64,000 nt of DNA, taken from NCBI GenBank assembly GCA_016124575.1, contig WGNM01000023.1:1-64000 (forward strand), given 5' to 3'. Every line of letters begins with the position of its first letter. Positions within the stretch are counted from its first letter, which is position 1. Shown piece after piece: positions 1 to 64,000 of this stretch. The stretch is from Cryomorphaceae bacterium (lineage in GTDB: Bacteria > Bacteroidota > Bacteroidia > Flavobacteriales_D > Sanyastnellaceae). The notes beneath the pieces were generated by a model. The model saw only the letters and a list, made by a program, of their open reading frames with translations, did not search any database and was not told the DNA's origin. Made by a program: the position numbers and the translations under genes.

Positions 1-2400
1 GTCGCTGTGACTGATGTGCCTGCTGTTATCACCGTAGAATGCTCTGATGATGTACCTTCATACGATGTAATATTTACCGACAACTGCGATGACCTTCTTG
101 AGCCATCTGCTATTTCTAGCATCGGTATCGATGGTTGCACACAAATCATCAGCCGCTCATGGAGCGCTACCGATGATTGTGGTAATGTTGGTACTATTAG
201 CCAAGTGGTTTATATTGTCGATACACAAGCGCCTGTTTTCACAAATCATCCTGAAAACATTGTGATTACTTGTTTGGATGAAGTTCCAGACGCTCCGGCT
301 GTATCGGCTGAAGACGCTTGTTCAGACTTCGAAATAACTTTCGTTGAAACCATTTCTGATGGTGAATGTCCTGTTGTTATAACACGGACATGGACCGCCA
401 TTGATGAATGTGGAAACGAAGACAGTATCGAGCAAACTGTAACTGTTATTGATAACGAGGCGCCAGTTTTCGATCCTTTCACATACCTTATCCCTGTTTC
501 TTGCGAAATGGTTGATGAGGTTACTGTAACTGCAACCGATAACTGCAGCGATGTCGAAATTACCTTCACAGAGTATCACCTTTCAGGTGGATGTTATGGC
601 TACTCTCTCCGCACTTGGATCGCAACCGATGCATGCGGTAACGTAACTACTGCTGAGCAATTGATTCAAATAACTGACTGGATTGCTCCTGTAATCAGCG
701 GTGTTGGAGAAGACATAGTAGTAGAATGCGACAACGTTCCTTCGGTTCCTGAAGTAGTTGCTACCGACAACTGCAGCGAAGCTACTCTGGAATTCAACGA
801 AGAGATCATCCCTGGTGATTGTCCGGGATACTACACCATAATATGGACATGGACATCTGTTGACTTCTGCGATAATGTTGCTACTGAACAACAAATTATT
901 GAAGTAGTAGACACCACTGGTCCTGTATTTACCTACGTAGCAGCGAGTGCAACAATTGAATGTGGAATGGATGTTCCTGAAAGTGGCGCCGAAGCAACAG
1001 ATGCTTGCAGCACTGCTTCTGTTTCAATGGTTGAAACTACTGAAGCTGGTGATTGTCCGCAAGAATCTACAATTACCCGCACCTACACGGCTACCGACCT
1101 ATGTGGAAACACAACGGTTGCGACGCAAGTAATCGAAATTGTAGACTCTACAGCACCTGTATTCACATTCGTTCCTGAAAACATGACCATCGAGTGTGAT
1201 GTCACTGTCCCAGTTACATCTGCTACTGCTGAAGACAACTGTGGCGTTGTGGTGATTTCACAAAACGATATTATTTTTGAAACCAATTGCGATCAAGAAT
1301 ATTCAATCGTTCGGGTATTCACCGCTACCGATGAATGTGGCAACAGCGATACAGCGCAGCAAGTAATAACTATTGTCGATACAACTGCTCCAATTTTGTC
1401 TGGAACACCTAGCGAAATATTGGTGCTTAATTGTGACGATACAATTCCAGCACCTGCTGAAGTTACTGTTTCAGACAATTGCGACCAAGCAGTAGAAATC
1501 GTCTACACTGAAACCTACGGTGGCGACATTCCTGCAGAAGGCAGCTCTGCCGATTGTTTGGCTCTAACTCCTGCTGGTTATGCCAATGGAGAAGTTTGCA
1601 CAGGCGCACAACCATGGAGTGTTGTTTTGTTTGGGTTTGAAGGTGTGAACAACACATACTACTCAACCGTTGAAGCCAACTGGGTAGAATATCCTGACGG
1701 CACTGCGACACTAACTGGAAGCGTTGTGAGCTTACTCAATCCGAACGAAGGATGGAATATTTCTGTAGCCTTCGAAAACGGTATGGATTGGACAGGTTGG
1801 TCGAACCAAGCTTTCTCAACTGGATACAAAGATGACTGCGGACTATCAGGCGATAACCACCTCGATTGGATGTACTACATCATGACCGCTGGTGCACAAC
1901 TTACAGGTTGGGGTGATCTTGCAGGTGCAACTTTAGACCTTCACCATGCCCCTTCAAACTACTTCTACGGTTATCAAGTTGGTGTTGCAGCAAACAACGT
2001 GAACGAGAACTACGGAAGCGGCGGCTGGTTTACCTATACAGGAAATCACAACGGACAAAACATCACTGGTAGCGGAGATTTCGCTTTTGACCATGACTGC
2101 TGTCCGCGCTACACCCTCACCCGCACATGGTCAGCTGCTGACTGCGCTGGAAACGCTGTTTCGTTCTCTCAAACTATCTCCTTTGATAGCTCAGTTCCTC
2201 CAACACCAATTGCTGGTGTAGATGAATCTTGTCCGGAAGACTTCAGTGGAAATGGAGTGATAGGAGCAGAAGACATGCTTATGATTCTAAGCGAATTGGG
2301 TTGTTCGAACAACTGCGGATGCGACTTGAATGGTGATGGCTATGTAAACTCAGGCGACTTGATAGGTTTCCTTTCAGCACTGGGTTCATTCTGCTATTGA
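1..2400 (+). CDS. HYR-repeat surface adhesin, 3' part (start outside window)
   Basis: The frame is open from the first base, so the gene begins upstream and only its last ~799 codons are seen. The protein is a string of about seven HYR/Ig-like repeats of ~77 residues, each starting near D-x-x-AP-V and carrying TxxDxCGN and paired cysteines (repeat starts near nt 220, 452, 679, 913, 1146 and 1381). The last repeat is split: a ~190-residue Gly/Trp/Tyr-rich domain of unknown function (about nt 1514-2095) sits inside it, after which the repeat resumes with CCPRYTLTRTWSAADC. The C-terminus (nt ~2230-2397) is a four-cysteine, two-loop dockerin-like Ca-binding unit (DFSGNGVIGAED and DLNGDGYVNSGD), not a normal T9SS sorting domain. 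HYR proteins of Bacteroidota are usually giant surface adhesins exported by T9SS; the role here is inferred from that. A terminator follows at once. Confidence 0.85.
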   Translation, partial: VAVTDVPAVITVECSDDVPSYDVIFTDNCDDLLEPSAISSIGIDGCTQIISRSWSATDDCGNVGTISQVVYIVDTQAPVFTNHPENIVITCLDEVPDAPAVSAEDACSDFEITFVETISDGECPVVITRTWTAIDECGNEDSIEQTVTVIDNEAPVFDPFTYLIPVSCEMVDEVTVTATDNCSDVEITFTEYHLSGGCYGYSLRTWIATDACGNVTTAEQLIQITDWIAPVISGVGEDIVVECDNVPSVPEVVATDNCSEATLEFNEEIIPGDCPGYYTIIWTWTSVDFCDNVATEQQIIEVVDTTGPVFTYVAASATIECGMDVPESGAEATDACSTASVSMVETTEAGDCPQESTITRTYTATDLCGNTTVATQVIEIVDSTAPVFTFVPENMTIECDVTVPVTSATAEDNCGVVVISQNDIIFETNCDQEYSIVRVFTATDECGNSDTAQQVITIVDTTAPILSGTPSEILVLNCDDTIPAPAEVTVSDNCDQAVEIVYTETYGGDIPAEGSSADCLALTPAGYANGEVCTGAQPWSVVLFGFEGVNNTYYSTVEANWVEYPDGTATLTGSVVSLLNPNEGWNISVAFENGMDWTGWSNQAFSTGYKDDCGLSGDNHLDWMYYIMTAGAQLTGWGDLAGATLDLHHAPSNYFYGYQVGVAANNVNENYGSGGWFTYTGNHNGQNITGSGDFAFDHDCCPRYTLTRTWSAADCAGNAVSFSQTISFDSSVPPTPIAGVDESCPEDFSGNGVIGAEDMLMILSELGCSNNCGCDLNGDGYVNSGDLIGFLSALGSFCY

Positions 2401-2426
2401 TTTTTCGAAGAATAACATGCTAAAAA

Positions 2427-2454
2427 AGCCCACCGCATTGGTGGGCTTTTTTTT
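2427..2454 (+). terminator. intrinsic terminator of the HYR adhesin gene
   Basis: An 8-bp perfect stem AGCCCACC/GGTGGGCT with a 5-base loop is followed by eight T residues, 26 bases after the adhesin stop codon. Confidence 0.9.
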
Positions 2455-2535
2455 AAACTCATTTTTATAAAAGAGGAAACATTCAACTAGTCGTTAAACG
2501 GTACCGGCGACTTCAAAATCCGTAACCCATTGCCT

Positions 2536-3003
2536 TTACTTTAGCACCTCATCTACCACCAATCCTATTTCCATTGCAAAATTGAGGGGGTCTTGGGCCA
2601 TTGCATGACCAATTCGAAAGGTATAAATACCCTCTTCCGAAAACGAATGATTCTTTAGCACCTGGTGTTCGCTATCCCAAATATCGAAGCCAGCATCACC
2701 AATATAATCTCCGTTTTCTTGTCTGACGACAAGCTCACATATCTGTGAAGACGTCTCACCACTTGGCGAGACAATTACCATGTTCACCATAGCCGATCGA
2801 AATGGAAATCCGTTTGCAAAACGAAAGGCGATAGAAACATTGTATTCCTTTTCTGTTTCAAGTGGAACCTGAAACGTTTTTACATCAGACTTCAGCCACT
2901 CTATTTCAGGAGAGAGCGCTTGATTGTCTGAAAACACCCTTCCATCCGGCGTGCAAGCCGAAATGCTGAATAACAGCATCGCAACAACTGATAACTTTTT
3001 CAT
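2536..3003 (-). CDS. gldH: gliding motility lipoprotein GldH-like
   Basis: A 155-residue lipoprotein. The chosen start (ATG at 3003) gives a short signal peptide ending in the lipobox ISAC with the lipidated Cys at residue 17; an in-frame extension upstream would run into aspS and hide the signal peptide. The body resembles GldH of Flavobacterium: an RVF segment after the Cys, an EKEYNVSIAFRFANGFPF strand region, a VSPSG motif and a final 'G-Y-F-R-I-G-H-A' beta sheet. GldH belongs to the gliding/T9SS gene set of Bacteroidota and is needed for gliding in F. johnsoniae; its precise role is unknown. It lies downstream of aspS but a terminator separates the two, so it probably has its own promoter. 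The family call rests on recalled similarity, not a search. Confidence 0.7.
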   Translation of the reverse strand: MKKLSVVAMLLFSISACTPDGRVFSDNQALSPEIEWLKSDVKTFQVPLETEKEYNVSIAFRFANGFPFRSAMVNMVIVSPSGETSSQICELVVRQENGDYIGDAGFDIWDSEHQVLKNHSFSEEGIYTFRIGHAMAQDPLNFAMEIGLVVDEVLK

Positions 3004-3057
3004 GATAATGCAGGTTTGACTAAGAGAACGGGAAAATGAAGTCAATGATATACGATC

Positions 3058-3085
3058 AAAAAAAAAGGCCTGCAAATGCAGACCT
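3058..3085 (-). terminator. intrinsic terminator of aspS
   Basis: Read on the minus strand, AAGGTCTGC pairs with GCAGGCCTT (one G-U pair) around a 4-base loop and is followed by a run of eight T. It sits between the aspS stop (3104) and the gldH start (3003). Confidence 0.85.
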
Positions 3086-3103
3086 TCTATCATTTTCTTT
3101 TCG

Positions 3104-4858
3104 CTATTCTGCGGGAGCTGTTGAATGTAAAAACAGCTCATCCATTTGTGCTTGATCAATCACAGATGGAGCATCAATCATCACATCTCTACCGCTATTA
3201 TTTTTTGGGAATGCGATAAAATCACGGATGCTATCACTGCCGCCAAACAACGAACACAATCTATCGAAACCCAGTGCCAATCCGCCGTGAGGAGGTGCCC
3301 CGTATTCGAAAGCGTTCATCAAAAAGCCGAATTGAGCGAGGGCTTGTTCTTTGGTGAATCCTAACAAGTCAAACATACGCGATTGCACCCCACGATCGTG
3401 AATTCGAATCGATCCACCTCCAATCTCAACACCGTTGATTACCATGTCGTATGCGTTGGCATTCACATTTCCAGGGTCTGTCTCAAGCATATCCAATTGT
3501 TCAGGCTTTGGCGATGTGAACGGGTGGTGCATGGCATGGTAACGCTGCGTATCCTCATCCCATTCCAAAAGTGGAAAATCAAGTACCCATAGCGGTTTGA
3601 ATACTTTCGGGTCGCGCAAGCCCAACGCAGCACCAAGGTACAAACGCAGCTCATTCATTTGTTTGCGTGTAGCATCCAAATCACCACTTAATACAAAAAT
3701 CAGATCTCCTGGCTTCGCTCCACAATGGTCGGCCCATGTTTTCAAATCTTCTTCGCTATAAAATTTGTCGACGCTCGATTTGAAGGTGCCATCCGCGTTT
3801 ACGCGACAATACACCAATCCTTTTGCGCCAATTTGCGGACGCTTCACCCATTCAGTGAGCTCATCGAGCTGCTTGCGTGTGTACTCAGAGCAACCTTCAG
3901 CCACGATGCCGATCACCGTTTCCGCACTGTCAAAGACATTAAATCCTTTGTTTTTCGTAACATCGTTCATGTAGCAGAACTCCATACCAAAGCGGACATC
4001 TGGTTTGTCGCAACCGTAACGTTCCATCGCTTCAGAATACAACATACGTGGAAATGCACCCGGGTCGAATCCTTTTACCTCGTTGAAAAGGTGGCGCACA
4101 AGTCCTTCAAACGTGTTCAAGATATCTTCTTGCTCCACAAAAGCCATTTCACAATCGATCTGCGTGAACTCCGGCTGGCGGTCAGCCCGCAAGTCTTCAT
4201 CGCGGAAGCATTTCACAATTTGATAATATCTATCGTATCCCGACACCATCAACAACTGCTTGAATGTCTGCGGCGATTGCGGCAAAGCATAAAACTGGCC
4301 GGGATTCATACGGCTAGGCACCACAAAATCACGTGCCCCTTCAGGGGTCGACTTGATGAGATATGGCGTTTCCACCTCCATGAAGCCCACCGTATCGAGA
4401 TAATTGCGTGTCTCGATAGAAAGGCGGTGGCGCAACATCAAATTGTTACGAAGTGGTGAACGACGCAGGTCCAAATAGCGATATTTCATGCGTAAATCAT
4501 CACCTCCATCGGTATCATCTTCGATGGTAAACGGTGGTGTTTTACTCGCATTTAATAGTTCAAGTGATGTTACTTCAATCTCAATCTCACCTGTCGCAAT
4601 CTGCATGTTTTTTGAGCTGCGTTCAATCACCTTTCCATGCACTTTAATTACGAACTCACGTCCGAACTTCCGCGCCTGCTCACACAAAGCAGCGTTTGAT
4701 TCCATGTTGAAGGCAAGCTGAGTTATGCCGTATCTGTCGCGTAAATCAATGAAGGTCATACCTCCAAGATCACGAGATCGTTGAACCCATCCCGACAAAA
4801 TAACTTCTTGACCAATGTGCGATGTGCGTAATTCTCCGCAAGTATGTGAGCGATGCAT
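3104..4858 (-). CDS. aspS: aspartyl-tRNA synthetase
   Basis: Charges tRNA-Asp with aspartate in the cytoplasm. The 584-residue protein has the normal bacterial AspRS layout: an N-terminal OB-fold anticodon-binding domain ([10 protein letters not shown]..., with [20 protein letters not shown]), class II motif 2 ([18 protein letters not shown]), a GAD insertion in the middle and class II motif 3 near the end ([10 protein letters not shown]). Length and motifs are those of the bacterial family, and nothing is missing. The ATG start at 4858 begins exactly at the conserved N-terminus. A TATCTTTG promoter element lies 20 bp upstream and a terminator follows the gene, so it is probably transcribed alone. 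Confidence 0.98.
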
Positions 4859-4877
4859 AGTGTGCTTTTTAGGTCGG

Positions 4878-4885
4878 CAAAGATA
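4878..4885 (-). promoter_or_regulatory. Bacteroidota -7 box for aspS
   Basis: TATCTTTG on the minus strand matches the Bacteroidota -7 consensus TAnnTTTG and lies 20 bp upstream of the aspS ATG. No good TTG partner was found at the usual distance. Confidence 0.55.
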
Positions 4886-4942
4886 CGAAATTGACCGCGG
4901 GAATGCATGTAGAATTAAACGATTCAGATGTATCTTTAACCG

Positions 4943-5695
4943 ATGATTCGAACTTTGCGAGTCGTATACCGACTAATCATATTTCCGACTGCCACCATTG
5001 GCACCGTGCTCTTAACGATTGTATACAAGCTATTTCGCGTAAACGAGAAGCGGCTTTCGCACGTTATCCTCTCATGGGCGCGCAACATGCGTTTCCTGAT
5101 GAACGTAAAAGTCGATGTCGAAGGAAACGTTCCCGACATGGCAGCGGTAATTGTTTCGAACCATCGCTCGTATCTCGATGTCATCATGATTCCGTGCAAC
5201 AACACCTTCGCATTTGTAGCGAAAGCATCGGTGAAAAAATGGCCGTTGATTGGACAAGGAGCCACAAACGTGTCGACAATTTGGGTTGATCGCGACGACC
5301 CAGATAGCCGGAAAAATACCCGATTGGCAATAATGGACCGGTTGAAAGACGGAAAAAGTATCATCATTTTTCCAGAGGGGACAACCAACGTCGGTCCCGA
5401 AGTTCTACCTTTCAAACCGGGCATGTTTCACGCCGCTGCTGGCAAAAACATCCCCGTTATCCCCGTAGCCTTAGAGTACCAAAAACCCGGCATGGCATGG
5501 GTGGGAGACGATACCTTTCTGGCACACTTCTTCAGAGAGTTTCACACCAAGACGATTCGTGTAAAGGTGAAATTTGGAACCGCCATGACCAGTGATGACG
5601 GCGAAGAATTGCGAAACAAGGCCCACGAATGGATAACACGAGAAACCGCTCGTATGCGGACAGAATGGGACGACGAACGAGAAGCAAAAAACTGA
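4943..5695 (+). CDS. plsC: 1-acyl-sn-glycerol-3-phosphate acyltransferase (PlsC family)
   Basis: Transfers an acyl chain to the 2-position of lysophosphatidic acid, giving phosphatidic acid for membrane phospholipids; acts at the inner membrane. The 250-residue protein has an N-terminal hydrophobic segment ([20 protein letters not shown]), the catalytic HX4D box HRSYLD (H74, D79), and the acyltransferase motif FPEGTTN. Length is typical of the family. It is divergent from aspS, with 84 bp between the two starts, where TATCTTTA resembles a -7 box. The PlsC family also includes close relatives acting on other acyl acceptors (ornithine lipid OlsA type), which sequence alone cannot exclude. Confidence 0.9.
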
Positions 5696-5767
5696 TATCC
5701 ACATCACAACACTCATATTTCGTATCTTACATAAAACGTTGCACCCGATTAATTTGCAAATTCGTAC

Positions 5768-8700
5768 ATGCGGCTATTTTTGCTATTTGTCGTCACACTT
5801 TTCACCCTCCAATCTCAAGCGCAATTCGCCAACGATTGGGTCGACTATTCGCGTCAATATTGGAAGTTCCAAATAGCGCAATCTGGCATTTACAAAGTCA
5901 CTTATTCACAGCTTCTTCAAGCTGGTTTCCCTGTTAACACCGTTAATCCATCCGACATTCGTTTCTATGCTCGTGGTCAAGAAGTTGATGTTCGTGCGCA
6001 CGTCACGGATGACGGAAGCTTTGATGTCGGTGATTATTTCGAAATCTACGCGTTGAAAAACGACGGTTGGTTAGATGCTCAAATCTATACCGATCCTACA
6101 AAGCAGGCTAATGCTGCATACAGCCTCTTCAACGATACCGCACAGTATTTCATCACGTTCACTCCAAATTCGCAAGGTGCTCGCACCCAGGTATATACCA
6201 CAAGCACAGACCTTGCTCAACTGTCACCTTCGCCCTACGTAAACTTTACACTGCGAGAAAATTATAACGCTGAATATCAACTTGGAAAACAAGATGTAAA
6301 TGGCATTTCGTTGCCGTGGTATGAAGAGGGTGAAGGGTGGTCAGATACCCGTTTTCCGAAAGGGCAAACACGGACAAAAAACATCAGCACAGCGAGTGCC
6401 TACACGCAACCTGGCGCCCCAAATGCGCTGATAGAAGCCACCTCCATGGGCGCATCGCTGGCACCAGGGTCATTCAATCACCACCTGCAAGTAGGATACG
6501 GATCTCCTTTTCAAGTCATGGTAGACACCATTTTCTATGGCTATCAGCTGAATAAGTTGAGCTTTGAAATTCCTACCTCACAGCTTTCAAGCACTACCAG
6601 TATTTCGCACAGGTCGGTAGACGATATCGGCGCATTGACAGATTTCAATGCCATAGCGTCGATTCAAATCACATACCCTCGACTGCCCACTTTCGCAGGA
6701 TCTGGAATAGCCTCATTTAAAATACCAAATTTCAACAGCACTGCTGAGGGCAGGTTAGATCTTTCAGGAATCAACGTAAGCAATCCTAGACTTTTTGTCG
6801 GAAAAACAGATCTCATCTATGAAATCCCTCTGGTGCCAAATGGAAATGCCTACAGTGCAATTTTGCCTTTTGCCGGCAGCAACGACCTCGAAGTCGTACT
6901 GACCTCCGACGCATCCATCATTGAAATCCAAAACATCAAACCAGTAACCCAAACTGGGTATTTTACAAACTACGCAGCGAACCCCGTTGATAGCGCATTT
7001 TTGATGATCACGCACCACAAGTTAATGGCGGCGGCGCAAGCTTATGCTTTTCATCGCGAATCACAAGGACTTAGTGTTGTTTTAACCGATATCGATGAGC
7101 TGTACATGCAATACGGATATGGTATTGCGAAGCATCCATTAGCGATTCGAAATTTTTGCAGACACCTTATTCAAACATGGCCCTCTGCACCGTCGCACCT
7201 CTTCATCGTTGGTAAGTCGATTCACGAAATGAAAATCAGCAACACTGTTGGCGCACGCGACAATATTGAGCACTACGAATCGAACCTTGTTCCAAGTTGG
7301 GGATATCCAACAAGCGACATTGTCTTCACTTCCGGGTTGGGGACAAGTTTATACGAGCCAGCAATACCAACAGGCAGATTGGCTGCGAATAATGAGCAAC
7401 AGCTTCAAGACTACCTTGTGAAGGTTGTTCAATTCGAAAACCAACCCCCTGCGGCATGGAAAAAGCGCGTGTTGCACTTCGGTGGTGGCGGAAATGCATT
7501 TGAACAAGGCCTGTTTTCAGGTTATTTAGACAACTATCAGCAGATTGTTCAAGACACTTGTTTCGGCGGCGACGTTTACAGCTTCTACAAAACCACCACC
7601 GAACCCATTCAACTCAACATGGGATCGCAGATAAGTGAATTGATAAATGGCGGCGTGAGTTTGATGACCTTTTTTGGCCATGCTTCATCGACAGGTTTCG
7701 ACATAAACATCGATTCTCCAGCCGATTACAACAACGAGGGAAAATATCCACTGTTGATCGGAAACAGCTGCTATACGGGAAACATACACCTGCAAACCAC
7801 CAACAGCGCAAGTGAAGTTTTCGTGCTTGCTCCCAATGCAGGCACCATCGGATTTATTGCAAAACCCGATCTTGGTGCACCCACATATTTGAATATTTGG
7901 ACCGAAAATTTCTACCGGCAAATATTTCAGCAAAGCTATGGCGCGTCTATCGGACAATGCATGCAACGCGCTGTGCAGGCCTTTCAGACACCCAATCAAA
8001 CATTATTCAATACGAACACCATACTGACATTCTCGCTGCATGGCGACCCTGCTTTGGTGCTGAATTCAGCGCCATTGCCAGATTATAGTATTGAAATAGA
8101 TGAAGTATTATTTAGCCCAGAAAACGTAACCAACGAACTTGAAACTTTCGATGTACAGGTAGTGGTAAACAACATCGGGAAAGCCACAAACACCCCTTTT
8201 AGTGTAGAACTTATCCGCCATTTACCAAATGGAATAGACACGTCGTTGGTTCAACAAGTAAACGCCATTTATTTCAGAGACACAATCACTTTTACACTTC
8301 CCATCGACCCCATCAACGGCATTGGGTTGAACCTTTTTGATGTCTATGTCGACTACCCTTCACAACTTGTCGATGAACTCAATGATATCAGCAACAACAT
8401 TGTTTCTGGCAAAGAACTACTCATTACAAGTGGCAACCTCATTCCGGTTTACCCTTACAACTTTGCGATTGAGCCGAACAACAGCATCGTTTTAAAGGCA
8501 AATACAGGCAATCCGTTTGCAGTAGAAAGTGCATATCAGATGCAGTTAGATACCGTCGACACCTTCGATAGTCCGTTTCTTCAAACCTTCCAAACAACCC
8601 AAATCGGAGGAGTAATTGAATGGCCAATCACAATGTCACTAGAAAACAACGTGGTTTATTTCTGGCGTGCCGCTGCAGTTGCTACCATTGGACAGGAAAC

Positions 8701-10780
8701 CATGTGGAGGATGCATAGTTTTCAATATGTAGCCGGCGAAACAGGCTGGGGACAAGCACATTTCGATCAGTTTAAGAGTCTGAATTTTTCGAAAATCAAC
8801 TACAACGAAAATCAACAAACCTTTGATTTTGAAACCGGCACTGTTGACCTTAAATGCACTGTTTATGGCTTACCCGCCGATGTTTTCGAGCTCAACGGAA
8901 CACGGTATCAGATTGATCTGGAAGTGATGGAATACGGCGGCTGCGGAAATACCCCCGCACTGCACGTTGCAGTGCTCGACCCTATAACACTAGAGCCTTG
9001 GCAGACAAACTACAACAACCTATTTCCTGAAAATGATTTTGGAAACTTGATCGACTGCACCATCGGCCGAAACAGGCCCGAGAAATACTTTATTTTTAGA
9101 CAGAACAACGCTGCAGAGCTTGAAGGCATGATCGACATGTTGAACAATCACGTGCCTGACGGACATCACATTCTAATCTATACTTGGCGGTACGCGAATT
9201 ACGATGGCTGGGATCTTAACGCCCCAAGCGTTTATAATTTGTTCAACACCCTAGGGAGCACCCAAATAGGTCAAGGTCTTGACAGCGTGCCTTTCATCTA
9301 TTATGGTATCAAGGGAAATCCAAGCTCTGTTGTAGAACAAGTAGGTACAGATATTTCTCAATTACTTGAAATCACTGTGCCCCTATCTGGTAGTTTGGGC
9401 GTGGGGAATGTTGTTAGTCCTACCTTCGGTCCATCATCACATTGGGATGCACTATACTGGGAATTCGAACAAACACCAAGCGATAGTGCAGGTATTCGCA
9501 TAGTGGGTCTCAATCCTCTTGCACAAGAGTTGCTCGTTACCGACGCATTGCCGGGTGAGGTAACTGATCTAGAGACACTCCTTCCCTCAAACAGCTTCTC
9601 CAATTTAAGATTGCGTGCCGATTTGATTGACCCGCAAAATCAGACCCCACCTCAATTGAAGCGTTGGCAACTGCTGAGCGACCACGCCCCTGAATGTGCT
9701 TTAAACCCCTTGCGGGGATTTTACTTTCCGAAAGACACCATTCAGCAAGGAGAGCCTCTTCCAATAGCCATAGCCATTGAGAACATAGGGGCTGTCGACA
9801 TGGATAGTTTGTTGGTTGGATACCGCGTGATTGCCTCTGGGCAAGAGCCGTTTGAAATACCTTACCCACGAAGCGACAGCTTGCGGGTGGGTGAAGTATT
9901 GCTAGATACAGCTTACATAGATACGCACTCATTTTCGGGCGCGTTGACCTTGCGTGTTGAAGCCAACAAGCGCGATGCAAATGGTAATCCAGATCAAATG
10001 GAGCAATACGCATTTAACAACATTGCTGAACTTCGCTTTTTCGTTGTTGAAGATAAGATCAACCCCTTGTTAGATGTCACCTTCGATGGCCGCCACATAC
10101 TAAATGGTGAACTCGTATCTCCTACACCCCTAATCTCAGCTTTGCTGGATGATGAAAACCCTTACTTCTTACTGAGCGAACCTGCTGACACAGCAAATTT
10201 TAAAGTCTTCATCACCCACCCAAGTGGAATACAATACCCTGTCTATTTCAGTGATTTCGCTGTCTTGAATTTTGTCCCCGCTACCGGCACAAACAACAGA
10301 AGTCAGATACAATACACACCTCGTTTTGAAGACAACGGCACCTACCGCTTGCTTGTGCAAGCTCGCGACAAAAGCGGAAACACATCTGGTGACCGCGACT
10401 ACCGTATTGATTTCGAAGTGAACACCAAGCCATCCATCACCGAAGTCGTCAATTACCCGAATCCATTTAGCACCCGCACCCAATTTGTATTTACCATCAC
10501 CGGCACCCAGCCACCTGATGAAATGCTCATCCGCATTATGACAGTGAGCGGCGCTGTAGTGCGAGAAATTCGTGCCGATGAACTTGGCCCATTGCGCATT
10601 GGGAACAACCGCACGGAGTTTTGGTGGGATGGGACAGATATGTTTGGCGACAGATTGGCCAATGGTATATACTTGTATACGGTGCAGGCAAGACTTCGCG
10701 GACAAGATCTGGATTTGAATGCTGGCGACGCTGCAGGATTCTTCACCAAAGGAGTTGGCAAAATGTACCTTTTGCGATAA
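5768..10780 (+). CDS. giant C25 (gingipain-family) peptidase, PorU-related, with FlgD-like C-terminus
   Basis: A 1670-residue secreted protein. Residues 1-18 are a signal peptide ending QSQA. The N-terminal part is the beta-rich region seen in PorU-like proteins. The C25 caspase-like domain covers about residues 415-765 and keeps both catalytic residues: H638 in FFGHAS and C668 in GNSCYTG, plus the final LHGDPAL motif. Next come a CARDB/Ig-like domain (~775-870), a long middle region of unknown function, and a FlgD-type Ig-like domain at ~1560-1670 with NYPNPF and a GT-D-x-x-G-D-x-L-ANGIYLY ending. PorU, the T9SS sortase, is normally ~1100-1300 residues, so this is a longer relative. It may be a second sortase-like enzyme or a secreted protease. 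The gene stands alone between plsC and a bacilliredoxin gene. Confidence 0.85.
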   Translation: MRLFLLFVVTLFTLQSQAQFANDWVDYSRQYWKFQIAQSGIYKVTYSQLLQAGFPVNTVNPSDIRFYARGQEVDVRAHVTDDGSFDVGDYFEIYALKNDGWLDAQIYTDPTKQANAAYSLFNDTAQYFITFTPNSQGARTQVYTTSTDLAQLSPSPYVNFTLRENYNAEYQLGKQDVNGISLPWYEEGEGWSDTRFPKGQTRTKNISTASAYTQPGAPNALIEATSMGASLAPGSFNHHLQVGYGSPFQVMVDTIFYGYQLNKLSFEIPTSQLSSTTSISHRSVDDIGALTDFNAIASIQITYPRLPTFAGSGIASFKIPNFNSTAEGRLDLSGINVSNPRLFVGKTDLIYEIPLVPNGNAYSAILPFAGSNDLEVVLTSDASIIEIQNIKPVTQTGYFTNYAANPVDSAFLMITHHKLMAAAQAYAFHRESQGLSVVLTDIDELYMQYGYGIAKHPLAIRNFCRHLIQTWPSAPSHLFIVGKSIHEMKISNTVGARDNIEHYESNLVPSWGYPTSDIVFTSGLGTSLYEPAIPTGRLAANNEQQLQDYLVKVVQFENQPPAAWKKRVLHFGGGGNAFEQGLFSGYLDNYQQIVQDTCFGGDVYSFYKTTTEPIQLNMGSQISELINGGVSLMTFFGHASSTGFDINIDSPADYNNEGKYPLLIGNSCYTGNIHLQTTNSASEVFVLAPNAGTIGFIAKPDLGAPTYLNIWTENFYRQIFQQSYGASIGQCMQRAVQAFQTPNQTLFNTNTILTFSLHGDPALVLNSAPLPDYSIEIDEVLFSPENVTNELETFDVQVVVNNIGKATNTPFSVELIRHLPNGIDTSLVQQVNAIYFRDTITFTLPIDPINGIGLNLFDVYVDYPSQLVDELNDISNNIVSGKELLITSGNLIPVYPYNFAIEPNNSIVLKANTGNPFAVESAYQMQLDTVDTFDSPFLQTFQTTQIGGVIEWPITMSLENNVVYFWRAAAVATIGQETMWRMHSFQYVAGETGWGQAHFDQFKSLNFSKINYNENQQTFDFETGTVDLKCTVYGLPADVFELNGTRYQIDLEVMEYGGCGNTPALHVAVLDPITLEPWQTNYNNLFPENDFGNLIDCTIGRNRPEKYFIFRQNNAAELEGMIDMLNNHVPDGHHILIYTWRYANYDGWDLNAPSVYNLFNTLGSTQIGQGLDSVPFIYYGIKGNPSSVVEQVGTDISQLLEITVPLSGSLGVGNVVSPTFGPSSHWDALYWEFEQTPSDSAGIRIVGLNPLAQELLVTDALPGEVTDLETLLPSNSFSNLRLRADLIDPQNQTPPQLKRWQLLSDHAPECALNPLRGFYFPKDTIQQGEPLPIAIAIENIGAVDMDSLLVGYRVIASGQEPFEIPYPRSDSLRVGEVLLDTAYIDTHSFSGALTLRVEANKRDANGNPDQMEQYAFNNIAELRFFVVEDKINPLLDVTFDGRHILNGELVSPTPLISALLDDENPYFLLSEPADTANFKVFITHPSGIQYPVYFSDFAVLNFVPATGTNNRSQIQYTPRFEDNGTYRLLVQARDKSGNTSGDRDYRIDFEVNTKPSITEVVNYPNPFSTRTQFVFTITGTQPPDEMLIRIMTVSGAVVREIRADELGPLRIGNNRTEFWWDGTDMFGDRLANGIYLYTVQARLRGQDLDLNAGDAAGFFTKGVGKMYLLR

Positions 10781-10855
10781 TACGCTTGAAAGCATGTGAA
10801 GGTCAAAAAATACTAAATCTCAACCCCAAAGTGAAGGCCAAAGCCCTTCACATTG

Positions 10856-10863
10856 TACCTTTG
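10856..10863 (+). promoter_or_regulatory. -7 box for the bacilliredoxin gene
   Basis: TACCTTTG matches TAnnTTTG and lies 16 bp before the ATG at 10880. Its position also argues against an upstream in-frame ATG at 10853, which would overlap the promoter. Confidence 0.6.
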
Positions 10864-10879
10864 TAAAAATTTAGAACTC

Positions 10880-11290
10880 ATGTACCCTCCTGAATTAGTT
10901 GCCCCAATGAAGCAAGACCTTACACAGGTTGGCTTCGCCGAATTGATTACTGCTGACGATGTAGACAATGCATTGAAAACTGAAGGAACAACATTGGTGG
11001 TATTAAATAGTGTTTGTGGCTGCGCGGCCGGTTCGATGCGTCCAGGAGTCAAATTGGCTTTGAACAACACCAAATTACCAAATCAACTAACCACTGCATT
11101 TGCGGGTGTAGACCGAGACGCTGTTGATCGCGCGCGCAAATATATGTTGCCATACCCTCCGTCATCACCTGCCATTGGTATTTTTAAAAATGGCAAATTG
11201 ATGCACATGGTTGAACGCCATCACATTGAAGGACGGTCAGCCGAGATGATTGCCGAGCATTTGAAAGCAGCCTTCGACGAATTCTGCTAA
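10880..11290 (+). CDS. BrxA/BrxB family bacilliredoxin-like protein
   Basis: A 136-residue thioredoxin-fold protein of the YphP/YqiW (DUF1094) family. Bacilliredoxins remove bacillithiol from S-bacillithiolated proteins through a CGC motif; here the motif is C46-G-C48 in NSVCGCAAGSMRP, followed by the family features RPGVKLAL and PYPPSSPAIGIFKNG. The start at MYPPELV is chosen because it matches the family N-terminus and lies just after a -7 box. Bacillithiol is used by many Bacteroidota, so the assigned chemistry is plausible; no bacillithiol biosynthesis gene is visible in the window. It is followed by a strong terminator and so is a single-gene unit. Confidence 0.9.
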   Translation: MYPPELVAPMKQDLTQVGFAELITADDVDNALKTEGTTLVVLNSVCGCAAGSMRPGVKLALNNTKLPNQLTTAFAGVDRDAVDRARKYMLPYPPSSPAIGIFKNGKLMHMVERHHIEGRSAEMIAEHLKAAFDEFC

Positions 11291-11310
11291 AGAAATCAAA
11301 ATTTAAAAAA

Positions 11311-11346
11311 GACGGCCTCTGATACAATTCTCAGGCCGTCTTTTTC
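11311..11346 (+). terminator. intrinsic terminator after the bacilliredoxin gene
   Basis: GACGGCCT/AGGCCGTC stem with a 14-base loop that can pair further (CTGA/TCA), preceded by A-rich and followed by T-rich sequence. Confidence 0.85.
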
Positions 11347-11401
11347 ATTGTGCCCCTTTCAGCACATTTGATTTCGTATTTTCGTGGCTCAATTATCAAA
11401 C

Positions 11402-12382
11402 ATGGCGCGTATACTTACAGGGGTGCAAAGCACAGGTACACCACACCTCGGAAATCTTTTGGGTGCAATTCTGCCGGCAATCGAGTTATCGAATCAACCG
11501 GGGAACGACTCGTTTCTGTTCATTGCCGACATGCATTCACTCACACAGATTAAGGATGGTGCATTGTTACGAAATCATACCTACTCGGTTGCTGCAACAT
11601 GGTTGGCTTGCGGGCTGGATCCAGAAAAAACTGTGTTTTACCGCCAATCAGACGTTCCTGAAGCTGCAGAGCTGGCATGGATTCTTTCGTGTTATTTTCC
11701 ATATCAGCGATTGACCCTTGCGCATTCCTTCAAAGACAAAGCCGACCGCCTAGAAGATGTAAATGCTGGATTGTTCTATTATCCAATGCTCATGGCTGCC
11801 GACATCTTATTGTACGATGCTAATGAGGTTCCTGTTGGGAAAGACCAGCTTCAACACCTCGAAATTACACGCGATGTAGCTTCGCGATTTAACAACCAAA
11901 TGGGTGAAACCTTCGTGATTCCATATGCGCGGGTTCAACAAGAAACCATGTATGTAATTGGTACCGACGGACAAAAAATGAGCAAGTCGAGAGACAATTT
12001 TATCAATATTTTTCTTTCAGACAAAGAGTTAAAAGATACCATCAACAAGAAAATCGTTACAGATACCACCCCGCTGGAAGAGCCTAAAGATCCCGATTCA
12101 GCAACCGTTTACCAGCTATACAAACTTGTCGCATCCGCCGATCAGGCGAACGAAATGGCTACGAAACTTCGCGCAGGAGGCTACGGTTGGGGCCATGCCA
12201 AGAAAGACTTATTCGAAGCCATTGTAACACGGTTTCAGAAAGAGCGCGAAACGTACAATTCACTCATGTCAGACAAATCACAAATAGACAAAGTGCTCGC
12301 CAGTGGTGCTCAAAAAGCCCGCATCGTTGCTCACGAAGTGCTCGGTAGAGCTCGAAAAGTAAGCGGATTCGGACAGTCATAG
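11402..12382 (+). CDS. trpS: tryptophanyl-tRNA synthetase
   Basis: Charges tRNA-Trp. The 326-residue class I synthetase starts with RILTGVQSTGTPHLGN, where TPHLGN is the HIGH-type signature, and carries the KMSKS loop in DGQKMSKSRDN, plus the conserved PVGKDQLQHLE segment. Length is normal for bacterial TrpRS. The ATG at 11402 is preferred; an in-frame GTG at 11384 would add six residues not seen in the family. It is followed after 72 bp by a DUF4139-family gene in the same direction. Confidence 0.97.
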   Translation: MARILTGVQSTGTPHLGNLLGAILPAIELSNQPGNDSFLFIADMHSLTQIKDGALLRNHTYSVAATWLACGLDPEKTVFYRQSDVPEAAELAWILSCYFPYQRLTLAHSFKDKADRLEDVNAGLFYYPMLMAADILLYDANEVPVGKDQLQHLEITRDVASRFNNQMGETFVIPYARVQQETMYVIGTDGQKMSKSRDNFINIFLSDKELKDTINKKIVTDTTPLEEPKDPDSATVYQLYKLVASADQANEMATKLRAGGYGWGHAKKDLFEAIVTRFQKERETYNSLMSDKSQIDKVLASGAQKARIVAHEVLGRARKVSGFGQS

Positions 12383-12454
12383 AAAAAAATTACGATTTCA
12401 TGAACCACTCAGGAGTTGACGTGTACAGCGAAGTATATTTCAAATCCGAACAAC

Positions 12455-14059
12455 ATGAAACGCGCATTATTTATCATCGGCCTGCTTTGTAGCAACCTCT
12501 TATTTGCTGCTGACCACGAAGTACAACTCAAAAGCAGCATAAACCAAGTCATAGTTTACCAACAGGGCGCACAAGTTGAGCGCTCGGCCAAAACACTCAT
12601 TCAACCGGGCATCAATCTTGTTGTTTTTGGTGGACTTCCAACATCTCTCGATCCAAACCTCATCCGCTTCAGCGGGAAAGGAGATTACCAAGTACTTGCA
12701 ACCTATCACCGTATAAAGGTTGATACCATTTCAGGAAAAGAAATTCCTAAGAAAAACGATGAACTGGCTCGTCGACGAAGCGAAATACAAGCAAAAATCG
12801 ATCGGGAAAATGGGTGGCTCGCCATCTACGACAAAGAAGAGTTTATGCTCCAATCGAACCAAATATTCACCCACAAAGACGAAGGAATAAGTGTGGAGAA
12901 GCTCAGAGAAGCTGCGGCTTTTATAAGAGAACGCTACGCCGACATCCGCGCCCAGCGACTAGAAATACAAGATCGGGTAGCCATTCTACAAGAGCAAATA
13001 AACAACATCAACATTCAAGTAAGTAAGCTTGGTTACCCAGTAACCATGGGCTCTTTGGAAGTTGTAGTGCGCGTTCAAGCCGACAAGCAAGTGAACGGCG
13101 AGTTCAACATCACCTATCAGACATACAATGCCGGCTGGTATCCGACTTATGACGCTTATGTCGGACTATTGTCTGAGCCGCTTAAGCTCGCTTGCAACGC
13201 ATTCGTATACCAAACCTCTGGGGAAGATTGGAAGTCTGTAAAACTAACCGTAGCAACCGGTTCGCCAGCGCAAAACCGCACCAAACCACAATTGCAACCT
13301 TGGTATGTCGGCGGACATCCAGTTTCCGAAATTCAACCGTCGGATATGAAACTTGCTGAATCTACCAACTCCTACGCTCCCAGCATGGTCGATTCTTATG
13401 ACCTCGATGAACGTTTTGCACCGTTCGCACCAGTTGCAATCTCATACGGACCTACCAACACCCGCTACCAAGTTAGTTCACGCTACGACATTCCTGGCGA
13501 CAACAGTCAAACATCAGTGCGCATCAAAGAAATGCCGATAGACGCCGATTACGTCTACTTGTGCACCCCGAAACTCGACAAAACGGCCTTTTTAAGTGCT
13601 CGACTGACCAACTGGGAAGAGTTGGATTTGATGAACGCTTCTTTGAACGTGTACTTCGATAACAACTACGTTGGACAAACGGATCTTATTGTTGATCAAA
13701 CAGCAGACACCTTGAATTTGTCTTTGGGAATCGACGAGCGCATTGAAGTTATTCGCAAACGCGGAAAAGTTGATCAAAAGAAGCAAATCTTGGCAGGGAA
13801 GAAAACCGATGTCAGAGAGTTTGAATACTCAGTTAAAAACAACAAACGCGAGAAAATCAATATCATAATCGACGACCAAGTGCCGGTAGCATTGAACGAG
13901 CAGATTGAGGTGGAAATAGAGACCATTTCGGGCGGACATCACAACCCATCAACCGGTAGGGTGACTTGGGAGATGAAGATCGATGCTGGAAAAACAAAGA
14001 CATTCAAGCTCAAATACGGAGTCACCACTCCTCGCGAACTATTTGTCCAAATAGATTAA
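12455..14059 (+). CDS. secreted DUF4140/DUF4139 (mucoidy-inhibitor MuiA-like) protein
   Basis: A 534-residue exported protein with a signal peptide (MKRALFIIGLLCSNLLFAA). The N-terminal part (SSINQVIVYQQGAQVER... GINLVVFGGLPTSLDPNLIRF) is the DUF4140 signature. Next is a charged helical coiled-coil region (~100-190), then the DUF4139 beta-sheet domain (VQADKQVNGEFNITYQTYNAGWYPTYDAY to the C-terminal TKTFKLKYGV). MuiA-like proteins are widespread, with no firm biochemical function. The start at 12455 is the one giving the signal peptide; codons further upstream are open but encode no family sequence. It converges with the amidohydrolase pair over a shared hairpin. Confidence 0.85.
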   Translation: MKRALFIIGLLCSNLLFAADHEVQLKSSINQVIVYQQGAQVERSAKTLIQPGINLVVFGGLPTSLDPNLIRFSGKGDYQVLATYHRIKVDTISGKEIPKKNDELARRRSEIQAKIDRENGWLAIYDKEEFMLQSNQIFTHKDEGISVEKLREAAAFIRERYADIRAQRLEIQDRVAILQEQINNINIQVSKLGYPVTMGSLEVVVRVQADKQVNGEFNITYQTYNAGWYPTYDAYVGLLSEPLKLACNAFVYQTSGEDWKSVKLTVATGSPAQNRTKPQLQPWYVGGHPVSEIQPSDMKLAESTNSYAPSMVDSYDLDERFAPFAPVAISYGPTNTRYQVSSRYDIPGDNSQTSVRIKEMPIDADYVYLCTPKLDKTAFLSARLTNWEELDLMNASLNVYFDNNYVGQTDLIVDQTADTLNLSLGIDERIEVIRKRGKVDQKKQILAGKKTDVREFEYSVKNNKREKINIIIDDQVPVALNEQIEVEIETISGGHHNPSTGRVTWEMKIDAGKTKTFKLKYGVTTPRELFVQID

Positions 14060-14067
14060 AGTCGCAC

Positions 14068-14096
14068 GTGACGCAGGCATAAGATGTCTGCGTCAC
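14068..14096. terminator. shared hairpin between convergent genes
   Basis: A perfect 9-bp stem GTGACGCAG/CTGCGTCAC lies between the MuiA-like gene and the amidohydrolase gene and overlaps the latter's stop codon. T tracts on either side are weak, so it may be only a partial terminator. Confidence 0.45.
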
Positions 14097-15370
14097 TTGT
14101 TTCTAAACTTCCGGTACAACTCCTTTTGGCGGTTGTCGAGATCAATTCTTCTGCCCTCAATAAAGGCATGAATAACATCGTTCGTCCGCATATCCAACGC
14201 GTCGCCAGTAGAAATAAACAATGTCGCTTGTTTACCCACTTCTATTGACCCTACCTCATCTTCAATCCCTAGCATCCTCGCCGGATTGAGTGTTATCGAT
14301 TGCACTGCTTCCTCGTACGTTAAACCATAACCGATAGCCGTACCTGCATAAAATGGCAAATTTCGTGTCCCCATGGCTTCCATGTCGCCTTCGTTTTCAA
14401 GACAAAAAAGCACACCCGCATCTTGAAGCAATTTAGGCAATCGGTAGGTTAAGTCGACATCTTCGTCTTCAAAGCGCGGCAGCGAATGCAATCGCTCAAC
14501 CATAACAGAAACATTGTTCGTTTTTAGCAAGTCAGGCACCAAGTAACTGTCTTGACCCCCCACAATTACCACATGTTCGATATCCATGTTGTTTTTGAAG
14601 TTCACAGCTTCCGTAATCTGACGGATATCGGTAGCGTGCACGTACAGGCGCAGTTTACCATCAAACAAACCCTTCATTGCGTCGTATTTCACATCAATCA
14701 CATCCGACTTGCTCATGCTGTACGCCTTTGCTTCTGAGAAATATCGCTCTATCTCGCGCAGTTGCTGATCGTAGTTCTTTTGCTTTTTCAATTCGATGCG
14801 ACCATCAGCCCAATGGCGGTGGTGCGTTTCCGGCCAATTCAAATGGATTCCGTCAGCCATTACCACAGCCGCATCTTCCCAGTTCCATGCGTCGAATTGC
14901 ACGATTCCACTTGTACCGCTAACAACCCCTCCACGAGGTGTTATTTGTCCCAACAATACCCCATTTGTCCTCACCGTAGGCGTAATCTCATTGTCGGTAT
15001 TGTATGCAATTACCGCCCTAACATTGGGCTTGAACGTCCCCGTCTCATAAAAATCACGTGTCGCCCGCACAGCGTCAATTTCGGTTAATCCCAATGTGGA
15101 ATTTGGCGCTATAAATCCAGGGTAGATATGCATACCATCAGCAACAATAACCTCACCCCAACCGGCAGTGTTCGTTGCATCAACTTTACCAACTGCCGTT
15201 ATTTTCCCATCAACAAACCCAACGGCAGCATTTTCAATAACCTTAGCGTTTCCAACGTGAACGGTTCCGCCTAGAATTAAAATAGAATTTTGTTGTTTTG
15301 GCGCTGGTGTGGGTTGCGCGATGGCCGTCATCAAAAAGAGACCAAAGGCGAAAGTCAAAAATAGTCTCAT
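14093..15370 (-). CDS. secreted amidohydrolase-fold protein lacking the first metal-binding motif
   Basis: A 425-residue exported protein (signal peptide MRLFLTFAFGLFLMTAIA) of the imidazolonepropionase-like amidohydrolase superfamily. It has the usual N-terminal composite beta sandwich (ILILGGTVHVGNAKVIENA, DGMHIYPGFI) and the C-terminal NPARMLGIEDEVGSIEVGKQATL segment. The metal-binding HxH that normally follows 'YPGFID' is absent: the sequence reads FIAPNST. Later His ligands are also not obvious, so it may be non-catalytic. Its ATG overlaps the stop of the upstream, longer amidohydrolase gene by one base (TAATG), implying translational coupling. The two proteins may form a complex. The substrate is unknown; peptide-derived or cyclic amide compounds are typical of the family. 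Confidence 0.8.
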   Translation of the reverse strand: MRLFLTFAFGLFLMTAIAQPTPAPKQQNSILILGGTVHVGNAKVIENAAVGFVDGKITAVGKVDATNTAGWGEVIVADGMHIYPGFIAPNSTLGLTEIDAVRATRDFYETGTFKPNVRAVIAYNTDNEITPTVRTNGVLLGQITPRGGVVSGTSGIVQFDAWNWEDAAVVMADGIHLNWPETHHRHWADGRIELKKQKNYDQQLREIERYFSEAKAYSMSKSDVIDVKYDAMKGLFDGKLRLYVHATDIRQITEAVNFKNNMDIEHVVIVGGQDSYLVPDLLKTNNVSVMVERLHSLPRFEDEDVDLTYRLPKLLQDAGVLFCLENEGDMEAMGTRNLPFYAGTAIGYGLTYEEAVQSITLNPARMLGIEDEVGSIEVGKQATLFISTGDALDMRTNDVIHAFIEGRRIDLDNRQKELYRKFRNK

Positions 15371-18300
15371 TATTTGATCTCCTCAGTTTGTGAATCGCAG
15401 TGATAGTGATGTTTCATGCGTTCTTTCGGTTTATCCTTACTGCCGCTATTGTCAGATAGCATTTTTTGAATGATGCGCGCGCGTTCAGCGCGGATGGTGC
15501 TTCTCATCGCTTGATCTGCTTCACGATCGAAGTAGCATCTGCCATCTACAAATGTTTTTTGCGCCACTGCGTAAATGCTAAGTGGGTTGTCGTTCCAAAT
15601 AACAAAATCTGCATCCTTTCCCGCTTTCAATGAGCCAACTTTATCGTCGATATGCAGCAATATAGCAGGGTTCAACGTTACAAATTTCAATGCTTCCTCT
15701 TCAGGCACACCTCCGTACTTTACAGCTTTTGCAGCCTCTTGGTTCAATCGACGAGCCATTTCAGCATCGTCACTATTGAAAGCTGTTGTTACACCGTGTT
15801 CCCAAAGAATAGCACCATTGTACGGAATAGCATCTTTTACTTCGTACTTATAGGCCCACCAATCGCTGAAGCTTGAAGCGCCGGCGCCATGTTCAGCCAT
15901 TTTATCGGCTACTTTGTATCCTTCCAAGATGTGTGTAAACGTGTTCAATCGGAAACCCATGCTATCGGCAACGTGCATCAGCATATTGATTTCATCTTGG
16001 CGATAGCTGTGGCAAGTAACGAAACGTTCTTTCTTTAAGATTTGTAAAAGCACTTCCATTTCGATGTCTCTGCGAGGTGCCATCACATTCTTTTTCTTGG
16101 CTTTTACATCCGTCGTATAGGCGTCCCAAGCGGCACCATATTCGCGTGCCTGAATGAACATGTCGTAGTACACTTGCTCAACACCCATCCTTGTTTGAGG
16201 AAATCGGATCGTATTGTTGTCGCCACTGTTCGATTGCTTCACATTCTCCCCTAAAGCAAATTTTATGAACGGCGCAGCATTTTCAAATCGCATTTCTTCT
16301 GGACTTAGTCCCCATCGTAATTTAATAATGCCACTTTGTCCACCAATTGGGTTTGCAGATCCATGCAATAGATGCGATGTTGTAACACCGCCTGAAAGTT
16401 GGCGATAGATGTCAATATCTTCAGAGTCTACTACATCGCCAACGCACACTTCAGCACTGCTCGTTTGTGTCCATTCATTCACTCCTCGAGAAATAGCTAT
16501 GTGCGAGTGTTCATCAATAATCCCCGGTGATATGTGCATGCCTGTTGCATCGAAAACCACCAGATTTGGAACTTTCTTCCCGAACACATTTGCAGGATTG
16601 AGGTCTTTACCCACAGCAACGATTTTTCCATTGTGGACAATCATTTGAGCGTTTTCAATTTTCCCGTCTTCCTCACAAGTCCATATCGTCGCATTCTTAT
16701 ACCACACACTTTCCATTTCTGGCTTTTCAGTCCAGCCATAAGCAATGAAAGGATATGTCACATCTCCTGCGAAATGCTGATCTGCGGATTTATCTTCCGT
16801 CTTCTTATTTTCCTTTTTTCCAATTGCAGTGCATGAAAAGGCGAAGACTGTTCCATCTTGTCGTTCACCAGCCCCCAACCATTTCTCACCGCTCGTATTT
16901 CCGCTAAAGCGCCAAATTCCTGGAAAAACATCATTTAATGGACCGAATTGACCCGTAACCAAATCGCCATCTTGCATCAACTTAATTGGAACAAACAAGG
17001 AGTCCGTTACTGCCGTCCCTGTGCTATCGGTTCTGTTCTTCAAAATTAGGAGCGACCCTTTGATGGCGTTGGGCGAGCCTTCTACGTCCATTGTAAAGTT
17101 TTTATCGTCGATAACGACATCATATTTTCCCGTTAAATCAGGAATGCTCATATCTATCAAAACAGATCTTTCGCCTTGAACCCAATGTTCGTATAATTTC
17201 GTTTTCTCCTCAAACAATTCACCATCGGTGATAAGGAAATTCCCTTGCATTCCTGCGCCAAGTTTACCGATTAAATCAGCAGCACCAATCATCCCCGCCG
17301 GTGTCTCGGTCAAAGCACGGAGGGCTTCTTTCGCAGGCAATCCCGCTTCAATAGCTTGTCTCACAGCCGCCATGAGGTCTCCTGGTGATTTCAACCCTTT
17401 ACTGGTAAAAGCAAAAGGCACTCCTGCGTTGAACAGTCGCGCTGGATTCGTAGGTGCGAGCTCCCAATGTTTTAGTTCGCTCAAACTTACCAGTCTTGCC
17501 AGATAGGGATCGGCAACATCCTGTGCCACCGGGAAATTGAGTGGGATGATAAACTTCCCTTTGGTGGCTTTGATTTCGTCAATTCTCATGTATTCATCGC
17601 CCGACCCCGCAAAGATGTATTGTTCATTGAATTCATCGCCTATTTTGTCGGCTCTGAGGACATCCAATCGATCTCTGGTTTCAAAAAACACAGGCAAACT
17701 TCTTTGTCCATTCCAGGCTTCGAGGCTCAGGTTTCTTTCTTCTTTATCACCTCCGTTGGCGTACCATTGTCCGTCGAGATATGTCTGCCTTATCAGCGCT
17801 ATGCACCCCATAAGCGACCCGGGATAATCTTGCGTAGAGCTGCCCTTTCTGAAAGATAACCACGATGCCACATTCCCTTTTAAAAGCGCCTTGTTTTGAT
17901 TGCTGTTGGTTGTGACAAGAGCGGCAGTTCCACGCGCAATGCCATCGTGCACGTGTGTAAGTACAGTTCCTATTCCTGCTGCTTTCAAGGCAGAATTTTT
18001 CTCCTCGTTTACTACAAAAAGTTCCGTAGCTCGTACTTCAGGTCGTATCGCTTCATTCCAACCGTACGCGCCCTTCTTCGAAGACACGAATTGAGGTCCG
18101 CGTTCATTTCTTTTCTGTTGAATTTCAGGCATTCCGAGATCACTGTCTAAGTCGATTAAAGAAGGGTAGATGTGATATCCTTTGAGGTCGATGATAACCG
18201 CGTTTGCTGGCACTTTCACAGACTTACCGACTTCGGTGATCACATCATTGTGCACTGCGAGTTGTCCGTTCTCAATTACCACATCAGCCGATACGTGAAT

Positions 18301-18423
18301 GGTGGCATTGATAAAGAGATAAGAAGTTAAATTCTTTTCCTTGGTGCCATTCAGCGGGAATGTAACTTGAGAGAAGCTTGCATTTGCGACCAGCAAGATC
18401 ACGAGAGACAAAAATATACGCAT
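15370..18423 (-). CDS. secreted double amidohydrolase (degenerate N-half, intact C-half)
   Basis: A 1017-residue protein with two amidohydrolase modules in tandem. The start at 18423 gives a clear signal peptide (MRIFLSLVILLVANASFSQ); further upstream in-frame codons lie within the promoter and are rejected. The N-half (~30-440) has the fold landmarks (IIDLKGYHIYPSLIDLDSD, NPARLFNAGVP, PAGMIGAADLIGKLGAGMQ) but DLD replaces the HxH metal motif. The C-half (~590-990) keeps the metal ligands: DEHSHIA, a His in TCHSYRQDE, a His in FTHILEG and the Asp in FNSDDAEM. So only one active site is expected. The next gene (14093-15370) is a third, degenerate module. Probably a peptidase- or cyclic-amide-hydrolysing enzyme of the periplasm or surface; substrate unknown. 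Confidence 0.85.
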   Translation of the reverse strand: MRIFLSLVILLVANASFSQVTFPLNGTKEKNLTSYLFINATIHVSADVVIENGQLAVHNDVITEVGKSVKVPANAVIIDLKGYHIYPSLIDLDSDLGMPEIQQKRNERGPQFVSSKKGAYGWNEAIRPEVRATELFVVNEEKNSALKAAGIGTVLTHVHDGIARGTAALVTTNSNQNKALLKGNVASWLSFRKGSSTQDYPGSLMGCIALIRQTYLDGQWYANGGDKEERNLSLEAWNGQRSLPVFFETRDRLDVLRADKIGDEFNEQYIFAGSGDEYMRIDEIKATKGKFIIPLNFPVAQDVADPYLARLVSLSELKHWELAPTNPARLFNAGVPFAFTSKGLKSPGDLMAAVRQAIEAGLPAKEALRALTETPAGMIGAADLIGKLGAGMQGNFLITDGELFEEKTKLYEHWVQGERSVLIDMSIPDLTGKYDVVIDDKNFTMDVEGSPNAIKGSLLILKNRTDSTGTAVTDSLFVPIKLMQDGDLVTGQFGPLNDVFPGIWRFSGNTSGEKWLGAGERQDGTVFAFSCTAIGKKENKKTEDKSADQHFAGDVTYPFIAYGWTEKPEMESVWYKNATIWTCEEDGKIENAQMIVHNGKIVAVGKDLNPANVFGKKVPNLVVFDATGMHISPGIIDEHSHIAISRGVNEWTQTSSAEVCVGDVVDSEDIDIYRQLSGGVTTSHLLHGSANPIGGQSGIIKLRWGLSPEEMRFENAAPFIKFALGENVKQSNSGDNNTIRFPQTRMGVEQVYYDMFIQAREYGAAWDAYTTDVKAKKKNVMAPRRDIEMEVLLQILKKERFVTCHSYRQDEINMLMHVADSMGFRLNTFTHILEGYKVADKMAEHGAGASSFSDWWAYKYEVKDAIPYNGAILWEHGVTTAFNSDDAEMARRLNQEAAKAVKYGGVPEEEALKFVTLNPAILLHIDDKVGSLKAGKDADFVIWNDNPLSIYAVAQKTFVDGRCYFDREADQAMRSTIRAERARIIQKMLSDNSGSKDKPKERMKHHYHCDSQTEEIK

Positions 18424-18441
18424 AGAGTAGAGCATGAAAGA

Positions 18442-18474
18442 CAAATGTAATGTAACGAAATGTGAAAAGAGCAA
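18442..18474 (-). promoter_or_regulatory. promoter of the amidohydrolase pair
   Basis: On the minus strand TTG (18474-18472) and TACATTTG (18449-18442) are 22 bp apart, matching the Bacteroidota TTG/TAnnTTTG promoter. The -7 box ends 18 bp before the chosen ATG. Confidence 0.65.
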
Positions 18475-18501
18475 TCCGGTTGAGATTGAGGTTTGAAACT
18501 G

Positions 18502-18530
18502 TTGAGAGAGAGTGAATGTGCGTATCTTTG
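18502..18530 (+). promoter_or_regulatory. promoter of the Nfu-type gene, abutting the start codon
   Basis: TTG (18502-18504), 18-bp spacer, TATCTTTG (18523-18530). The -7 box ends four bases before the ATG at 18535, so the transcript is probably leaderless or nearly so. Confidence 0.65.
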
Positions 18531-18534
18531 CATA

Positions 18535-19176
18535 ATGACAGCAGAAAAGAAAAAATTCCCCACCTCTGTATATGCAGAGATGACCCCAAACCCATCTGTA
18601 ATGAAGTTTGTTGCCGATCGCGCGTTGATTTTGGGTGGTCAGCAGGTTGAGTTTCAGACAGCTATTCAGGCCAAAGGAGCATCTCCATTGGCAGAGGAGT
18701 TGTTTCACTTTCCGTTTGTTAAAAGTGTATTTATCAGCGGAAATTATGTTTCTGTGTTGAAAGACGACAGTTTGGATTGGGACATGATCGTGATGCAATT
18801 GCGTGAATATATTCGTGATTGGCTGATGGAGAATGAGGTGGCAGTAGCATACATTCCTGAGGGTTTAGACAAGCCAGAGATTAGCGAAGAATCAGGAGTT
18901 GTTGCCACACAACAAGCGGCAATAGAGGTTGATGTTGTCCCTTCTGAGTTTGACGATCAAATTCGTTTTTTGTTGGATGAGTTTGTAAGGCCAGCTGTAG
19001 AGCAAGACGGTGGTGCTATTGACTTTGTAGCGTTTAATGCTGGAAAGGTTTATGTAACAATGCGCGGTGCATGCAGCGGCTGTCCGAGTTCGATGCAGAC
19101 GTTGAAGGGGGGAATTGAGAATTTATTGAAGTCGCATATAGAAGAAGTAGTGGAGGTGGTCGCCAAAGAAGGATGA
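18535..19176 (+). CDS. NifU-like Fe-S cluster scaffold/carrier protein (Nfu type)
   Basis: Carries and delivers Fe-S clusters to target enzymes. The 213-residue protein joins an N-terminal Nfu N domain (VYAEMTPNPSVMKFV... FPFVKSVFISGNYV) to a C-terminal NifU-like domain with the cluster ligands C180 and C183 in GACSGCPSSMQTLKGGIE. This two-domain form is usual in Bacteroidota. The start at 18535 is set by a promoter only four bases upstream and by the family N-terminus. It diverges from the amidohydrolase operon. The Fe-S rich succinate dehydrogenase subunit elsewhere in the window is the kind of client it would serve. Confidence 0.93.
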   Translation: MTAEKKKFPTSVYAEMTPNPSVMKFVADRALILGGQQVEFQTAIQAKGASPLAEELFHFPFVKSVFISGNYVSVLKDDSLDWDMIVMQLREYIRDWLMENEVAVAYIPEGLDKPEISEESGVVATQQAAIEVDVVPSEFDDQIRFLLDEFVRPAVEQDGGAIDFVAFNAGKVYVTMRGACSGCPSSMQTLKGGIENLLKSHIEEVVEVVAKEG

Positions 19177-19192
19177 ACTTTCTTCATTTAGA

Positions 19193-20068
19193 TTATCCGC
19201 AATGGTGCCCTCTAATTCCAAACAAAAGTTCAATTGACTTTCCAAAAATTTTTGGCTCTTTTCGGAGATTAAAACGGAAGGTGAATTCGTCTAAGTACAG
19301 CTGCAAGTAGTATGGCATTACTAGGTGATGAATCCCTTCCAGCTTGCATTTCAAATTGAAAAACATTTTTTCAATCCACATAATATTCCCTAAGCTCATT
19401 TTAATCTTCTTTAAAACAGGATAAAATGCCAAATGTCGATTAGCTGCTACCGATCGATAGCGATATCTATTCTCAACACACTCTTTCTTGACATCTTTTC
19501 CTACCAGGATCTCCTGCGGATGAGCAGTGATTAAGATCTTCCGATCATTGCCAGAAGGCTCCTTTGTTCTTCGATATATCAACGATATATCCCGCTTTGA
19601 ACTTAGGAAAACATCTTTGTCATGACGAATCTCAAATTTTTGCTTCTTCGTTGAGCATTCTTCATTTTTATAAATTGAAAATTGCCTTTGATTCTCTGAA
19701 CTCATTGACTTTCTTAGTCTCTGAAGCATATACCAAACGGTTTCGTACCGCGAATATCCGAGAATGCTTTGAATTGAAATTGCAGATAGAGACTGCTTGG
19801 TTATGGTAATCAGGTATAAAACAAGAAACCAATCTCTCTCTGGCTTGTTGCTGTTCTCCATGCATGTGCCAACCTTCACCGACATCCTGCGACGACAAGA
19901 TCGACATTGCCACATCTTCTTCTTTTCTATCCAGCTATGGGAGTGTTTACCGCAATGACGACAATTTAAACCTTGATTCTCTCTGACTTTCTTAAGGTAC
20001 TGAATAACAGCTTCATTGTCAGGGAAGATTCGGTCAAATTCGACCAAATGATTCGAAACTTTGCACAT
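19193..20068 (-). CDS. IS1595-like transposase, uninterrupted but with decayed active site
   Basis: A 291-residue protein close to full IS1595 transposase length. Its N-terminus holds the family zinc ribbon (C36xxC39, C55xxC58: CRHCGK ... WQCRSC) followed by VKVGTCMENSNKPERDWFLVLYL. Its C-terminus ends like the ISXO2 domain (HHLVMPYYLQLYLDEFTFRF). In between, the catalytic acidic residues of the DDNK set are not recognisable where 'DE.Y.GG' and 'TD...Y' are expected; only the final N...E...K helix (GNIMWIEKMFFNLK) is retained. No stop codon or frameshift breaks the frame. No terminal inverted repeats or target duplication were found. It could be an old insertion or a domesticated DNA-binding protein; it lies next to, and in the same direction as, the LexA-like repressor gene. 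Confidence 0.75.
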   Translation of the reverse strand: MCKVSNHLVEFDRIFPDNEAVIQYLKKVRENQGLNCRHCGKHSHSWIEKKKMWQCRSCRRRMSVKVGTCMENSNKPERDWFLVLYLITITKQSLSAISIQSILGYSRYETVWYMLQRLRKSMSSENQRQFSIYKNEECSTKKQKFEIRHDKDVFLSSKRDISLIYRRTKEPSGNDRKILITAHPQEILVGKDVKKECVENRYRYRSVAANRHLAFYPVLKKIKMSLGNIMWIEKMFFNLKCKLEGIHHLVMPYYLQLYLDEFTFRFNLRKEPKIFGKSIELLFGIRGHHCG

Positions 20069-20193
20069 GGTTTTAGCTTATGTTTTTGTAAACATATAAA
20101 CTCAAACCCTTGTCTCGACAACCATTTTACAGATGTACAGTAAAACTTTGTGGATGCATTTTTGGCCCTGGGCAAAATTGCGGATAATCTGGA

Positions 20194-20928
20194 TTACTTG
20201 CTCCGAAGAATTGAAAGTATCTCCTCCAACTGCCTATACCCCCACCCCCCAGGAAACTCAAACCCAAAATACCCCCGTACCCGCCAAAACTCTTTCACGT
20301 CACCAACCTCTACCTCATAAGGCAAATACTGCGGATTCTCTGATACCAACCTGTAAACGCCTCGTTCCAAATCTCTCTCTACACGCTTGAAAACAACACC
20401 TTCTGTCGTCACTACCACATACAAATTCCCGCCTCCTACATTCCTGTGGTCCGACTCGTATGACCCCAAAACATAACTGCCAGGCAATACGGGCAACATG
20501 CTCTCGCCTTCTACCTGAAACATGCGATAGGTGTAATTACGCGACAATTCTTTAATCGGTAAATCAAAATGTGGTAACGATCCTATATACTCCAAATCCC
20601 CAAATGAGGTGTTGTACCCTGCTACCGCTTTCACTGGCACCAAGGTGATTCGCTCCTCTCCACTCTCGCGATCAACGGAAATCGGCAAGACCTGCAACCC
20701 TGATGCGGTGCGATCCCCGCGCTCAACTAAATTCATTCCAAGAAAATCATCCAAGCTGACGTTGAAATATCCTGCCATGTGCAACAAGGTCGATATCTTA
20801 GGCTCCGATCGACTCTCTTCATAGGCGCCTATCACCGGACGATTCAACCCCAACACTTCTGCCAACTGCGCCTGGGTTAGCTTCTTCTGCGATCTGAGGT
20901 ACTTTAAATTTGATGCGAAATACGACAT
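20194..20928 (-). CDS. LexA-like autocleaving repressor (XRE HTH plus S24 peptidase)
   Basis: A 244-residue transcription factor. Residues 5-62 form an XRE/Cro-type helix-turn-helix (LRSQKKLTQAQLAEVLGLNR). Residues ~95-235 are a S24 LexA-type domain: a candidate cleavage bond A103-G104 (VKAVAGYN), the nucleophile S143 in EGESMLPVLPG, and the general base K181 in VVFKRV. The A-G to Ser and Ser to Lys spacings (39 and 38 residues) are close to those of E. coli LexA (35 and 37). By family knowledge such proteins cleave themselves when stimulated by RecA filaments and release DNA-damage genes. The gene lies 8.5 kb from dinB and 20 kb from SRAP-dnaE, whose promoters share dyads with its own control region (see findings). 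It could instead be a prophage-type repressor, but no phage genes are near. Confidence 0.85.
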   Translation of the reverse strand: MSYFASNLKYLRSQKKLTQAQLAEVLGLNRPVIGAYEESRSEPKISTLLHMAGYFNVSLDDFLGMNLVERGDRTASGLQVLPISVDRESGEERITLVPVKAVAGYNTSFGDLEYIGSLPHFDLPIKELSRNYTYRMFQVEGESMLPVLPGSYVLGSYESDHRNVGGGNLYVVVTTEGVVFKRVERDLERGVYRLVSENPQYLPYEVEVGDVKEFWRVRGYFGFEFPGGWGYRQLEEILSILRSK

Positions 20929-20932
20929 GGCT

Positions 20933-20968
20933 CAAATTTATGGTATTTCCATGAAATTTAGCGCGCTA
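20933..20968 (-). promoter_or_regulatory. control region of the LexA-like repressor gene: -7 box and two dyads
   Basis: On the minus strand TAAATTTG (20940-20933) matches the -7 consensus and ends four bases before the ATG. Overlapping it is an inverted repeat ATGG-N5-CCAT (20940-20952) whose arms extend with AATTT/AAATT. Immediately beyond is the 10-bp palindrome TAGCGCGCTA (20959-20968), followed on the plus strand by TTTT. The palindrome resembles TAGCGTGCTA upstream of dinB and TAGC-N4-GCTA upstream of SRAP. Probably autoregulatory. Confidence 0.55.
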
Positions 20969-21038
20969 TTTTGGTGATGTGTATCAGAGACTTATGACAA
21001 ATCTTTAATTTTTGTTCGTACATTGTTTTCTTTAATCT

Positions 21039-23180
21039 ATGATAATGCGAGCTCTATATCTCTTCGTTTTCGTCTTGTTGCTGTCGACAGTGTCGTCAAA
21101 TGCTCAAATCTTTTGCGGTATGCAAAACTTTTCTCACGATCACGCTGCATGCGCCAATGGTCTGCAAGCATCGGGTATCGATGAGTTTACGTTTGTTGCG
21201 CCGCCAGCAAATTACACGCCGTTCGCTGAGCGAGATGTGGTCATTTCAGTCAATTACTCAGGCTTCCCTACCAATGCCCAATCTGCTTTTCAATATGCTG
21301 TCGATATCTGGGCCTCTACACTTACTTCCAATGTGCCCATCATCATCAACGCAACTTGGGCTAACATCGGGGGGTCAACTCTCGGTTTCGCTAGCGCTGA
21401 AGGTTTCTATAGAAACTTTACAAATGCTCCGCTGTCGAATACGTTCTATCCGTCTGCTTTGGCTAATAAGTTGCGCGGACAAGACCTCAACATTACTTCT
21501 GTCGATATTGCTTGCACGTTCAACTCTTCTTTCAATTGGTATTTCGGAACCGATGGCAATACGCCTAGCGGTCAATACGATTTTGTAACGGTGGTGCTGC
21601 ATGAATTAGGGCATGGCTTGGGATTCCTCGGCAGCGCTAACATGACGGGTTCTACGGGGTTTTTAGGTCTTTCAGGTGACCCTATCGTGTACGATTTGTT
21701 CGTGGAACAATTGAATGGTACCGACTTGACGTCGCTAACGAGTGGGACAACTACGCTGGGTGCTGCTCTTACGTCAAACAATTTGTACTGGAACGGTCCT
21801 GAAGGTATGGCGGAAAATGGTGGTATTCGCCCGCGTATATATGCACCTACCACGTGGTCAGGTGGTTCAAGCTATTCTCACCTCAACGAGGGGACGTACC
21901 CCGCAGGCAATGTGAACTCACTCATGACGCCTTTCATTGGCTCTGCAGAAGCAAACCACAACCCTGGACCTATCGTTTCGGGTATCTTTACAGATATTGG
22001 TTGGACGGTCGGTGGTTGCAATTTGGTGTCGATAACACCTGGAACGCAATCGGCTTGCAACCCAACTACAAATACCTATTCGCAGCAATTAATTCTGGAA
22101 TTCGAAGCCCCGCCTGCAACAGGTCTGTTAAGTGTCAATGGGTCGCTTTTTGTCATCTCCAACAGTCCACAAACGATTTCCCTAAACAACCTTCCTGCAA
22201 ACGGTCTTCCTGTGAATGTTACTGCTTTTTTCTCGGCTGCCTCTGATTGCTCTTTAACAGAAAACAATCTGTTCACCGCGCCAATAGCTTGCTGTTCCGA
22301 TTTTAGAATAACGGGGGTAAACGATGCGCTTAAACAAATCACGATCTCCAATCTCGGTCTCTGCACTCAACCAGTAGGCTCCTTCCAACTTTGCTCGAAT
22401 GGAAGCTGCGCTCTGGTGTCTTCGCTAACTCTCGTGAACGGGGTACTCAATATGCCGCCAGGTACTTCTGTGACGTTGCAATGGAATGCCTGGAACCCAA
22501 CGCTCAACAATGGAAATATGACGTTGGTAAGGTCTGGTGGAAACTCCAACAATAGCAATGATGTGCGTGATTATGTGGCTTGGGGGTCGAGCGGACAACC
22601 CGGTGAATCTATAGCTGCCGCCGCTGGCGTATGGAATGCCGGTACGTTCGTAAGTGGTGTGGCTCCGTATGTGTTCAATGGACTCTCTGGCGATTATGGC
22701 GAAGCTTTCTGGTCAGGATCTACGCCGCCATGCGACATATCTCAAGTTTTCGCAGGATCTCAAAGTCCATGCGAAACTTCCTCAAATCTGTTCTCGCAAG
22801 AGTTGCTGGTGTTCTACTCAAATGCGCCGGGCAGCGGTGGTTTGGTGGTAAACGGACAATCATTTCCCATTGCAGGAAGCCCTCAAGTGGTGACGCTATC
22901 GAACTTGAACTCAACAGGTTTGCCTGTAGACGTAGAAATAAGCTTTAGCGACGATGGATCATGCGCCCTGTCGAGCCCTAGCCTTTTCACTGCGGCAATA
23001 TTTTGCTTCTGCCCAACCGATTTCAATGGCGACGGAACTACCGATGTCCAAGACTTCCTAATCCTGCTCGGTAACTTCAACTGCCAAGGTCAATGTGTCG
23101 CCGATCTAAATAACAATGGCTCAACAGGCACTGAAGATATTCTCATTTTTATGGGTAGCTTCGATAACGATTGTCCTTAA
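21039..23180 (+). CDS. secreted metzincin-like HELGH protein with dockerin-like C-terminal tail
   Basis: A 713-residue exported protein (signal peptide ending SSNAQ). Residues ~40-340 contain a zinc-protease-like core: H188-E-L-G-H192 in VLHELGHGLGFLG and a Met-turn-like segment NSLMTPFIGS followed by FTDIGW. Metzincins need HExxHxxGxxH; here the third ligand position is Gly, so the metal site is altered and activity uncertain. Two similar beta-rich repeats with conserved cysteines follow (around TPGTQSACNPTTNTYSQQL and AGSQSPCETSSNLFSQELL), separated by a lamin-tail-like domain. The last ~55 residues (CPTDFNGDGTTD ... DNDCP) are the four-cysteine dockerin-like tail also found in the HYR adhesin and the beta-helix protein. 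The second in-frame ATG (21045) is an equally possible start. The next gene begins on the base after its stop codon. Confidence 0.8.
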   Translation: MIMRALYLFVFVLLLSTVSSNAQIFCGMQNFSHDHAACANGLQASGIDEFTFVAPPANYTPFAERDVVISVNYSGFPTNAQSAFQYAVDIWASTLTSNVPIIINATWANIGGSTLGFASAEGFYRNFTNAPLSNTFYPSALANKLRGQDLNITSVDIACTFNSSFNWYFGTDGNTPSGQYDFVTVVLHELGHGLGFLGSANMTGSTGFLGLSGDPIVYDLFVEQLNGTDLTSLTSGTTTLGAALTSNNLYWNGPEGMAENGGIRPRIYAPTTWSGGSSYSHLNEGTYPAGNVNSLMTPFIGSAEANHNPGPIVSGIFTDIGWTVGGCNLVSITPGTQSACNPTTNTYSQQLILEFEAPPATGLLSVNGSLFVISNSPQTISLNNLPANGLPVNVTAFFSAASDCSLTENNLFTAPIACCSDFRITGVNDALKQITISNLGLCTQPVGSFQLCSNGSCALVSSLTLVNGVLNMPPGTSVTLQWNAWNPTLNNGNMTLVRSGGNSNNSNDVRDYVAWGSSGQPGESIAAAAGVWNAGTFVSGVAPYVFNGLSGDYGEAFWSGSTPPCDISQVFAGSQSPCETSSNLFSQELLVFYSNAPGSGGLVVNGQSFPIAGSPQVVTLSNLNSTGLPVDVEISFSDDGSCALSSPSLFTAAIFCFCPTDFNGDGTTDVQDFLILLGNFNCQGQCVADLNNNGSTGTEDILIFMGSFDNDCP

Positions 23181-23945
23181 ATGCTGCATTTCTTCCGTCA
23201 AAATGGCGCGGGAACGCCTATCCTCCTGCTGCATGGCTTCATGGAAAACAATGCGATGTGGATGCCGCTGCTGCCCGCTCTCAAAGGCCGCGATGTAATA
23301 GTTCCCGATTTGCCGGGCCACGGTAGCTCGCCATGGGATAACTCTCTGCTGTCTATGCGGTTTGCTGCGAATGAGTTAGTGAAGCTGATGGCTGATCTGA
23401 AGATCGACAATTTTCACGTGGTCGGTCACTCAATGGGCGGATACATTGCAATGGAAATGCTGTCTCAACATCCCGAACGGGTCGCCGATGTAGCGCTGTT
23501 TCAATCAACTTCTAGCAATGATTCAGTTGAGCGCATAACGATGCGAAATCGAGCCATATCAGCCGTTCTAGAAAATAAAAAGCTATACATACGGGGCATG
23601 ATTTCCGCTCTCTTCTCGCCTGGTCGGCGGATGTTGTATGATGCCGATATTGAGAATCTTATCGCTCATGCGGCTGAAATGAAAGCAGAATCCATTGCTT
23701 CCGCTCTAACGGGCATGAGGGATAGAAATAATCATTTAGAAACGGCGAAAAAAAACCGAAATAGGGTGAGCTTGTTCACGGGGGCAGATGATCCTCGGTT
23801 ATCGTTGAACGAGATGCTGCTTGAACATGAATCAATAGGATACAAAATGCTTTTGGTGGCGCCAAAATGCGGACACATGGCACACATCGAAGGACCAATT
23901 TGGGGACAAAGTTTCTTAAAATTGTGGACTAACGATCTATCGTGA
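23181..23945 (+). CDS. alpha/beta-hydrolase family protein
   Basis: A 254-residue cytoplasmic alpha/beta hydrolase. It has the oxyanion-hole motif LLLHGFMEN, the nucleophile elbow GHSMGG, a candidate acid Asp in FTGADDPRL, and the catalytic His in CGHMAHIEGP. The substrate cannot be read from sequence; relatives are called esterases, BioH-like enzymes or haloperoxidase-like hydrolases. Its ATG follows directly on the stop codon of the secreted HELGH gene with no gap, so translation is likely coupled. Its 3' end overlaps a small gene on the other strand by 17 bases. Confidence 0.85.
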   Translation: MLHFFRQNGAGTPILLLHGFMENNAMWMPLLPALKGRDVIVPDLPGHGSSPWDNSLLSMRFAANELVKLMADLKIDNFHVVGHSMGGYIAMEMLSQHPERVADVALFQSTSSNDSVERITMRNRAISAVLENKKLYIRGMISALFSPGRRMLYDADIENLIAHAAEMKAESIASALTGMRDRNNHLETAKKNRNRVSLFTGADDPRLSLNEMLLEHESIGYKMLLVAPKCGHMAHIEGPIWGQSFLKLWTNDLS

Positions 23946-24189
23946 ATCGCTTGCTCCGTATCTGATCTCCGTCGAGGATGAGGAAAACGTAGGCCGACGA
24001 CAATAGGTCGTTGACGGCTATGCGCATCGCTTTTCCTTTGAATTTTCCCGTTTTAATGATGCGCCCATTCAAATCACAAATGTCGTACAATGCCGATCCA
24101 TTCATGGGGCGATAATCAATTTCCAGGTGTGTCTGATCTGCGGTTAGCTGAACAGACAGCTTGTTCAGAAAGCCAAAAAGATCCATCAT
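23929..24189 (-). CDS. free-standing T9SS type A sorting-domain-like small protein
   Basis: An 86-residue reading frame that is nearly all T9SS C-terminal sorting domain: LSVQLTADQTHLEIDYRP, then ALYDICDLNGRIIKTGKF, AMRIAVNDLLSSAYVFLI and the basic end KRFTIDR. This matches the Por_Secre_tail pattern (YDLNGR ... DL.sGiY.v.l ... kkf). No signal peptide precedes it, so as it stands it could not be exported. It is either the residue of a lost cargo gene or a real cytoplasmic small protein. It runs opposite to its neighbours and overlaps the hydrolase gene by 17 bp. Confidence 0.5.
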   Translation of the reverse strand: MMDLFGFLNKLSVQLTADQTHLEIDYRPMNGSALYDICDLNGRIIKTGKFKGKAMRIAVNDLLSSAYVFLILDGDQIRSKRFTIDR

Positions 24190-24279
24190 AATTAGTTAGG
24201 TTTATGGTATGGGTCTCTCTATTACGGTATCATTGTGAAATGGTTTCAAATTCCCAAAACTGCTATCTTGCCAATCTCT

Positions 24280-25059
24280 ATGAATAGGCTCCGAGCACTC
24301 ATTGTTGACGATGAAATGCATGCAAGAGAAAATCTTCGCATGCTCATCGATGAATTCTGCCCTGAAATTAAGGTGGTCGGACAGGCCAGCGGTGTGTCTG
24401 ATGCGCTCGAAAAAATAACGTCCCTCCTCCCTGATGTGGTCTTCCTCGATATCCGCATGCCCAGCGGTGCAGAAGGTTTCGATGTCCTCGAAAAATCTTC
24501 TGAACTCAATTTCCAAGTGGTATTCGTTACGGCTTTCAAAGATTACGCGGTGCGCGCCTTCAACGCCAATGCGGTGCATTATATTCTCAAACCTATCGAT
24601 ATCGATGATCTCATCGCTGCAGCTGATAAGCTGCTTAGCTATCAAAAAACCCTGGTCGAGAATTCGAGCAGTAGGGTCGACTACAATTCAAGTCTGCGAG
24701 AGTTGACTTCCAACATGAGGTCCGACAACTATCCCTCAAAACTTACTCTTTATCACGCGAAGGGTTTTAAAATAGTGAACACCAACGATATCGTTCGCCT
24801 CGAAGCCGATGGTGCCTGTACGCACCTATTTTTCAAAGATGGTAGCAGATACACAGATACCAAAAATCTTAAGGTGTTTGAAGATTTACTCGAGCCGCAA
24901 ACCTTTTGCCGTGTGCACAAATCGTTCATGATCAACCTGCTTGAACTCTCAGAATACACGCACTCCGACGGTGGTGAAGCCATTATGTCTGACGCTTCTC
25001 GTGTGCCCATAGCCCGTGCCCGTCTTGCTGATTTCCTTGCTGCTGTGAAAAGACTTTAA
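24280..25059 (+). CDS. LytTR-family response regulator 1
   Basis: A 259-residue two-component regulator. The receiver domain (1-120) has the acidic pair in LIVDDEMH, the phosphoacceptor Asp in VVFLDIRMPSG, and the conserved Lys in YILKPID. The LytTR DNA-binding domain covers ~150-255 (LEADGACTHLFFKDGSRY, FCRVHKSFMINL). The start at 24280 is chosen because it lies directly before the receiver domain; 15 further in-frame codons upstream are not family-like. It is the first gene of a locus with a second LytTR regulator and one sensor kinase. Confidence 0.92.
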   Translation: MNRLRALIVDDEMHARENLRMLIDEFCPEIKVVGQASGVSDALEKITSLLPDVVFLDIRMPSGAEGFDVLEKSSELNFQVVFVTAFKDYAVRAFNANAVHYILKPIDIDDLIAAADKLLSYQKTLVENSSSRVDYNSSLRELTSNMRSDNYPSKLTLYHAKGFKIVNTNDIVRLEADGACTHLFFKDGSRYTDTKNLKVFEDLLEPQTFCRVHKSFMINLLELSEYTHSDGGEAIMSDASRVPIARARLADFLAAVKRL

Positions 25060-25170
25060 GAAATCCACTGGTGACGCATCCATTGCTGTTTGTTGCCTCA
25101 CTTCTACCGTTCGTTATCTGAGGGTCTAAAAGTCAAATCTATATATTTACCTTCCCTTTAAAACGGCCGC

Positions 25171-25941
25171 GTGAGTAAGAAAATACATGCTCTAATTGTT
25201 GACGATGAAGAACTGGCAAGAGAAAACTTAGCCATGCTCATCGCCGATTTCTGTCCAGATGTTGTGGTAATAGGTTCTGCCGCAAACGCCAAACAGGCAA
25301 GAGAATTGGTCGATGAACTTGACCCCGATATGGTGTTTCTCGATATCATGATGCCCGGTGAAGATGGATTCGAATGGCTGAAAACCATCGAAGAACGTAC
25401 GTTTCATGTGGTGTTTACTACGGCGCACAATGAATATGCCCTCAAGGCTTTCAAAGAAAAAGCCATCGACTACCTCGAAAAACCTATCAATATCGATGAA
25501 CTCCAAAGCGCTGTCAATAGGGTGGCTCAACTGCTTGAAAATCAACGCCAATCGCCAATTTCAGACGATCGTCTAACAAAGATTCTCGAAAACATTGCGC
25601 TCACAAATACTACAGAAAAAATCGCTATCCCAACCCGCGATGGTCTGGCATTTGTCCAAAACAATGAAATCATCCACCTCGATGCGCACGATAGCTACAC
25701 GGTCTTGTATCTTACCGAAAATAGAAAGTACGTTAGCAGCAAAACCATCAAAACGTTTGAAGATAAACTCAATAAAGGCATCTTCTTCAGAATCCATAAA
25801 TCTCACATCATCAATATCGCGCACCATTTGAAACAATACAACCGTTCTGAAGGCAACATCGCGGTCATGAGCAACGGGGCTGAATTGCCAATCTCTCGCC
25901 GAAAAATGTCGCAATTCATGGAAAGAATCAGCGATATATGA
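25171..25941 (+). CDS. LytTR-family response regulator 2
   Basis: A 256-residue regulator, a clear paralogue of the previous gene. The receiver domain has VDDEELAREN, the phosphoacceptor Asp in MVFLDIMMPGEDGFEWL, and the Lys in YLEKPINID; LytTR domain ~150-253 (LDAHDSYTVLYL, FFRIHKSHIINI). The start is a GTG at 25171. The 3' end overlaps the sensor kinase gene by four bases (ATGA), so this regulator is the likely direct partner of the kinase. The 111 bp before it contain a TATATTTA that resembles a -7 box. Confidence 0.92.
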   Translation: MSKKIHALIVDDEELARENLAMLIADFCPDVVVIGSAANAKQARELVDELDPDMVFLDIMMPGEDGFEWLKTIEERTFHVVFTTAHNEYALKAFKEKAIDYLEKPINIDELQSAVNRVAQLLENQRQSPISDDRLTKILENIALTNTTEKIAIPTRDGLAFVQNNEIIHLDAHDSYTVLYLTENRKYVSSKTIKTFEDKLNKGIFFRIHKSHIINIAHHLKQYNRSEGNIAVMSNGAELPISRRKMSQFMERISDI

Positions 25942-28910
25942 AACTGCTACTTTTCGCTTTTTCTGTGCTCATGGCGTCAATTTCTGTCGCTCAGCAATAC
26001 CCGTTCTTGGCATGGTCAACAGCCGATGGTCTGGCGCAATCGCAGGTGAGATGCATACATCAAGATCACCTGGGCTACCTGTGGATCGGAACCCTGGGCG
26101 GTGTGAGTCGTTTCGATGGTCGGAATTTTACCAACTACGCGAAACAAGATGGCTTGATCAATAACCAGGTCAATGCAATTACCGAAATCGGCGACTCTGC
26201 TTTGGTTTTTGGCAGCCTCGGTGGTATCACAATTTTCAATGGCCATTCGTTCCAAGAACATCCTTTCCCTGCTGATCGTAGCAATGTCCAAGTAAATGAT
26301 TTTCTTGCCAACGGCAAGGATGAGCTATGGATCGCAACCGAACAAGGTTTGCTTGTATTCAAAAATGATGCTTTTTCTCCCTTTCCTTTCGATGAAAATC
26401 TTGGCACCACGCACGTTAAACGGATCTTTCAATTCAATGGTGAACTGATCATCGCTACCAAACAAGCCATTTTTGCCTGGGATGGTACAACGCTAAAACC
26501 GCTGATAAGCGAAAATGAAATCTTGGGTTCAATTATGGATTGTACTCCTGCCGGAAATGATGGTCTGTACATCGCTACTGTGGGAAGCGGATTGCTGCAT
26601 TACTCTTTTCAAAACGATAATTTTAAAATCAAGGCCCTCGATTGGGATGCCAATAACATAACGGGAATCATCTCAGGTGCAAATGGGACATATTGGGTGA
26701 AATCACGCGATGGACTAGCGCGGCTGCAACCCAGCGGACAGGTCGATTACTTCGGTGAGGCTGAAGGACTAAATACTCTCGATGTCCGCGCCCTGCTGAA
26801 AGATCGCGAAAACAATCTGTGGATCGGAACCAATGGTGGTGGTATCCGAAAATATTGCGGTGACGCCTTTCGATACTTCAAAACCGAAAATGGATTGGCT
26901 GGTAATACGGTGATGTCGATACTGCAAACCGACGATTCTACACTCTGGTTCGGGACTTACGACAATGGCATCTCGCGGAAAAGTGGTGACCAATGGCAAC
27001 AGTTTTCAACCGCTGAAGGACTCTCGAACACGCGCGTGTGGTGCAGTCTCAAAACAAGTGATGGCCATTTGTGGTTCGGCACCGCAGGTGGATTGATGCA
27101 ATGGAATGGTGTTAAGTTCGTGGTGCATGATGCCAACAACAATTTCCCCGGTCGTCAAGTCTACTCCCTCCTAGAAGATCCTACCGGAAATTTATGGTGC
27201 GGAACAGGAAAGGGTTTGTGTGTGAAACGCTCAAATACCGATGTTTTTACTATGGTCGAGGGGGTTCCTGGCATCAAGATCAGGGGCATCATTCAAGACA
27301 AATCCAATACCTTTTGGCTTGCTACCAACGAAGGTGTAGTGAGCTACAAAGACAATACGGTGGTTCGCTTCCTAGAAAACGATGGCCTGCCCGATAATTC
27401 TGTTTTTTGCATCGCCGAAGGCCCCGATAAGGCTTTGTGGGTCGGCACTGAAAGCGGACTCTGCAGAATCATCAACAATGGTATTGAGTCACTGCCCATT
27501 GCCGGTGGCTTTGGCGCCAATCACATCAATTTTATATCACACCTTGAAAGCGGTGAAGTGTGGATAGGTACCAACGACGGATTGTTTCATAGCAGTGGCT
27601 ATGCCCGACCTGAGTGGCGCCGACTGGGGCGTCATGACGGACTGTTGTACCTAGAAACCAATCAAAATGCAGTTTTGGTCTCCAATAACGTGCTCTGGTT
27701 CGGTACCAGCGAAGCGCTGGGATGCCTGAACCTCCAAGCTTTCTCCCAACGCCGAACCCCCGCAAGTCCGAAAATCACCTTCACCGAAATCAGAATCAAC
27801 CTCGAAGAACCTCAATGGAAAAAATATGGCGCCCAACTCAGTCAATACGGCGTATGGCCCAATAACTTGTCGGTACCGCATACCGACAACCATTTCACCT
27901 TTTTCTTCGATGCCCTTTCTATGAGCCAACCTGAACGCATGCAATACCAATTCATGCTTGAAGGACTAGAGAACGATTGGGAGCCTGTTACCGATATCAA
28001 TTTCGCGACCTACTCCCGGTTGGATTACGATGACTATGTTTTTCGCGTTCGTGCCATCGATTCTTTTGGAGAAACAAGTGCCGAAATACAATTCCCTTTC
28101 ACCATCTACCCGCCCTTCTGGCTCACTTGGTGGTTCATTGTCATCGAGGTTGTCGTGGTGGGCGCCATCGTCTGGTTGATCTACACCTGGCGCAAACGTG
28201 TGCTGCTCGAAAAAGTTGAAAAAGAACGTCTTGAATATCGCTCTCGCCTGCTCTCGCTTGAACAACAAACGCTGAACTCCAGCATGAACCGCCACTTTAT
28301 TTTCAACGCTCTAAATTCAATTCAGTACTACATAAACAGACAAGATAGGTTATCGGCCAACCGATACCTCAGCAGCTTTGCAAAGCTGATTCGCAAAAAC
28401 CTCGATAGCAGCCAGGTGAATTTTACTAGCCTCAAAGAAGAAATCGAACGCCTCGAACTCTACCTCGAACTCGAACACATGCGTTTCAAAGATAAGTTCA
28501 CATACACCATCTCAGTCAACGAAAATATCGATCAAGAAAGCACCCGCGTACCCGCCATGCTCCTGCAACCCTTCCTCGAAAATAGCATCTGGCACGGCAT
28601 ACTTCCAAGTGAATCCCCTGGGGTCATTGCTGTGTCCATCTCGCCCATCAACAGCCACTCCATTAACTTCCGAATTGAAGACAATGGAATCGGTATCGAA
28701 ACCAGTAGAAAGAATAAAGGCGAAAATAATAATCACATATCTCAAGGAATGACCATCACCGGTGGACGCATAGAACTGTTGCGAAAAATGACCGGAAAAA
28801 ACGTCGAACTCATTGGCCCGTATGAGCTTACAGACAACCAACAACGCATCATCGGTACCTGTGTAGAGATAATTATTCCGTCAGATTTTTCAAGTTTCGA
28901 AACGAAATAA
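25938..28910 (+). CDS. beta-propeller sensor histidine kinase (LytS/YehU class)
   Basis: A 990-residue membrane sensor. After a signal peptide (MKLLLFAFSVLMASISVAQ) comes a long run of two-component-regulator propeller blades (repeated LWIGT/LWFGT...GG motifs, e.g. LGYLWIGTLGGVSRFDG), then a Y_Y_Y domain (~640-720), one transmembrane helix at ~727-750 (WWFIVIEVVVVGAIVWLIY), and a His_kinase (PF06580) domain with H786 in MNRHFIFNALNSIQYY and an HATPase region with N-box ENSIWHGI. The propeller is periplasmic and senses an unknown ligand. Unlike hybrid SusR-type systems, it has no fused receiver. Translation is coupled to regulator 2. Two regulators for one kinase suggests branched signalling. 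Confidence 0.93.
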   Translation: MKLLLFAFSVLMASISVAQQYPFLAWSTADGLAQSQVRCIHQDHLGYLWIGTLGGVSRFDGRNFTNYAKQDGLINNQVNAITEIGDSALVFGSLGGITIFNGHSFQEHPFPADRSNVQVNDFLANGKDELWIATEQGLLVFKNDAFSPFPFDENLGTTHVKRIFQFNGELIIATKQAIFAWDGTTLKPLISENEILGSIMDCTPAGNDGLYIATVGSGLLHYSFQNDNFKIKALDWDANNITGIISGANGTYWVKSRDGLARLQPSGQVDYFGEAEGLNTLDVRALLKDRENNLWIGTNGGGIRKYCGDAFRYFKTENGLAGNTVMSILQTDDSTLWFGTYDNGISRKSGDQWQQFSTAEGLSNTRVWCSLKTSDGHLWFGTAGGLMQWNGVKFVVHDANNNFPGRQVYSLLEDPTGNLWCGTGKGLCVKRSNTDVFTMVEGVPGIKIRGIIQDKSNTFWLATNEGVVSYKDNTVVRFLENDGLPDNSVFCIAEGPDKALWVGTESGLCRIINNGIESLPIAGGFGANHINFISHLESGEVWIGTNDGLFHSSGYARPEWRRLGRHDGLLYLETNQNAVLVSNNVLWFGTSEALGCLNLQAFSQRRTPASPKITFTEIRINLEEPQWKKYGAQLSQYGVWPNNLSVPHTDNHFTFFFDALSMSQPERMQYQFMLEGLENDWEPVTDINFATYSRLDYDDYVFRVRAIDSFGETSAEIQFPFTIYPPFWLTWWFIVIEVVVVGAIVWLIYTWRKRVLLEKVEKERLEYRSRLLSLEQQTLNSSMNRHFIFNALNSIQYYINRQDRLSANRYLSSFAKLIRKNLDSSQVNFTSLKEEIERLELYLELEHMRFKDKFTYTISVNENIDQESTRVPAMLLQPFLENSIWHGILPSESPGVIAVSISPINSHSINFRIEDNGIGIETSRKNKGENNNHISQGMTITGGRIELLRKMTGKNVELIGPYELTDNQQRIIGTCVEIIIPSDFSSFETK

Positions 28911-28911
28911 C

Positions 28912-28941
28912 TTGACTTTCCGTTAAATATGTGTATATTTG
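28912..28941 (+). promoter_or_regulatory. promoter of the Asp-rich lipoprotein gene
   Basis: TTG (28912-28914), 19-bp spacer and TATATTTG (28934-28941): a full match to the Bacteroidota promoter consensus, 19 bp before the chosen ATG. Confidence 0.75.
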
Positions 28942-28960
28942 TTAGAAGGTGTATGATCCT

Positions 28961-29242
28961 ATGAAGTCAATACAACACATATTACTATTAATCGGGATGC
29001 TTTTCCTCCTCATTGGCACAGGTTGTCAGAAGATGGAAGAGATCACACCCGATGTAGCCATTGACGTTGAAACGCGCTCACATCAATCTTCTTCAAACAT
29101 CAGCAACAATGGTGATCGTCCAAACAACAGTTTGAACCTCCGTACTGGTGGTGTTGATCTTGATGGTGACGACATTGACAACATCAACGACGATGACGAC
29201 GACGAAGACGACGATGAAATTCAATCGCTGAATCGCAACTAA
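28961..29242 (+). CDS. small Asp-rich lipoprotein
   Basis: A 93-residue lipoprotein: hydrophobic signal segment, lipobox IGTGC with a single Cys, a polar Ser/Asn-rich middle, and a tail with the acidic run DGDDIDNINDDDDDEDDDE. The ATG at 28961 is preferred over a GTG at 28949. The tail could bind Ca or other divalent cations, but that is inference; no family is recognised. It has its own promoter and terminator, so it forms a single-gene unit immediately after the sensor kinase. It may be a target or accessory of that two-component system. Confidence 0.75.
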   Translation: MKSIQHILLLIGMLFLLIGTGCQKMEEITPDVAIDVETRSHQSSSNISNNGDRPNNSLNLRTGGVDLDGDDIDNINDDDDDEDDDEIQSLNRN

Positions 29243-29249
29243 TTCATAG

Positions 29250-29274
29250 AGACCGCTAAGCGGTCTTTTTTTTT
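29250..29274 (+). terminator. intrinsic terminator of the Asp-rich lipoprotein gene
   Basis: AGACCGC/GCGGTCT stem with loop TAA, followed by nine T. Confidence 0.9.
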
Positions 29275-29310
29275 ACCCCCACATTTCTAGTCTTTCCAAG
29301 CACCCCCATC

Positions 29311-29367
29311 TAGCGTGCTATAATTTTTTGCTCTGCTATTTTTCTTAGCTTTTCTTTGTATATTAGC
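29311..29367 (+). promoter_or_regulatory. dinB control region with LexA-like operator candidates
   Basis: Contains TAGCGTGCTA (29311-29320), GCTA-N7-TAGC (29335-29349) and a -10-like TATATTAG (29359-29366). The last 34 bases (29334-29367) align without gaps with 40719-40752 upstream of the SRAP gene, 27 of 34 identical by hand count. The region upstream is also similar (ACCCCCACATTTC against ACACCCACATTTC). The dyads lie where a repressor would block the promoter. Confidence 0.65.
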
Positions 29368-29425
29368 ATGCCGATTCTAGCAAGTCGGATACCTAAACAT
29401 TTCCGTCACCCTACATTCCTACGCC

Positions 29426-30640
29426 ATGCGTGAACGATCCATCATGCACATGGACTTAGATACCTTCTTCGTCTCTGTGGAGCGACTGCAAGACAGTCGG
29501 CTTAACAACAAGCCCATCCTCATCGGAGGAACCACCGACCGCGGGGTTGTAGCCTCGTGCAGCTACGAGGCTCGTCGCTTCGGTATACACGCCGGTATGC
29601 CCATGAAAATGGCCCGCAATCTCTGTCCAGAAGCAACCATTATTCGCGGCAACTCCATGAACTACCTGAAATACTCCGACATGGTAACAGAAATTGTGCG
29701 TGAAGCCGTTCCTGTTTTTGAAAAAAGTTCCATCGATGAGTTTTATACAGACCTCACCGGCATGGACCGTTTTTATGGTTGTTACAAATTTGCAGGTGAG
29801 CTTCGGACAAGAATCATAAAGGAAACCGGACTTCCAATCTCGCTTGGGCTGTCAACCTCCAAAACAGTGTCGAAAGTAGCTACGGGCGAGGCAAAGCCGA
29901 ACAATCAGATACAAATCACCCGCGGACAGGAGCAATCTTTCCTTGCACCATTGTCGATCCGTAAAATACCCATGGTTGGAGAAAAAACCTACCAAACCCT
30001 ACGCAACCTCGGTGTGAAAATCGTTCAAACCATCCAAGAGATGCCCCCTGAACTGATGGAAAACGTACTGGGCCAAAATGGCATTGTTATTTGGAAAAAG
30101 TCACGTGGTGACGACGAGAGTGCTGTCGTGCCCTATTCTGAACGGAAATCTATTTCCACCGAACGCACCTTCGATCGCGACACCATCGACGTCGATAAGC
30201 TGCGCGGCATCCTAATCGCCATCGCTGAAAATTTAGCCTTCCAACTGCGAAGAGGAAACAAACTTACCGCCTGCGTAACCATGAAGATTCGCTATGCCGA
30301 TTTCAACACACATAGCCAACAAATGAAAATACCTTACACCGCGGCTGACCACCATCTCATACCAAAAGTCCTCGAACTATTCGAAAAACTCTACAATCGC
30401 CGACTATTGGTGCGCTTGGTAGGTGTGCGATTCAGCCATCTCGTAGGTGGCGGATACCAAATCAACCTGTTCGACGATAGCGAAGAGCGCATTCGGCTGT
30501 ACGAAGCCATGGACAAAATGCGGATCCGCTACGGAGACAGGGCTGTAGTAAGTGCTGCAGGAATGTCTGCAAGAAGCATTGGCCGCTCAAACCCTTTTGA
30601 TGGCGGTCCACCACTGCTGCTGGCCAATAGAAGGCAGTGA
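29426..30640 (+). CDS. dinB: DNA polymerase IV (Y-family translesion polymerase)
   Basis: Copies across damaged DNA at low fidelity. The 404-residue protein starts with the Y-family motif IMHMDLDTFFVSVERL (catalytic D10), has the second metal site SIDEF (D104, E105), helix-hairpin-helix segments (KIPMVGEKTYQTLRNLG), a little-finger domain, and a QINLF clamp-binding motif near the C-terminus that would tether it to the beta sliding clamp. Length is normal and the gene is intact. Its promoter shares a 34-bp element with that of the SRAP-dnaE pair. These three genes are commonly grouped; here ~10 kb of accessory DNA separates them. Confidence 0.95.
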   Translation: MRERSIMHMDLDTFFVSVERLQDSRLNNKPILIGGTTDRGVVASCSYEARRFGIHAGMPMKMARNLCPEATIIRGNSMNYLKYSDMVTEIVREAVPVFEKSSIDEFYTDLTGMDRFYGCYKFAGELRTRIIKETGLPISLGLSTSKTVSKVATGEAKPNNQIQITRGQEQSFLAPLSIRKIPMVGEKTYQTLRNLGVKIVQTIQEMPPELMENVLGQNGIVIWKKSRGDDESAVVPYSERKSISTERTFDRDTIDVDKLRGILIAIAENLAFQLRRGNKLTACVTMKIRYADFNTHSQQMKIPYTAADHHLIPKVLELFEKLYNRRLLVRLVGVRFSHLVGGGYQINLFDDSEERIRLYEAMDKMRIRYGDRAVVSAAGMSARSIGRSNPFDGGPPLLLANRRQ

Positions 30641-30738
30641 GAATTGATTTCAAGGTGCCCCCGCTAGCCCAGATTTAGACAAAACCCATTTACGCAAACG
30701 TCCTCTCAGCAACAGATTATTCTCCTTTCGGCGTTGGG

Positions 30739-31620
30739 TTGTATGGCAGAAGCTGGAGTGAGGGGTATAGGTTTGGGTTTAATGGGATGGAGAAGGATGA
30801 TGAAATGAAAGGTGATGGGAATAGTTGGAATTTTAAGTATCGAATGCATGATCCGCGGTTGGGGAGGTTCTTTGCGGTGGATCCGTTGACGGCGAAGTAT
30901 CCTTGGAATAGCCCGTATGCTTTTAGTGAGAATAAATTAATAAGTGCTATTGAATTAGAGGGATTGGAGGCTTGGGAGATTACAAAGGACTGGTCAGAAG
31001 TCACGATGGCTCATTTTGGTGAGTTTGTGAATGCAGAGTTGTCGGAATTGAATCAAATAGCGATGACAAAGGATTTTTCCCAATTAACAAGTAAAGAATC
31101 CTTTGATTGTGCGGATTTAATTGTGAATATGTTAGTTAAATTCGCTTCTAGAGAAGGTCTTCATCTGAAGTTATCTACATGGTATGGAGAAATAGATAGT
31201 AATGATCCCAAATATACCATCGGAGAAACTGATTTGTTTTTGGAAGATGCTAGAAATTCGGTAGGTCAGGAGCACCTTATAAAGGATTTTGTTCCAATAT
31301 TTCCTGATCAGGCGTTGACCGGTGATGCCGACTTTTCTGTTTTAGGACATGTCAGTTTAGTACGCGAATTTAGTGTCGACCCGGATGCCGATCGTCGAAG
31401 ACGAAATAACGGTTATACTTTAATTGTATCAGGAGATCAATCAGGGTTCCCTGGAACAGAAATTGACAATTCTACCCCAATGTATGATAGCAGATTTGTA
31501 TCAAGTAGTGGCTCAGATTTTAGAAGGTTTAAAATGTTTGGAACGCCTAAAATGGAGATTATTACTCCAAAACAGCCTGCTGAAATAAGATCGGAAATTT
31601 CAAAAGAATTATTAGAATGA
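30739..31620 (+). CDS. RHS core fragment with toxin-like tip (cassette 1)
   Basis: The frame is open from 30679 but has no canonical start; the first possible start is TTG at 30739, inside the RHS core. The N-terminal ~80 residues are RHS repeat-associated core (YGRSWSEGYRFGFNG, MHDPRLGRFFAVDP, YPWNSPYAFSENK). The rest is a variable tip. It contains SFDCADLIVNML and, later, GHVSLVREFS: a Cys plus a His in an order seen in NlpC/P60- or papain-like toxin domains, so a peptidase or amidase toxin is plausible but unproven. There is no signal peptide, and the RHS shell needed for delivery is missing, so this is an orphan cassette. It could be moved into a full RHS gene by recombination through the conserved core. 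The stop overlaps the next gene by four bases (ATGA). Confidence 0.7.
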   Translation: MYGRSWSEGYRFGFNGMEKDDEMKGDGNSWNFKYRMHDPRLGRFFAVDPLTAKYPWNSPYAFSENKLISAIELEGLEAWEITKDWSEVTMAHFGEFVNAELSELNQIAMTKDFSQLTSKESFDCADLIVNMLVKFASREGLHLKLSTWYGEIDSNDPKYTIGETDLFLEDARNSVGQEHLIKDFVPIFPDQALTGDADFSVLGHVSLVREFSVDPDADRRRRNNGYTLIVSGDQSGFPGTEIDNSTPMYDSRFVSSSGSDFRRFKMFGTPKMEIITPKQPAEIRSEISKELLE

Positions 31621-32300
31621 CGGTGTTTCTCAGAATAATGGCATTTATGCTAATTAGTAACCTCAATGCCCATGAAGGATGTTTTGAGTATGACTTGGTA
31701 ATTGATGACGCCAGAACAATAGAGCAGATGGATTCATCAGATTGCTTAAAAATAGAATCGTTATGGATTCATGATGATTTGATGGAAGAAATTCCTAATT
31801 CCATTATAAAATTTCGGAACTTGAAGAAACTGAGTCTAGATTATAGTATCAATTTAATGAGGATTGACTCAGTATTTATCTATTTTCCGAAGCTTACATA
31901 CCTTAACGTATCTCTAACTCGTGTCAAAGAACTGCCATCTTATGATAGAGAAGAAAAAGAACTAAAAGTACTTGTAATAAGAAAAACTGGAATTATTCAA
32001 TTGCCTGAAGGACTAACAAGTTTGTTGACTTTGGATGCGGGTAAAAGCGCTTTTGATTGTTCAGAATTGAATAAAGTTCCGATGCTACAAAACTTGGCCA
32101 TCAATGGTGATTCACTGGATTTTGATTGCCTAAATTTCTTGCGAAACTCGTCCATAAATACAATTGCCTTGGATGATAAGTATTCTTCGATTACATCTCT
32201 CAACCAAAATGCGAATATTCAACAAATTGATTTAAATGAGTTTAGAAAGAAGAAAATTTGTGCTCTTTTATCTGAACTCGAATCTTTACAGAAGTATTAA
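31617..32300 (+). CDS. leucine-rich-repeat-like protein, candidate immunity to cassette 1
   Basis: A 227-residue protein with a probable short signal peptide (MTVFLRIMAFMLISNLNA) and irregular leucine-rich repeats (IPNSIIKFRNLKKLSL, FPKLTYLNVSLTRVKELP, LKVLVIRKTGIIQLPEGL). It overlaps the RHS tip gene by four bases, the standard toxin-then-immunity arrangement of polymorphic toxin systems. Export fits a toxin acting in the periplasm, such as a peptidoglycan-cleaving enzyme. The immunity role is inferred from position only. Base composition is AT-rich compared with flanking chromosomal genes. Confidence 0.6.
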   Translation: MTVFLRIMAFMLISNLNAHEGCFEYDLVIDDARTIEQMDSSDCLKIESLWIHDDLMEEIPNSIIKFRNLKKLSLDYSINLMRIDSVFIYFPKLTYLNVSLTRVKELPSYDREEKELKVLVIRKTGIIQLPEGLTSLLTLDAGKSAFDCSELNKVPMLQNLAINGDSLDFDCLNFLRNSSINTIALDDKYSSITSLNQNANIQQIDLNEFRKKKICALLSELESLQKY

Positions 32301-32507
32301 GCTTTCGATTCCGCAGAGTATTTAAGTCGACTATTCGAAACGAACTGTGAACGGTCATCCTCAACCCTTGCGTGAAACCATAATCAAACTACAAACTTCA
32401 AAGCAGCTATAAAACCTGAAACTTGAATCGAATCAGCCCACTCACTCACCGAAACCACCCACATCAACCAAAACAATAATTACATTTATTCGCAGTTAGG
32501 AGAATTG

Positions 32508-34049
32508 ATGGTTGATGTTTCTGAAGAAATTGAAGAAATCGTCTGGCGTGTAGACAGTAAAATCGCCGAAGTCCGTCGCACAAGCGGCAGCACCAAGAAA
32601 AACCTCCGCTTTGACTACGACGCCATGGGCAACCGCATCGCCAAACACATCTTCGCCAACAACGCTTTCACCCAGTGGGAGCGTTCTACCTACTACGTGC
32701 GCGATGCCAGCGGTAACGTTATGGCCACCTATGAACGTGAAGCCACGGGTCAAGAGCCGCCTTCTTCCTTCCGTGTTACTGAACGGCACCTGTATGGAAG
32801 CTCAAGGCTGGGCATAGATGCTACACCGCATGAATTCATTGGATCCACCTACACCGCTTCAACCGAAGCAGTGCGTACCTTGGGCCACAAGCACTACGAA
32901 ATCTCCAACCACTTGGGCAATGTGCTATCGGTCATCACCGATCAAAAGTTGCCCGTGTTAGTTGACAGCACAGTGGTTTCGTATGCCGCTGTGGTGCTGT
33001 CTGCCACAGATTATTCTCCTTTTGGCGTTGGTTTGTATGGCAGGAACTGGAGTGAGGGGTACAGGTATGGGTTTCAGGGGCAGGAAAAGGATGATGAGGT
33101 GAAAGGAGAAAGCAATTCTCTCAACTACAAGTATAGAATGCATGATCCGAGGTTGGGGAGGTTCTTTGCGGTGGATCCGTTGGCTTATGATTATCCTTGG
33201 AATAGTCCGTTCGCATTTAGTGCAAATAGGGTTATAGATGGAGTTGAATTAGAGGGCAAGGAATTCCTTTATTCAGCAAATGGTGAGTTTCTTGGAAAAA
33301 TTGGTGATAAAACGACAATAGTTGTTTTGACAAATAAAGCGCTCATTACCTATTCCATTCAGAATACTGATAATGGTTACATTAGAAAGAAAAATATTGA
33401 AACGGGCCCGGAATATATCAATTTCATGCAAGCAGATGTTATATCAAGATCCAATGTGGCGAATTCAATTTTTCGAGAATTAATGGGATCCAATCATAAA
33501 AACACTACAGTCAACCTTGCTGAACCTGGTAAGGGATATATTGGCAATTGTGATTGTGATGGAAGTGGAAATAGCATTGATGGATCCGGAAATCCAACAA
33601 TAAATATTGCATCTGTGGATATATTCAATGATATGAACAACTTTAAGAGTATCTTATTGAAAGAATCTCAACACTTATCTGACGGATATTTATTAGGAGC
33701 AGATTCACAACGTGATCTCGAAGCGCACCATAAGATTCTTGGGTCAAATTATTGGTTGAATTCAACCAACGACTTCAAAAAGACGTTCCTTCAATCTGCA
33801 GGCAATGTTATTTGGAACTTTATGCAAGCCGGAATGAATAGCAAAGATGACAGTGAAAAAGCGAATTATGAGGGGTATGTTCAACGGATAACCACCATCT
33901 ATCGGAGTCAAGGTGTTGAGTTTGACTTTTCGAAACAGTTCAAAGCGTATAAATTTATGGGGGGACCTGACGGTAATGACGGTAATGGTGCTAGAATAAT
34001 TGGAGATCCTGAAAGTATAGGAGTTTCAGTCAATGGAGAAGAGTTATGA
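32508..34049 (+). CDS. RHS core fragment with tip domain (cassette 2)
   Basis: A 513-residue RHS fragment; the frame is open from 32427 and RHS-like sequence (YIYSQLGELM) precedes the chosen ATG, so the 5' end is a broken gene edge. Residues ~1-240 are RHS core: YD-type repeats (RFDYDAMGNRIAKH, TYYVRDASGNVMATYER), ISNHLGNVLSVITD, DYSPFGVGLYGR and MHDPRLGRFFAVDP. From ~ELEGKEF onward the tip is unrelated to cassette 1. It holds LLKESQHLSDG followed ~15 residues later by DLEAHHKIL, which looks like a zincin HExxH site with the first His replaced by Lys, so an inactive or altered peptidase is possible. Another short motif, GNCDCDGSGNS, is notable. The stop overlaps the next gene by four bases. 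Confidence 0.7.
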   Translation: MVDVSEEIEEIVWRVDSKIAEVRRTSGSTKKNLRFDYDAMGNRIAKHIFANNAFTQWERSTYYVRDASGNVMATYEREATGQEPPSSFRVTERHLYGSSRLGIDATPHEFIGSTYTASTEAVRTLGHKHYEISNHLGNVLSVITDQKLPVLVDSTVVSYAAVVLSATDYSPFGVGLYGRNWSEGYRYGFQGQEKDDEVKGESNSLNYKYRMHDPRLGRFFAVDPLAYDYPWNSPFAFSANRVIDGVELEGKEFLYSANGEFLGKIGDKTTIVVLTNKALITYSIQNTDNGYIRKKNIETGPEYINFMQADVISRSNVANSIFRELMGSNHKNTTVNLAEPGKGYIGNCDCDGSGNSIDGSGNPTINIASVDIFNDMNNFKSILLKESQHLSDGYLLGADSQRDLEAHHKILGSNYWLNSTNDFKKTFLQSAGNVIWNFMQAGMNSKDDSEKANYEGYVQRITTIYRSQGVEFDFSKQFKAYKFMGGPDGNDGNGARIIGDPESIGVSVNGEEL

Positions 34050-34582
34050 GAACAGTAAACCTATGTTTCATGGTTGCAGTTATGTCTTTATTCTCTTGCA
34101 AGCATGAGAAAGAGAATGCCATAAAACAGAATAATTTTACTGAGGAAGAAATAAACAAAGTTGTACTTCAGAATAGACAGATTGATTTAAGAACTTTTTG
34201 TGGTATAGTTCGTGGGTTACATGTTGAATCAAATTCAAATGAAATTGAATTTGATATTTGGGGTCGTTGCTCTGAAAGTCCTCCCAGTCCTATAGTGAGA
34301 AATGGAATTGGCGGGGAATATTGTGTGGTCTATATATCAGACTTTCAAGCCTTATTTAATGGTCAAGAATATGGAATTGGTGTTGAGTCAGAAATCTATC
34401 AGCATCTCTCCAATCATTGTTTAGGAAAATCAATTCTAATCCACAAGGACAATTGGAGAGAATTAAATGATGTTTATCTCTTTTTGGATCAGTTAGCAAG
34501 GACTCAAGAGGAAATTAAAATCGTTCTAGTCTATGAGAGTTCGGATTCACATCATTTCCAAGAGGAGGAATTAATTCAGTAA
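34046..34582 (+). CDS. lipoprotein, candidate immunity to cassette 2
   Basis: A 178-residue lipoprotein: signal peptide with lipobox SLFSC (Cys18) followed by a charged domain with several cysteines (RTFCGIV, IWGRCSES, GGEYCVVYI, NHCLGKS). It overlaps the RHS cassette 2 gene by four bases (ATGA). Placement directly after a toxin-like tip suggests an immunity protein that would protect the periplasm; no family is recognised. AT-rich like its partner. Confidence 0.6.
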   Translation: MRTVNLCFMVAVMSLFSCKHEKENAIKQNNFTEEEINKVVLQNRQIDLRTFCGIVRGLHVESNSNEIEFDIWGRCSESPPSPIVRNGIGGEYCVVYISDFQALFNGQEYGIGVESEIYQHLSNHCLGKSILIHKDNWRELNDVYLFLDQLARTQEEIKIVLVYESSDSHHFQEEELIQ

Positions 34583-34617
34583 TCTATTGAATTTTTTATT
34601 GAAATACTTTCTAGCAG

Positions 34618-34714
34618 ATATAGGTTTAATGGTGTGAAGAAGGATGATGGGCTGAAAGGAGAAAGCAATTCTCTCAACTACAAGTATAGAATGCATGATC
34701 CGCGGTTGGGGAGG
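34618..34714 (+). pseudogene. RHS core remnant 3, cut by an IS end
   Basis: Encodes YRFNGVKKDDGLKGESN and MHDPRLGR in frame, then stops matching exactly where an IS3-type end begins (34715). 50 bases (34653-34702) are identical to 33100-33149 of cassette 2. Both the upstream core and the tip are missing. Confidence 0.75.
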
Positions 34715-35022
34715 TGTAATGGTCGACCTCTTCAGGACAGTTTTCTCTCATACAGAAGTTGTTTATAGTTTTGATAGATGGGGCGCGGGGGATACTCATA
34801 GCTTAGTGGTTTTGTTCAACACTATGCTGCTTGTTTGTACAACTTTGCCGATGCGATTCTCCCAAGCGATGAATGCGACCTGCGTTGGTTGTAATAGTTT
34901 ATAAAGTCTTCACATTCTGTGAATAGCTCATGTCCATCGCTGCTAGGGTTAAGGCACGAGCGATCGTGCTTTTTGGTTCGAAAGAAACGCTCGATAAAAG
35001 CACTGTCAAATGCTCGCCTTTT
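34715..35022 (-). mobile_element. IS3-family remnant: transposase C-terminus and one terminus
   Basis: The minus strand from about 35022 to the stop at 34822-34824 encodes the C-terminal end of an IS3-type integrase: FDSAFIERFFRTKK, LNPSSDGHELF, FINYYNQRRSHSSLG. The likely terminus begins TGTAATGGTCGACC at 34715, directly joined to the RHS remnant. The rest of the element and its other end are gone, so it is not mobile. Confidence 0.7.
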
Positions 35023-35155
35023 TCACCCTTATCGGAATCGAAGAATAAATCACAAAATGTTCTTAAAACTCCTGATAATTCCTTTAAGGCACTATTTATC
35101 ATTCATTTAATTGCAAAATAAACCCACATTTTGCATGATTTATGGATTATTTTTC

Positions 35156-35186
35156 TTGCATATCAAATCCAGTTGTCTTACATTTG
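35156..35186 (+). promoter_or_regulatory. promoter of the first AbiE-type pair
   Basis: TTG (35156-35158), 20-bp spacer, TACATTTG (35179-35186), 18 bp before the chosen ATG at 35205. It excludes a start further upstream at 35142. Confidence 0.7.
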
Positions 35187-35204
35187 ATGTATTGGGGAAA
35201 ATTC

Positions 35205-35789
35205 ATGTCAAAGCTAGAAGAATTCAAAAAACACCTGCGGGTCGGGTCGGTTTATCGTCGAGCTGATTTGGAGCAATGGACGACTTCCGTTGATCGCCAC
35301 CTTAAGGCATCAGTAGATGATGGTACTTTACAGAAAGTATCCTCAGGGCTTTATTACTGTCCTAAAAAAAGTACATTTGGGACGTTGCCACCCGATGATA
35401 CCGATTTGATAAAGACCTTTCTCAAGGATGATTATTTTCTGCTTTCCACACCAAATGACTATAACAAGCTCGGTGTAGGAACAACACAACTCTACAATAA
35501 GCGTGTTGTGTACAACCATAAACGTCATGGTGAATTCATGCTAGGCGGAAAATTGTTCAGCTTTCACAAAAAGCCGCGCTTTCCGAAACACTCAACGGTT
35601 GAGTTTCTGCTTGTTGACATGATAAACAATCTTAATAGCCTGGCTGAAGACAAAGAGGTAATATTGAAAAATGTACTTGTAAAAGCGATAGAGCTTGACC
35701 AGAAAAGACTCAAGCGTAGCGTCAAGGAGTACGGCACAGTGAAAGCTAAAAAAATACTCTCTCCATTGCTATTCAATGCAACTGCATAG
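35205..35789 (+). CDS. AbiEi-like antitoxin (DUF6088 type), pair 1
   Basis: A 194-residue protein with an N-terminal winged-helix region (RVGSVYRRADLEQWTTSVDRHLKASVDDGTL) followed by the AbiEi-type core (VSSGLYYCPKKSTFGTLPPDD, LLSTPNDYNKLGVGTTQLYN, FSFHKKPRFPK). In AbiE type IV toxin-antitoxin systems this protein represses the operon through its N-terminal domain and counteracts the nucleotidyltransferase toxin. The start follows from the promoter position. The partner toxin gene begins two bases after the stop. Confidence 0.8.
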   Translation: MSKLEEFKKHLRVGSVYRRADLEQWTTSVDRHLKASVDDGTLQKVSSGLYYCPKKSTFGTLPPDDTDLIKTFLKDDYFLLSTPNDYNKLGVGTTQLYNKRVVYNHKRHGEFMLGGKLFSFHKKPRFPKHSTVEFLLVDMINNLNSLAEDKEVILKNVLVKAIELDQKRLKRSVKEYGTVKAKKILSPLLFNATA

Positions 35790-35791
35790 AT

Positions 35792-36748
35792 ATGTCTGCT
35801 TCGTATCTCCATGATCGTTCGGACTTCGAACAACTCTTAAGAACAATTGAAGGTGAAACAGGAATTCTGGTTCAATTGATCGAAAAGGATTATTGGATTA
35901 TGCATGTGCTGTATGGCCTTAAACAACAGGGCTTCGAGTTTGAATTAAAGGGAGGAACGTCGCTTTCTAAAGCTTACAATATCATTGATCGATTCTCAGA
36001 GGACATCGATATTCATATCAAACCAGATCCAAAGCTTGGCATCAATGAAAACCCAAAGAACTCCAAACCTAAAAACGTTGACGCAAGGAAGAGATACTAC
36101 GATCAACTCACCGCAGAAATTAAAATTGACGGCATAATCAAGTGCGAACGTGACCATGCTTTTGACAATCAAATCAGCTATGCGAGTGGTGGTATTCGTC
36201 TTTATTACAACAGCCTGTTTGAAAACTTAAGTGGCGTCAAAGATGGAATTTTACTAGAGGTTGGTTTCGATCAGGTAGCACCAAATAGTGCAAAACTGAT
36301 TTCATCATGGGCTTTTGAAAAAGCTTCGCCAATTCTTGAAAACGCCATCATTGATAATCGAGCAAAGGATATTTATTGCTATCACCCTGGATATGCTTTT
36401 GTCGAGAAGCTCCAAACCATTGCAACAAAATTTCGACGAGAGCAAGAAACAGGCGATGAAAAGCCAAATCTCCTTCGTCAGTACTATGACACATTCTGTC
36501 TGCTAGCGAATGAAGAAGTAATAAACTTCATTGGCTCAAAAGAATATTATGACCACAAAGAAAAACGATTTCCAGATGTGGACTTTCATATTCCAATCAG
36601 GGAAAATCAAGCTTTTCTTCTTTCTGATCCAAAACTGAGAAAGCACTTCGAAGACCGGTTCAAGAGAACCTCATCGCTTTATTACAAAGGTCAACCCACT
36701 TTTACTGAAATAATCGATAAAATCCATGGATTTATTGATCGTTTGTAA
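35792..36748 (+). CDS. AbiEii nucleotidyltransferase toxin, pair 1
   Basis: A 318-residue minimal nucleotidyltransferase. It carries the family motif G54-G-T-S (LKGGTSLSKAY) and the catalytic acids in RFSEDIDIH (E70-D71-I-D73). AbiEii toxins modify tRNAs with nucleotides and stop growth upon phage infection in characterised members. It directly follows its AbiEi partner, so the two form one operon. Both lie between RHS scraps, in AT-rich sequence, consistent with horizontal acquisition. Confidence 0.88.
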   Translation: MSASYLHDRSDFEQLLRTIEGETGILVQLIEKDYWIMHVLYGLKQQGFEFELKGGTSLSKAYNIIDRFSEDIDIHIKPDPKLGINENPKNSKPKNVDARKRYYDQLTAEIKIDGIIKCERDHAFDNQISYASGGIRLYYNSLFENLSGVKDGILLEVGFDQVAPNSAKLISSWAFEKASPILENAIIDNRAKDIYCYHPGYAFVEKLQTIATKFRREQETGDEKPNLLRQYYDTFCLLANEEVINFIGSKEYYDHKEKRFPDVDFHIPIRENQAFLLSDPKLRKHFEDRFKRTSSLYYKGQPTFTEIIDKIHGFIDRL

Positions 36749-37084
36749 GCAAGGTTGCAACATTGTCAAAAGTTCAGCTTCTCCATACTCCTAACCAAAG
36801 ACGAATAGAATTAGAAACGATTTTGATAAGTAGATCATGATCATGTGAGATCGGGATGGTGACAATGTCAGCAACACCAACCTTCAAGCCATCCAACAAT
36901 CGACTAAACATCCCCCCACAGCAAACTACATCTTGTTTCCTAAACAAAAAAATGCAATGGATTACTTTACCCAATTGAAGGGAAAAGCGTTTGGCATTGA
37001 GCTGGCTTGAGGTTTTCAACTTTCTCAAATACATCTACCAACACTAAATTTTCGTACTTTCAGTACCCTACCCCACCCCATCGT
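36749..37084. other. intergenic stretch without a recognisable gene
   Basis: About 340 bases. An 86-codon frame exists on the minus strand (36774-37034) but it shows no family motif, no good ribosome-binding site and no promoter. A 12-residue plus-strand scrap (AMDYFTQLKGKA) is also uninformative. Probably decayed accessory DNA. Confidence 0.5.
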
Positions 37085-37200
37085 GAACCGCATCGCCAAA
37101 CACATTTACGCCAACAACACCTTCACGCAGTGGGAAAACTCTACCTACTACGTGCGCGATGCCAGCGGTAACGTTATGGCAACCTATGAACGGGAAGCTT
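37085..37200 (+). pseudogene. RHS core remnant 4 (upstream part of the core)
   Basis: Encodes NRIAKHIYANNTFTQWE and TYYVRDASGNVMATYERE; closely matches 32629-32744 of cassette 2, but is flanked on both sides by unrelated sequence. It corresponds to a part of the RHS core upstream of that kept in remnant 3. Confidence 0.8.
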
Positions 37201-37240
37201 TCAATTGATGAATCATTTTGATCTGTTTAAATAACCACAA

Positions 37241-37285
37241 TGTCGGTATTTAAATGAATATGGATTTCTTATTGTCGGTATTTAA
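37241..37285 (+). repeat. pair of 13-bp direct repeats before the ATPase gene
   Basis: TGTCGGTATTTAA occurs at 37241-37253 and 37273-37285 (32 bp apart, about three helical turns); a degenerate third copy CCGTATTTTTAA follows at 37293. They lie just upstream of the ATPase start at 37328 and could be an operator. Confidence 0.6.
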
Positions 37286-37327
37286 TATATTTCCGTATTT
37301 TTAATGTTGAATCATAGCTAGAGACAC

Positions 37328-38464
37328 ATGAAATACATTCACAGGGCCATAGAAAGCACAATTAAAAAGTATTTAAAACCAAACAAAGCGGTTGTGCTTT
37401 TAGGTGCTCGGCGTGTGGGCAAAACCGAGTTGGTGAAACATATCATTTCCGAATTGGATGAAAAGCCAATGATACTTAACGGAGAAGATGAGGGGACACA
37501 TTTGAGTTTAGAACCACGAACGGTAGTTAATTATGAACGATTACTCGGAAAGACTCGTTTATTGGTCATCGATGAAGCTCAAGCCATACCCGAAATTGGC
37601 TTAAAACTGAAGCTTATGCTAGATTCTATTGAAGGATTGAAAGTATTGGTAACAGGCTCATCAGTTTTTGACCTCGAGAATCAGTTAGGAGAGCCTTTGG
37701 TTGGTCGAAAAATGACATTATACCTTTATCCATTGGCTCAACAGGAATTTGGAAAAGATGAAAATTACATCGAAACCAAAAACAAATTGGAGGAACGCTT
37801 GATATTTGGAAGTTATCCCGAATTGGAACACTTGATAACGTGGGATGAGAAAGCCGCCTATTTAAAGGAACAAGTTAATTCATATCTTCTGAAAGATATA
37901 CTTGAATTTGAAGGAGTGCGAAAGCGAGATAAGATTGTCTCGGTGCTTCGGATGATAGCCTTTAGAGTAGGAAGTGAAATATCTGTTGAAGGGATTGCCA
38001 ATGATTTACAAATGGGAAAAGGAACGGTGGACAAATACTTAGACTTACTCTCAAAAGTATTCATCATCCATAAAGTTTCTGGATTCAGCAGAAATTTAGA
38101 CAACGAAATCACTAAAATGAACAAATGGTACTTTTATGACAACGGTATTCGCAACGCGATGATTAACAACTTTAATTTTATGAGTGTTCGTGACGATCAA
38201 GGAAAACTATGGGAAAACTACCTCATATCAGAACGTCTAAAACACCAAGAATACACCAGGTTACACGCAGCAAATTTCTTTTGGCGGACTCATACCAGGC
38301 AGGAAATTGATTGGATTGAAGAACGAGGAGGACGTCTGTATGGTTATGAATTTAAATGGAACTCAAAAAAGAAATCAAAAGTACCCGCATCATGGGCCAA
38401 AGCCTATCCAAATGCCTCGTTTGAAGTAATAAACCCCGATAATTATCTGGACTTTATTACCTAG
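37328..38464 (+). CDS. AAA_14/DUF4143 ATPase
   Basis: A 378-residue P-loop ATPase. Walker A is GARRVGKTE (residues ~27-35), Walker B LLVIDEAQ; a VTGSSVFDL sensor segment and LYPLAQQEF follow. The C-terminal half is DUF4143 with the nuclease-like WRTHTRQEIDWIEE and YEFKWNSKK (ExK-like) pattern. The family is common in bacteria and archaea and often found in accessory regions; function is not established, though a role in mobile or defence DNA is suspected. It has an AT-rich upstream region with short direct repeats and no operon partner. Confidence 0.85.
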   Translation: MKYIHRAIESTIKKYLKPNKAVVLLGARRVGKTELVKHIISELDEKPMILNGEDEGTHLSLEPRTVVNYERLLGKTRLLVIDEAQAIPEIGLKLKLMLDSIEGLKVLVTGSSVFDLENQLGEPLVGRKMTLYLYPLAQQEFGKDENYIETKNKLEERLIFGSYPELEHLITWDEKAAYLKEQVNSYLLKDILEFEGVRKRDKIVSVLRMIAFRVGSEISVEGIANDLQMGKGTVDKYLDLLSKVFIIHKVSGFSRNLDNEITKMNKWYFYDNGIRNAMINNFNFMSVRDDQGKLWENYLISERLKHQEYTRLHAANFFWRTHTRQEIDWIEERGGRLYGYEFKWNSKKKSKVPASWAKAYPNASFEVINPDNYLDFIT

Positions 38465-38682
38465 TACTTGCCATAGGCATGCCTCAAGTAATGCACTATA
38501 TAGGTTGGTTGATATGCCGGTGATTTAAAAACCAAGTGATGTGAAGCAAACAATTCCCCATTCCAGAAATCATACGCCTGATATTTAAAATACTCCTTTA
38601 CATAAATGAGCGTATTCACATTTTCTCGTACGTCTTTATGTGATACTTTGCATTTTTCGTTGGGAAATTGATTGGCTTTCAT
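38461..38682 (-). CDS. small hypothetical protein
   Basis: A 73-residue frame, aromatic and basic (YVKEYFKYQAYDFWNGELF, YIVHYLRHAYGKY), overlapping the end of the ATPase gene by four bases on the opposite strand. No family is recognised. It could be a real small gene or the edge of a lost one; there is no clear promoter. Confidence 0.3.
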   Translation of the reverse strand: MKANQFPNEKCKVSHKDVRENVNTLIYVKEYFKYQAYDFWNGELFASHHLVFKSPAYQPTYIVHYLRHAYGKY

Positions 38683-38684
38683 TT

Positions 38685-38789
38685 ATGAAATGCGATGCTG
38701 AACAAACAATAGCCCATTGGATCACCAAAGAAAATCGCAAACCTCTGGTCGGAAGATTAGGGAGTAGCACAACATGTCAATCACTTTAG
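38685..38789 (+). pseudogene. 5' scrap of a second AAA_14-type ATPase gene
   Basis: 34 codons reading MKCDAEQTIAHWITKENRKP then LVGRLGSSTTCQSL and a stop. The segment W-x-x-x-x-NRKPL-V is how many AAA_14/DUF4143 ATPases begin just before their P-loop (RKPLVIRGARQVGKT in the family), but the P-loop is garbled here. Too short for certainty. Confidence 0.35.
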
Positions 38790-38805
38790 GTACTCTTTTA
38801 TGATG

Positions 38806-38844
38806 AAACCATTGAAAAACGCTTCAATGTCAAAACCGCACGTC
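38806..38844 (+). repeat. 39-bp direct copy of the SRAP gene 5' part
   Basis: Identical to 40876-40914, which encodes SRAP residues ~12-24. The copy lies outside any gene, 122 bp before the second AbiE-type pair; the original lies inside the SRAP gene after that pair, so the pair is bracketed by the two copies. Confidence 0.9.
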
Positions 38845-38966
38845 TGAAACATTGGAAGAATAATTTTAACTTTCTCTCTGATTTTCCCTACCTACCTCTC
38901 CGTTTTTTAGTTTTTAATCGCGTATTTAACCATTTTTTGGTATATTACGCAATCATAAACTAATTT

Positions 38967-39761
38967 ATGTCGGTTTCAAATTACATAAAACAGCTCCAGA
39001 GTTACGAAGAATATTCTTTTTCCATGGATGAATTGCTTAGCAATGCGAATGCACCAGAAGCTACTTTGAGAAAAGAGTTAGCTCGCTTAATGGAGAAAGG
39101 AGAAGTTTTCAATTTACGTCATGGATTTTATTTGATTATTCCCCCACGGTATCAAAAATTCGGGAAATTACCGCTGCAATTGTACGTCAGCAAACTTTTT
39201 AATTTTTTGAATAAAAAATATTACGTTGGATTGTATTCAGCAGCAGCTTTTCATGGTGCGGGCCATCAAAAAATCCAACAAGATTATATAATTACAACAA
39301 AACCTGCATTAAGAGATATTGATAAAGAAAAAACCAAACTTCGATTCTTTTTAACAAAACATTGGCCTGAAGAGAACCTCATTGAAGGGAAATCAGATGC
39401 CGGTTATTTCAAAGTATCTTCTCCAGCATTAACGGCAGCAGATCTTCTTTATCATCATCAAAGAGTTGGCGGGATTAATCGCATGTTATCGAACATTGAA
39501 GAGTTGGCAGAAGAAATTAGTAGCGCGGATGTAAAAAATTTGCTTGCATGGTATCCCTACAAGAGCACATTGCAGCGTTTAGGTTATTTACTTGAAGAAT
39601 TTCAAATAGATGAATCCATTACAAGCATGATGTATGATCATTTACGAAAAGAGAAGTTCTATTCCATTCTACTTAGTCCTAAAAAAGACCAAAAAGCAGG
39701 AACAACTGGAAACCGTTGGAAAGTAGATGTCAATATTAATTTAGAAAGTGACCTGAAATGA
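38967..39761 (+). CDS. AbiEi-family antitoxin, pair 2
   Basis: A 264-residue protein with an N-terminal winged-helix segment (MDELLSNANAPEATLRKELARLMEKGE), then the AbiEi core (LRHGFYLIIPPRYQKFGKLP, VGLYSAAAFHGAGHQ). It is of a different, longer AbiEi type than the pair 1 antitoxin. Predicted to repress its operon and neutralise the downstream toxin. Its stop overlaps the toxin start by four bases (ATGA). Confidence 0.85.
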   Translation: MSVSNYIKQLQSYEEYSFSMDELLSNANAPEATLRKELARLMEKGEVFNLRHGFYLIIPPRYQKFGKLPLQLYVSKLFNFLNKKYYVGLYSAAAFHGAGHQKIQQDYIITTKPALRDIDKEKTKLRFFLTKHWPEENLIEGKSDAGYFKVSSPALTAADLLYHHQRVGGINRMLSNIEELAEEISSADVKNLLAWYPYKSTLQRLGYLLEEFQIDESITSMMYDHLRKEKFYSILLSPKKDQKAGTTGNRWKVDVNINLESDLK

Positions 39762-40549
39762 TACCAAAACCATATATAGCGAAATGGCAAGATCATGCCC
39801 CGTGGAGTTCGTTTGATCAGGTAGAGCAAGATCTAGTGATTAGTAGAGCATTGGTAGCCATTTTCTCAGATGAATTTCTGAATGAGAATCTTGCTTTCAG
39901 GGGAGGTACTGCATTACATAAATTGTATTTGAATCCAGCTCCACGTTATAGCGAAGATATTGATTTGGTGCAGGTCAAGGCTGGACCAATTAAACCCATC
40001 ATGCAACGCATCAATGAAGTAATCACCTTTTTTGAAGAACCGAGAATAACGGATTTGCGTGGACATGGTCCGAAAATGTATTACCGATTCAACTCTGAAT
40101 TTGAAAACATTCGATTGCGATTAAAAATCGAAATAAACAGCAAAGAACATTTCAACGTTTTAGATTGGGTTAAATTTCCATTTAAGGTGGATAATGATTG
40201 GTTCTCAGGAAAAGCGAATATAAAAACCTACAGTATCAATGAATTGTTAGGAACGAAGTTGAGAGCTCTCTATCAACGAAAAAAAGGGCGTGACCTTTTC
40301 GATTTAGATTATTCACGTTTGAATGAAACAATTAATCTGGATGAAGTGATTGAAAGTTTTAATGTCTACATGAAATTCTCAACAGAGCATGTTCCAACTG
40401 GGCGTGAATTTGAATTGAACATTTCGGAAAAGGAACAGGACCCTGACTTCATTGGAGATCTGGAGGCACTTCTTCGGCCTGGAGTTCTTTACGATCTAGA
40501 AGCAGCTTTTGAATGGTTTAAAAATGAAGTAATAACAAAGCTGAGATAA
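39758..40549 (+). CDS. AbiEii nucleotidyltransferase toxin, pair 2
   Basis: A 263-residue nucleotidyltransferase toxin with G49-G-T-A (FRGGTALHKLYL) and the catalytic acids in RYSEDIDLV (E66-D67-I-D69), plus the downstream family motif NELLGTKLRALYQRKKGRDL. It differs from the pair 1 toxin (318 residues) in length and sequence. It is translationally coupled with the antitoxin. This pair occupies the space between the 39-bp SRAP copy and the real SRAP gene. Confidence 0.9.
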   Translation: MIPKPYIAKWQDHAPWSSFDQVEQDLVISRALVAIFSDEFLNENLAFRGGTALHKLYLNPAPRYSEDIDLVQVKAGPIKPIMQRINEVITFFEEPRITDLRGHGPKMYYRFNSEFENIRLRLKIEINSKEHFNVLDWVKFPFKVDNDWFSGKANIKTYSINELLGTKLRALYQRKKGRDLFDLDYSRLNETINLDEVIESFNVYMKFSTEHVPTGREFELNISEKEQDPDFIGDLEALLRPGVLYDLEAAFEWFKNEVITKLR

Positions 40550-40711
40550 AGAAAATCAATCATACTCATCTAAGGGTTATTTTCCATTTCAGTTAAAGAC
40601 AAGGCGAACTAAAGTATTTTCTGTAATTTCTATCGATTGTCTTAGGGGCTGAATCAGTTATAATTACACCCACATTTCAAAACTCCCCCTCCCAAAGAAG
40701 TGTAGATTTTT

Positions 40712-40752
40712 TAGCAAGTGCTATTTTTTATAGCATTGATTCGTATCTTAGC
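40712..40752 (+). promoter_or_regulatory. SRAP-dnaE control region with LexA-like operator candidates
   Basis: Contains TAGC-N4-GCTA (40712-40723), GCTA-N7-TAGC (40720-40734) and a -10-like TATCTTAG (40744-40751). 40719-40752 aligns ungapped with 29334-29367 before dinB. The leader to the SRAP ATG is ~85 bases, similar in length to the dinB leader. Confidence 0.65.
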
Positions 40753-40841
40753 GCTCTTGCAATTCGATTCTTCGTTTTATTTCCGCACATCTACGGAATG
40801 AAAGCGTAAATTGAAGCGAGGTTAACCATAACCCCAATGCC

Positions 40842-41651
40842 ATGTGCGGAAGATACATCACCGTTTCAACACTCAAAACCATTGAAAAACGCTTCAATGT
40901 CAAAACCGCACGTCCAGACCTATACGTCGCCAACACCAACATCTCTCACGGCACCATGGCTCCCGTGATTGCAACGAATAACCCGGGAGAAATACAGTTC
41001 ATGCAATTTGGTTTTACGCCAAACTGGGCACAAAAGCAGTTTTACATGATCAATGCACGGGCTGAAGGCGACCACAACAGCGCCGACGACCCACAGTACA
41101 CAGGCGCAATGGGCATCATCAATAAACCCATGTTCCGCCAATCCATTCGCAGTAAACGGTGTTTGGTAATTGCCGATGCCTTTGTGGAAGGACCTAAAAA
41201 AGAGAAACTCGACAAACCCTTTCTCGTTCATTTACGAAACAAAGAACGTCCGTTTGCCTTGGCAGGAATTTGGGATGAATGGCAAAACAAAGAAACGGGG
41301 GCAACGGTATACTCATTCGCCATCATTACCACAGTAGCCAACGATTTGATGGTTCGCATCGGACATCATCGATCACCCGTAATTCTCACCAAAGAGCAAG
41401 AGCAAGATTGGATAAATCCACACTTGGCTCTCGGCGATGTAACATCCATGCTGCTTCCTTACGACGCTGGAAAAATGAATGCATACCCCATTGGTGTCGA
41501 TATCAAAAATCCGCGCAACAACGGACTAAACCTGATACAACCCATTGGCGAGCCGGTATACAAGGAGGTCGACTACCACTTAAATGAAGAAATAAAAATG
41601 TTTGGAATGGGTGAAACACGGGCACGCGAGCGACGTCAGAACGGACAATAA
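40842..41651 (+). CDS. SRAP (HMCES/YedK-type) abasic-site protein
   Basis: Forms a protective covalent link with abasic sites in single-stranded DNA through the N-terminal cysteine. The 269-residue protein begins MCGRY, leaving Cys2 as the catalytic nucleophile after Met removal. Also present are INARAEG (with the Asn and Arg/Glu of the active site), RRCL-type SKRCLVIADAFVE, and the His in RIGHHRSPVIL. Length is slightly above the ~220-residue family norm. It is followed after six bases by error-prone dnaE, so the two form an operon. The promoter shares elements with dinB. A 39-bp piece of this gene is duplicated at 38806. Confidence 0.95.
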   Translation: MCGRYITVSTLKTIEKRFNVKTARPDLYVANTNISHGTMAPVIATNNPGEIQFMQFGFTPNWAQKQFYMINARAEGDHNSADDPQYTGAMGIINKPMFRQSIRSKRCLVIADAFVEGPKKEKLDKPFLVHLRNKERPFALAGIWDEWQNKETGATVYSFAIITTVANDLMVRIGHHRSPVILTKEQEQDWINPHLALGDVTSMLLPYDAGKMNAYPIGVDIKNPRNNGLNLIQPIGEPVYKEVDYHLNEEIKMFGMGETRARERRQNGQ

Positions 41652-41657
41652 CAGGCC

Positions 41658-44600
41658 ATGCACTCGTACTATTCACTTCGCTACGGAATTTTATCGCCCC
41701 GTGAGATACTCGATTTCGCCTCAAACGGCGGATACAAACAGGTTTTACTCGCCGATGTAAACAACACCACTGCTGCTCTGGATTTTTTACGGATGTCCAA
41801 CAACTACCCCATTCATCCCGCTATTGGTGTGGATTTCAGAAATGGTGCTCAACGCTGCTACCTTGTTATTGCTCGTAACAACAAGGGCTATCGGGAAATC
41901 AACGACCACCTATCGGCTCATCTACATCACAAAAAACCATTTGCAGAAAAAGCACCCGCCTTCGAACACTGTTTCGTTATCTATCCTTTTCATACGGCTT
42001 TTACAATCACAGAGCACTACGCCTTTCGAGGAGTGTCACACACCGATTTGCCACAACTGCGTTTAAATCCGCCCCGCGTGGGCGAAAAACACATAGCAGC
42101 ACCAACAATGACGTTTAGAAACAAACGGGATTTTAATACGCACCGTTTATTGCGCGCCATCGACAACAATACGCTGCTTTCGAAACTTAGCTTAGAGCAA
42201 CAAGCCTCGCCCAACGACCTTTACCACAGTGTAACAGCACTCGAAAACCTGTACCGTGAGCGCCCTGAACTGCTTGATGATTACTTCAATATGCTCAACA
42301 GCTGCGTGTTGGAATTCAATTTCGGCACCGAACACCCCCATCAAAACCAACAAACCTATACCGACAGCATTCATCACGATGCCCAACTGCTGCGCAAACT
42401 GTGCGAAGAAGGCATCAGCTACCGCTATCCTGTTGTAACGCAACAAATACGAGCGCGAATTGATAAAGAGCTTGAGATCATACAAGAAAAGGGGTTTTTA
42501 TCGTACTTCCTGATCAACTGGGACATCACCACCTATGCGCGAAACAAAGGTTATTTTTACGTCGGCCGCGGCAGTGGCGCCAACAGTGTTGTAGCGTATA
42601 TATTGCGTATTACCGATGTAGACCCCATAGAACTTGACCTCTATTTCGAGCGATTTATCAACCTTTACCGACAAAACCCACCTGATTTTGATATCGATTT
42701 CTCGTGGACCGACCGCGATGATGTAACACGGTACATATTTGCGCGATTCAGGAATGTAACCTTACTTGGCGCTTACAACACCTTTCAGTATCGCGCAGTA
42801 ATTCGCGAACTAGGAAAAGTATTTGGCCTGCCGAAACACGAAATCGATCGGTTGAGCGACGGCAAATTTCAGATGAGTGAACTCGATGAACTATCGACCC
42901 TTGTTGTGCGATATAGCGAGCGCATACACGACTTCCCCAATAGCATCACCATCCATGCCGCCGGCATACTCATCACCGAACATCACATACACAACTACGT
43001 AGCCACCTTTCTGCCTCCAAAAGGCTTTCCTACTGCTAGGTTCGACATGGTTATTTCAGAAGATGCCGGACTGTACAAGTTCGACATCCTCAGTCAACGT
43101 GGTTTGGGGAAGATAAAAGACGCCGTAGACATGGTGAACCGACGAGGGGGAGAGCAGGTTGATATTCACGACATCAAGCGGTTTAAAGAAGACGAGCGCA
43201 TCAAACACTTGCTTCGCAACGCCCTTGCCATTGGCTGCTTTTACGTAGAATCGCCAGCCATGCGCATGCTCATGCGCAAACTGCGGGTTGATGATTACCT
43301 AGGGTTGGTTGCTGCCAGCTCAGTGATTAGGCCTGGGGTTGCACAAAGCGGAATGATGCGTGAGTACATACAGCGAAAACGCTTTCCTGAAAAACGACAA
43401 GACGCCCATCCTGTAATGCTCGACATCATGCCCGAAACATTTGGTGTGATGGTTTATCAAGAAGACGTTATCAAAGTAGCGCATTATTTTGCCGGATTAA
43501 CGCTTGCAGAAGCCGATGTGCTGCGTCGGGGGATGTCGGGGAAATTCCGCTCACGCGAAGAATTTGATCACGTGAAAGAGAAGTTTTTTAACAACTGCAT
43601 TGAGAAGGGATATGCCCCCGCCTTGGCAACAGAAATTTGGCGACAAACCGAGAGTTTTGCAGGGTATGCCTTTGCCAAAGGTCACTCAGCATCGTACGCC
43701 GTAGAGAGCTATCAAAGCTTGTTTTTAAAGGCTTACTACCCCTTAGAATACATGACCGCCACGTTAAACAACGGCGGTGGCTTCTACAGCACTGAACTAT
43801 ATGTACACGAGGCGCGTATGGGCGGTGCAGACATAGAAGAGCCCTGCATCAACCGCGGAGAATCGGGCTGTGTGCTGATAAACAGCACCCTGGTGCTTGG
43901 CATGGGGATGATAAAATCTATCGACTCCCAAAGCATCAACCACCTGCTTCGCGAACGCAGTCAGAACGGACCATACACCTCGCTGCAAGATTTTGTTGTC
44001 CGCACACAAACCAGCCTAGAACAAGTGGTGCTCTTGGTGCGGGCCAACGCGTTTCGGTTTAGTGGGAAAGACAAAAAAAGTTTGCTTTGGGAGGCCCACC
44101 TGATGCTCGGACACAGTCCAAAAAAAACCCACAGCAAAAGTCTGTTTCAACCTGAAGTCAAGCACTACAGCTTACCACAACTATACACCGCTCATTTTGA
44201 AGACGCCTTTGATCAAATTGAGCTATTCGGTTTTCCATTGTGCAACCCCTTCGACCTTGTTGAACCGTCGCGAAAAAATGAGGTTATCGCATCGCCAACA
44301 GCGATGCAGACCGAAAAAATGGCCGGTCAAATGATTTGTGTTCACGGCTATGTGGTAACCGCCAAAACAACACGCACCATCAAAGGAGAACGGATGTACT
44401 TCGGGACATTTATTGACCGCAATGGGCATTGGATGGATACCGTGCACTTCCCAAACATAGCCACCGCCTATCCTTTTCGCGGGAGAGGGGTGTATGCCAT
44501 TACCGGACGAGTGGTTGAAGAGTTTGGGTGCATCACCATTGAAGTTTCGCGCATGGAGAAAATGCCAACCATTGAAGACCCACGGTATGCCGAAACCAAA

Positions 44601-44660
44601 GCCTTTGAGAAAGTACTCCACAAGCCCCAGGTACGGCAAGAATCACCCAACAGGAGGTAG
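41658..44660 (+). CDS. dnaE2: error-prone DNA polymerase III alpha subunit (DnaE2/ImuC-like)
   Basis: A C-family polymerase of 1000 residues, the shorter translesion type rather than the replicative ~1150-1400-residue DnaE. The N-terminal PHP domain starts MHSYYSLRYG, so only one His of the usual HxH pair is present. The catalytic aspartates are in PDFDIDF (D343, D345). A helix-hairpin-helix region and a C-terminal OB domain (GQMICVHGYVVTAKTTRTIKGE) follow. Co-transcribed with SRAP. With dinB it would make the damage-tolerance polymerases; there is no imuA or imuB gene in the window, so DinB may be its partner (inference). The DnaE2 versus other short DnaE assignment is from length and context. 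Confidence 0.88.
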   Translation: MHSYYSLRYGILSPREILDFASNGGYKQVLLADVNNTTAALDFLRMSNNYPIHPAIGVDFRNGAQRCYLVIARNNKGYREINDHLSAHLHHKKPFAEKAPAFEHCFVIYPFHTAFTITEHYAFRGVSHTDLPQLRLNPPRVGEKHIAAPTMTFRNKRDFNTHRLLRAIDNNTLLSKLSLEQQASPNDLYHSVTALENLYRERPELLDDYFNMLNSCVLEFNFGTEHPHQNQQTYTDSIHHDAQLLRKLCEEGISYRYPVVTQQIRARIDKELEIIQEKGFLSYFLINWDITTYARNKGYFYVGRGSGANSVVAYILRITDVDPIELDLYFERFINLYRQNPPDFDIDFSWTDRDDVTRYIFARFRNVTLLGAYNTFQYRAVIRELGKVFGLPKHEIDRLSDGKFQMSELDELSTLVVRYSERIHDFPNSITIHAAGILITEHHIHNYVATFLPPKGFPTARFDMVISEDAGLYKFDILSQRGLGKIKDAVDMVNRRGGEQVDIHDIKRFKEDERIKHLLRNALAIGCFYVESPAMRMLMRKLRVDDYLGLVAASSVIRPGVAQSGMMREYIQRKRFPEKRQDAHPVMLDIMPETFGVMVYQEDVIKVAHYFAGLTLAEADVLRRGMSGKFRSREEFDHVKEKFFNNCIEKGYAPALATEIWRQTESFAGYAFAKGHSASYAVESYQSLFLKAYYPLEYMTATLNNGGGFYSTELYVHEARMGGADIEEPCINRGESGCVLINSTLVLGMGMIKSIDSQSINHLLRERSQNGPYTSLQDFVVRTQTSLEQVVLLVRANAFRFSGKDKKSLLWEAHLMLGHSPKKTHSKSLFQPEVKHYSLPQLYTAHFEDAFDQIELFGFPLCNPFDLVEPSRKNEVIASPTAMQTEKMAGQMICVHGYVVTAKTTRTIKGERMYFGTFIDRNGHWMDTVHFPNIATAYPFRGRGVYAITGRVVEEFGCITIEVSRMEKMPTIEDPRYAETKAFEKVLHKPQVRQESPNRR

Positions 44661-44699
44661 TACAGCGTGGATGTCATGCTTTATTTCGCTAATAAGCAG

Positions 44700-44730
44700 C
44701 ACTAAAAAACAAAATCACCCTTTTGGGTGA
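44700..44730. terminator. hairpin downstream of dnaE2
   Basis: TCACCC/GGGTGA stem with TTTT loop (44715-44730). The T-rich flank is on the minus-strand side only, so it is a doubtful terminator for dnaE2 but would fit minus-strand transcripts. Confidence 0.35.
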
Positions 44731-44774
44731 CACCCCACCTTTTTATAAGCCACAACTTTGCTTAAAACCGAAAG

Positions 44775-44957
44775 ATGGCTGAACTAACCACTCGTGAAAG
44801 TGAAGTGCTTATTCTGTTGCGCATGGGTAAAACATATGTCGAAATTGGAAATCAACTCGACATTAGTCAAAACACTGTAAAAACGCATGTGAAGAGCATT
44901 TACCGAAAACTAGGGGTCAGAAATCGGACGGAGGCTGTGCTTAAAAATCCTTTCTAA
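44775..44957 (+). CDS. free-standing LuxR-type DNA-binding mini-protein
   Basis: A 60-residue protein that is just one GerE/LuxR helix-turn-helix: LTTRESEVLILLRMGKTYVE, then NQLDISQNTVKTHVKSIYRKLG. Normally this domain is fused to a receiver or sensor; here there is no room for one. It lies 15 bp before the beta-helix protein gene in the same direction, so it may control or be co-transcribed with that gene. It could also be the leftover end of a longer regulator, but it starts with ATG and is intact across the whole domain. Confidence 0.75.
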   Translation: MAELTTRESEVLILLRMGKTYVEIGNQLDISQNTVKTHVKSIYRKLGVRNRTEAVLKNPF

Positions 44958-44972
44958 CCAATAAAGGCTGCT

Positions 44973-47900
44973 ATGAAAACCAAACTACTACTTACCGCAT
45001 TCTTCACCATTGTAATTGGATCGCTGCAGGCAGCGATAATTTACGTGGATCAAGACGCCTCAGGCGCAAACAATGGTACATCGTGGACAAACGCGTACAC
45101 CGAAATTTACGATGCCATCTTCAACCACGCCGATGGCGATGTAATCTGGGTTGCAGAAGGCACGTATGTAATTACCAACCTCTCAAAAGAAACCCCGCAT
45201 GACATTAATGACCAGCTTACCATACTTGGTGGTTTCAACGGGACAGAAACGATGGCCTCTGCGCGCAATTGGGATGAAAACATCACCATCATTACCGGAG
45301 AGCGAGGTTTAACCACCAGCCAATACGACAATCAGCGATACTTCTTCAAACTACAAAACCTCAATAATCAAGCAATATTGACGATCAACGGATGCATATT
45401 CGAACAGATCGGAAACGACGACAACTCGGGTATCTACTTCCAAAACCAAGGCCCGAGTTTTCAAAATCAAAATTATCCAGAACTCATCCTCCGAAACAGC
45501 ATTATTCGCGACGGATATGGTAAAGTATTCTATGCAGGAACGAATTCAAAATCGACCATGACTTTTGAAAATGTGCTCATCCGTGACCACGATAATGACA
45601 ATCTCCTATTCGAATTCAACGGTACAGAAACAACCAACAGAATGGTGAACTGCACCATTGTACAATGCACCCAAACGTATGGTGATTCATTTTATAGTGC
45701 CACCACTGCCGACAACACCATCGAAATACACAACTGCATTGTTTGGGCCAACTCATTTACACCTGCGTGGGGCTCCACAACCGCGGCAAACAACAATGAA
45801 ACAGTGACACACTGTATAAGTGAAGACGTTTGTGAAGATTGCGGACTGCCCGCTTACAGCAACTTGATATCATCGAACCCGAAATTCGTTAACGTCGCTG
45901 TCAACAACTTCCATTTGCAGCCCCTTTCGCCTGCTATCAATTTTGGCGACAACAGCCAAATATCGCCATCCATCAACTTCGATTTGGATCACAACCCACG
46001 TCTATCGTTTACCATCATCGATGCGGGTTGCTATGAAGAAACCGACATCGCAGTCATTCCGGGTGTCCACTTTGTTGACATCGACGCCACTGGAGCAAAC
46101 ATAGGCACCAGCTGGAACGACGCCTTTACATCGCTATACGATGCCATTGATGCAGCCTTGCCTGGAGAACAAATCTGGGTGGCAGAAGGCACGTACAGTG
46201 TTGAATCACCCGATGATATCAATTTCAATGCTTATTACATCGACAAAAACCTGTGGATTTATGGAGGTTTTGAAGGGACAGAATACGTTTTAAATGATCG
46301 CAATTGGCAAGATCACCCGACAACGATTAGTGGTGAGCATGGTGATATAAACAACATCACCGACAATGCCGACATATTGGTACACGTAGATGGTGCCACT
46401 GTCATTTTCGATGGGTTTGTGATGACCCACCTCTACGGCAATCCAGCCACACCACAACAAATTGCCACTGCCTTTTATTTGCAGAATTCGGCTGTGGTTG
46501 CTGCGGCCAATTGTGAAATAAAAAATTGCAGCTCACACAACAACAACTTTATGTATGCCTCATTGAGCACCGGCAGCTTTAGTAACTGCTTGTTTCACCA
46601 CAACACCGGCGTTGAGGGTATGATGCGAGCATTTACTTCATCGATTTATTTTTACAGCTGCACTATCGCCGAAAACACCGTACAACCCGGTGCAAATATT
46701 ATTTACGGTAACGCTGCCAACAGCGGTACATTTCATTTCTTCAACTCCATAATTGCCAATAATGGAGGTGCGCCATTGTTTTCGAATTTCACTTTAGAAA
46801 ATGCTGAAAATTGCGTGATAACCGACAGCGATATCGCTGCCCAAACGGGAGTGATGATCAACATTGATGAAACAGCACCAACTTTTGTGGATGCTGCCAA
46901 TGGCGATTTCAACTTGCTTCCTTTTTCTTCTGGTATAGACTGGGGAAACAACGGTTACAACGAAAGCGACTATGACCTCAACCACCAGCTACGCATTCAA
47001 TTCTCAACCATAGATGCTGGTTGCTATGAGTCCAACCAAATTTACCAAGGTGGAGGTGTGATTTATGTCGACAAAGATGCTACCGGCAGCAACAACGGCT
47101 TGAACTGGGCCAATGCATTTACCACATTGACATCGGCTTTAGCCATAGCCCAAGATGGCGACGAAATTTGGATGGCTGAAGGTACTTACCTTCCGACAAC
47201 TGGCACAGATGTGAACATCGCTTTTGTTCTCAATACAAGCACTTCCATTTACGGTGGATTCGCGGGAACTGAGACCTCACGCTCGCAACGAATGCCTCAT
47301 GTGAATGAAGTTGTTTTATCTGGAAACATTGGCAACCAAGCGGTGAATACCGACAATTCAAAAATTGTATTAGACATAGCCGGTTCACAGCTTGTAATTG
47401 ACGGTGTGACCGTTGAAGGAGCATACAACGACCCAGCAGTTCTTGTAACAACCGGAGGTGCCCTTTATGCGCACTCCGCGAGTGGTGCCATTACTATTCG
47501 CCGATGCATTTTTAGAAACAACACCGCTTATCGGTCTCCGGCTGTCATGCAAGCTTCTCAAACCGAACTGGTTGTTGAAGGCTGCTTGATGAACAACAAC
47601 ACCGGTGGCATAGGCATCATCATGGCCGGAATCTTCGGGTCAAACACTTACATCAACTGCACCATCGCTAACAACGACGTGCTCAATGCAGGGGCTGTTT
47701 TATACAGTTTCGGTGCTGCTTCGCTCGTGGTTCAAAATTGTGTCGTATCCGACAACGGTTTAACCCCTCCATTGAGCACGAGCATGACCGTTTCAGCATT
47801 GAACTCATTGATTAAAAACCAAGTATCAGACCCCGACTTCACGTTTACCAATTGCGTTGACGCTCCGGCAATGTTTTCGGACCCGGCGTCTGCTAACTTT

Positions 47901-49832
47901 CAACTCGAGGCAGGCTCACCCGCTATTGACTTGGGCGACAATACCTTTTCATCCATGGTTCTTGACCTTGGCGGCAACGAACGCATACTTTATGGCACAA
48001 TTGACGCAGGAGCTTTCGAGAGTTTAAATGCCGTTTCAGGTGTGATTTATGTGAGCAAAAACGCAAGCGGATTGAACAACGGAAATTCTTGGCTCAATGC
48101 ATACAACGACTTGCAGGACGCGCTAGCAGTTGCACAGGCTGGCGATCAAATATGGGTTACAAGTCAAACTTATCGTGCACACGGCACGGATAGAACTGTA
48201 AGTTTTAATGTCCCTTCAGGTGTAATTATGATGGGTGGATTTGCCGGCGATGAAACAGATCCTGCGCAGCGTTCAGCCAATGCTTATACCACATTGAGTG
48301 GGAATATTGGGGATGCAGCAACAAATACCGATAACACCTATCATTTGATGCGGATTTTTGGAACCTTCGATTTGGAGAGATTCACCTTTCGAGAAGCCAA
48401 CGGGATTGGAGATTTAACCATTCAAGGTATAGCTCTAGGAGGTTTGTCAACCCAAGGAAACTTAACGAATTGCAAATTTATTGGGAACATCGCAAGTTCA
48501 GCGAACATCATTGAATTCACAAACAGTACAGGCCCAATTTTGATTACTGATTGCCAATTCAACAACAATTTAAACGATGCACTTGGCATTTGTTCGATCG
48601 TATCACCGTATGACCTTACTATTGAAGGCTGTATTTTCAACGGAAATGACTGTCCGACTGGAATGTTAGTGAACCTCTTCGAGTCTGGTGCGGCTCATCA
48701 TGCATTTCGCCGCAACATTGTTACCTCTAACACCGTTTATTCAACATCATTGCTTGGATTTAGTGGAGACTCCGATATTAGCAACAACCTAATCAAAGGG
48801 AATGGCTGCCCGGGCAGTATACTCGGACTCAATAGTGGCATAAGTTCCAATACCCTATCCTTGGTGAACAACACAATAGTTGAAAATGAAAATGCGTCAT
48901 TGTTGGCTCTTGCTGGTGCCACAGGATCTCATCTGAACGTTTACAACAACATTTTTTGGGGAAATACAACAGGGATTCAAAACAATGGCTTTTTGGGGAT
49001 TTTACAAATCTTGCTGAATGTTGTAGAAGGCGGAGCTGAAGGTTTTGCACCCTTCTCAGCACAAGCGACTAATGCATTCGAATTTGATCCAATTTTCAGC
49101 AATCCAGACGCAGATAACTACGGTTTCGACAGCAACAGCATTTGTTATGACACGGGCTTAGACGTGCTCTATGTGGGGTCAACTGACTTATTAGGAAATC
49201 CAAGAATAGCCAATGGGAAAATTGATTTGGGGGCATACGAACGACAGAACTGCACTAAAGACAATGATGTGTGTGCTGATGCGATACCACTGACCATGAA
49301 CGCAGATTGGATATACGGTAATAACAGGTGTTCGAGCACATCGAACTACCCCCCTCTTTCGTGCGACAGTGTAACCGGTGAAAATGTGTGGTACTCTTTT
49401 GTGGCACCAAATTCAGGTTCTGTTCAATTGATGGTAATTCCGTTCTATCAATTTGAACCTGGGTCGGATGTTCGTGTAGAAGTTTACCAAGGAACATGCA
49501 ATAACCCATCTTCGATTGCATGTCATTATAGCCCAAATATCGCTGCCAATCTCGAGCTGAATGGAATGATACAAGGGGCAACATACAGGGTTCGCGTAGA
49601 ATCAGGGCTTGGAACCAACTTGGGCTTTATCATAAGTGTTCTAGAAAATGAATCTTCAAGCTGTCCGGGTGATTTCGATAACAACGGACAGGTTGATTCA
49701 TCAGATCTATTGACCTTCCTCGGACAGTTTGGTTGCGTTTCTAATTGTACAGCCGACTTAGATGGTGACGGTGCCGTGTCGTCAGCTGACTTGTTGATAT
49801 TCATAACAGGATTCGGCTCTTTATGTCCGTAA
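44973..49832 (+). CDS. surface beta-helix protein with four tandem units and dockerin-like tail
   Basis: A 1619-residue secreted protein (signal peptide MKTKLLLTAFFTIVIGSLQA). It consists of four successive right-handed beta-helix units of ~330 residues, each opening with the same motif (IYVDQDASGANNGTSW ~22, HFVDIDATGANIGTSW ~364, IYVDKDATGSNNGLNW ~696, IYVSKNASGLNNGNSW ~1022) and ending in a 'LGDN...LDLGGN.R...IDAGAFE' coda, as in choice-of-anchor Q / polymorphic outer-membrane-type proteins. A lone beta-sandwich domain (NCTKDNDVCADAIPL to about 1560) and the four-cysteine dockerin-like tail (CPGDFDNNGQVD ... SLCP) finish it. No standard T9SS domain is present. Probably a surface adhesin or polysaccharide-binding protein; preceded by a LuxR-type mini-regulator. 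Confidence 0.85.
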   Translation: MKTKLLLTAFFTIVIGSLQAAIIYVDQDASGANNGTSWTNAYTEIYDAIFNHADGDVIWVAEGTYVITNLSKETPHDINDQLTILGGFNGTETMASARNWDENITIITGERGLTTSQYDNQRYFFKLQNLNNQAILTINGCIFEQIGNDDNSGIYFQNQGPSFQNQNYPELILRNSIIRDGYGKVFYAGTNSKSTMTFENVLIRDHDNDNLLFEFNGTETTNRMVNCTIVQCTQTYGDSFYSATTADNTIEIHNCIVWANSFTPAWGSTTAANNNETVTHCISEDVCEDCGLPAYSNLISSNPKFVNVAVNNFHLQPLSPAINFGDNSQISPSINFDLDHNPRLSFTIIDAGCYEETDIAVIPGVHFVDIDATGANIGTSWNDAFTSLYDAIDAALPGEQIWVAEGTYSVESPDDINFNAYYIDKNLWIYGGFEGTEYVLNDRNWQDHPTTISGEHGDINNITDNADILVHVDGATVIFDGFVMTHLYGNPATPQQIATAFYLQNSAVVAAANCEIKNCSSHNNNFMYASLSTGSFSNCLFHHNTGVEGMMRAFTSSIYFYSCTIAENTVQPGANIIYGNAANSGTFHFFNSIIANNGGAPLFSNFTLENAENCVITDSDIAAQTGVMINIDETAPTFVDAANGDFNLLPFSSGIDWGNNGYNESDYDLNHQLRIQFSTIDAGCYESNQIYQGGGVIYVDKDATGSNNGLNWANAFTTLTSALAIAQDGDEIWMAEGTYLPTTGTDVNIAFVLNTSTSIYGGFAGTETSRSQRMPHVNEVVLSGNIGNQAVNTDNSKIVLDIAGSQLVIDGVTVEGAYNDPAVLVTTGGALYAHSASGAITIRRCIFRNNTAYRSPAVMQASQTELVVEGCLMNNNTGGIGIIMAGIFGSNTYINCTIANNDVLNAGAVLYSFGAASLVVQNCVVSDNGLTPPLSTSMTVSALNSLIKNQVSDPDFTFTNCVDAPAMFSDPASANFQLEAGSPAIDLGDNTFSSMVLDLGGNERILYGTIDAGAFESLNAVSGVIYVSKNASGLNNGNSWLNAYNDLQDALAVAQAGDQIWVTSQTYRAHGTDRTVSFNVPSGVIMMGGFAGDETDPAQRSANAYTTLSGNIGDAATNTDNTYHLMRIFGTFDLERFTFREANGIGDLTIQGIALGGLSTQGNLTNCKFIGNIASSANIIEFTNSTGPILITDCQFNNNLNDALGICSIVSPYDLTIEGCIFNGNDCPTGMLVNLFESGAAHHAFRRNIVTSNTVYSTSLLGFSGDSDISNNLIKGNGCPGSILGLNSGISSNTLSLVNNTIVENENASLLALAGATGSHLNVYNNIFWGNTTGIQNNGFLGILQILLNVVEGGAEGFAPFSAQATNAFEFDPIFSNPDADNYGFDSNSICYDTGLDVLYVGSTDLLGNPRIANGKIDLGAYERQNCTKDNDVCADAIPLTMNADWIYGNNRCSSTSNYPPLSCDSVTGENVWYSFVAPNSGSVQLMVIPFYQFEPGSDVRVEVYQGTCNNPSSIACHYSPNIAANLELNGMIQGATYRVRVESGLGTNLGFIISVLENESSSCPGDFDNNGQVDSSDLLTFLGQFGCVSNCTADLDGDGAVSSADLLIFITGFGSLCP

Positions 49833-49904
49833 ATACACCGATTAGCTATATAAAACGTTCAAAGCGGGTTTAAAGATCCTGCTTGTTCAACTGAGTAGAG
49901 TAGA

Positions 49905-49934
49905 CAGGGCCCGCAAGGGCCTTGTTTATTTTCT
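49905..49934 (+). terminator. intrinsic terminator of the beta-helix protein gene
   Basis: An 8-bp stem closing a GCAA tetraloop (49905-49924), followed by TTTATTTT. Confidence 0.75.
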
Positions 49935-49959
49935 GTACTTTTTAGATTACCTTAACCTT

Positions 49960-50757
49960 ATGAAATTACTTACCGGCTTGCTTTTGCTGTTCGCGACAGC
50001 TGTTTCAGGACAAACGATACCCAACGCATCTTTCGAGACGTGGGGGTTGTACAATACCTGGACCTTGGATCCTCAAGAATGGTTTACAGGAAACTTCCAA
50101 GTAGCCACCAATGTTTATCCCGACAGCGCAGCCTATGAGGGAGAGGTGGCTATGCAGGTAACCCCATTCTTATTTTTCGAGCCCATTCCAGGCCTTGCCT
50201 TTTGCCAAATTTACGACCAACCCGTGCCCGAAACATTGAGTTTTGCTGTGAAATGCAATATTGATGGTGTCGACAGTGTGTATGTGCGGGTGGTATATTT
50301 CGGTACTGATGGCCCTGTAGTTGCTACCGACGAATGGTCGTCGAGCACCACAATTGAAAATTGGCAAGAAGTAACGATGAGTCTTAGTCCGCCAACAGTT
50401 GCTCTCGATCGCTATGAAGTGCACGTAGTTTCTGGGTATGGAGAGTTTTTTCTCTCGGGTAGTCCGCATACGTGGATAAGTGTGGATGCCATGGCATTTG
50501 ATCAAGAATTGCGTGTACCAGAATTTAACAGTGAGAGCAGTGTTTACCCAAACCCATCTGTTGACCTCGTAAACATCCGATTGCCTGAAGGCGCAATTGC
50601 TTCTCAGGTTGTGGTTTACGATGCTTTGGGAAAGGAGGTGATGCAATCGAACAACGTCGCATTTATTCATGTAGCGCAACTCAAGCACGGAATTTACTTC
50701 ATGCACTTAACCGCTCCCGACGGATCGTTGTATGTGCACCGCATGTTAAAAATATGA
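49960..50757 (+). CDS. secreted T9SS cargo protein (type A sorting domain)
   Basis: A 265-residue protein with signal peptide (MKLLTGLLLLFATAVSG), a carbohydrate-binding-like beta sandwich (IPNASFETWGLYNTWTLDP..., typical of Bacteroidota PCMD/CBM-like domains), and a standard C-terminal T9SS type A sorting domain (VYPNPSVDLVNIRLPEG, VYDALGKEVM, LKHGIYFMHL ... HRMLKI). T9SS will export it and attach it to or release it from the surface. Its ligand is unknown. It lies after the beta-helix gene but has a terminator before it, so it is a separate unit. Confidence 0.82.
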   Translation: MKLLTGLLLLFATAVSGQTIPNASFETWGLYNTWTLDPQEWFTGNFQVATNVYPDSAAYEGEVAMQVTPFLFFEPIPGLAFCQIYDQPVPETLSFAVKCNIDGVDSVYVRVVYFGTDGPVVATDEWSSSTTIENWQEVTMSLSPPTVALDRYEVHVVSGYGEFFLSGSPHTWISVDAMAFDQELRVPEFNSESSVYPNPSVDLVNIRLPEGAIASQVVVYDALGKEVMQSNNVAFIHVAQLKHGIYFMHLTAPDGSLYVHRMLKI

Positions 50758-50763
50758 CAAAAA

Positions 50764-50783
50764 GAAGGGGCTTGCGCCCCTTC
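50764..50783. terminator. convergent bidirectional terminator
   Basis: GAAGGGGC/GCCCCTTC stem with TTGC loop between the T9SS cargo gene and the TonB receptor gene; A-rich on the left and T-rich on the right, so usable from both sides. Confidence 0.8.
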
Positions 50784-50804
50784 CTCTTTGTCCTACACGC
50801 CTCA

Positions 50805-53045
50805 TTAAAAGCTCCATCGCAGACCAGTGTATGCCATAGCACCAAATACTGGCCCCCACACGAGTGAAGCATCAAAATAGTTCCCGAAAGGATTTCCAGG
50901 ATCTACAATCGCCCGAGGCTGGCGAAAGTTTGTTATGTTTTCTCCTCCGAGGTAGATCTCAAATTTGTCGGAAAACACCCTTGTTATTTGGGCATTGACC
51001 AAGAAATATGCATCTGATCGGTCGTTTAACTGCAATTCTTGCGGATTAGCGGCAGTTGAAGGTAAGCGAGATTCTCCAATCCAATTCAAAGTACCATCAA
51101 ATTTCCATTGGGCTTTCTTATCCTTTGGCTTGGTCTCATACGCCACATTTACAAACGCCCTGTGTTTTGATATCAGGGGCAAGGTAACTCTTTCATTGAT
51201 GAAATCTGCTTGAACATCCAAATAACGATAGGCCAAACGGACGTCCATCCGCCGCATAGGCGACCAAGAAAATTCAGCTTGCGCGCTGTTTGAAATACTG
51301 GTACCCGATAAATTATAAAACCGCACTTGCCGCGCATCTTCTAAATCGGTGATGACCTGATTTTCAAAACGGGTTGAGTAAAAATCGACAGAAATGGTAG
51401 CTTCTCTGTAGTTCAGCTTGAAGCGGTGCAAAAGGTTCACACCTCCATTCCATGCCACTTCAGGATTCAATCCAAACCCCGCCACAGCTGGATTACTGAA
51501 AATCACCCATTGGCGACTGCTGGCCATTTGACCCATGTTTTCAGCGATGATATTCGCCGTCCGATAGGCTCTTCCAGCAGCAAATTTGAGCGATGTATTC
51601 TCGGTGAAGCTGTATCTAAAATGCAATCGCGGTGTCCAAAACAATCCATACAGGTTGTTGTCATCTACCCGCATTCCTGCCACGAGTGTAAACCGCTCGA
51701 CATTGTTCCATGTGTACTCAAAATACGCTCCTGGCACCTGTTCTACTCGCGCGAAGTTCATAGAATCGAGGCGTTCATCGTACCCGTCATGCACATAGCT
51801 AACACCGGTTGTGAACTTGTGATTTGTATTTCCAATGATGGAGGCATACAATAAGTTCACCCTTAGATTTCGCTGAATACCGCTGTAGAGGCGATCTCCG
51901 AAGGTGGAGTTTTGCTCGTGATACTCCCCTGAAAACTGTGTACCGATGCTTTTCCATGTTTTAAACGGAAAAACATAGCCTGTTTTCGCGCTTGCTTCTA
52001 GGTGTTTTGAATCCGAAGTCGATGTCCACAAATTAACATTCTCGCCGCCCAAGGTTGTTTGTCCAGCTTCCGACGCAGTCGCCAATGCCGTCACCTGATA
52101 TTCCCCTTCCATGCCGCGGTTACCGAAGTATTTCCAAGCATTTCGAAGAATGACATCTTTCTTCAGCGGGTTGTCCATAAAACCATCGTTGTTGTGATCG
52201 GTCTCCAAGGCATTGTACTCGGCATGCGCCATGATGGTTGTTGCCCATTGGCGGCCGACATTCTGGCGTGTGTGGATGTTCAACTCGCCCCTTCCCCCTT
52301 GGTTTCCGTATGCATTGAGATGAAATTTCTCGGCATTCACAGGGTCTTTTATCGCTACGTTGATTTGTCCGGTTACGCTCTCATACCCCGACGTTACCGA
52401 GCCCACACCTTTTGAGATGACAATTTGATCAACCCACGGGCCGGGCACATAGTACAATCCGAGCACCGTCGACAATCCGCGAACAGCGGGAATGTTGTCT
52501 TTGGTGATCTGGACATACTTCCCGTCCAACCCCAACATTCTGATCTGGCGGGTTCCTGTCACAGCATCGGTATATGCCGCATCAACAGAGGCATTCGTCT
52601 CAAAACTTTCAGAAAGGTTGCAGCATGCGGCTTTGGTGAGCTCTTTGCGATCGAGTGATTGAGTGATGAGCGGGTTCAGCATCGACATCGTCGTTGAATT
52701 CCGCGTTTCAACAATCTCAGCGCCATCGAGCAGCTCCCCTTGTTTTAGCGATACCTCGAGGTAAGTTTGGCCTTTAAAAACCACAAACCCTGTTTGGTAA
52801 CCCACAAAGCTGAAAACCAATGTGTCGGTAGCACCTTCGGTTGATAGTTTAAACTTCCCATCGGTGTCGGTAGACGCCCCATTTTGTGTCCCCAGCCAGT
52901 AAACGTTTACCCCAGGCAGAGGCGCCATTCGGCCTGAAGCATCATCCTTTCCCATCACTCTTCCCTTGATTGTTTTCGGAACTTGAGCAAACGCACCAAG
53001 TACCAGGAAACAGAGCAATAGGGCGGTGAGGTGCTTAATGGTCAT
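50805..53045 (-). CDS. TonB-dependent outer-membrane receptor, probable metal uptake
   Basis: A 746-residue outer-membrane receptor. Signal peptide (MTIKHLTALLLCFLVLGAFA), a carboxypeptidase-D-like regulatory domain (IKGRVMGKDD... GASTDTDGKFKLS), plug domain (RQIRMLGLDGKYVQITKDNI) and a beta barrel ending in aromatic W-S-F. The CC pair in TKAACCNLSESFETN is a feature of a Bacteroidota receptor group found beside heavy-metal binding proteins. The start codon (53045) lies 11 bases inside the upstream HMA gene, implying co-translation. Longer in-frame starts are His-rich antisense-like sequence and rejected. Substrate probably copper or another soft metal; inferred from neighbours. Confidence 0.88.
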   Translation of the reverse strand: MTIKHLTALLLCFLVLGAFAQVPKTIKGRVMGKDDASGRMAPLPGVNVYWLGTQNGASTDTDGKFKLSTEGATDTLVFSFVGYQTGFVVFKGQTYLEVSLKQGELLDGAEIVETRNSTTMSMLNPLITQSLDRKELTKAACCNLSESFETNASVDAAYTDAVTGTRQIRMLGLDGKYVQITKDNIPAVRGLSTVLGLYYVPGPWVDQIVISKGVGSVTSGYESVTGQINVAIKDPVNAEKFHLNAYGNQGGRGELNIHTRQNVGRQWATTIMAHAEYNALETDHNNDGFMDNPLKKDVILRNAWKYFGNRGMEGEYQVTALATASEAGQTTLGGENVNLWTSTSDSKHLEASAKTGYVFPFKTWKSIGTQFSGEYHEQNSTFGDRLYSGIQRNLRVNLLYASIIGNTNHKFTTGVSYVHDGYDERLDSMNFARVEQVPGAYFEYTWNNVERFTLVAGMRVDDNNLYGLFWTPRLHFRYSFTENTSLKFAAGRAYRTANIIAENMGQMASSRQWVIFSNPAVAGFGLNPEVAWNGGVNLLHRFKLNYREATISVDFYSTRFENQVITDLEDARQVRFYNLSGTSISNSAQAEFSWSPMRRMDVRLAYRYLDVQADFINERVTLPLISKHRAFVNVAYETKPKDKKAQWKFDGTLNWIGESRLPSTAANPQELQLNDRSDAYFLVNAQITRVFSDKFEIYLGGENITNFRQPRAIVDPGNPFGNYFDASLVWGPVFGAMAYTGLRWSF

Positions 53046-53427
53046 CATGGTCGTCGTCATGATCGTGGTGGTCGCCTTCTCCATGCTGGTGGGCCTTTTG
53101 AACCTCCGGATCACGGTATTTGCAGCAGCCATGTACCTTTTCATAGGCGTCATCAGAAGCCTTTGAAGAAGCGGTGTCGTGACCTGCCTTATTCAGCAGT
53201 TCATGCAACTTCGCTTCATTCAGCTTTTTCGTGTTGTACGTAATGGTAACCTTATGATTTTCAAGGCTGTATTCAGCAACCTTCACCCCTTTTACATCGA
53301 GTGTATTCTCAATGCGTTCTTCGCACATTTCACATACTCCACCGACCCAAAAAGATACGGTTTGAATTTTTTGTGCATTAACGGCCATAGCACATAGCAA
53401 GGCCAAAGAAAAAAATAGTGATTTCAT
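53035..53427 (-). CDS. secreted heavy-metal-associated (HMA) protein with His-rich tail
   Basis: A 130-residue exported protein: signal peptide MKSLFFSLALLCAMAVNA, a ferredoxin-like HMA domain with the metal ligands in GGVCEMCEERI (CxxC), a second Cys pair in VHGCCKYRD, and a C-terminal His/Asp run (HQHGEGDHHDHDDDHDDH). It probably binds copper or another transition metal in the periplasm and passes it to or from the receptor encoded by the overlapping downstream gene. The start at 53427 is chosen for the signal peptide. Part of a three-gene operon. Confidence 0.85.
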   Translation of the reverse strand: MKSLFFSLALLCAMAVNAQKIQTVSFWVGGVCEMCEERIENTLDVKGVKVAEYSLENHKVTITYNTKKLNEAKLHELLNKAGHDTASSKASDDAYEKVHGCCKYRDPEVQKAHQHGEGDHHDHDDDHDDH

Positions 53428-53485
53428 TGTATAACAGTTTATCGTGAGTAATTCCATTTCAGCGCCAGCGGCGCGGATGTTGGAG

Positions 53486-53878
53486 TTAACCGTACGTAAT
53501 AAGCTGTTTATATTTGATGTAGTCTGGAGGGCCCGTTTTGAAAACGGTGGCTTGTGGCTTTTGCGTCACAACATCGATTGCCTCGTCGTTGAAAAGCGCG
53601 CAAGTCCTGGTTTCTAGTTTAACAAATGCGAATACCTCGGGTATGTGATCTGCATCAATGCCGACGTAAAAGTCGTTGAACGTGCAACAGGTTTGAGAGA
53701 AAGAATTTTCTGCATGATCGTGAGAACAATCATTGTGCACATCTTCGCAACCGCTGTGATTGACAACATTGAAACCGATTTCAGCCAATTTGCCGCAGCA
53801 ATAATGCAAATGCACCGTAAAGCCTGTAGCTAGAACGGTGTACCACAACATCATAAGATAGGCAACGGTGCGAATCAT
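53486..53878 (-). CDS. HYCCG-motif small membrane/secreted protein of the metal operon
   Basis: A 130-residue protein with an N-terminal hydrophobic segment (LMMLWYTVLATGFTVHL) and a cysteine/histidine-rich body: HLHYCCGKL, HSGCEDVHNDCSHDHAE and QTCCTFND. Small proteins with an HYC-x-GKL motif occur next to HMA proteins and metal receptors in Bacteroidota; their biochemical role is unknown. It is first in the operon, 58 bp before the HMA gene. TATCTTTA (53891-53884, minus strand) resembles a -7 box just upstream of the start. Confidence 0.75.
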   Translation of the reverse strand: MIRTVAYLMMLWYTVLATGFTVHLHYCCGKLAEIGFNVVNHSGCEDVHNDCSHDHAENSFSQTCCTFNDFYVGIDADHIPEVFAFVKLETRTCALFNDEAIDVVTQKPQATVFKTGPPDYIKYKQLITYG

Positions 53879-53983
53879 ACAGTAAAGATAAGGAATAATC
53901 GAGTTGTGAAAATTAAAAAGTGGTGAACGCCATACTCAAAGAAGATAAATGTTAAAAAAGGGAACCTCTGGGACCCAGACACG

Positions 53984-53991
53984 TATCTTTG
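53984..53991 (+). promoter_or_regulatory. -7 box of the haloperoxidase gene
   Basis: TATCTTTG, an exact TAnnTTTG match, 24 bp before the ATG at 54016. Confidence 0.6.
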
Positions 53992-54015
53992 TCTTCAACA
54001 ACAAGAGTTAATCTT

Positions 54016-55551
54016 ATGAAATCTATCTACTTAACGATTATGGCATTCGCCATGGTATCGGTTATGCGCGGGCAATCCGCAGACAATTACGACGGTACTA
54101 TTTTGCACGACTATTTCGGCAAACAACTTGAAATGATTCCCGTAACACCTGGTTTTACGCCACCTGTAGCCAGCAGAGCACTCGGTTATAGTGGCATCTG
54201 TGCTTACGAAGCCACGGTACATGGAATGTCGAACAAGACATCACTCGTAGGAGTTGTGCCTCAGCTCGACGTTTTACCATTGCCTGTAGCCGGACAAACC
54301 TATCACTGGGGAATTGTAACGAACAATGCGATGCACGCCTTAACGGTTGGATTGTACAACAATGCAAGTGTGCAGCACATTACTGATCTAAACAATCTAC
54401 GCAATGCGTACAATGCGGAATTTGCGGCAGGAACACCTGCAGATGTAGTTACCGCTTCAACTACGTTGGGGACACAAATCGGTAATTCTATTTTAACTTA
54501 TGCAAACGGAGATGGCGCACTAAATTGCCAACTTTTCAATTTCCCAGCAGATTACGTAGTGCCTGTAGGTCCTGGTTTGTGGCAGCCTTTGGCCGGACAA
54601 ATGGCCTTGCAGCCTTATTGGGGAGAGAAAAGGTGCTTTGTGGTTGAATTTGTCGACCTCAGCATGATTTCTCCTGCACCTCCTGCATTTTCTGATCAAA
54701 TAGGAAGTGAACTTTACAACGAAGCGAATGCCGTTTATGAAGCTGTCAACAACCTCACTACAGAGCAACTAAACATCGCTGAATATTGGGCTGATGGTGG
54801 AAACACTGTAACACCTCCCGGACATAGCATTTCGATGCTTCGCAACATCATGCGCTACGAAAACGAAGACCTCGCTTTCTCAGCTGAAGCTTACGCCCGT
54901 CTCGGAATGGCTGTTTCTGATGCTTTCGTAGCTTGTTGGAAAACCAAATACGAATACAACTTGCTACGTCCGATTCACTACATCAACGATTACATTGATG
55001 CCGAATGGACCACCGTTGTTCCTACACCACCATTTCCTGAGTACACATCTGGGCACTCCACGCAATCGGGAGCTTTTGGTGCAGCAATGACTGCTATTTA
55101 CGGCAACAACTACGCCTTCATTGATAGCACACATGGTGAATCGTTCGGTGGGCCACGTTTCTTCAACAACTTTGTTGAATGTGCCGAAGAAACAGCTGTT
55201 AGTCGACTTTATGGCGGCATTCACTTCCCTGTTGGAAACAACGAAGGAACCATTCTTGGGGCAGGCATTGGTGAAATGGTGAACATGCTATTTGAAACCG
55301 TTGTGAATGTTGATGAATTCGCTTCAAATACCGCAATTAGCGCGTTTCCGAACCCTACATCTGGTGTAGTAACCTTAAACATTACCGCTGCCGCGCAGGT
55401 AGACGTTTTTAACATCACCGGTCAAAAAGTAGCGACCTTCTCAGGAAGCCGAACCATTGATCTTTCAAGCATGGAAGCAGGAATCTATATTCTAGAAGTA
55501 AAAGACATGCAACACAACCAAATGGGAATTTCCCGCGTAGTTGTGGAATAA
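54016..55551 (+). CDS. secreted vanadium-dependent haloperoxidase / PAP2-type protein
   Basis: A 511-residue exported protein (signal peptide MKSIYLTIMAFAMVSVMRG) of the vanadate-haloperoxidase/acid phosphatase superfamily. The three binding blocks for vanadate or phosphate are present: KTKYEYNLLRPIHY (Lys, Arg), PEYTSGHSTQSG (Ser-Gly-His) and SRLYGGIHFPVGN (Arg, His). Residues ~440-511 form a T9SS type A sorting domain (FPNPTSGVVTLNI, DVFNITGQKVA, LSSMEAGIYILEV), so the enzyme is surface-exposed or released. Either halide oxidation by peroxide or phosphate ester hydrolysis is possible; the family is more often annotated as haloperoxidase in marine Bacteroidota. The start is the one giving the signal peptide. 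Confidence 0.87.
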   Translation: MKSIYLTIMAFAMVSVMRGQSADNYDGTILHDYFGKQLEMIPVTPGFTPPVASRALGYSGICAYEATVHGMSNKTSLVGVVPQLDVLPLPVAGQTYHWGIVTNNAMHALTVGLYNNASVQHITDLNNLRNAYNAEFAAGTPADVVTASTTLGTQIGNSILTYANGDGALNCQLFNFPADYVVPVGPGLWQPLAGQMALQPYWGEKRCFVVEFVDLSMISPAPPAFSDQIGSELYNEANAVYEAVNNLTTEQLNIAEYWADGGNTVTPPGHSISMLRNIMRYENEDLAFSAEAYARLGMAVSDAFVACWKTKYEYNLLRPIHYINDYIDAEWTTVVPTPPFPEYTSGHSTQSGAFGAAMTAIYGNNYAFIDSTHGESFGGPRFFNNFVECAEETAVSRLYGGIHFPVGNNEGTILGAGIGEMVNMLFETVVNVDEFASNTAISAFPNPTSGVVTLNITAAAQVDVFNITGQKVATFSGSRTIDLSSMEAGIYILEVKDMQHNQMGISRVVVE

Positions 55552-55570
55552 TGCATCGACTGAAAACATT

Positions 55571-55602
55571 TAAAAAAGTCCCGCCATTGCGGGACTTTTT
55601 TT
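55571..55602 (+). terminator. intrinsic terminator of the haloperoxidase gene
   Basis: AGTCCCGC/GCGGGACT stem, CATT loop, followed by a T run. Confidence 0.9.
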
Positions 55603-55627
55603 GTCTTCTGTTTCGAATTTGAATATC

Positions 55628-55635
55628 TACCTTTG
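55628..55635 (+). promoter_or_regulatory. -7 box of the deacetylase gene
   Basis: TACCTTTG matches TAnnTTTG, 28 bp before the ATG at 55664. Confidence 0.55.
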
Positions 55636-55663
55636 AAAATATCGCATCTGCGATAGAAGGCCA

Positions 55664-56602
55664 ATGGTAAAAATCAGTTCTCGAAATATTTTCATTTTGT
55701 GCGGCATACTTATTAGTTGCTGCAGCGGTTACGGACAAAAATCAGTTGCGATAACCATCGACGACGTCCCGAATACACGCATTTATTCAGCCGACAACTG
55801 CCATTCAAAACTTTTGTCGGTTCTAGATTCATTGCAAATTCCCTTTGCGATTTTCATCAACGAAGGATTGCTAAAGAAATATGAAGAGGATTGCGACAAC
55901 CAAACCCTTTTATCCCAGTGGCTATCGCACAAGAACGTTACCGCAGGCAACCACACCTATAGCCACTCTCGCTATTCAGAAGTCGGATTGGAAAATTTCA
56001 CCTCCGACATCCTTCAAGGCGCACAGCGATCGAAAGCCATCGCCGATTCATTGGGAAAACCGTTCATTCATTTCCGCTTTCCATACAACGACCTCGGTGC
56101 CGACTCACTCGCACACGTTGAAATCGACCGTGTCCTCACATCTTTGGGCTACCGTATATCCCCCTTCACCATCGAAAGTTCAGACTGGATATTTAACGCC
56201 GTTTATGAGCATTATTTACAATCCAACGACACAATAAAAGCCGCTGAAATAGGCCGCATGTATGTGGATATCACACGTGATTATTTTCACTTCTACGACT
56301 CACTTTCGCAGCAAATTTATCACCGATCAGTGAAGCAGATTTATCTGTGCCACGACAACCGGTTGAATGCCGATTATCTGAGCTTGTTGGTCAAAAGACT
56401 TCGTGAGGAGTCGTATACCTTCATCTCATACGACGAAGCGCTTTCGGACCCTGTCTATAATCAGTCTGCGAACTACTTCAAAAAATGGGGCATCTCATGG
56501 TTTTACCGATGGATGGATGACCCATCGATTCGCAGAGCATGGATGGAGGCAGAGCCTGAAACAGCAGAAATAGAGCAACTGTTTGAGGCGTTAGACAAAT
56601 AA
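55664..56602 (+). CDS. polysaccharide deacetylase (NodB/CE4 fold), secreted
   Basis: A 312-residue protein with signal peptide (ends ISCCSGYGQ; possibly lipidated at one of the two Cys). CE4 motifs: AITIDDVP (the two catalytic/metal Asp), and AGNHTYSHSRYS (metal-binding His pair). A late motif YLCHDNRLNADYL carries the catalytic-type His. Predicted to remove acetyl groups from a polysaccharide or a chito-type sugar in the periplasm or outer membrane; substrate unknown. It is transcribed alone and converges with the kelch gene 12 bases later. Confidence 0.88.
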   Translation: MVKISSRNIFILCGILISCCSGYGQKSVAITIDDVPNTRIYSADNCHSKLLSVLDSLQIPFAIFINEGLLKKYEEDCDNQTLLSQWLSHKNVTAGNHTYSHSRYSEVGLENFTSDILQGAQRSKAIADSLGKPFIHFRFPYNDLGADSLAHVEIDRVLTSLGYRISPFTIESSDWIFNAVYEHYLQSNDTIKAAEIGRMYVDITRDYFHFYDSLSQQIYHRSVKQIYLCHDNRLNADYLSLLVKRLREESYTFISYDEALSDPVYNQSANYFKKWGISWFYRWMDDPSIRRAWMEAEPETAEIEQLFEALDK

Positions 56603-56614
56603 TCGAGCCGTCGT

Positions 56615-57814
56615 TTACTTCGTCGATACCACCCGATGTGTGCTCATTTGAGAACCATCTTGAACAACAACGAGGAACAAGCCTGAAGAAGGAAAAGCAT
56701 CCAATGTGCAATTCAGGTAACCCGATCCAAGCTTTTTGTTTGAAATCAACTTTCCATTCAGGCCATAAACACTGATTTCAGGGTTTGAGAGCATCGTTTT
56801 AGATGTTAGACGTGTTTCTCCATTTGGCAACAGTTGGACATCGATACCGAAAGGATTATTCAATGCTTCACCAACAAAATCGGCACCTGGGGTGAATTCC
56901 CACAACTGGTTTGAAGGCAGATTACCCCCGCTGGTCGTCTGTTCACCAAATACCAAGTACCCCTTCTCGCCAATTGTAAAAACCGATCCATTGGCGATTC
57001 TATCTGCGGGTAGAAGCGCATCTGGAATCCACTGGTTGTTGCTGGCGTCGTATTGAAACAATTGTTTTCCACCAAAAGAGCCGCCGCCGGTGTTATATAC
57101 AAACCCTACGTCGCCAACAGCAGTTGCGCCAGCCTGGTCGGCATTGGGAAAAATACTCGCAATCTCTGTCCATTCATCGCTCACAGGATCGTATTGCCAC
57201 CAATCACCAAAGACACCCCCAAAAACGCCCATTCCCATACCAAGATATCCTTTGCCATTGGCTGAGAAAGTGCATTGCGCTCTGCGGTCACCACCAGGAA
57301 AGGAGGCTACTTGGCTCCATGTTTCAGTAGTAGCATTGAATGCATAGACATTGTTTGTACCGTTTTCTGGACCGATGTAAAACGTATCGTCGATAACGAA
57401 GCCGTGTGAAAAGCCGAAACCAATACCCGGGACATCCGGTTTTTGCTCCCACGTCCCTTCAGCGGGCAAGTATTCATAAACATTCTTTGTGAATTGAATG
57501 AAAGGCGACCCAAAAGCAAAGAAAATGCGCTCTCCAATCGTAAATGCCGTGATACCTTCTCTCACACCACCGGGATAGTCTGGAATTTGCGTCCACACCC
57601 CCGTTGCAGCTTCGTATTGGTACATATCGTTCACCTGATTATTGACTCCCGAAAACTGCAAACGTCCGCAACCCGCAAACCCATGTGTTGAATTACCCGT
57701 AGCTGCCGCCCAAAATCTACCTGGTCCTGGCACAGAATCCAATTGCTGCCATGTCGCCTGTGAGAAACCTACAAGTGCCGAAAAGAGCACACCTAAAGTC
57801 AAAATAAATCGCAT
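56615..57814 (-). CDS. kelch-repeat T9SS cargo protein
   Basis: A 399-residue secreted protein (signal peptide MRFILTLGVLFSALVGFSQ). It has about five to six kelch-type blades (VYEYLPAEGTWEQKPDVPG, NVYAFNATTETWSQVASFPG, WWQYDPVSDEWTEIASIFP), forming a beta propeller, and a C-terminal T9SS type A sorting domain (ISVYGLNGKLISNKKLGSG, FPSSGLFLVVVQDG ... HRVVSTK). Surface binding protein with unknown partner; kelch propellers can bind proteins or sugars. The start is the one producing the signal peptide. It converges with the deacetylase gene. Confidence 0.85.
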   Translation of the reverse strand: MRFILTLGVLFSALVGFSQATWQQLDSVPGPGRFWAAATGNSTHGFAGCGRLQFSGVNNQVNDMYQYEAATGVWTQIPDYPGGVREGITAFTIGERIFFAFGSPFIQFTKNVYEYLPAEGTWEQKPDVPGIGFGFSHGFVIDDTFYIGPENGTNNVYAFNATTETWSQVASFPGGDRRAQCTFSANGKGYLGMGMGVFGGVFGDWWQYDPVSDEWTEIASIFPNADQAGATAVGDVGFVYNTGGGSFGGKQLFQYDASNNQWIPDALLPADRIANGSVFTIGEKGYLVFGEQTTSGGNLPSNQLWEFTPGADFVGEALNNPFGIDVQLLPNGETRLTSKTMLSNPEISVYGLNGKLISNKKLGSGYLNCTLDAFPSSGLFLVVVQDGSQMSTHRVVSTK

Positions 57815-57931
57815 ATCAATGGTTTTCTGCGAAGTACCGAAACGCGCCAAGCAACCACAATAGAACGTTTGTTACAAAATACAGTGGTGTGATTTAGAGA
57901 TGGAAACGACTTTGTTCAGGCCAAACGCAAC

Positions 57932-57986
57932 ATTTTACCCTTGTTTTGTTACATCGTTTCAAGTATTTTACCCTTGTTTTGTTACA
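57932..57986 (+). repeat. two 22-bp direct repeats, 33 bp apart
   Basis: ATTTTACCCTTGTTTTGTTACA is found at 57932-57953 and again at 57965-57986, with 11 bp between. GTTACAAAAT (as follows the second copy) also occurs at 57871-57880. They lie in the 250-bp gap between the kelch and MmcQ-like genes. No partner gene or repeat family is known to me. Confidence 0.85.
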
Positions 57987-58063
57987 AAATGAATTGTTGA
58001 GACATTTCACAAAATAGACAATCCATCATTTTTAAACCTCATTTTCACAATCTACAGAACAGC

Positions 58064-58414
58064 ATGGCAACCCTCGACAACCTCAGAAACTTATGCTTGT
58101 CGCTGCCTGAAGCAACCGAAGCACCTCATTTCGAGAACACCTCGTTTCGGGTGAAGAAAAAGATTTTTGCAACCTACAATCCAGTAACCAACCTTGCGTG
58201 CGTGAAGCTCAACGAAGTCGACCAGTCAGCATTTTCAGCGTTTGACGCGAGCATTATTTACCCCGTGCCGAACAAATGGGGCAAGCAAGGGTGGACGCTC
58301 ATTGACCTTGCAAAGGTGCATGAAGAGACCTTGAAAGATGCCATAGAGACAGCATTTTGCACCGTGGCACCTGCAAAAATAGTGGCTGCATACAAACAAA
58401 GTCTTGCGCGCTAG
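58064..58414 (+). CDS. MmcQ/YjbR-family small protein
   Basis: A 116-residue protein with the MmcQ/YjbR pattern: LCLSLPEATEAPHFENTSFR, KKKIFATYNP, LACVKLNE, and PNKWGKQGWTLIDL. These proteins have a DNA-binding-like fold of CyaY type, but no function is established. The length is normal. It is preceded by the repeat-bearing gap, and no -7 box is obvious. Confidence 0.88.
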   Translation: MATLDNLRNLCLSLPEATEAPHFENTSFRVKKKIFATYNPVTNLACVKLNEVDQSAFSAFDASIIYPVPNKWGKQGWTLIDLAKVHEETLKDAIETAFCTVAPAKIVAAYKQSLAR

Positions 58415-58460
58415 AAGCAGCACATTGACATCCGTGCCGCTGGCACGAAAAAAGAGAAAT

Positions 58461-58487
58461 AAAAAAGGCGACTCAGAAGAGCCGCCC
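58461..58487 (-). terminator. intrinsic terminator of the sdhCAB operon
   Basis: On the minus strand GGCGGCTC/GAGTCGCC (one G-T pair) closes a 4-base loop and is followed by six T, 22 bases past the sdhB stop codon. Confidence 0.85.
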
Positions 58488-58508
58488 TTTCATGTGCTAA
58501 AAGCAATG

Positions 58509-59261
58509 TTATTTATCTGGGTTGACCGATGCTCGCAGGTATTCACGATTCAATCGCGCAATGTTTTCGAGAGAAATTTCTTTTGGACATTCAACCTCAC
58601 AAGCACCTGTATTGGTGCAGTTACCGAATCCTTCCTTATCCATTTGCTCAACCATGTGCAGTGCGCGGGTGGTGCGTTCAGGATCACCTTGAGGCAGCAG
58701 TGCCAATTGCGACACCTTTGCTGAAACGAAGAGCATGGCTGAAGAATTTTTGCAGGTAGCGACACAGGCACCGCAACCGATGCACGTAGCGGCATCAAAC
58801 GCTTTATCGGCATCATCTTTCGGAATAGGCAATGCATTCGCATCTTGTGTATTACCGGAGGTATTTACCGACACATATCCCCCTGCTTGAATGATGCGGT
58901 CGAAAGCAGAGCGATCGGTCACCAAATCTTTGATCACAGGAAATGCAGCAGCGCGCCAAGGTTCTATATAAATGGTATCGCCATCGTTGAATGTGCGCAT
59001 GTGCAGCTGACAAGTAGTGATTCCTCGGCCAGGGCCGTGGGCTTCGCCATTGATGAACATGCTGCAACTTCCGCAGATACCTTCACGGCAGTCGTGATCG
59101 AAAGCCACCGGGTCTTTTCCTTCAACAATGATTTGGTCGTTCAACACGTCCATCATTTCTAGAAACGACATGTCGGGAGAGATATCTTTAACCTGGTACG
59201 ATTCCAATCGACCTTTGTCGTTGGCACCGTTTTGTCTCCAAACTTTGAGAGTAAGATTCAT
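58509..59261 (-). CDS. sdhB: succinate dehydrogenase / fumarate reductase iron-sulfur subunit
   Basis: Carries electrons from the flavoprotein to the membrane quinone. 250 residues; [2Fe-2S] ligands in [16 protein letters not shown] and GITTCQ, then [4Fe-4S] ligands in [11 protein letters not shown] and a [3Fe-4S]-type cluster set in [15 protein letters not shown]. Last gene of the operon sdhC-sdhA-sdhB, followed by a terminator. The type is that of b558 complexes of Bacteroidota with a single membrane subunit. All expected cysteines are present. Confidence 0.96.
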
Positions 59262-59282
59262 ACCACTTCAGTGTTGTGCAGC

Positions 59283-61286
<2,004 letters not shown>

Positions 61287-61316
61287 AGTTTTTCGGTTTT
61301 GATCTGTTAATCAGGA

Positions 61317-62039
61317 TTAAGCCTGGATGAAATATAGGTAGAGCGGAATGATAGCGAACAAAGCAGGAACGACGATGGCAAATACTTTTCCTGCCACCAT
61401 GATCAATTTTCCGTATTTACCGGTGCGCAAACCAAGCGATTGAAAAGCACTGTGAAAGCCGTGAGAGAGGTGGAAGCCAATGGCCACCATCGACAGCACG
61501 TAAAGCACAGTGGCTAAGAGGGCCAAGCTATTCTCAGCGGGGTTGAAGAAGTTCATCACCACCATGTGCAGATTTTTGAGCGGCTCTTCGAGCAACTTTC
61601 CCTCAGGATCTACAGTTTGCATTGGCATTTCACCCCAATGCATGACTGCCCAAAAATTGGTCATGTGCGTAACGATAAACGCAAGCAGCACGGTACCGAG
61701 CACGCCCATGTTTCTTGACGCCCAAGTAGAGTTCGCCGATGCTTTAAACACCGCGTAGTTTACCGGACGAGCTTTCTTGTTCTGAATGGTTAGCAACAGA
61801 CCATCGATGGCGTGAAACAGAATACTTGCATACGTGAGGTACGAAAGCAATTTCACGGCAGGGTTGGTGGTCATGAATTTCGCATACTGGTTGAATTGAT
61901 ACTCTCCAGCGGCACCCTCCATGAACAGTTGCAGGTTACCAGCGAGGTGGCCAAGCAAGAAAACGCAAAGGAAGAGCCCTGTGGCAGACATCCAATACTT
62001 CTTAGCTAGTGATGATTTTAGAATAGCAGAACGACTCAT
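61317..62039 (-). CDS. sdhC: succinate dehydrogenase cytochrome b558 subunit
   Basis: The membrane anchor: a single 240-residue protein with about five transmembrane helices (YWMSATGLFLCVFLLGHLAG, LLSYLTYASILFHAIDGLLL, and three more), and several histidines (GHLAG, FHAIDG, THMTN, FHLSHGFH) that can bind two haems. It carries electrons to menaquinone. First gene of the sdhCAB operon, with a full promoter match directly upstream. The single-subunit anchor class is characteristic of Bacteroidota and Bacillus-type complexes. Confidence 0.95.
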   Translation of the reverse strand: MSRSAILKSSLAKKYWMSATGLFLCVFLLGHLAGNLQLFMEGAAGEYQFNQYAKFMTTNPAVKLLSYLTYASILFHAIDGLLLTIQNKKARPVNYAVFKASANSTWASRNMGVLGTVLLAFIVTHMTNFWAVMHWGEMPMQTVDPEGKLLEEPLKNLHMVVMNFFNPAENSLALLATVLYVLSMVAIGFHLSHGFHSAFQSLGLRTGKYGKLIMVAGKVFAIVVPALFAIIPLYLYFIQA

Positions 62040-62059
62040 ACAGATTCACAATTTGCGTC

Positions 62060-62090
62060 CAAAATTAGACCTCAGCCGCCGAGTCTCCAA
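62060..62090 (-). promoter_or_regulatory. promoter of sdhCAB
   Basis: Minus strand: TTG (62090-62088), 20-bp spacer, TAATTTTG (62067-62060), matching TTG/TAnnTTTG, 20 bp before the sdhC ATG. Confidence 0.7.
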
Positions 62091-62147
62091 AAGTGGAATT
62101 TATTTAGACCTATTCTTGATAAGAAAACGACAGCCTTGACCTATTAA

Positions 62148-62179
62148 ACAGAAAAGCGAGGTCAATGTTTTGACCTCGC
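62148..62179 (-). terminator. intrinsic terminator of ssb
   Basis: Minus strand: perfect 10-bp stem GCGAGGTCAA/TTGACCTCGC around a 4-base loop, followed by TTTTCTGTTT; 34 bases past the ssb stop. Confidence 0.9.
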
Positions 62180-62212
62180 CTCCCTTGCGAAAATGAACTG
62201 TCGACTGAACGA

Positions 62213-62554
62213 TTATTTGCCTTTCTTGCCCAGCATCAACAGCTCATTCACCACAATCTCCGTCACCTGTCTGGTAATGCCTTCCTTGTCTTCAAACGTC
62301 CGATAAACGATACGCCCGTCTACAGCCACTTCACTCCCTTTCTTGAGATATGAATTCGCTATTTCAGCGAGGTTTCCCCACATGGCTAGCGAGTGCCATT
62401 GTGTACTCTCAACCTTTTCGCCACTGCTATTCTTGTATGAATCTGACGTAGCTAGTCTGACGTTGGCAACCATTTTTCCACCGTCTAGGTTTTTCACTTC
62501 TGGGTCTTGTCCTAAAAATCCAATTAGGCAAACCCGATTTCGTAATCCTGTCAT
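62213..62554 (-). CDS. ssb: single-stranded DNA-binding protein (short form)
   Basis: A 113-residue OB-fold SSB: RNRVCLIGFLGQDPEVKNL, VANVRLATSDSY, STQWHSLAMWGNLAEIANSYL, KGSEVAVDGRIVYR. It protects single-stranded DNA. It lacks the acidic C-terminal tail that recruits repair proteins in full-length SSB, so it may be an auxiliary rather than the main SSB of the cell. It has its own terminator and lies divergently from gltX; a 22-bp palindrome is found between the two. Confidence 0.92.
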   Translation of the reverse strand: MTGLRNRVCLIGFLGQDPEVKNLDGGKMVANVRLATSDSYKNSSGEKVESTQWHSLAMWGNLAEIANSYLKKGSEVAVDGRIVYRTFEDKEGITRQVTEIVVNELLMLGKKGK

Positions 62555-62623
62555 TATTGATCTGTTTTAGTTTGAAATAATGTCTGGACAAATATGAAAA
62601 AGCCGTTTTAAAGAGACCGCCAT

Positions 62624-62645
62624 TTAAACGTTTATAAACGTTTAA
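62624..62645. promoter_or_regulatory. 22-bp perfect palindrome between ssb and gltX
   Basis: TTAAACGTTTATAAACGTTTAA: a perfect palindrome made of two AAACGTTT palindromes separated by AT. It is 70 bp upstream of the ssb ATG and 86 bp upstream of the gltX ATG. A candidate operator; the binding protein is unknown. Confidence 0.6.
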
Positions 62646-62703
62646 TTTTGAAATGTGGCCCTTCAACATCCGCCGAGTGAGGCGACAAGAAGAGGCAAAA
62701 GAC

Positions 62704-62711
62704 TATCTTTG
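62704..62711 (+). promoter_or_regulatory. -7 box of gltX
   Basis: TATCTTTG, an exact consensus match, 19 bp before the gltX ATG. Confidence 0.6.
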
Positions 62712-62730
62712 CCGCCTCAATACTGCATTC

Positions 62731-64000
62731 ATGAGTGTACGCGTTCGCTTTGCCCCTAGCCCAACTGGCCCCTTACACATTGGAGGTGTCCGCACTGCCC
62801 TATACAACTACCTTTTTGCCAAACACCACGGTGGCACCTTCTTGCTTCGCATTGAAGACACCGACCAGGGGCGATTTGTACCCGGCGCTGAAGACTATAT
62901 TTTGGAAGCCCTGAAATGGTGTGGCATTGAGCCAACAGAAGGCGTAGGCTATGGTGGAAAATTTGGGCCATACCGACAATCGGAGCGGAAGGCAATGTAC
63001 GCGCAATATGCTGAGCAGCTTGTGGTAAGTGGCAATGCTTATTACGCCTTTGATAGCGAAGAAGTGGTGACTGCTAAACGCAAAGAGGCAGAAGCGCAGG
63101 GGCAAGTGTGGCAATACGATGCCACAACCCGCATGGACATGACCAACTCGTTGACGATGAGTGATGACGAATCACAAAAACGCATAGCTGAGGGCAATTG
63201 GACCATTCGCTTCAAAATACCGGAGAATGATGTCGTAGTTTTTACCGATGAGATTCGGGGTGAGATACAAATACAAACCCGGGTTCTAGACGATAAAGTG
63301 CTCATGAAGAGCGACGGCATGCCGACCTATCATTTGGCAAATATTGTCGACGACCATTTGATGGAGATTACCCACGTAATTCGCGGGGAAGAATGGTTGC
63401 CATCGGCGCCACTGCACGTTTTGTTGTACCGTGCTTTTGGGTGGACGGCGCCTAAATTTGCCCATTTACCATTGATTTTGAAGCCAACTGGCAATGGGAA
63501 GTTGAGCAAACGCGATGGCGATGCCGGTGGATTTCCGGTTTTCCCGATTGAATGGAACGACCCATCGACAGGCGCGACCTCTTCGGGGTACCGCGAATCG
63601 GGCTATTTGCCAGCGGCCGTGATCAATATGCTACTCATGTTGGGGTGGAACCCAGGAACAGAGCAAGAGATTTTTACTGAAGCAGAGATGGTAGCCTTGT
63701 TTTCGCTTGACCGCGTCATTAAATCGGGTGCCCGCTTTAACCCTGATAAAACCAAATGGTACAATGAGCACTATTTGCGCAGCAAGTCGCCTGAAGAACT
63801 AACCCATGAGCTGCAACTTGTCTTGAAGGCAGGTGGCATTAGCGTATCGGACACGTTCGCAACAGGGGTTTGTAAGTTAATGCTTGAACGGGTAACCTTT
63901 GTAAAAGATATGGCCGAGGCTACCTACTTTTTTGCTGCGCCTGCCCGTTACGACGAAAAAGTAGTGAATAAACGTTGGAAAGAAGAAAGTGCTGCGCAGA
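62731..64000 (+). CDS. gltX: glutamyl-tRNA synthetase, 5' part (runs off the window)
   Basis: Charges tRNA-Glu. 423 codons are visible from ATG at 62731 and the frame is still open at the window end. The start has [20 protein letters not shown] with the HIGH-type signature; [24 protein letters not shown] and the KMSKS-type loop KLSKRDGD are also present. Bacterial GltX proteins have ~470-510 residues, so about 50-90 residues lie outside. Nothing looks broken. Confidence 0.97.

Follow-up and report, generated by a model that had tools for sequence, protein, structure and literature searches.

Orphan RHS cassette in a Cryomorphaceae genome encoding a candidate papain-like toxin tip and an apparently exported leucine-rich-repeat partner

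The window analysed here is the stretch of 64,000 nucleotides at positions 1 to 64,000 of contig WGNM01000023.1 of a Cryomorphaceae bacterium (assembly GCA_016124575.1). Within it, a gene that appears by inspection to encode a DNA polymerase IV-like protein ends at position 30640 and is followed by an open frame of 313 codons (30679-31620), which comprises a remnant of the Rhs-associated core and then a tip of 216 aa. Residues 14-95 of this frame matched positions 1-75 of the 76 positions of TIGR03696 (Rhs_assc_core) with 33.3 bits, just above the cut-off of 32.5 bits. As the match starts with the first position of the model, the remnant consists of the core domain, with nothing upstream of the core. 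The core shares 80% DNA identity over 251 bases (30712 to 30962) with the core of a second cassette (33006-33256), and identity is at background level by 30970, which indicates a sharp junction between core and tip. The core remnant, the sharp junction and the absence of the rest of the RHS gene confirm the view of the initial annotation that this is an orphan RHS tip.

The tip frame overlaps the gene for a leucine-rich-repeat (LRR) protein by the four nucleotides ATGA (31617-31620), an overlap common to several cassettes of the genome. Other cassettes also share the general layout, in which the RHS carrier part is missing and a small partner gene lies directly 3' of the tip. The GC content was 0.50 in the preceding gene, 0.44 in the core, 0.38 in the tip and 0.33 in the LRR gene, compared to 0.45 for the whole stretch; by composition, the AT-rich tip and LRR partner would resemble exchanged cassettes. 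The initial statement that the gene lacks any start codon holds upstream of the core, where none was found, but not inside the remnant, which contains an in-frame TTG at 30739 and an in-frame ATG at 30787. No match to a Bacteroidota-type promoter lay near the cassette; in the promoter scans, this motif occurred at chance level and the sigma-70 motif below chance.

Table 1 Features of the orphan cassette and of the neighbouring RHS remnants (positions refer to the window)
Feature	Position	Strand	Evidence or remarks
Rhs-associated core remnant, ends DPRLGRFFAVDP...IELEG	30712..30963	+	TIGR03696 33.3 bits; 80% DNA identity with 33006-33256
Tip, 216 aa, papain-like (DUF4846-related) candidate toxin domain	30970..31617	+	Relatives L030, L029, L028; DUF4846 link
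Tip residues Cys47; GD; His127	31108-31110; 31321-31326; 31348-31350	+	
LRR protein, 227 aa, signal-peptide-like N-terminus, candidate immunity gene	31617..32300	+	ATGA overlap with tip
Second orphan cassette, longer core remnant (~275 codons) and unrelated tip	32430..34049	+	TIGR03696 31.6 bits, just below cut-off
Partner of second tip, lipoprotein-like (lipobox-like ...LFSCKH)	34046..34582	+	ATGA overlap
Third core remnant, without tip, ends beside apparent IS3-type transposase remnant	34613..34717	+	

The Rhs core occurs at 12 places in the genome (G000), on contigs C13, C22, C46 and C61, which correspond to 11 cassettes of core, tip and partner (loci L014-L017) and one fragment. No full-length RHS gene was found in the genome, the longest open frame with a core measuring at most 551 aa, and RHS_repeat gave no match above its cut-off. 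The tip of the second cassette (33258-34049) contains an LLKESQHLSDG stretch and has no family match. Directly behind the third core fragment, an apparent IS3-type transposase remnant lies on the minus strand at 34800-35010. Two other tips carry HExxH motifs (L014:526-1560, LHELGHSGGLKH; L015, reverse complement 10412-11776, VHEVIHQLTERANH). Both are likely toxins of the metallopeptidase type, encoded with partners that appear to be exported proteins or lipoproteins.

The SFDCAD and GHVSLV motifs reported initially are present in the tip. The Pfam, NCBIfam and PHROGs models gave no match to the tip itself, and neither the tip nor its relatives matched NlpC/P60 (PF00877 / Tox-NLPC/P60) in Pfam or NCBIfam. 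There were no relatives in 114 genomes of the organism's own family, and a first scan of genome contigs, two viral scans and further plasmid and phage searches also gave no match. The weak tblastn matches L019-L025 resemble ordinary housekeeping proteins, lack the motifs and were rejected as chance; a plasmid match (H1, Sphingomonas DUF5623, E 6e-3) without RHS or toxin context was likewise rejected.

Relatives were identified in three other genomes. The first (L030, also recorded as L018/L027), from a Flavobacteriales metagenome-assembled genome (MAG), consists of an RHS core and tip (332 aa), and its frame is truncated directly behind a tyrosine-recombinase-like gene. The second (L029), from a Bernardetia MAG, is not an RHS protein; it is an effector of 349 aa encoded beside a TssD/Hcp gene of a type VI secretion system (T6SS). 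The third (L028), from another family of the same class, is again an RHS core with a tip and also truncated. Neither the tip nor L030 had a relative in a sequence search of the PDB. The tyrosine-recombinase-like gene (L030:4605-5708) overlaps the start of the orphan tip frame and might relate to cassette movement. The island around the effector of L029 (L029:3066-10713) encodes TssD, a metallopeptidase-like protein, a lipoprotein, the papain-like effector and two partner paralogues, followed by a papain-like fragment without the Cys part and two more partner paralogues. In the genome under study, TssD gave no match in a scan whose controls were also silent, yet the same TssD/Hcp model matches the neighbour of L029 at E 6.9e-23.

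Pairwise scores set against 1000 shuffles show that the tip is homologous to L030 and L029 (z of 16.8 and 17.0, respectively, p ~2e-10; L030 with L029, 15.2). L028 scored a z of about 9.7 with L030 or L029 and 4.3 with the tip. All four proteins share W-x5-W and (F/D)DCA(D/N), the former directly behind the core or, in L029, behind a different N-terminus. The tip, L030 and L029 further align at GHV/WHV/KHV and at V(S/Q)G, with C47 and H127 in register; in L028, DDCAN is followed later by NHAMTI, and the alignment is secure only over the Cys part. A GD motif is present as TGDAD in the tip, AGDMY in L030 and PGDIV in L028, while L029 has DGKIY instead. The alignments A2 and A5, which misplace the His region, were left out of these motif comparisons. 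Given that relatives elsewhere keep the Cys and His motifs, the two motifs reflect more than chance.

L030 also matched the family DUF4846 (PF16138; E 1.5e-4, 21.8 bits, below the Pfam gathering score of 37). We compared the tip family with a profile of nine DUF4846 proteins from relatives, in which QCADA, YAG, GD and GGSPGH motifs are present. The profile-profile score was 41.9, compared to a mean of 13.9 (sd 2.6, maximum 22.5) for 150 column shuffles and 15.3 for the reversed profile, and the alignment paired CAD with CAD and GD...H with GD...H unprompted. In leave-one-out comparisons by hhalign, the tip alone scored 15.4 and the tip with L029 17.3. Since both values are at control level once L030 is removed, the link of the tip to DUF4846 is transitive, through L030. 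The two families are alike in the CAD at the Cys, the YAG helix and the GD followed by a GH/WH strand, and in the significant match of L030 to a family of exported proteins. They differ in that DUF4846 is a stand-alone exported protein in the relatives, unlike a toxin tip, and in that the tip alone gave no match to PF16138 in the Pfam scan. In the literature searched, no toxin role was found for DUF4846. The family has been classed as papain-like, and its GD motif (cluster II, strand 1) led to the proposal that it is NlpC/P60-like (PMC10318531). The proposal of an NlpC/P60- or papain-like hydrolase is thus strengthened by the conserved motifs and by the DUF4846 link via L030, but not by any match to an NlpC/P60 model.

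Modelling of the two proteins alone, as the initial annotation had suggested, yielded no usable structure. AlphaFold models of the tip (from four sequences) and of the LRR protein (from a single sequence) had low confidence (pLDDT of 42 and 51, respectively), and Foldseek returned no match at E below 0.001 for the tip and none that was significant for the LRR protein. In the tip model, a helix (47-62) begins at Cys47 and a strand (128-132) follows His127. Such a placement would fit a papain-like core, although a model of this low confidence does not amount to proof.

The most likely activity of the tip would be that of a papain-like cysteine hydrolase, from a family distantly related to DUF4846 and probably acting as an NlpC/P60-like peptidase or amidase. 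Cys before His, the order seen in the tip, L030 and L029, is the canonical, peptidoglycan-acting one, whereas permuted NlpC/P60 toxins attack lipids (PMC12994826); this points to peptide or amide bonds of peptidoglycan as the target. Alternatively, a papain-like toxin could act on a lipid acyl bond or on a periplasmic or outer-membrane protein, or catalyse a transglutaminase or deamidase reaction, with unchanged logic of delivery and immunity. Consistent with this, phospholipases are known among the effectors of the NlpC/P60 superfamily (Tox-Act1, PMC12994826), and transglutaminases and other peptidases among the papain-like polymorphic toxins (PMC3482391); the substrate of DUF4846 itself is hypothetical, and the partner of L028 is a multi-pass membrane protein. 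However, the tip is non-permuted and the lipid-acting members described are permuted, and we consider another substrate unlikely, although worth keeping in mind.

Judged by its sequence, the product of 31617-32300 is clearly an LRR protein. It matched the LRRD1 chain 9ijj_4X (E 4.4e-12) and Pfam LRR_14 (E 3.7e-5, below the gathering score), and, by inspection and hydrophobicity, its N-terminus (MTVFLRIMAFMLISNLNA) resembles a signal peptide. The downstream overlapping gene had therefore been described correctly as LRR-like, and the N-terminus fits the description of its product as exported. The further argument, that an exported partner fits the protection of peptidoglycan in the periplasm, agrees with this N-terminus but loses weight in the context of the genome: 9-10 of the 11 cassette partners have a signal-peptide-like start, a lipobox stretch or a membrane anchor, so an exported partner is a trait of the whole arsenal and weak evidence for this tip. 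The relatives have unrelated partners, which are exported in L030, exported and present as four tandem paralogues in L029, and a multi-pass membrane protein in L028. No RHS core was found near any of the 29 related LRR loci examined, and the pairing of tip and LRR protein was thus seen once. Exported LRR proteins of ~200 aa are common in the organism's order away from RHS cores, and the LRR protein could be such an ordinary protein carried along behind the tip; this is quite improbable in view of the 4-nt overlap at the position where other cassettes carry their partner, the low GC content that matches the tip, and the recognition of Imm-LRR as an immunity class (PMC3482391).

Together, these results lead us to favour, with a probability of about 0.6, an orphan RHS toxin/immunity cassette in which the tip is a papain-like hydrolase acting in the periplasm and the exported LRR protein is its immunity protein. 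Recombination within the conserved core could move the tip onto a full RHS carrier, or another system could deliver it; the gene of L029 lies beside TssD, which suggests that the T6SS also uses this domain as cargo. Once delivered, the tip would attack the peptidoglycan of rivals (or another periplasmic amide) via a Cys47-His127 site, and the exported LRR protein would bind and block the toxin in the periplasm of its owner. At its present site, the tip is probably translated little or not at all and would represent a spare part and a source of immunity. Orphan CdiA-CT modules of other bacteria encode working toxins and antidotes, their translation start signals are generally missing, and for the orphans of E. 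coli EC93 the immunity gene was shown to be expressed (PMC3150448). By analogy, the immunity gene may be the expressed part here.

The locus might instead be a pseudogene left by recombination, with tip and LRR gene neither expressed nor useful. The lack of a start upstream of the core and of a consensus promoter nearby, the neighbouring core fragment cut off beside the IS remnant and the missing full-length carrier would agree with such decay. Nevertheless, both frames are intact (313 and 227 codons), motifs and ATGA overlap are preserved, and 11 open-frame cassettes in one genome argue for maintenance. Considering that the assembly is fragmented into 61 contigs, and that C13 begins and C22 ends near RHS cassettes, the carrier could also be missing through assembly. 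We therefore regard decay as very doubtful.

Beyond the favoured reading of a toxin/immunity cassette, we see about an even chance that the tip represents a toxin family not recognised before, either a sister group or an offshoot of the exported DUF4846 proteins of Bacteroidota. The family would occur in both RHS tips and T6SS effectors and would be countered by four or more unrelated antidotes located in the envelope, among them the exported LRR protein.

Orphan CdiA-CT/CdiI and Rhs-CT/RhsI modules (PMC3150448, PMC3967940) resemble the present cassette in the detached tip with a carrier stub, the immunity candidate directly 3', the arrays of many modules, the disruption by IS elements and, for the stretch upstream of the core, the missing translation start. 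Here, in contrast, the host belongs to the Bacteroidota, no full-length carrier was found, the partners are mostly exported proteins or lipoproteins, and the toxin family is unrelated. Tox-NLPC/P60 tips of RHS proteins are likewise papain-like Cys-His domains; they occur in Bacteroidetes and delta-proteobacteria, with T6SS among their routes (PMC3482391); the tip studied here lacks a match to the NlpC/P60 models and is closer to DUF4846, and PMC3482391 records no immunity protein for Tox-NLPC/P60. Imm-LRR is likewise an LRR protein encoded beside polymorphic toxins, but it is listed beside T5SS toxins and in polyimmunity loci (PMC3482391), whereas the present protein is apparently exported and encoded beside an RHS papain-like tip. 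Hence, previous descriptions exist for orphan RHS arrays, for Tox-NLPC/P60 tips and for Imm-LRR. The suggestion that the pair may be new stands for the combination, as the two components were both catalogued in 2012 separately and not as a pair (PMC3482391). What appears undescribed is a toxin family related to DUF4846, its occurrence in RHS and T6SS contexts and its combination with an LRR protein.

The tip would add an unmodelled papain-like family to the polymorphic toxins. For DUF4846, whose exported members in Bacteroidota are unstudied, it gives a testable hint at a function. Should the tip family indeed be sister to or derived from DUF4846, it would provide a first indication that this family consists of envelope hydrolases, one branch of which has become a weapon. 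An antidote role of the LRR protein would mean that a solenoid can inhibit a peptidase-like toxin in the periplasm. Finally, a genome with 11 orphan cassettes in which no carrier was found lends itself well to the question of whether such arrays are weapon reserves or immunity collections.
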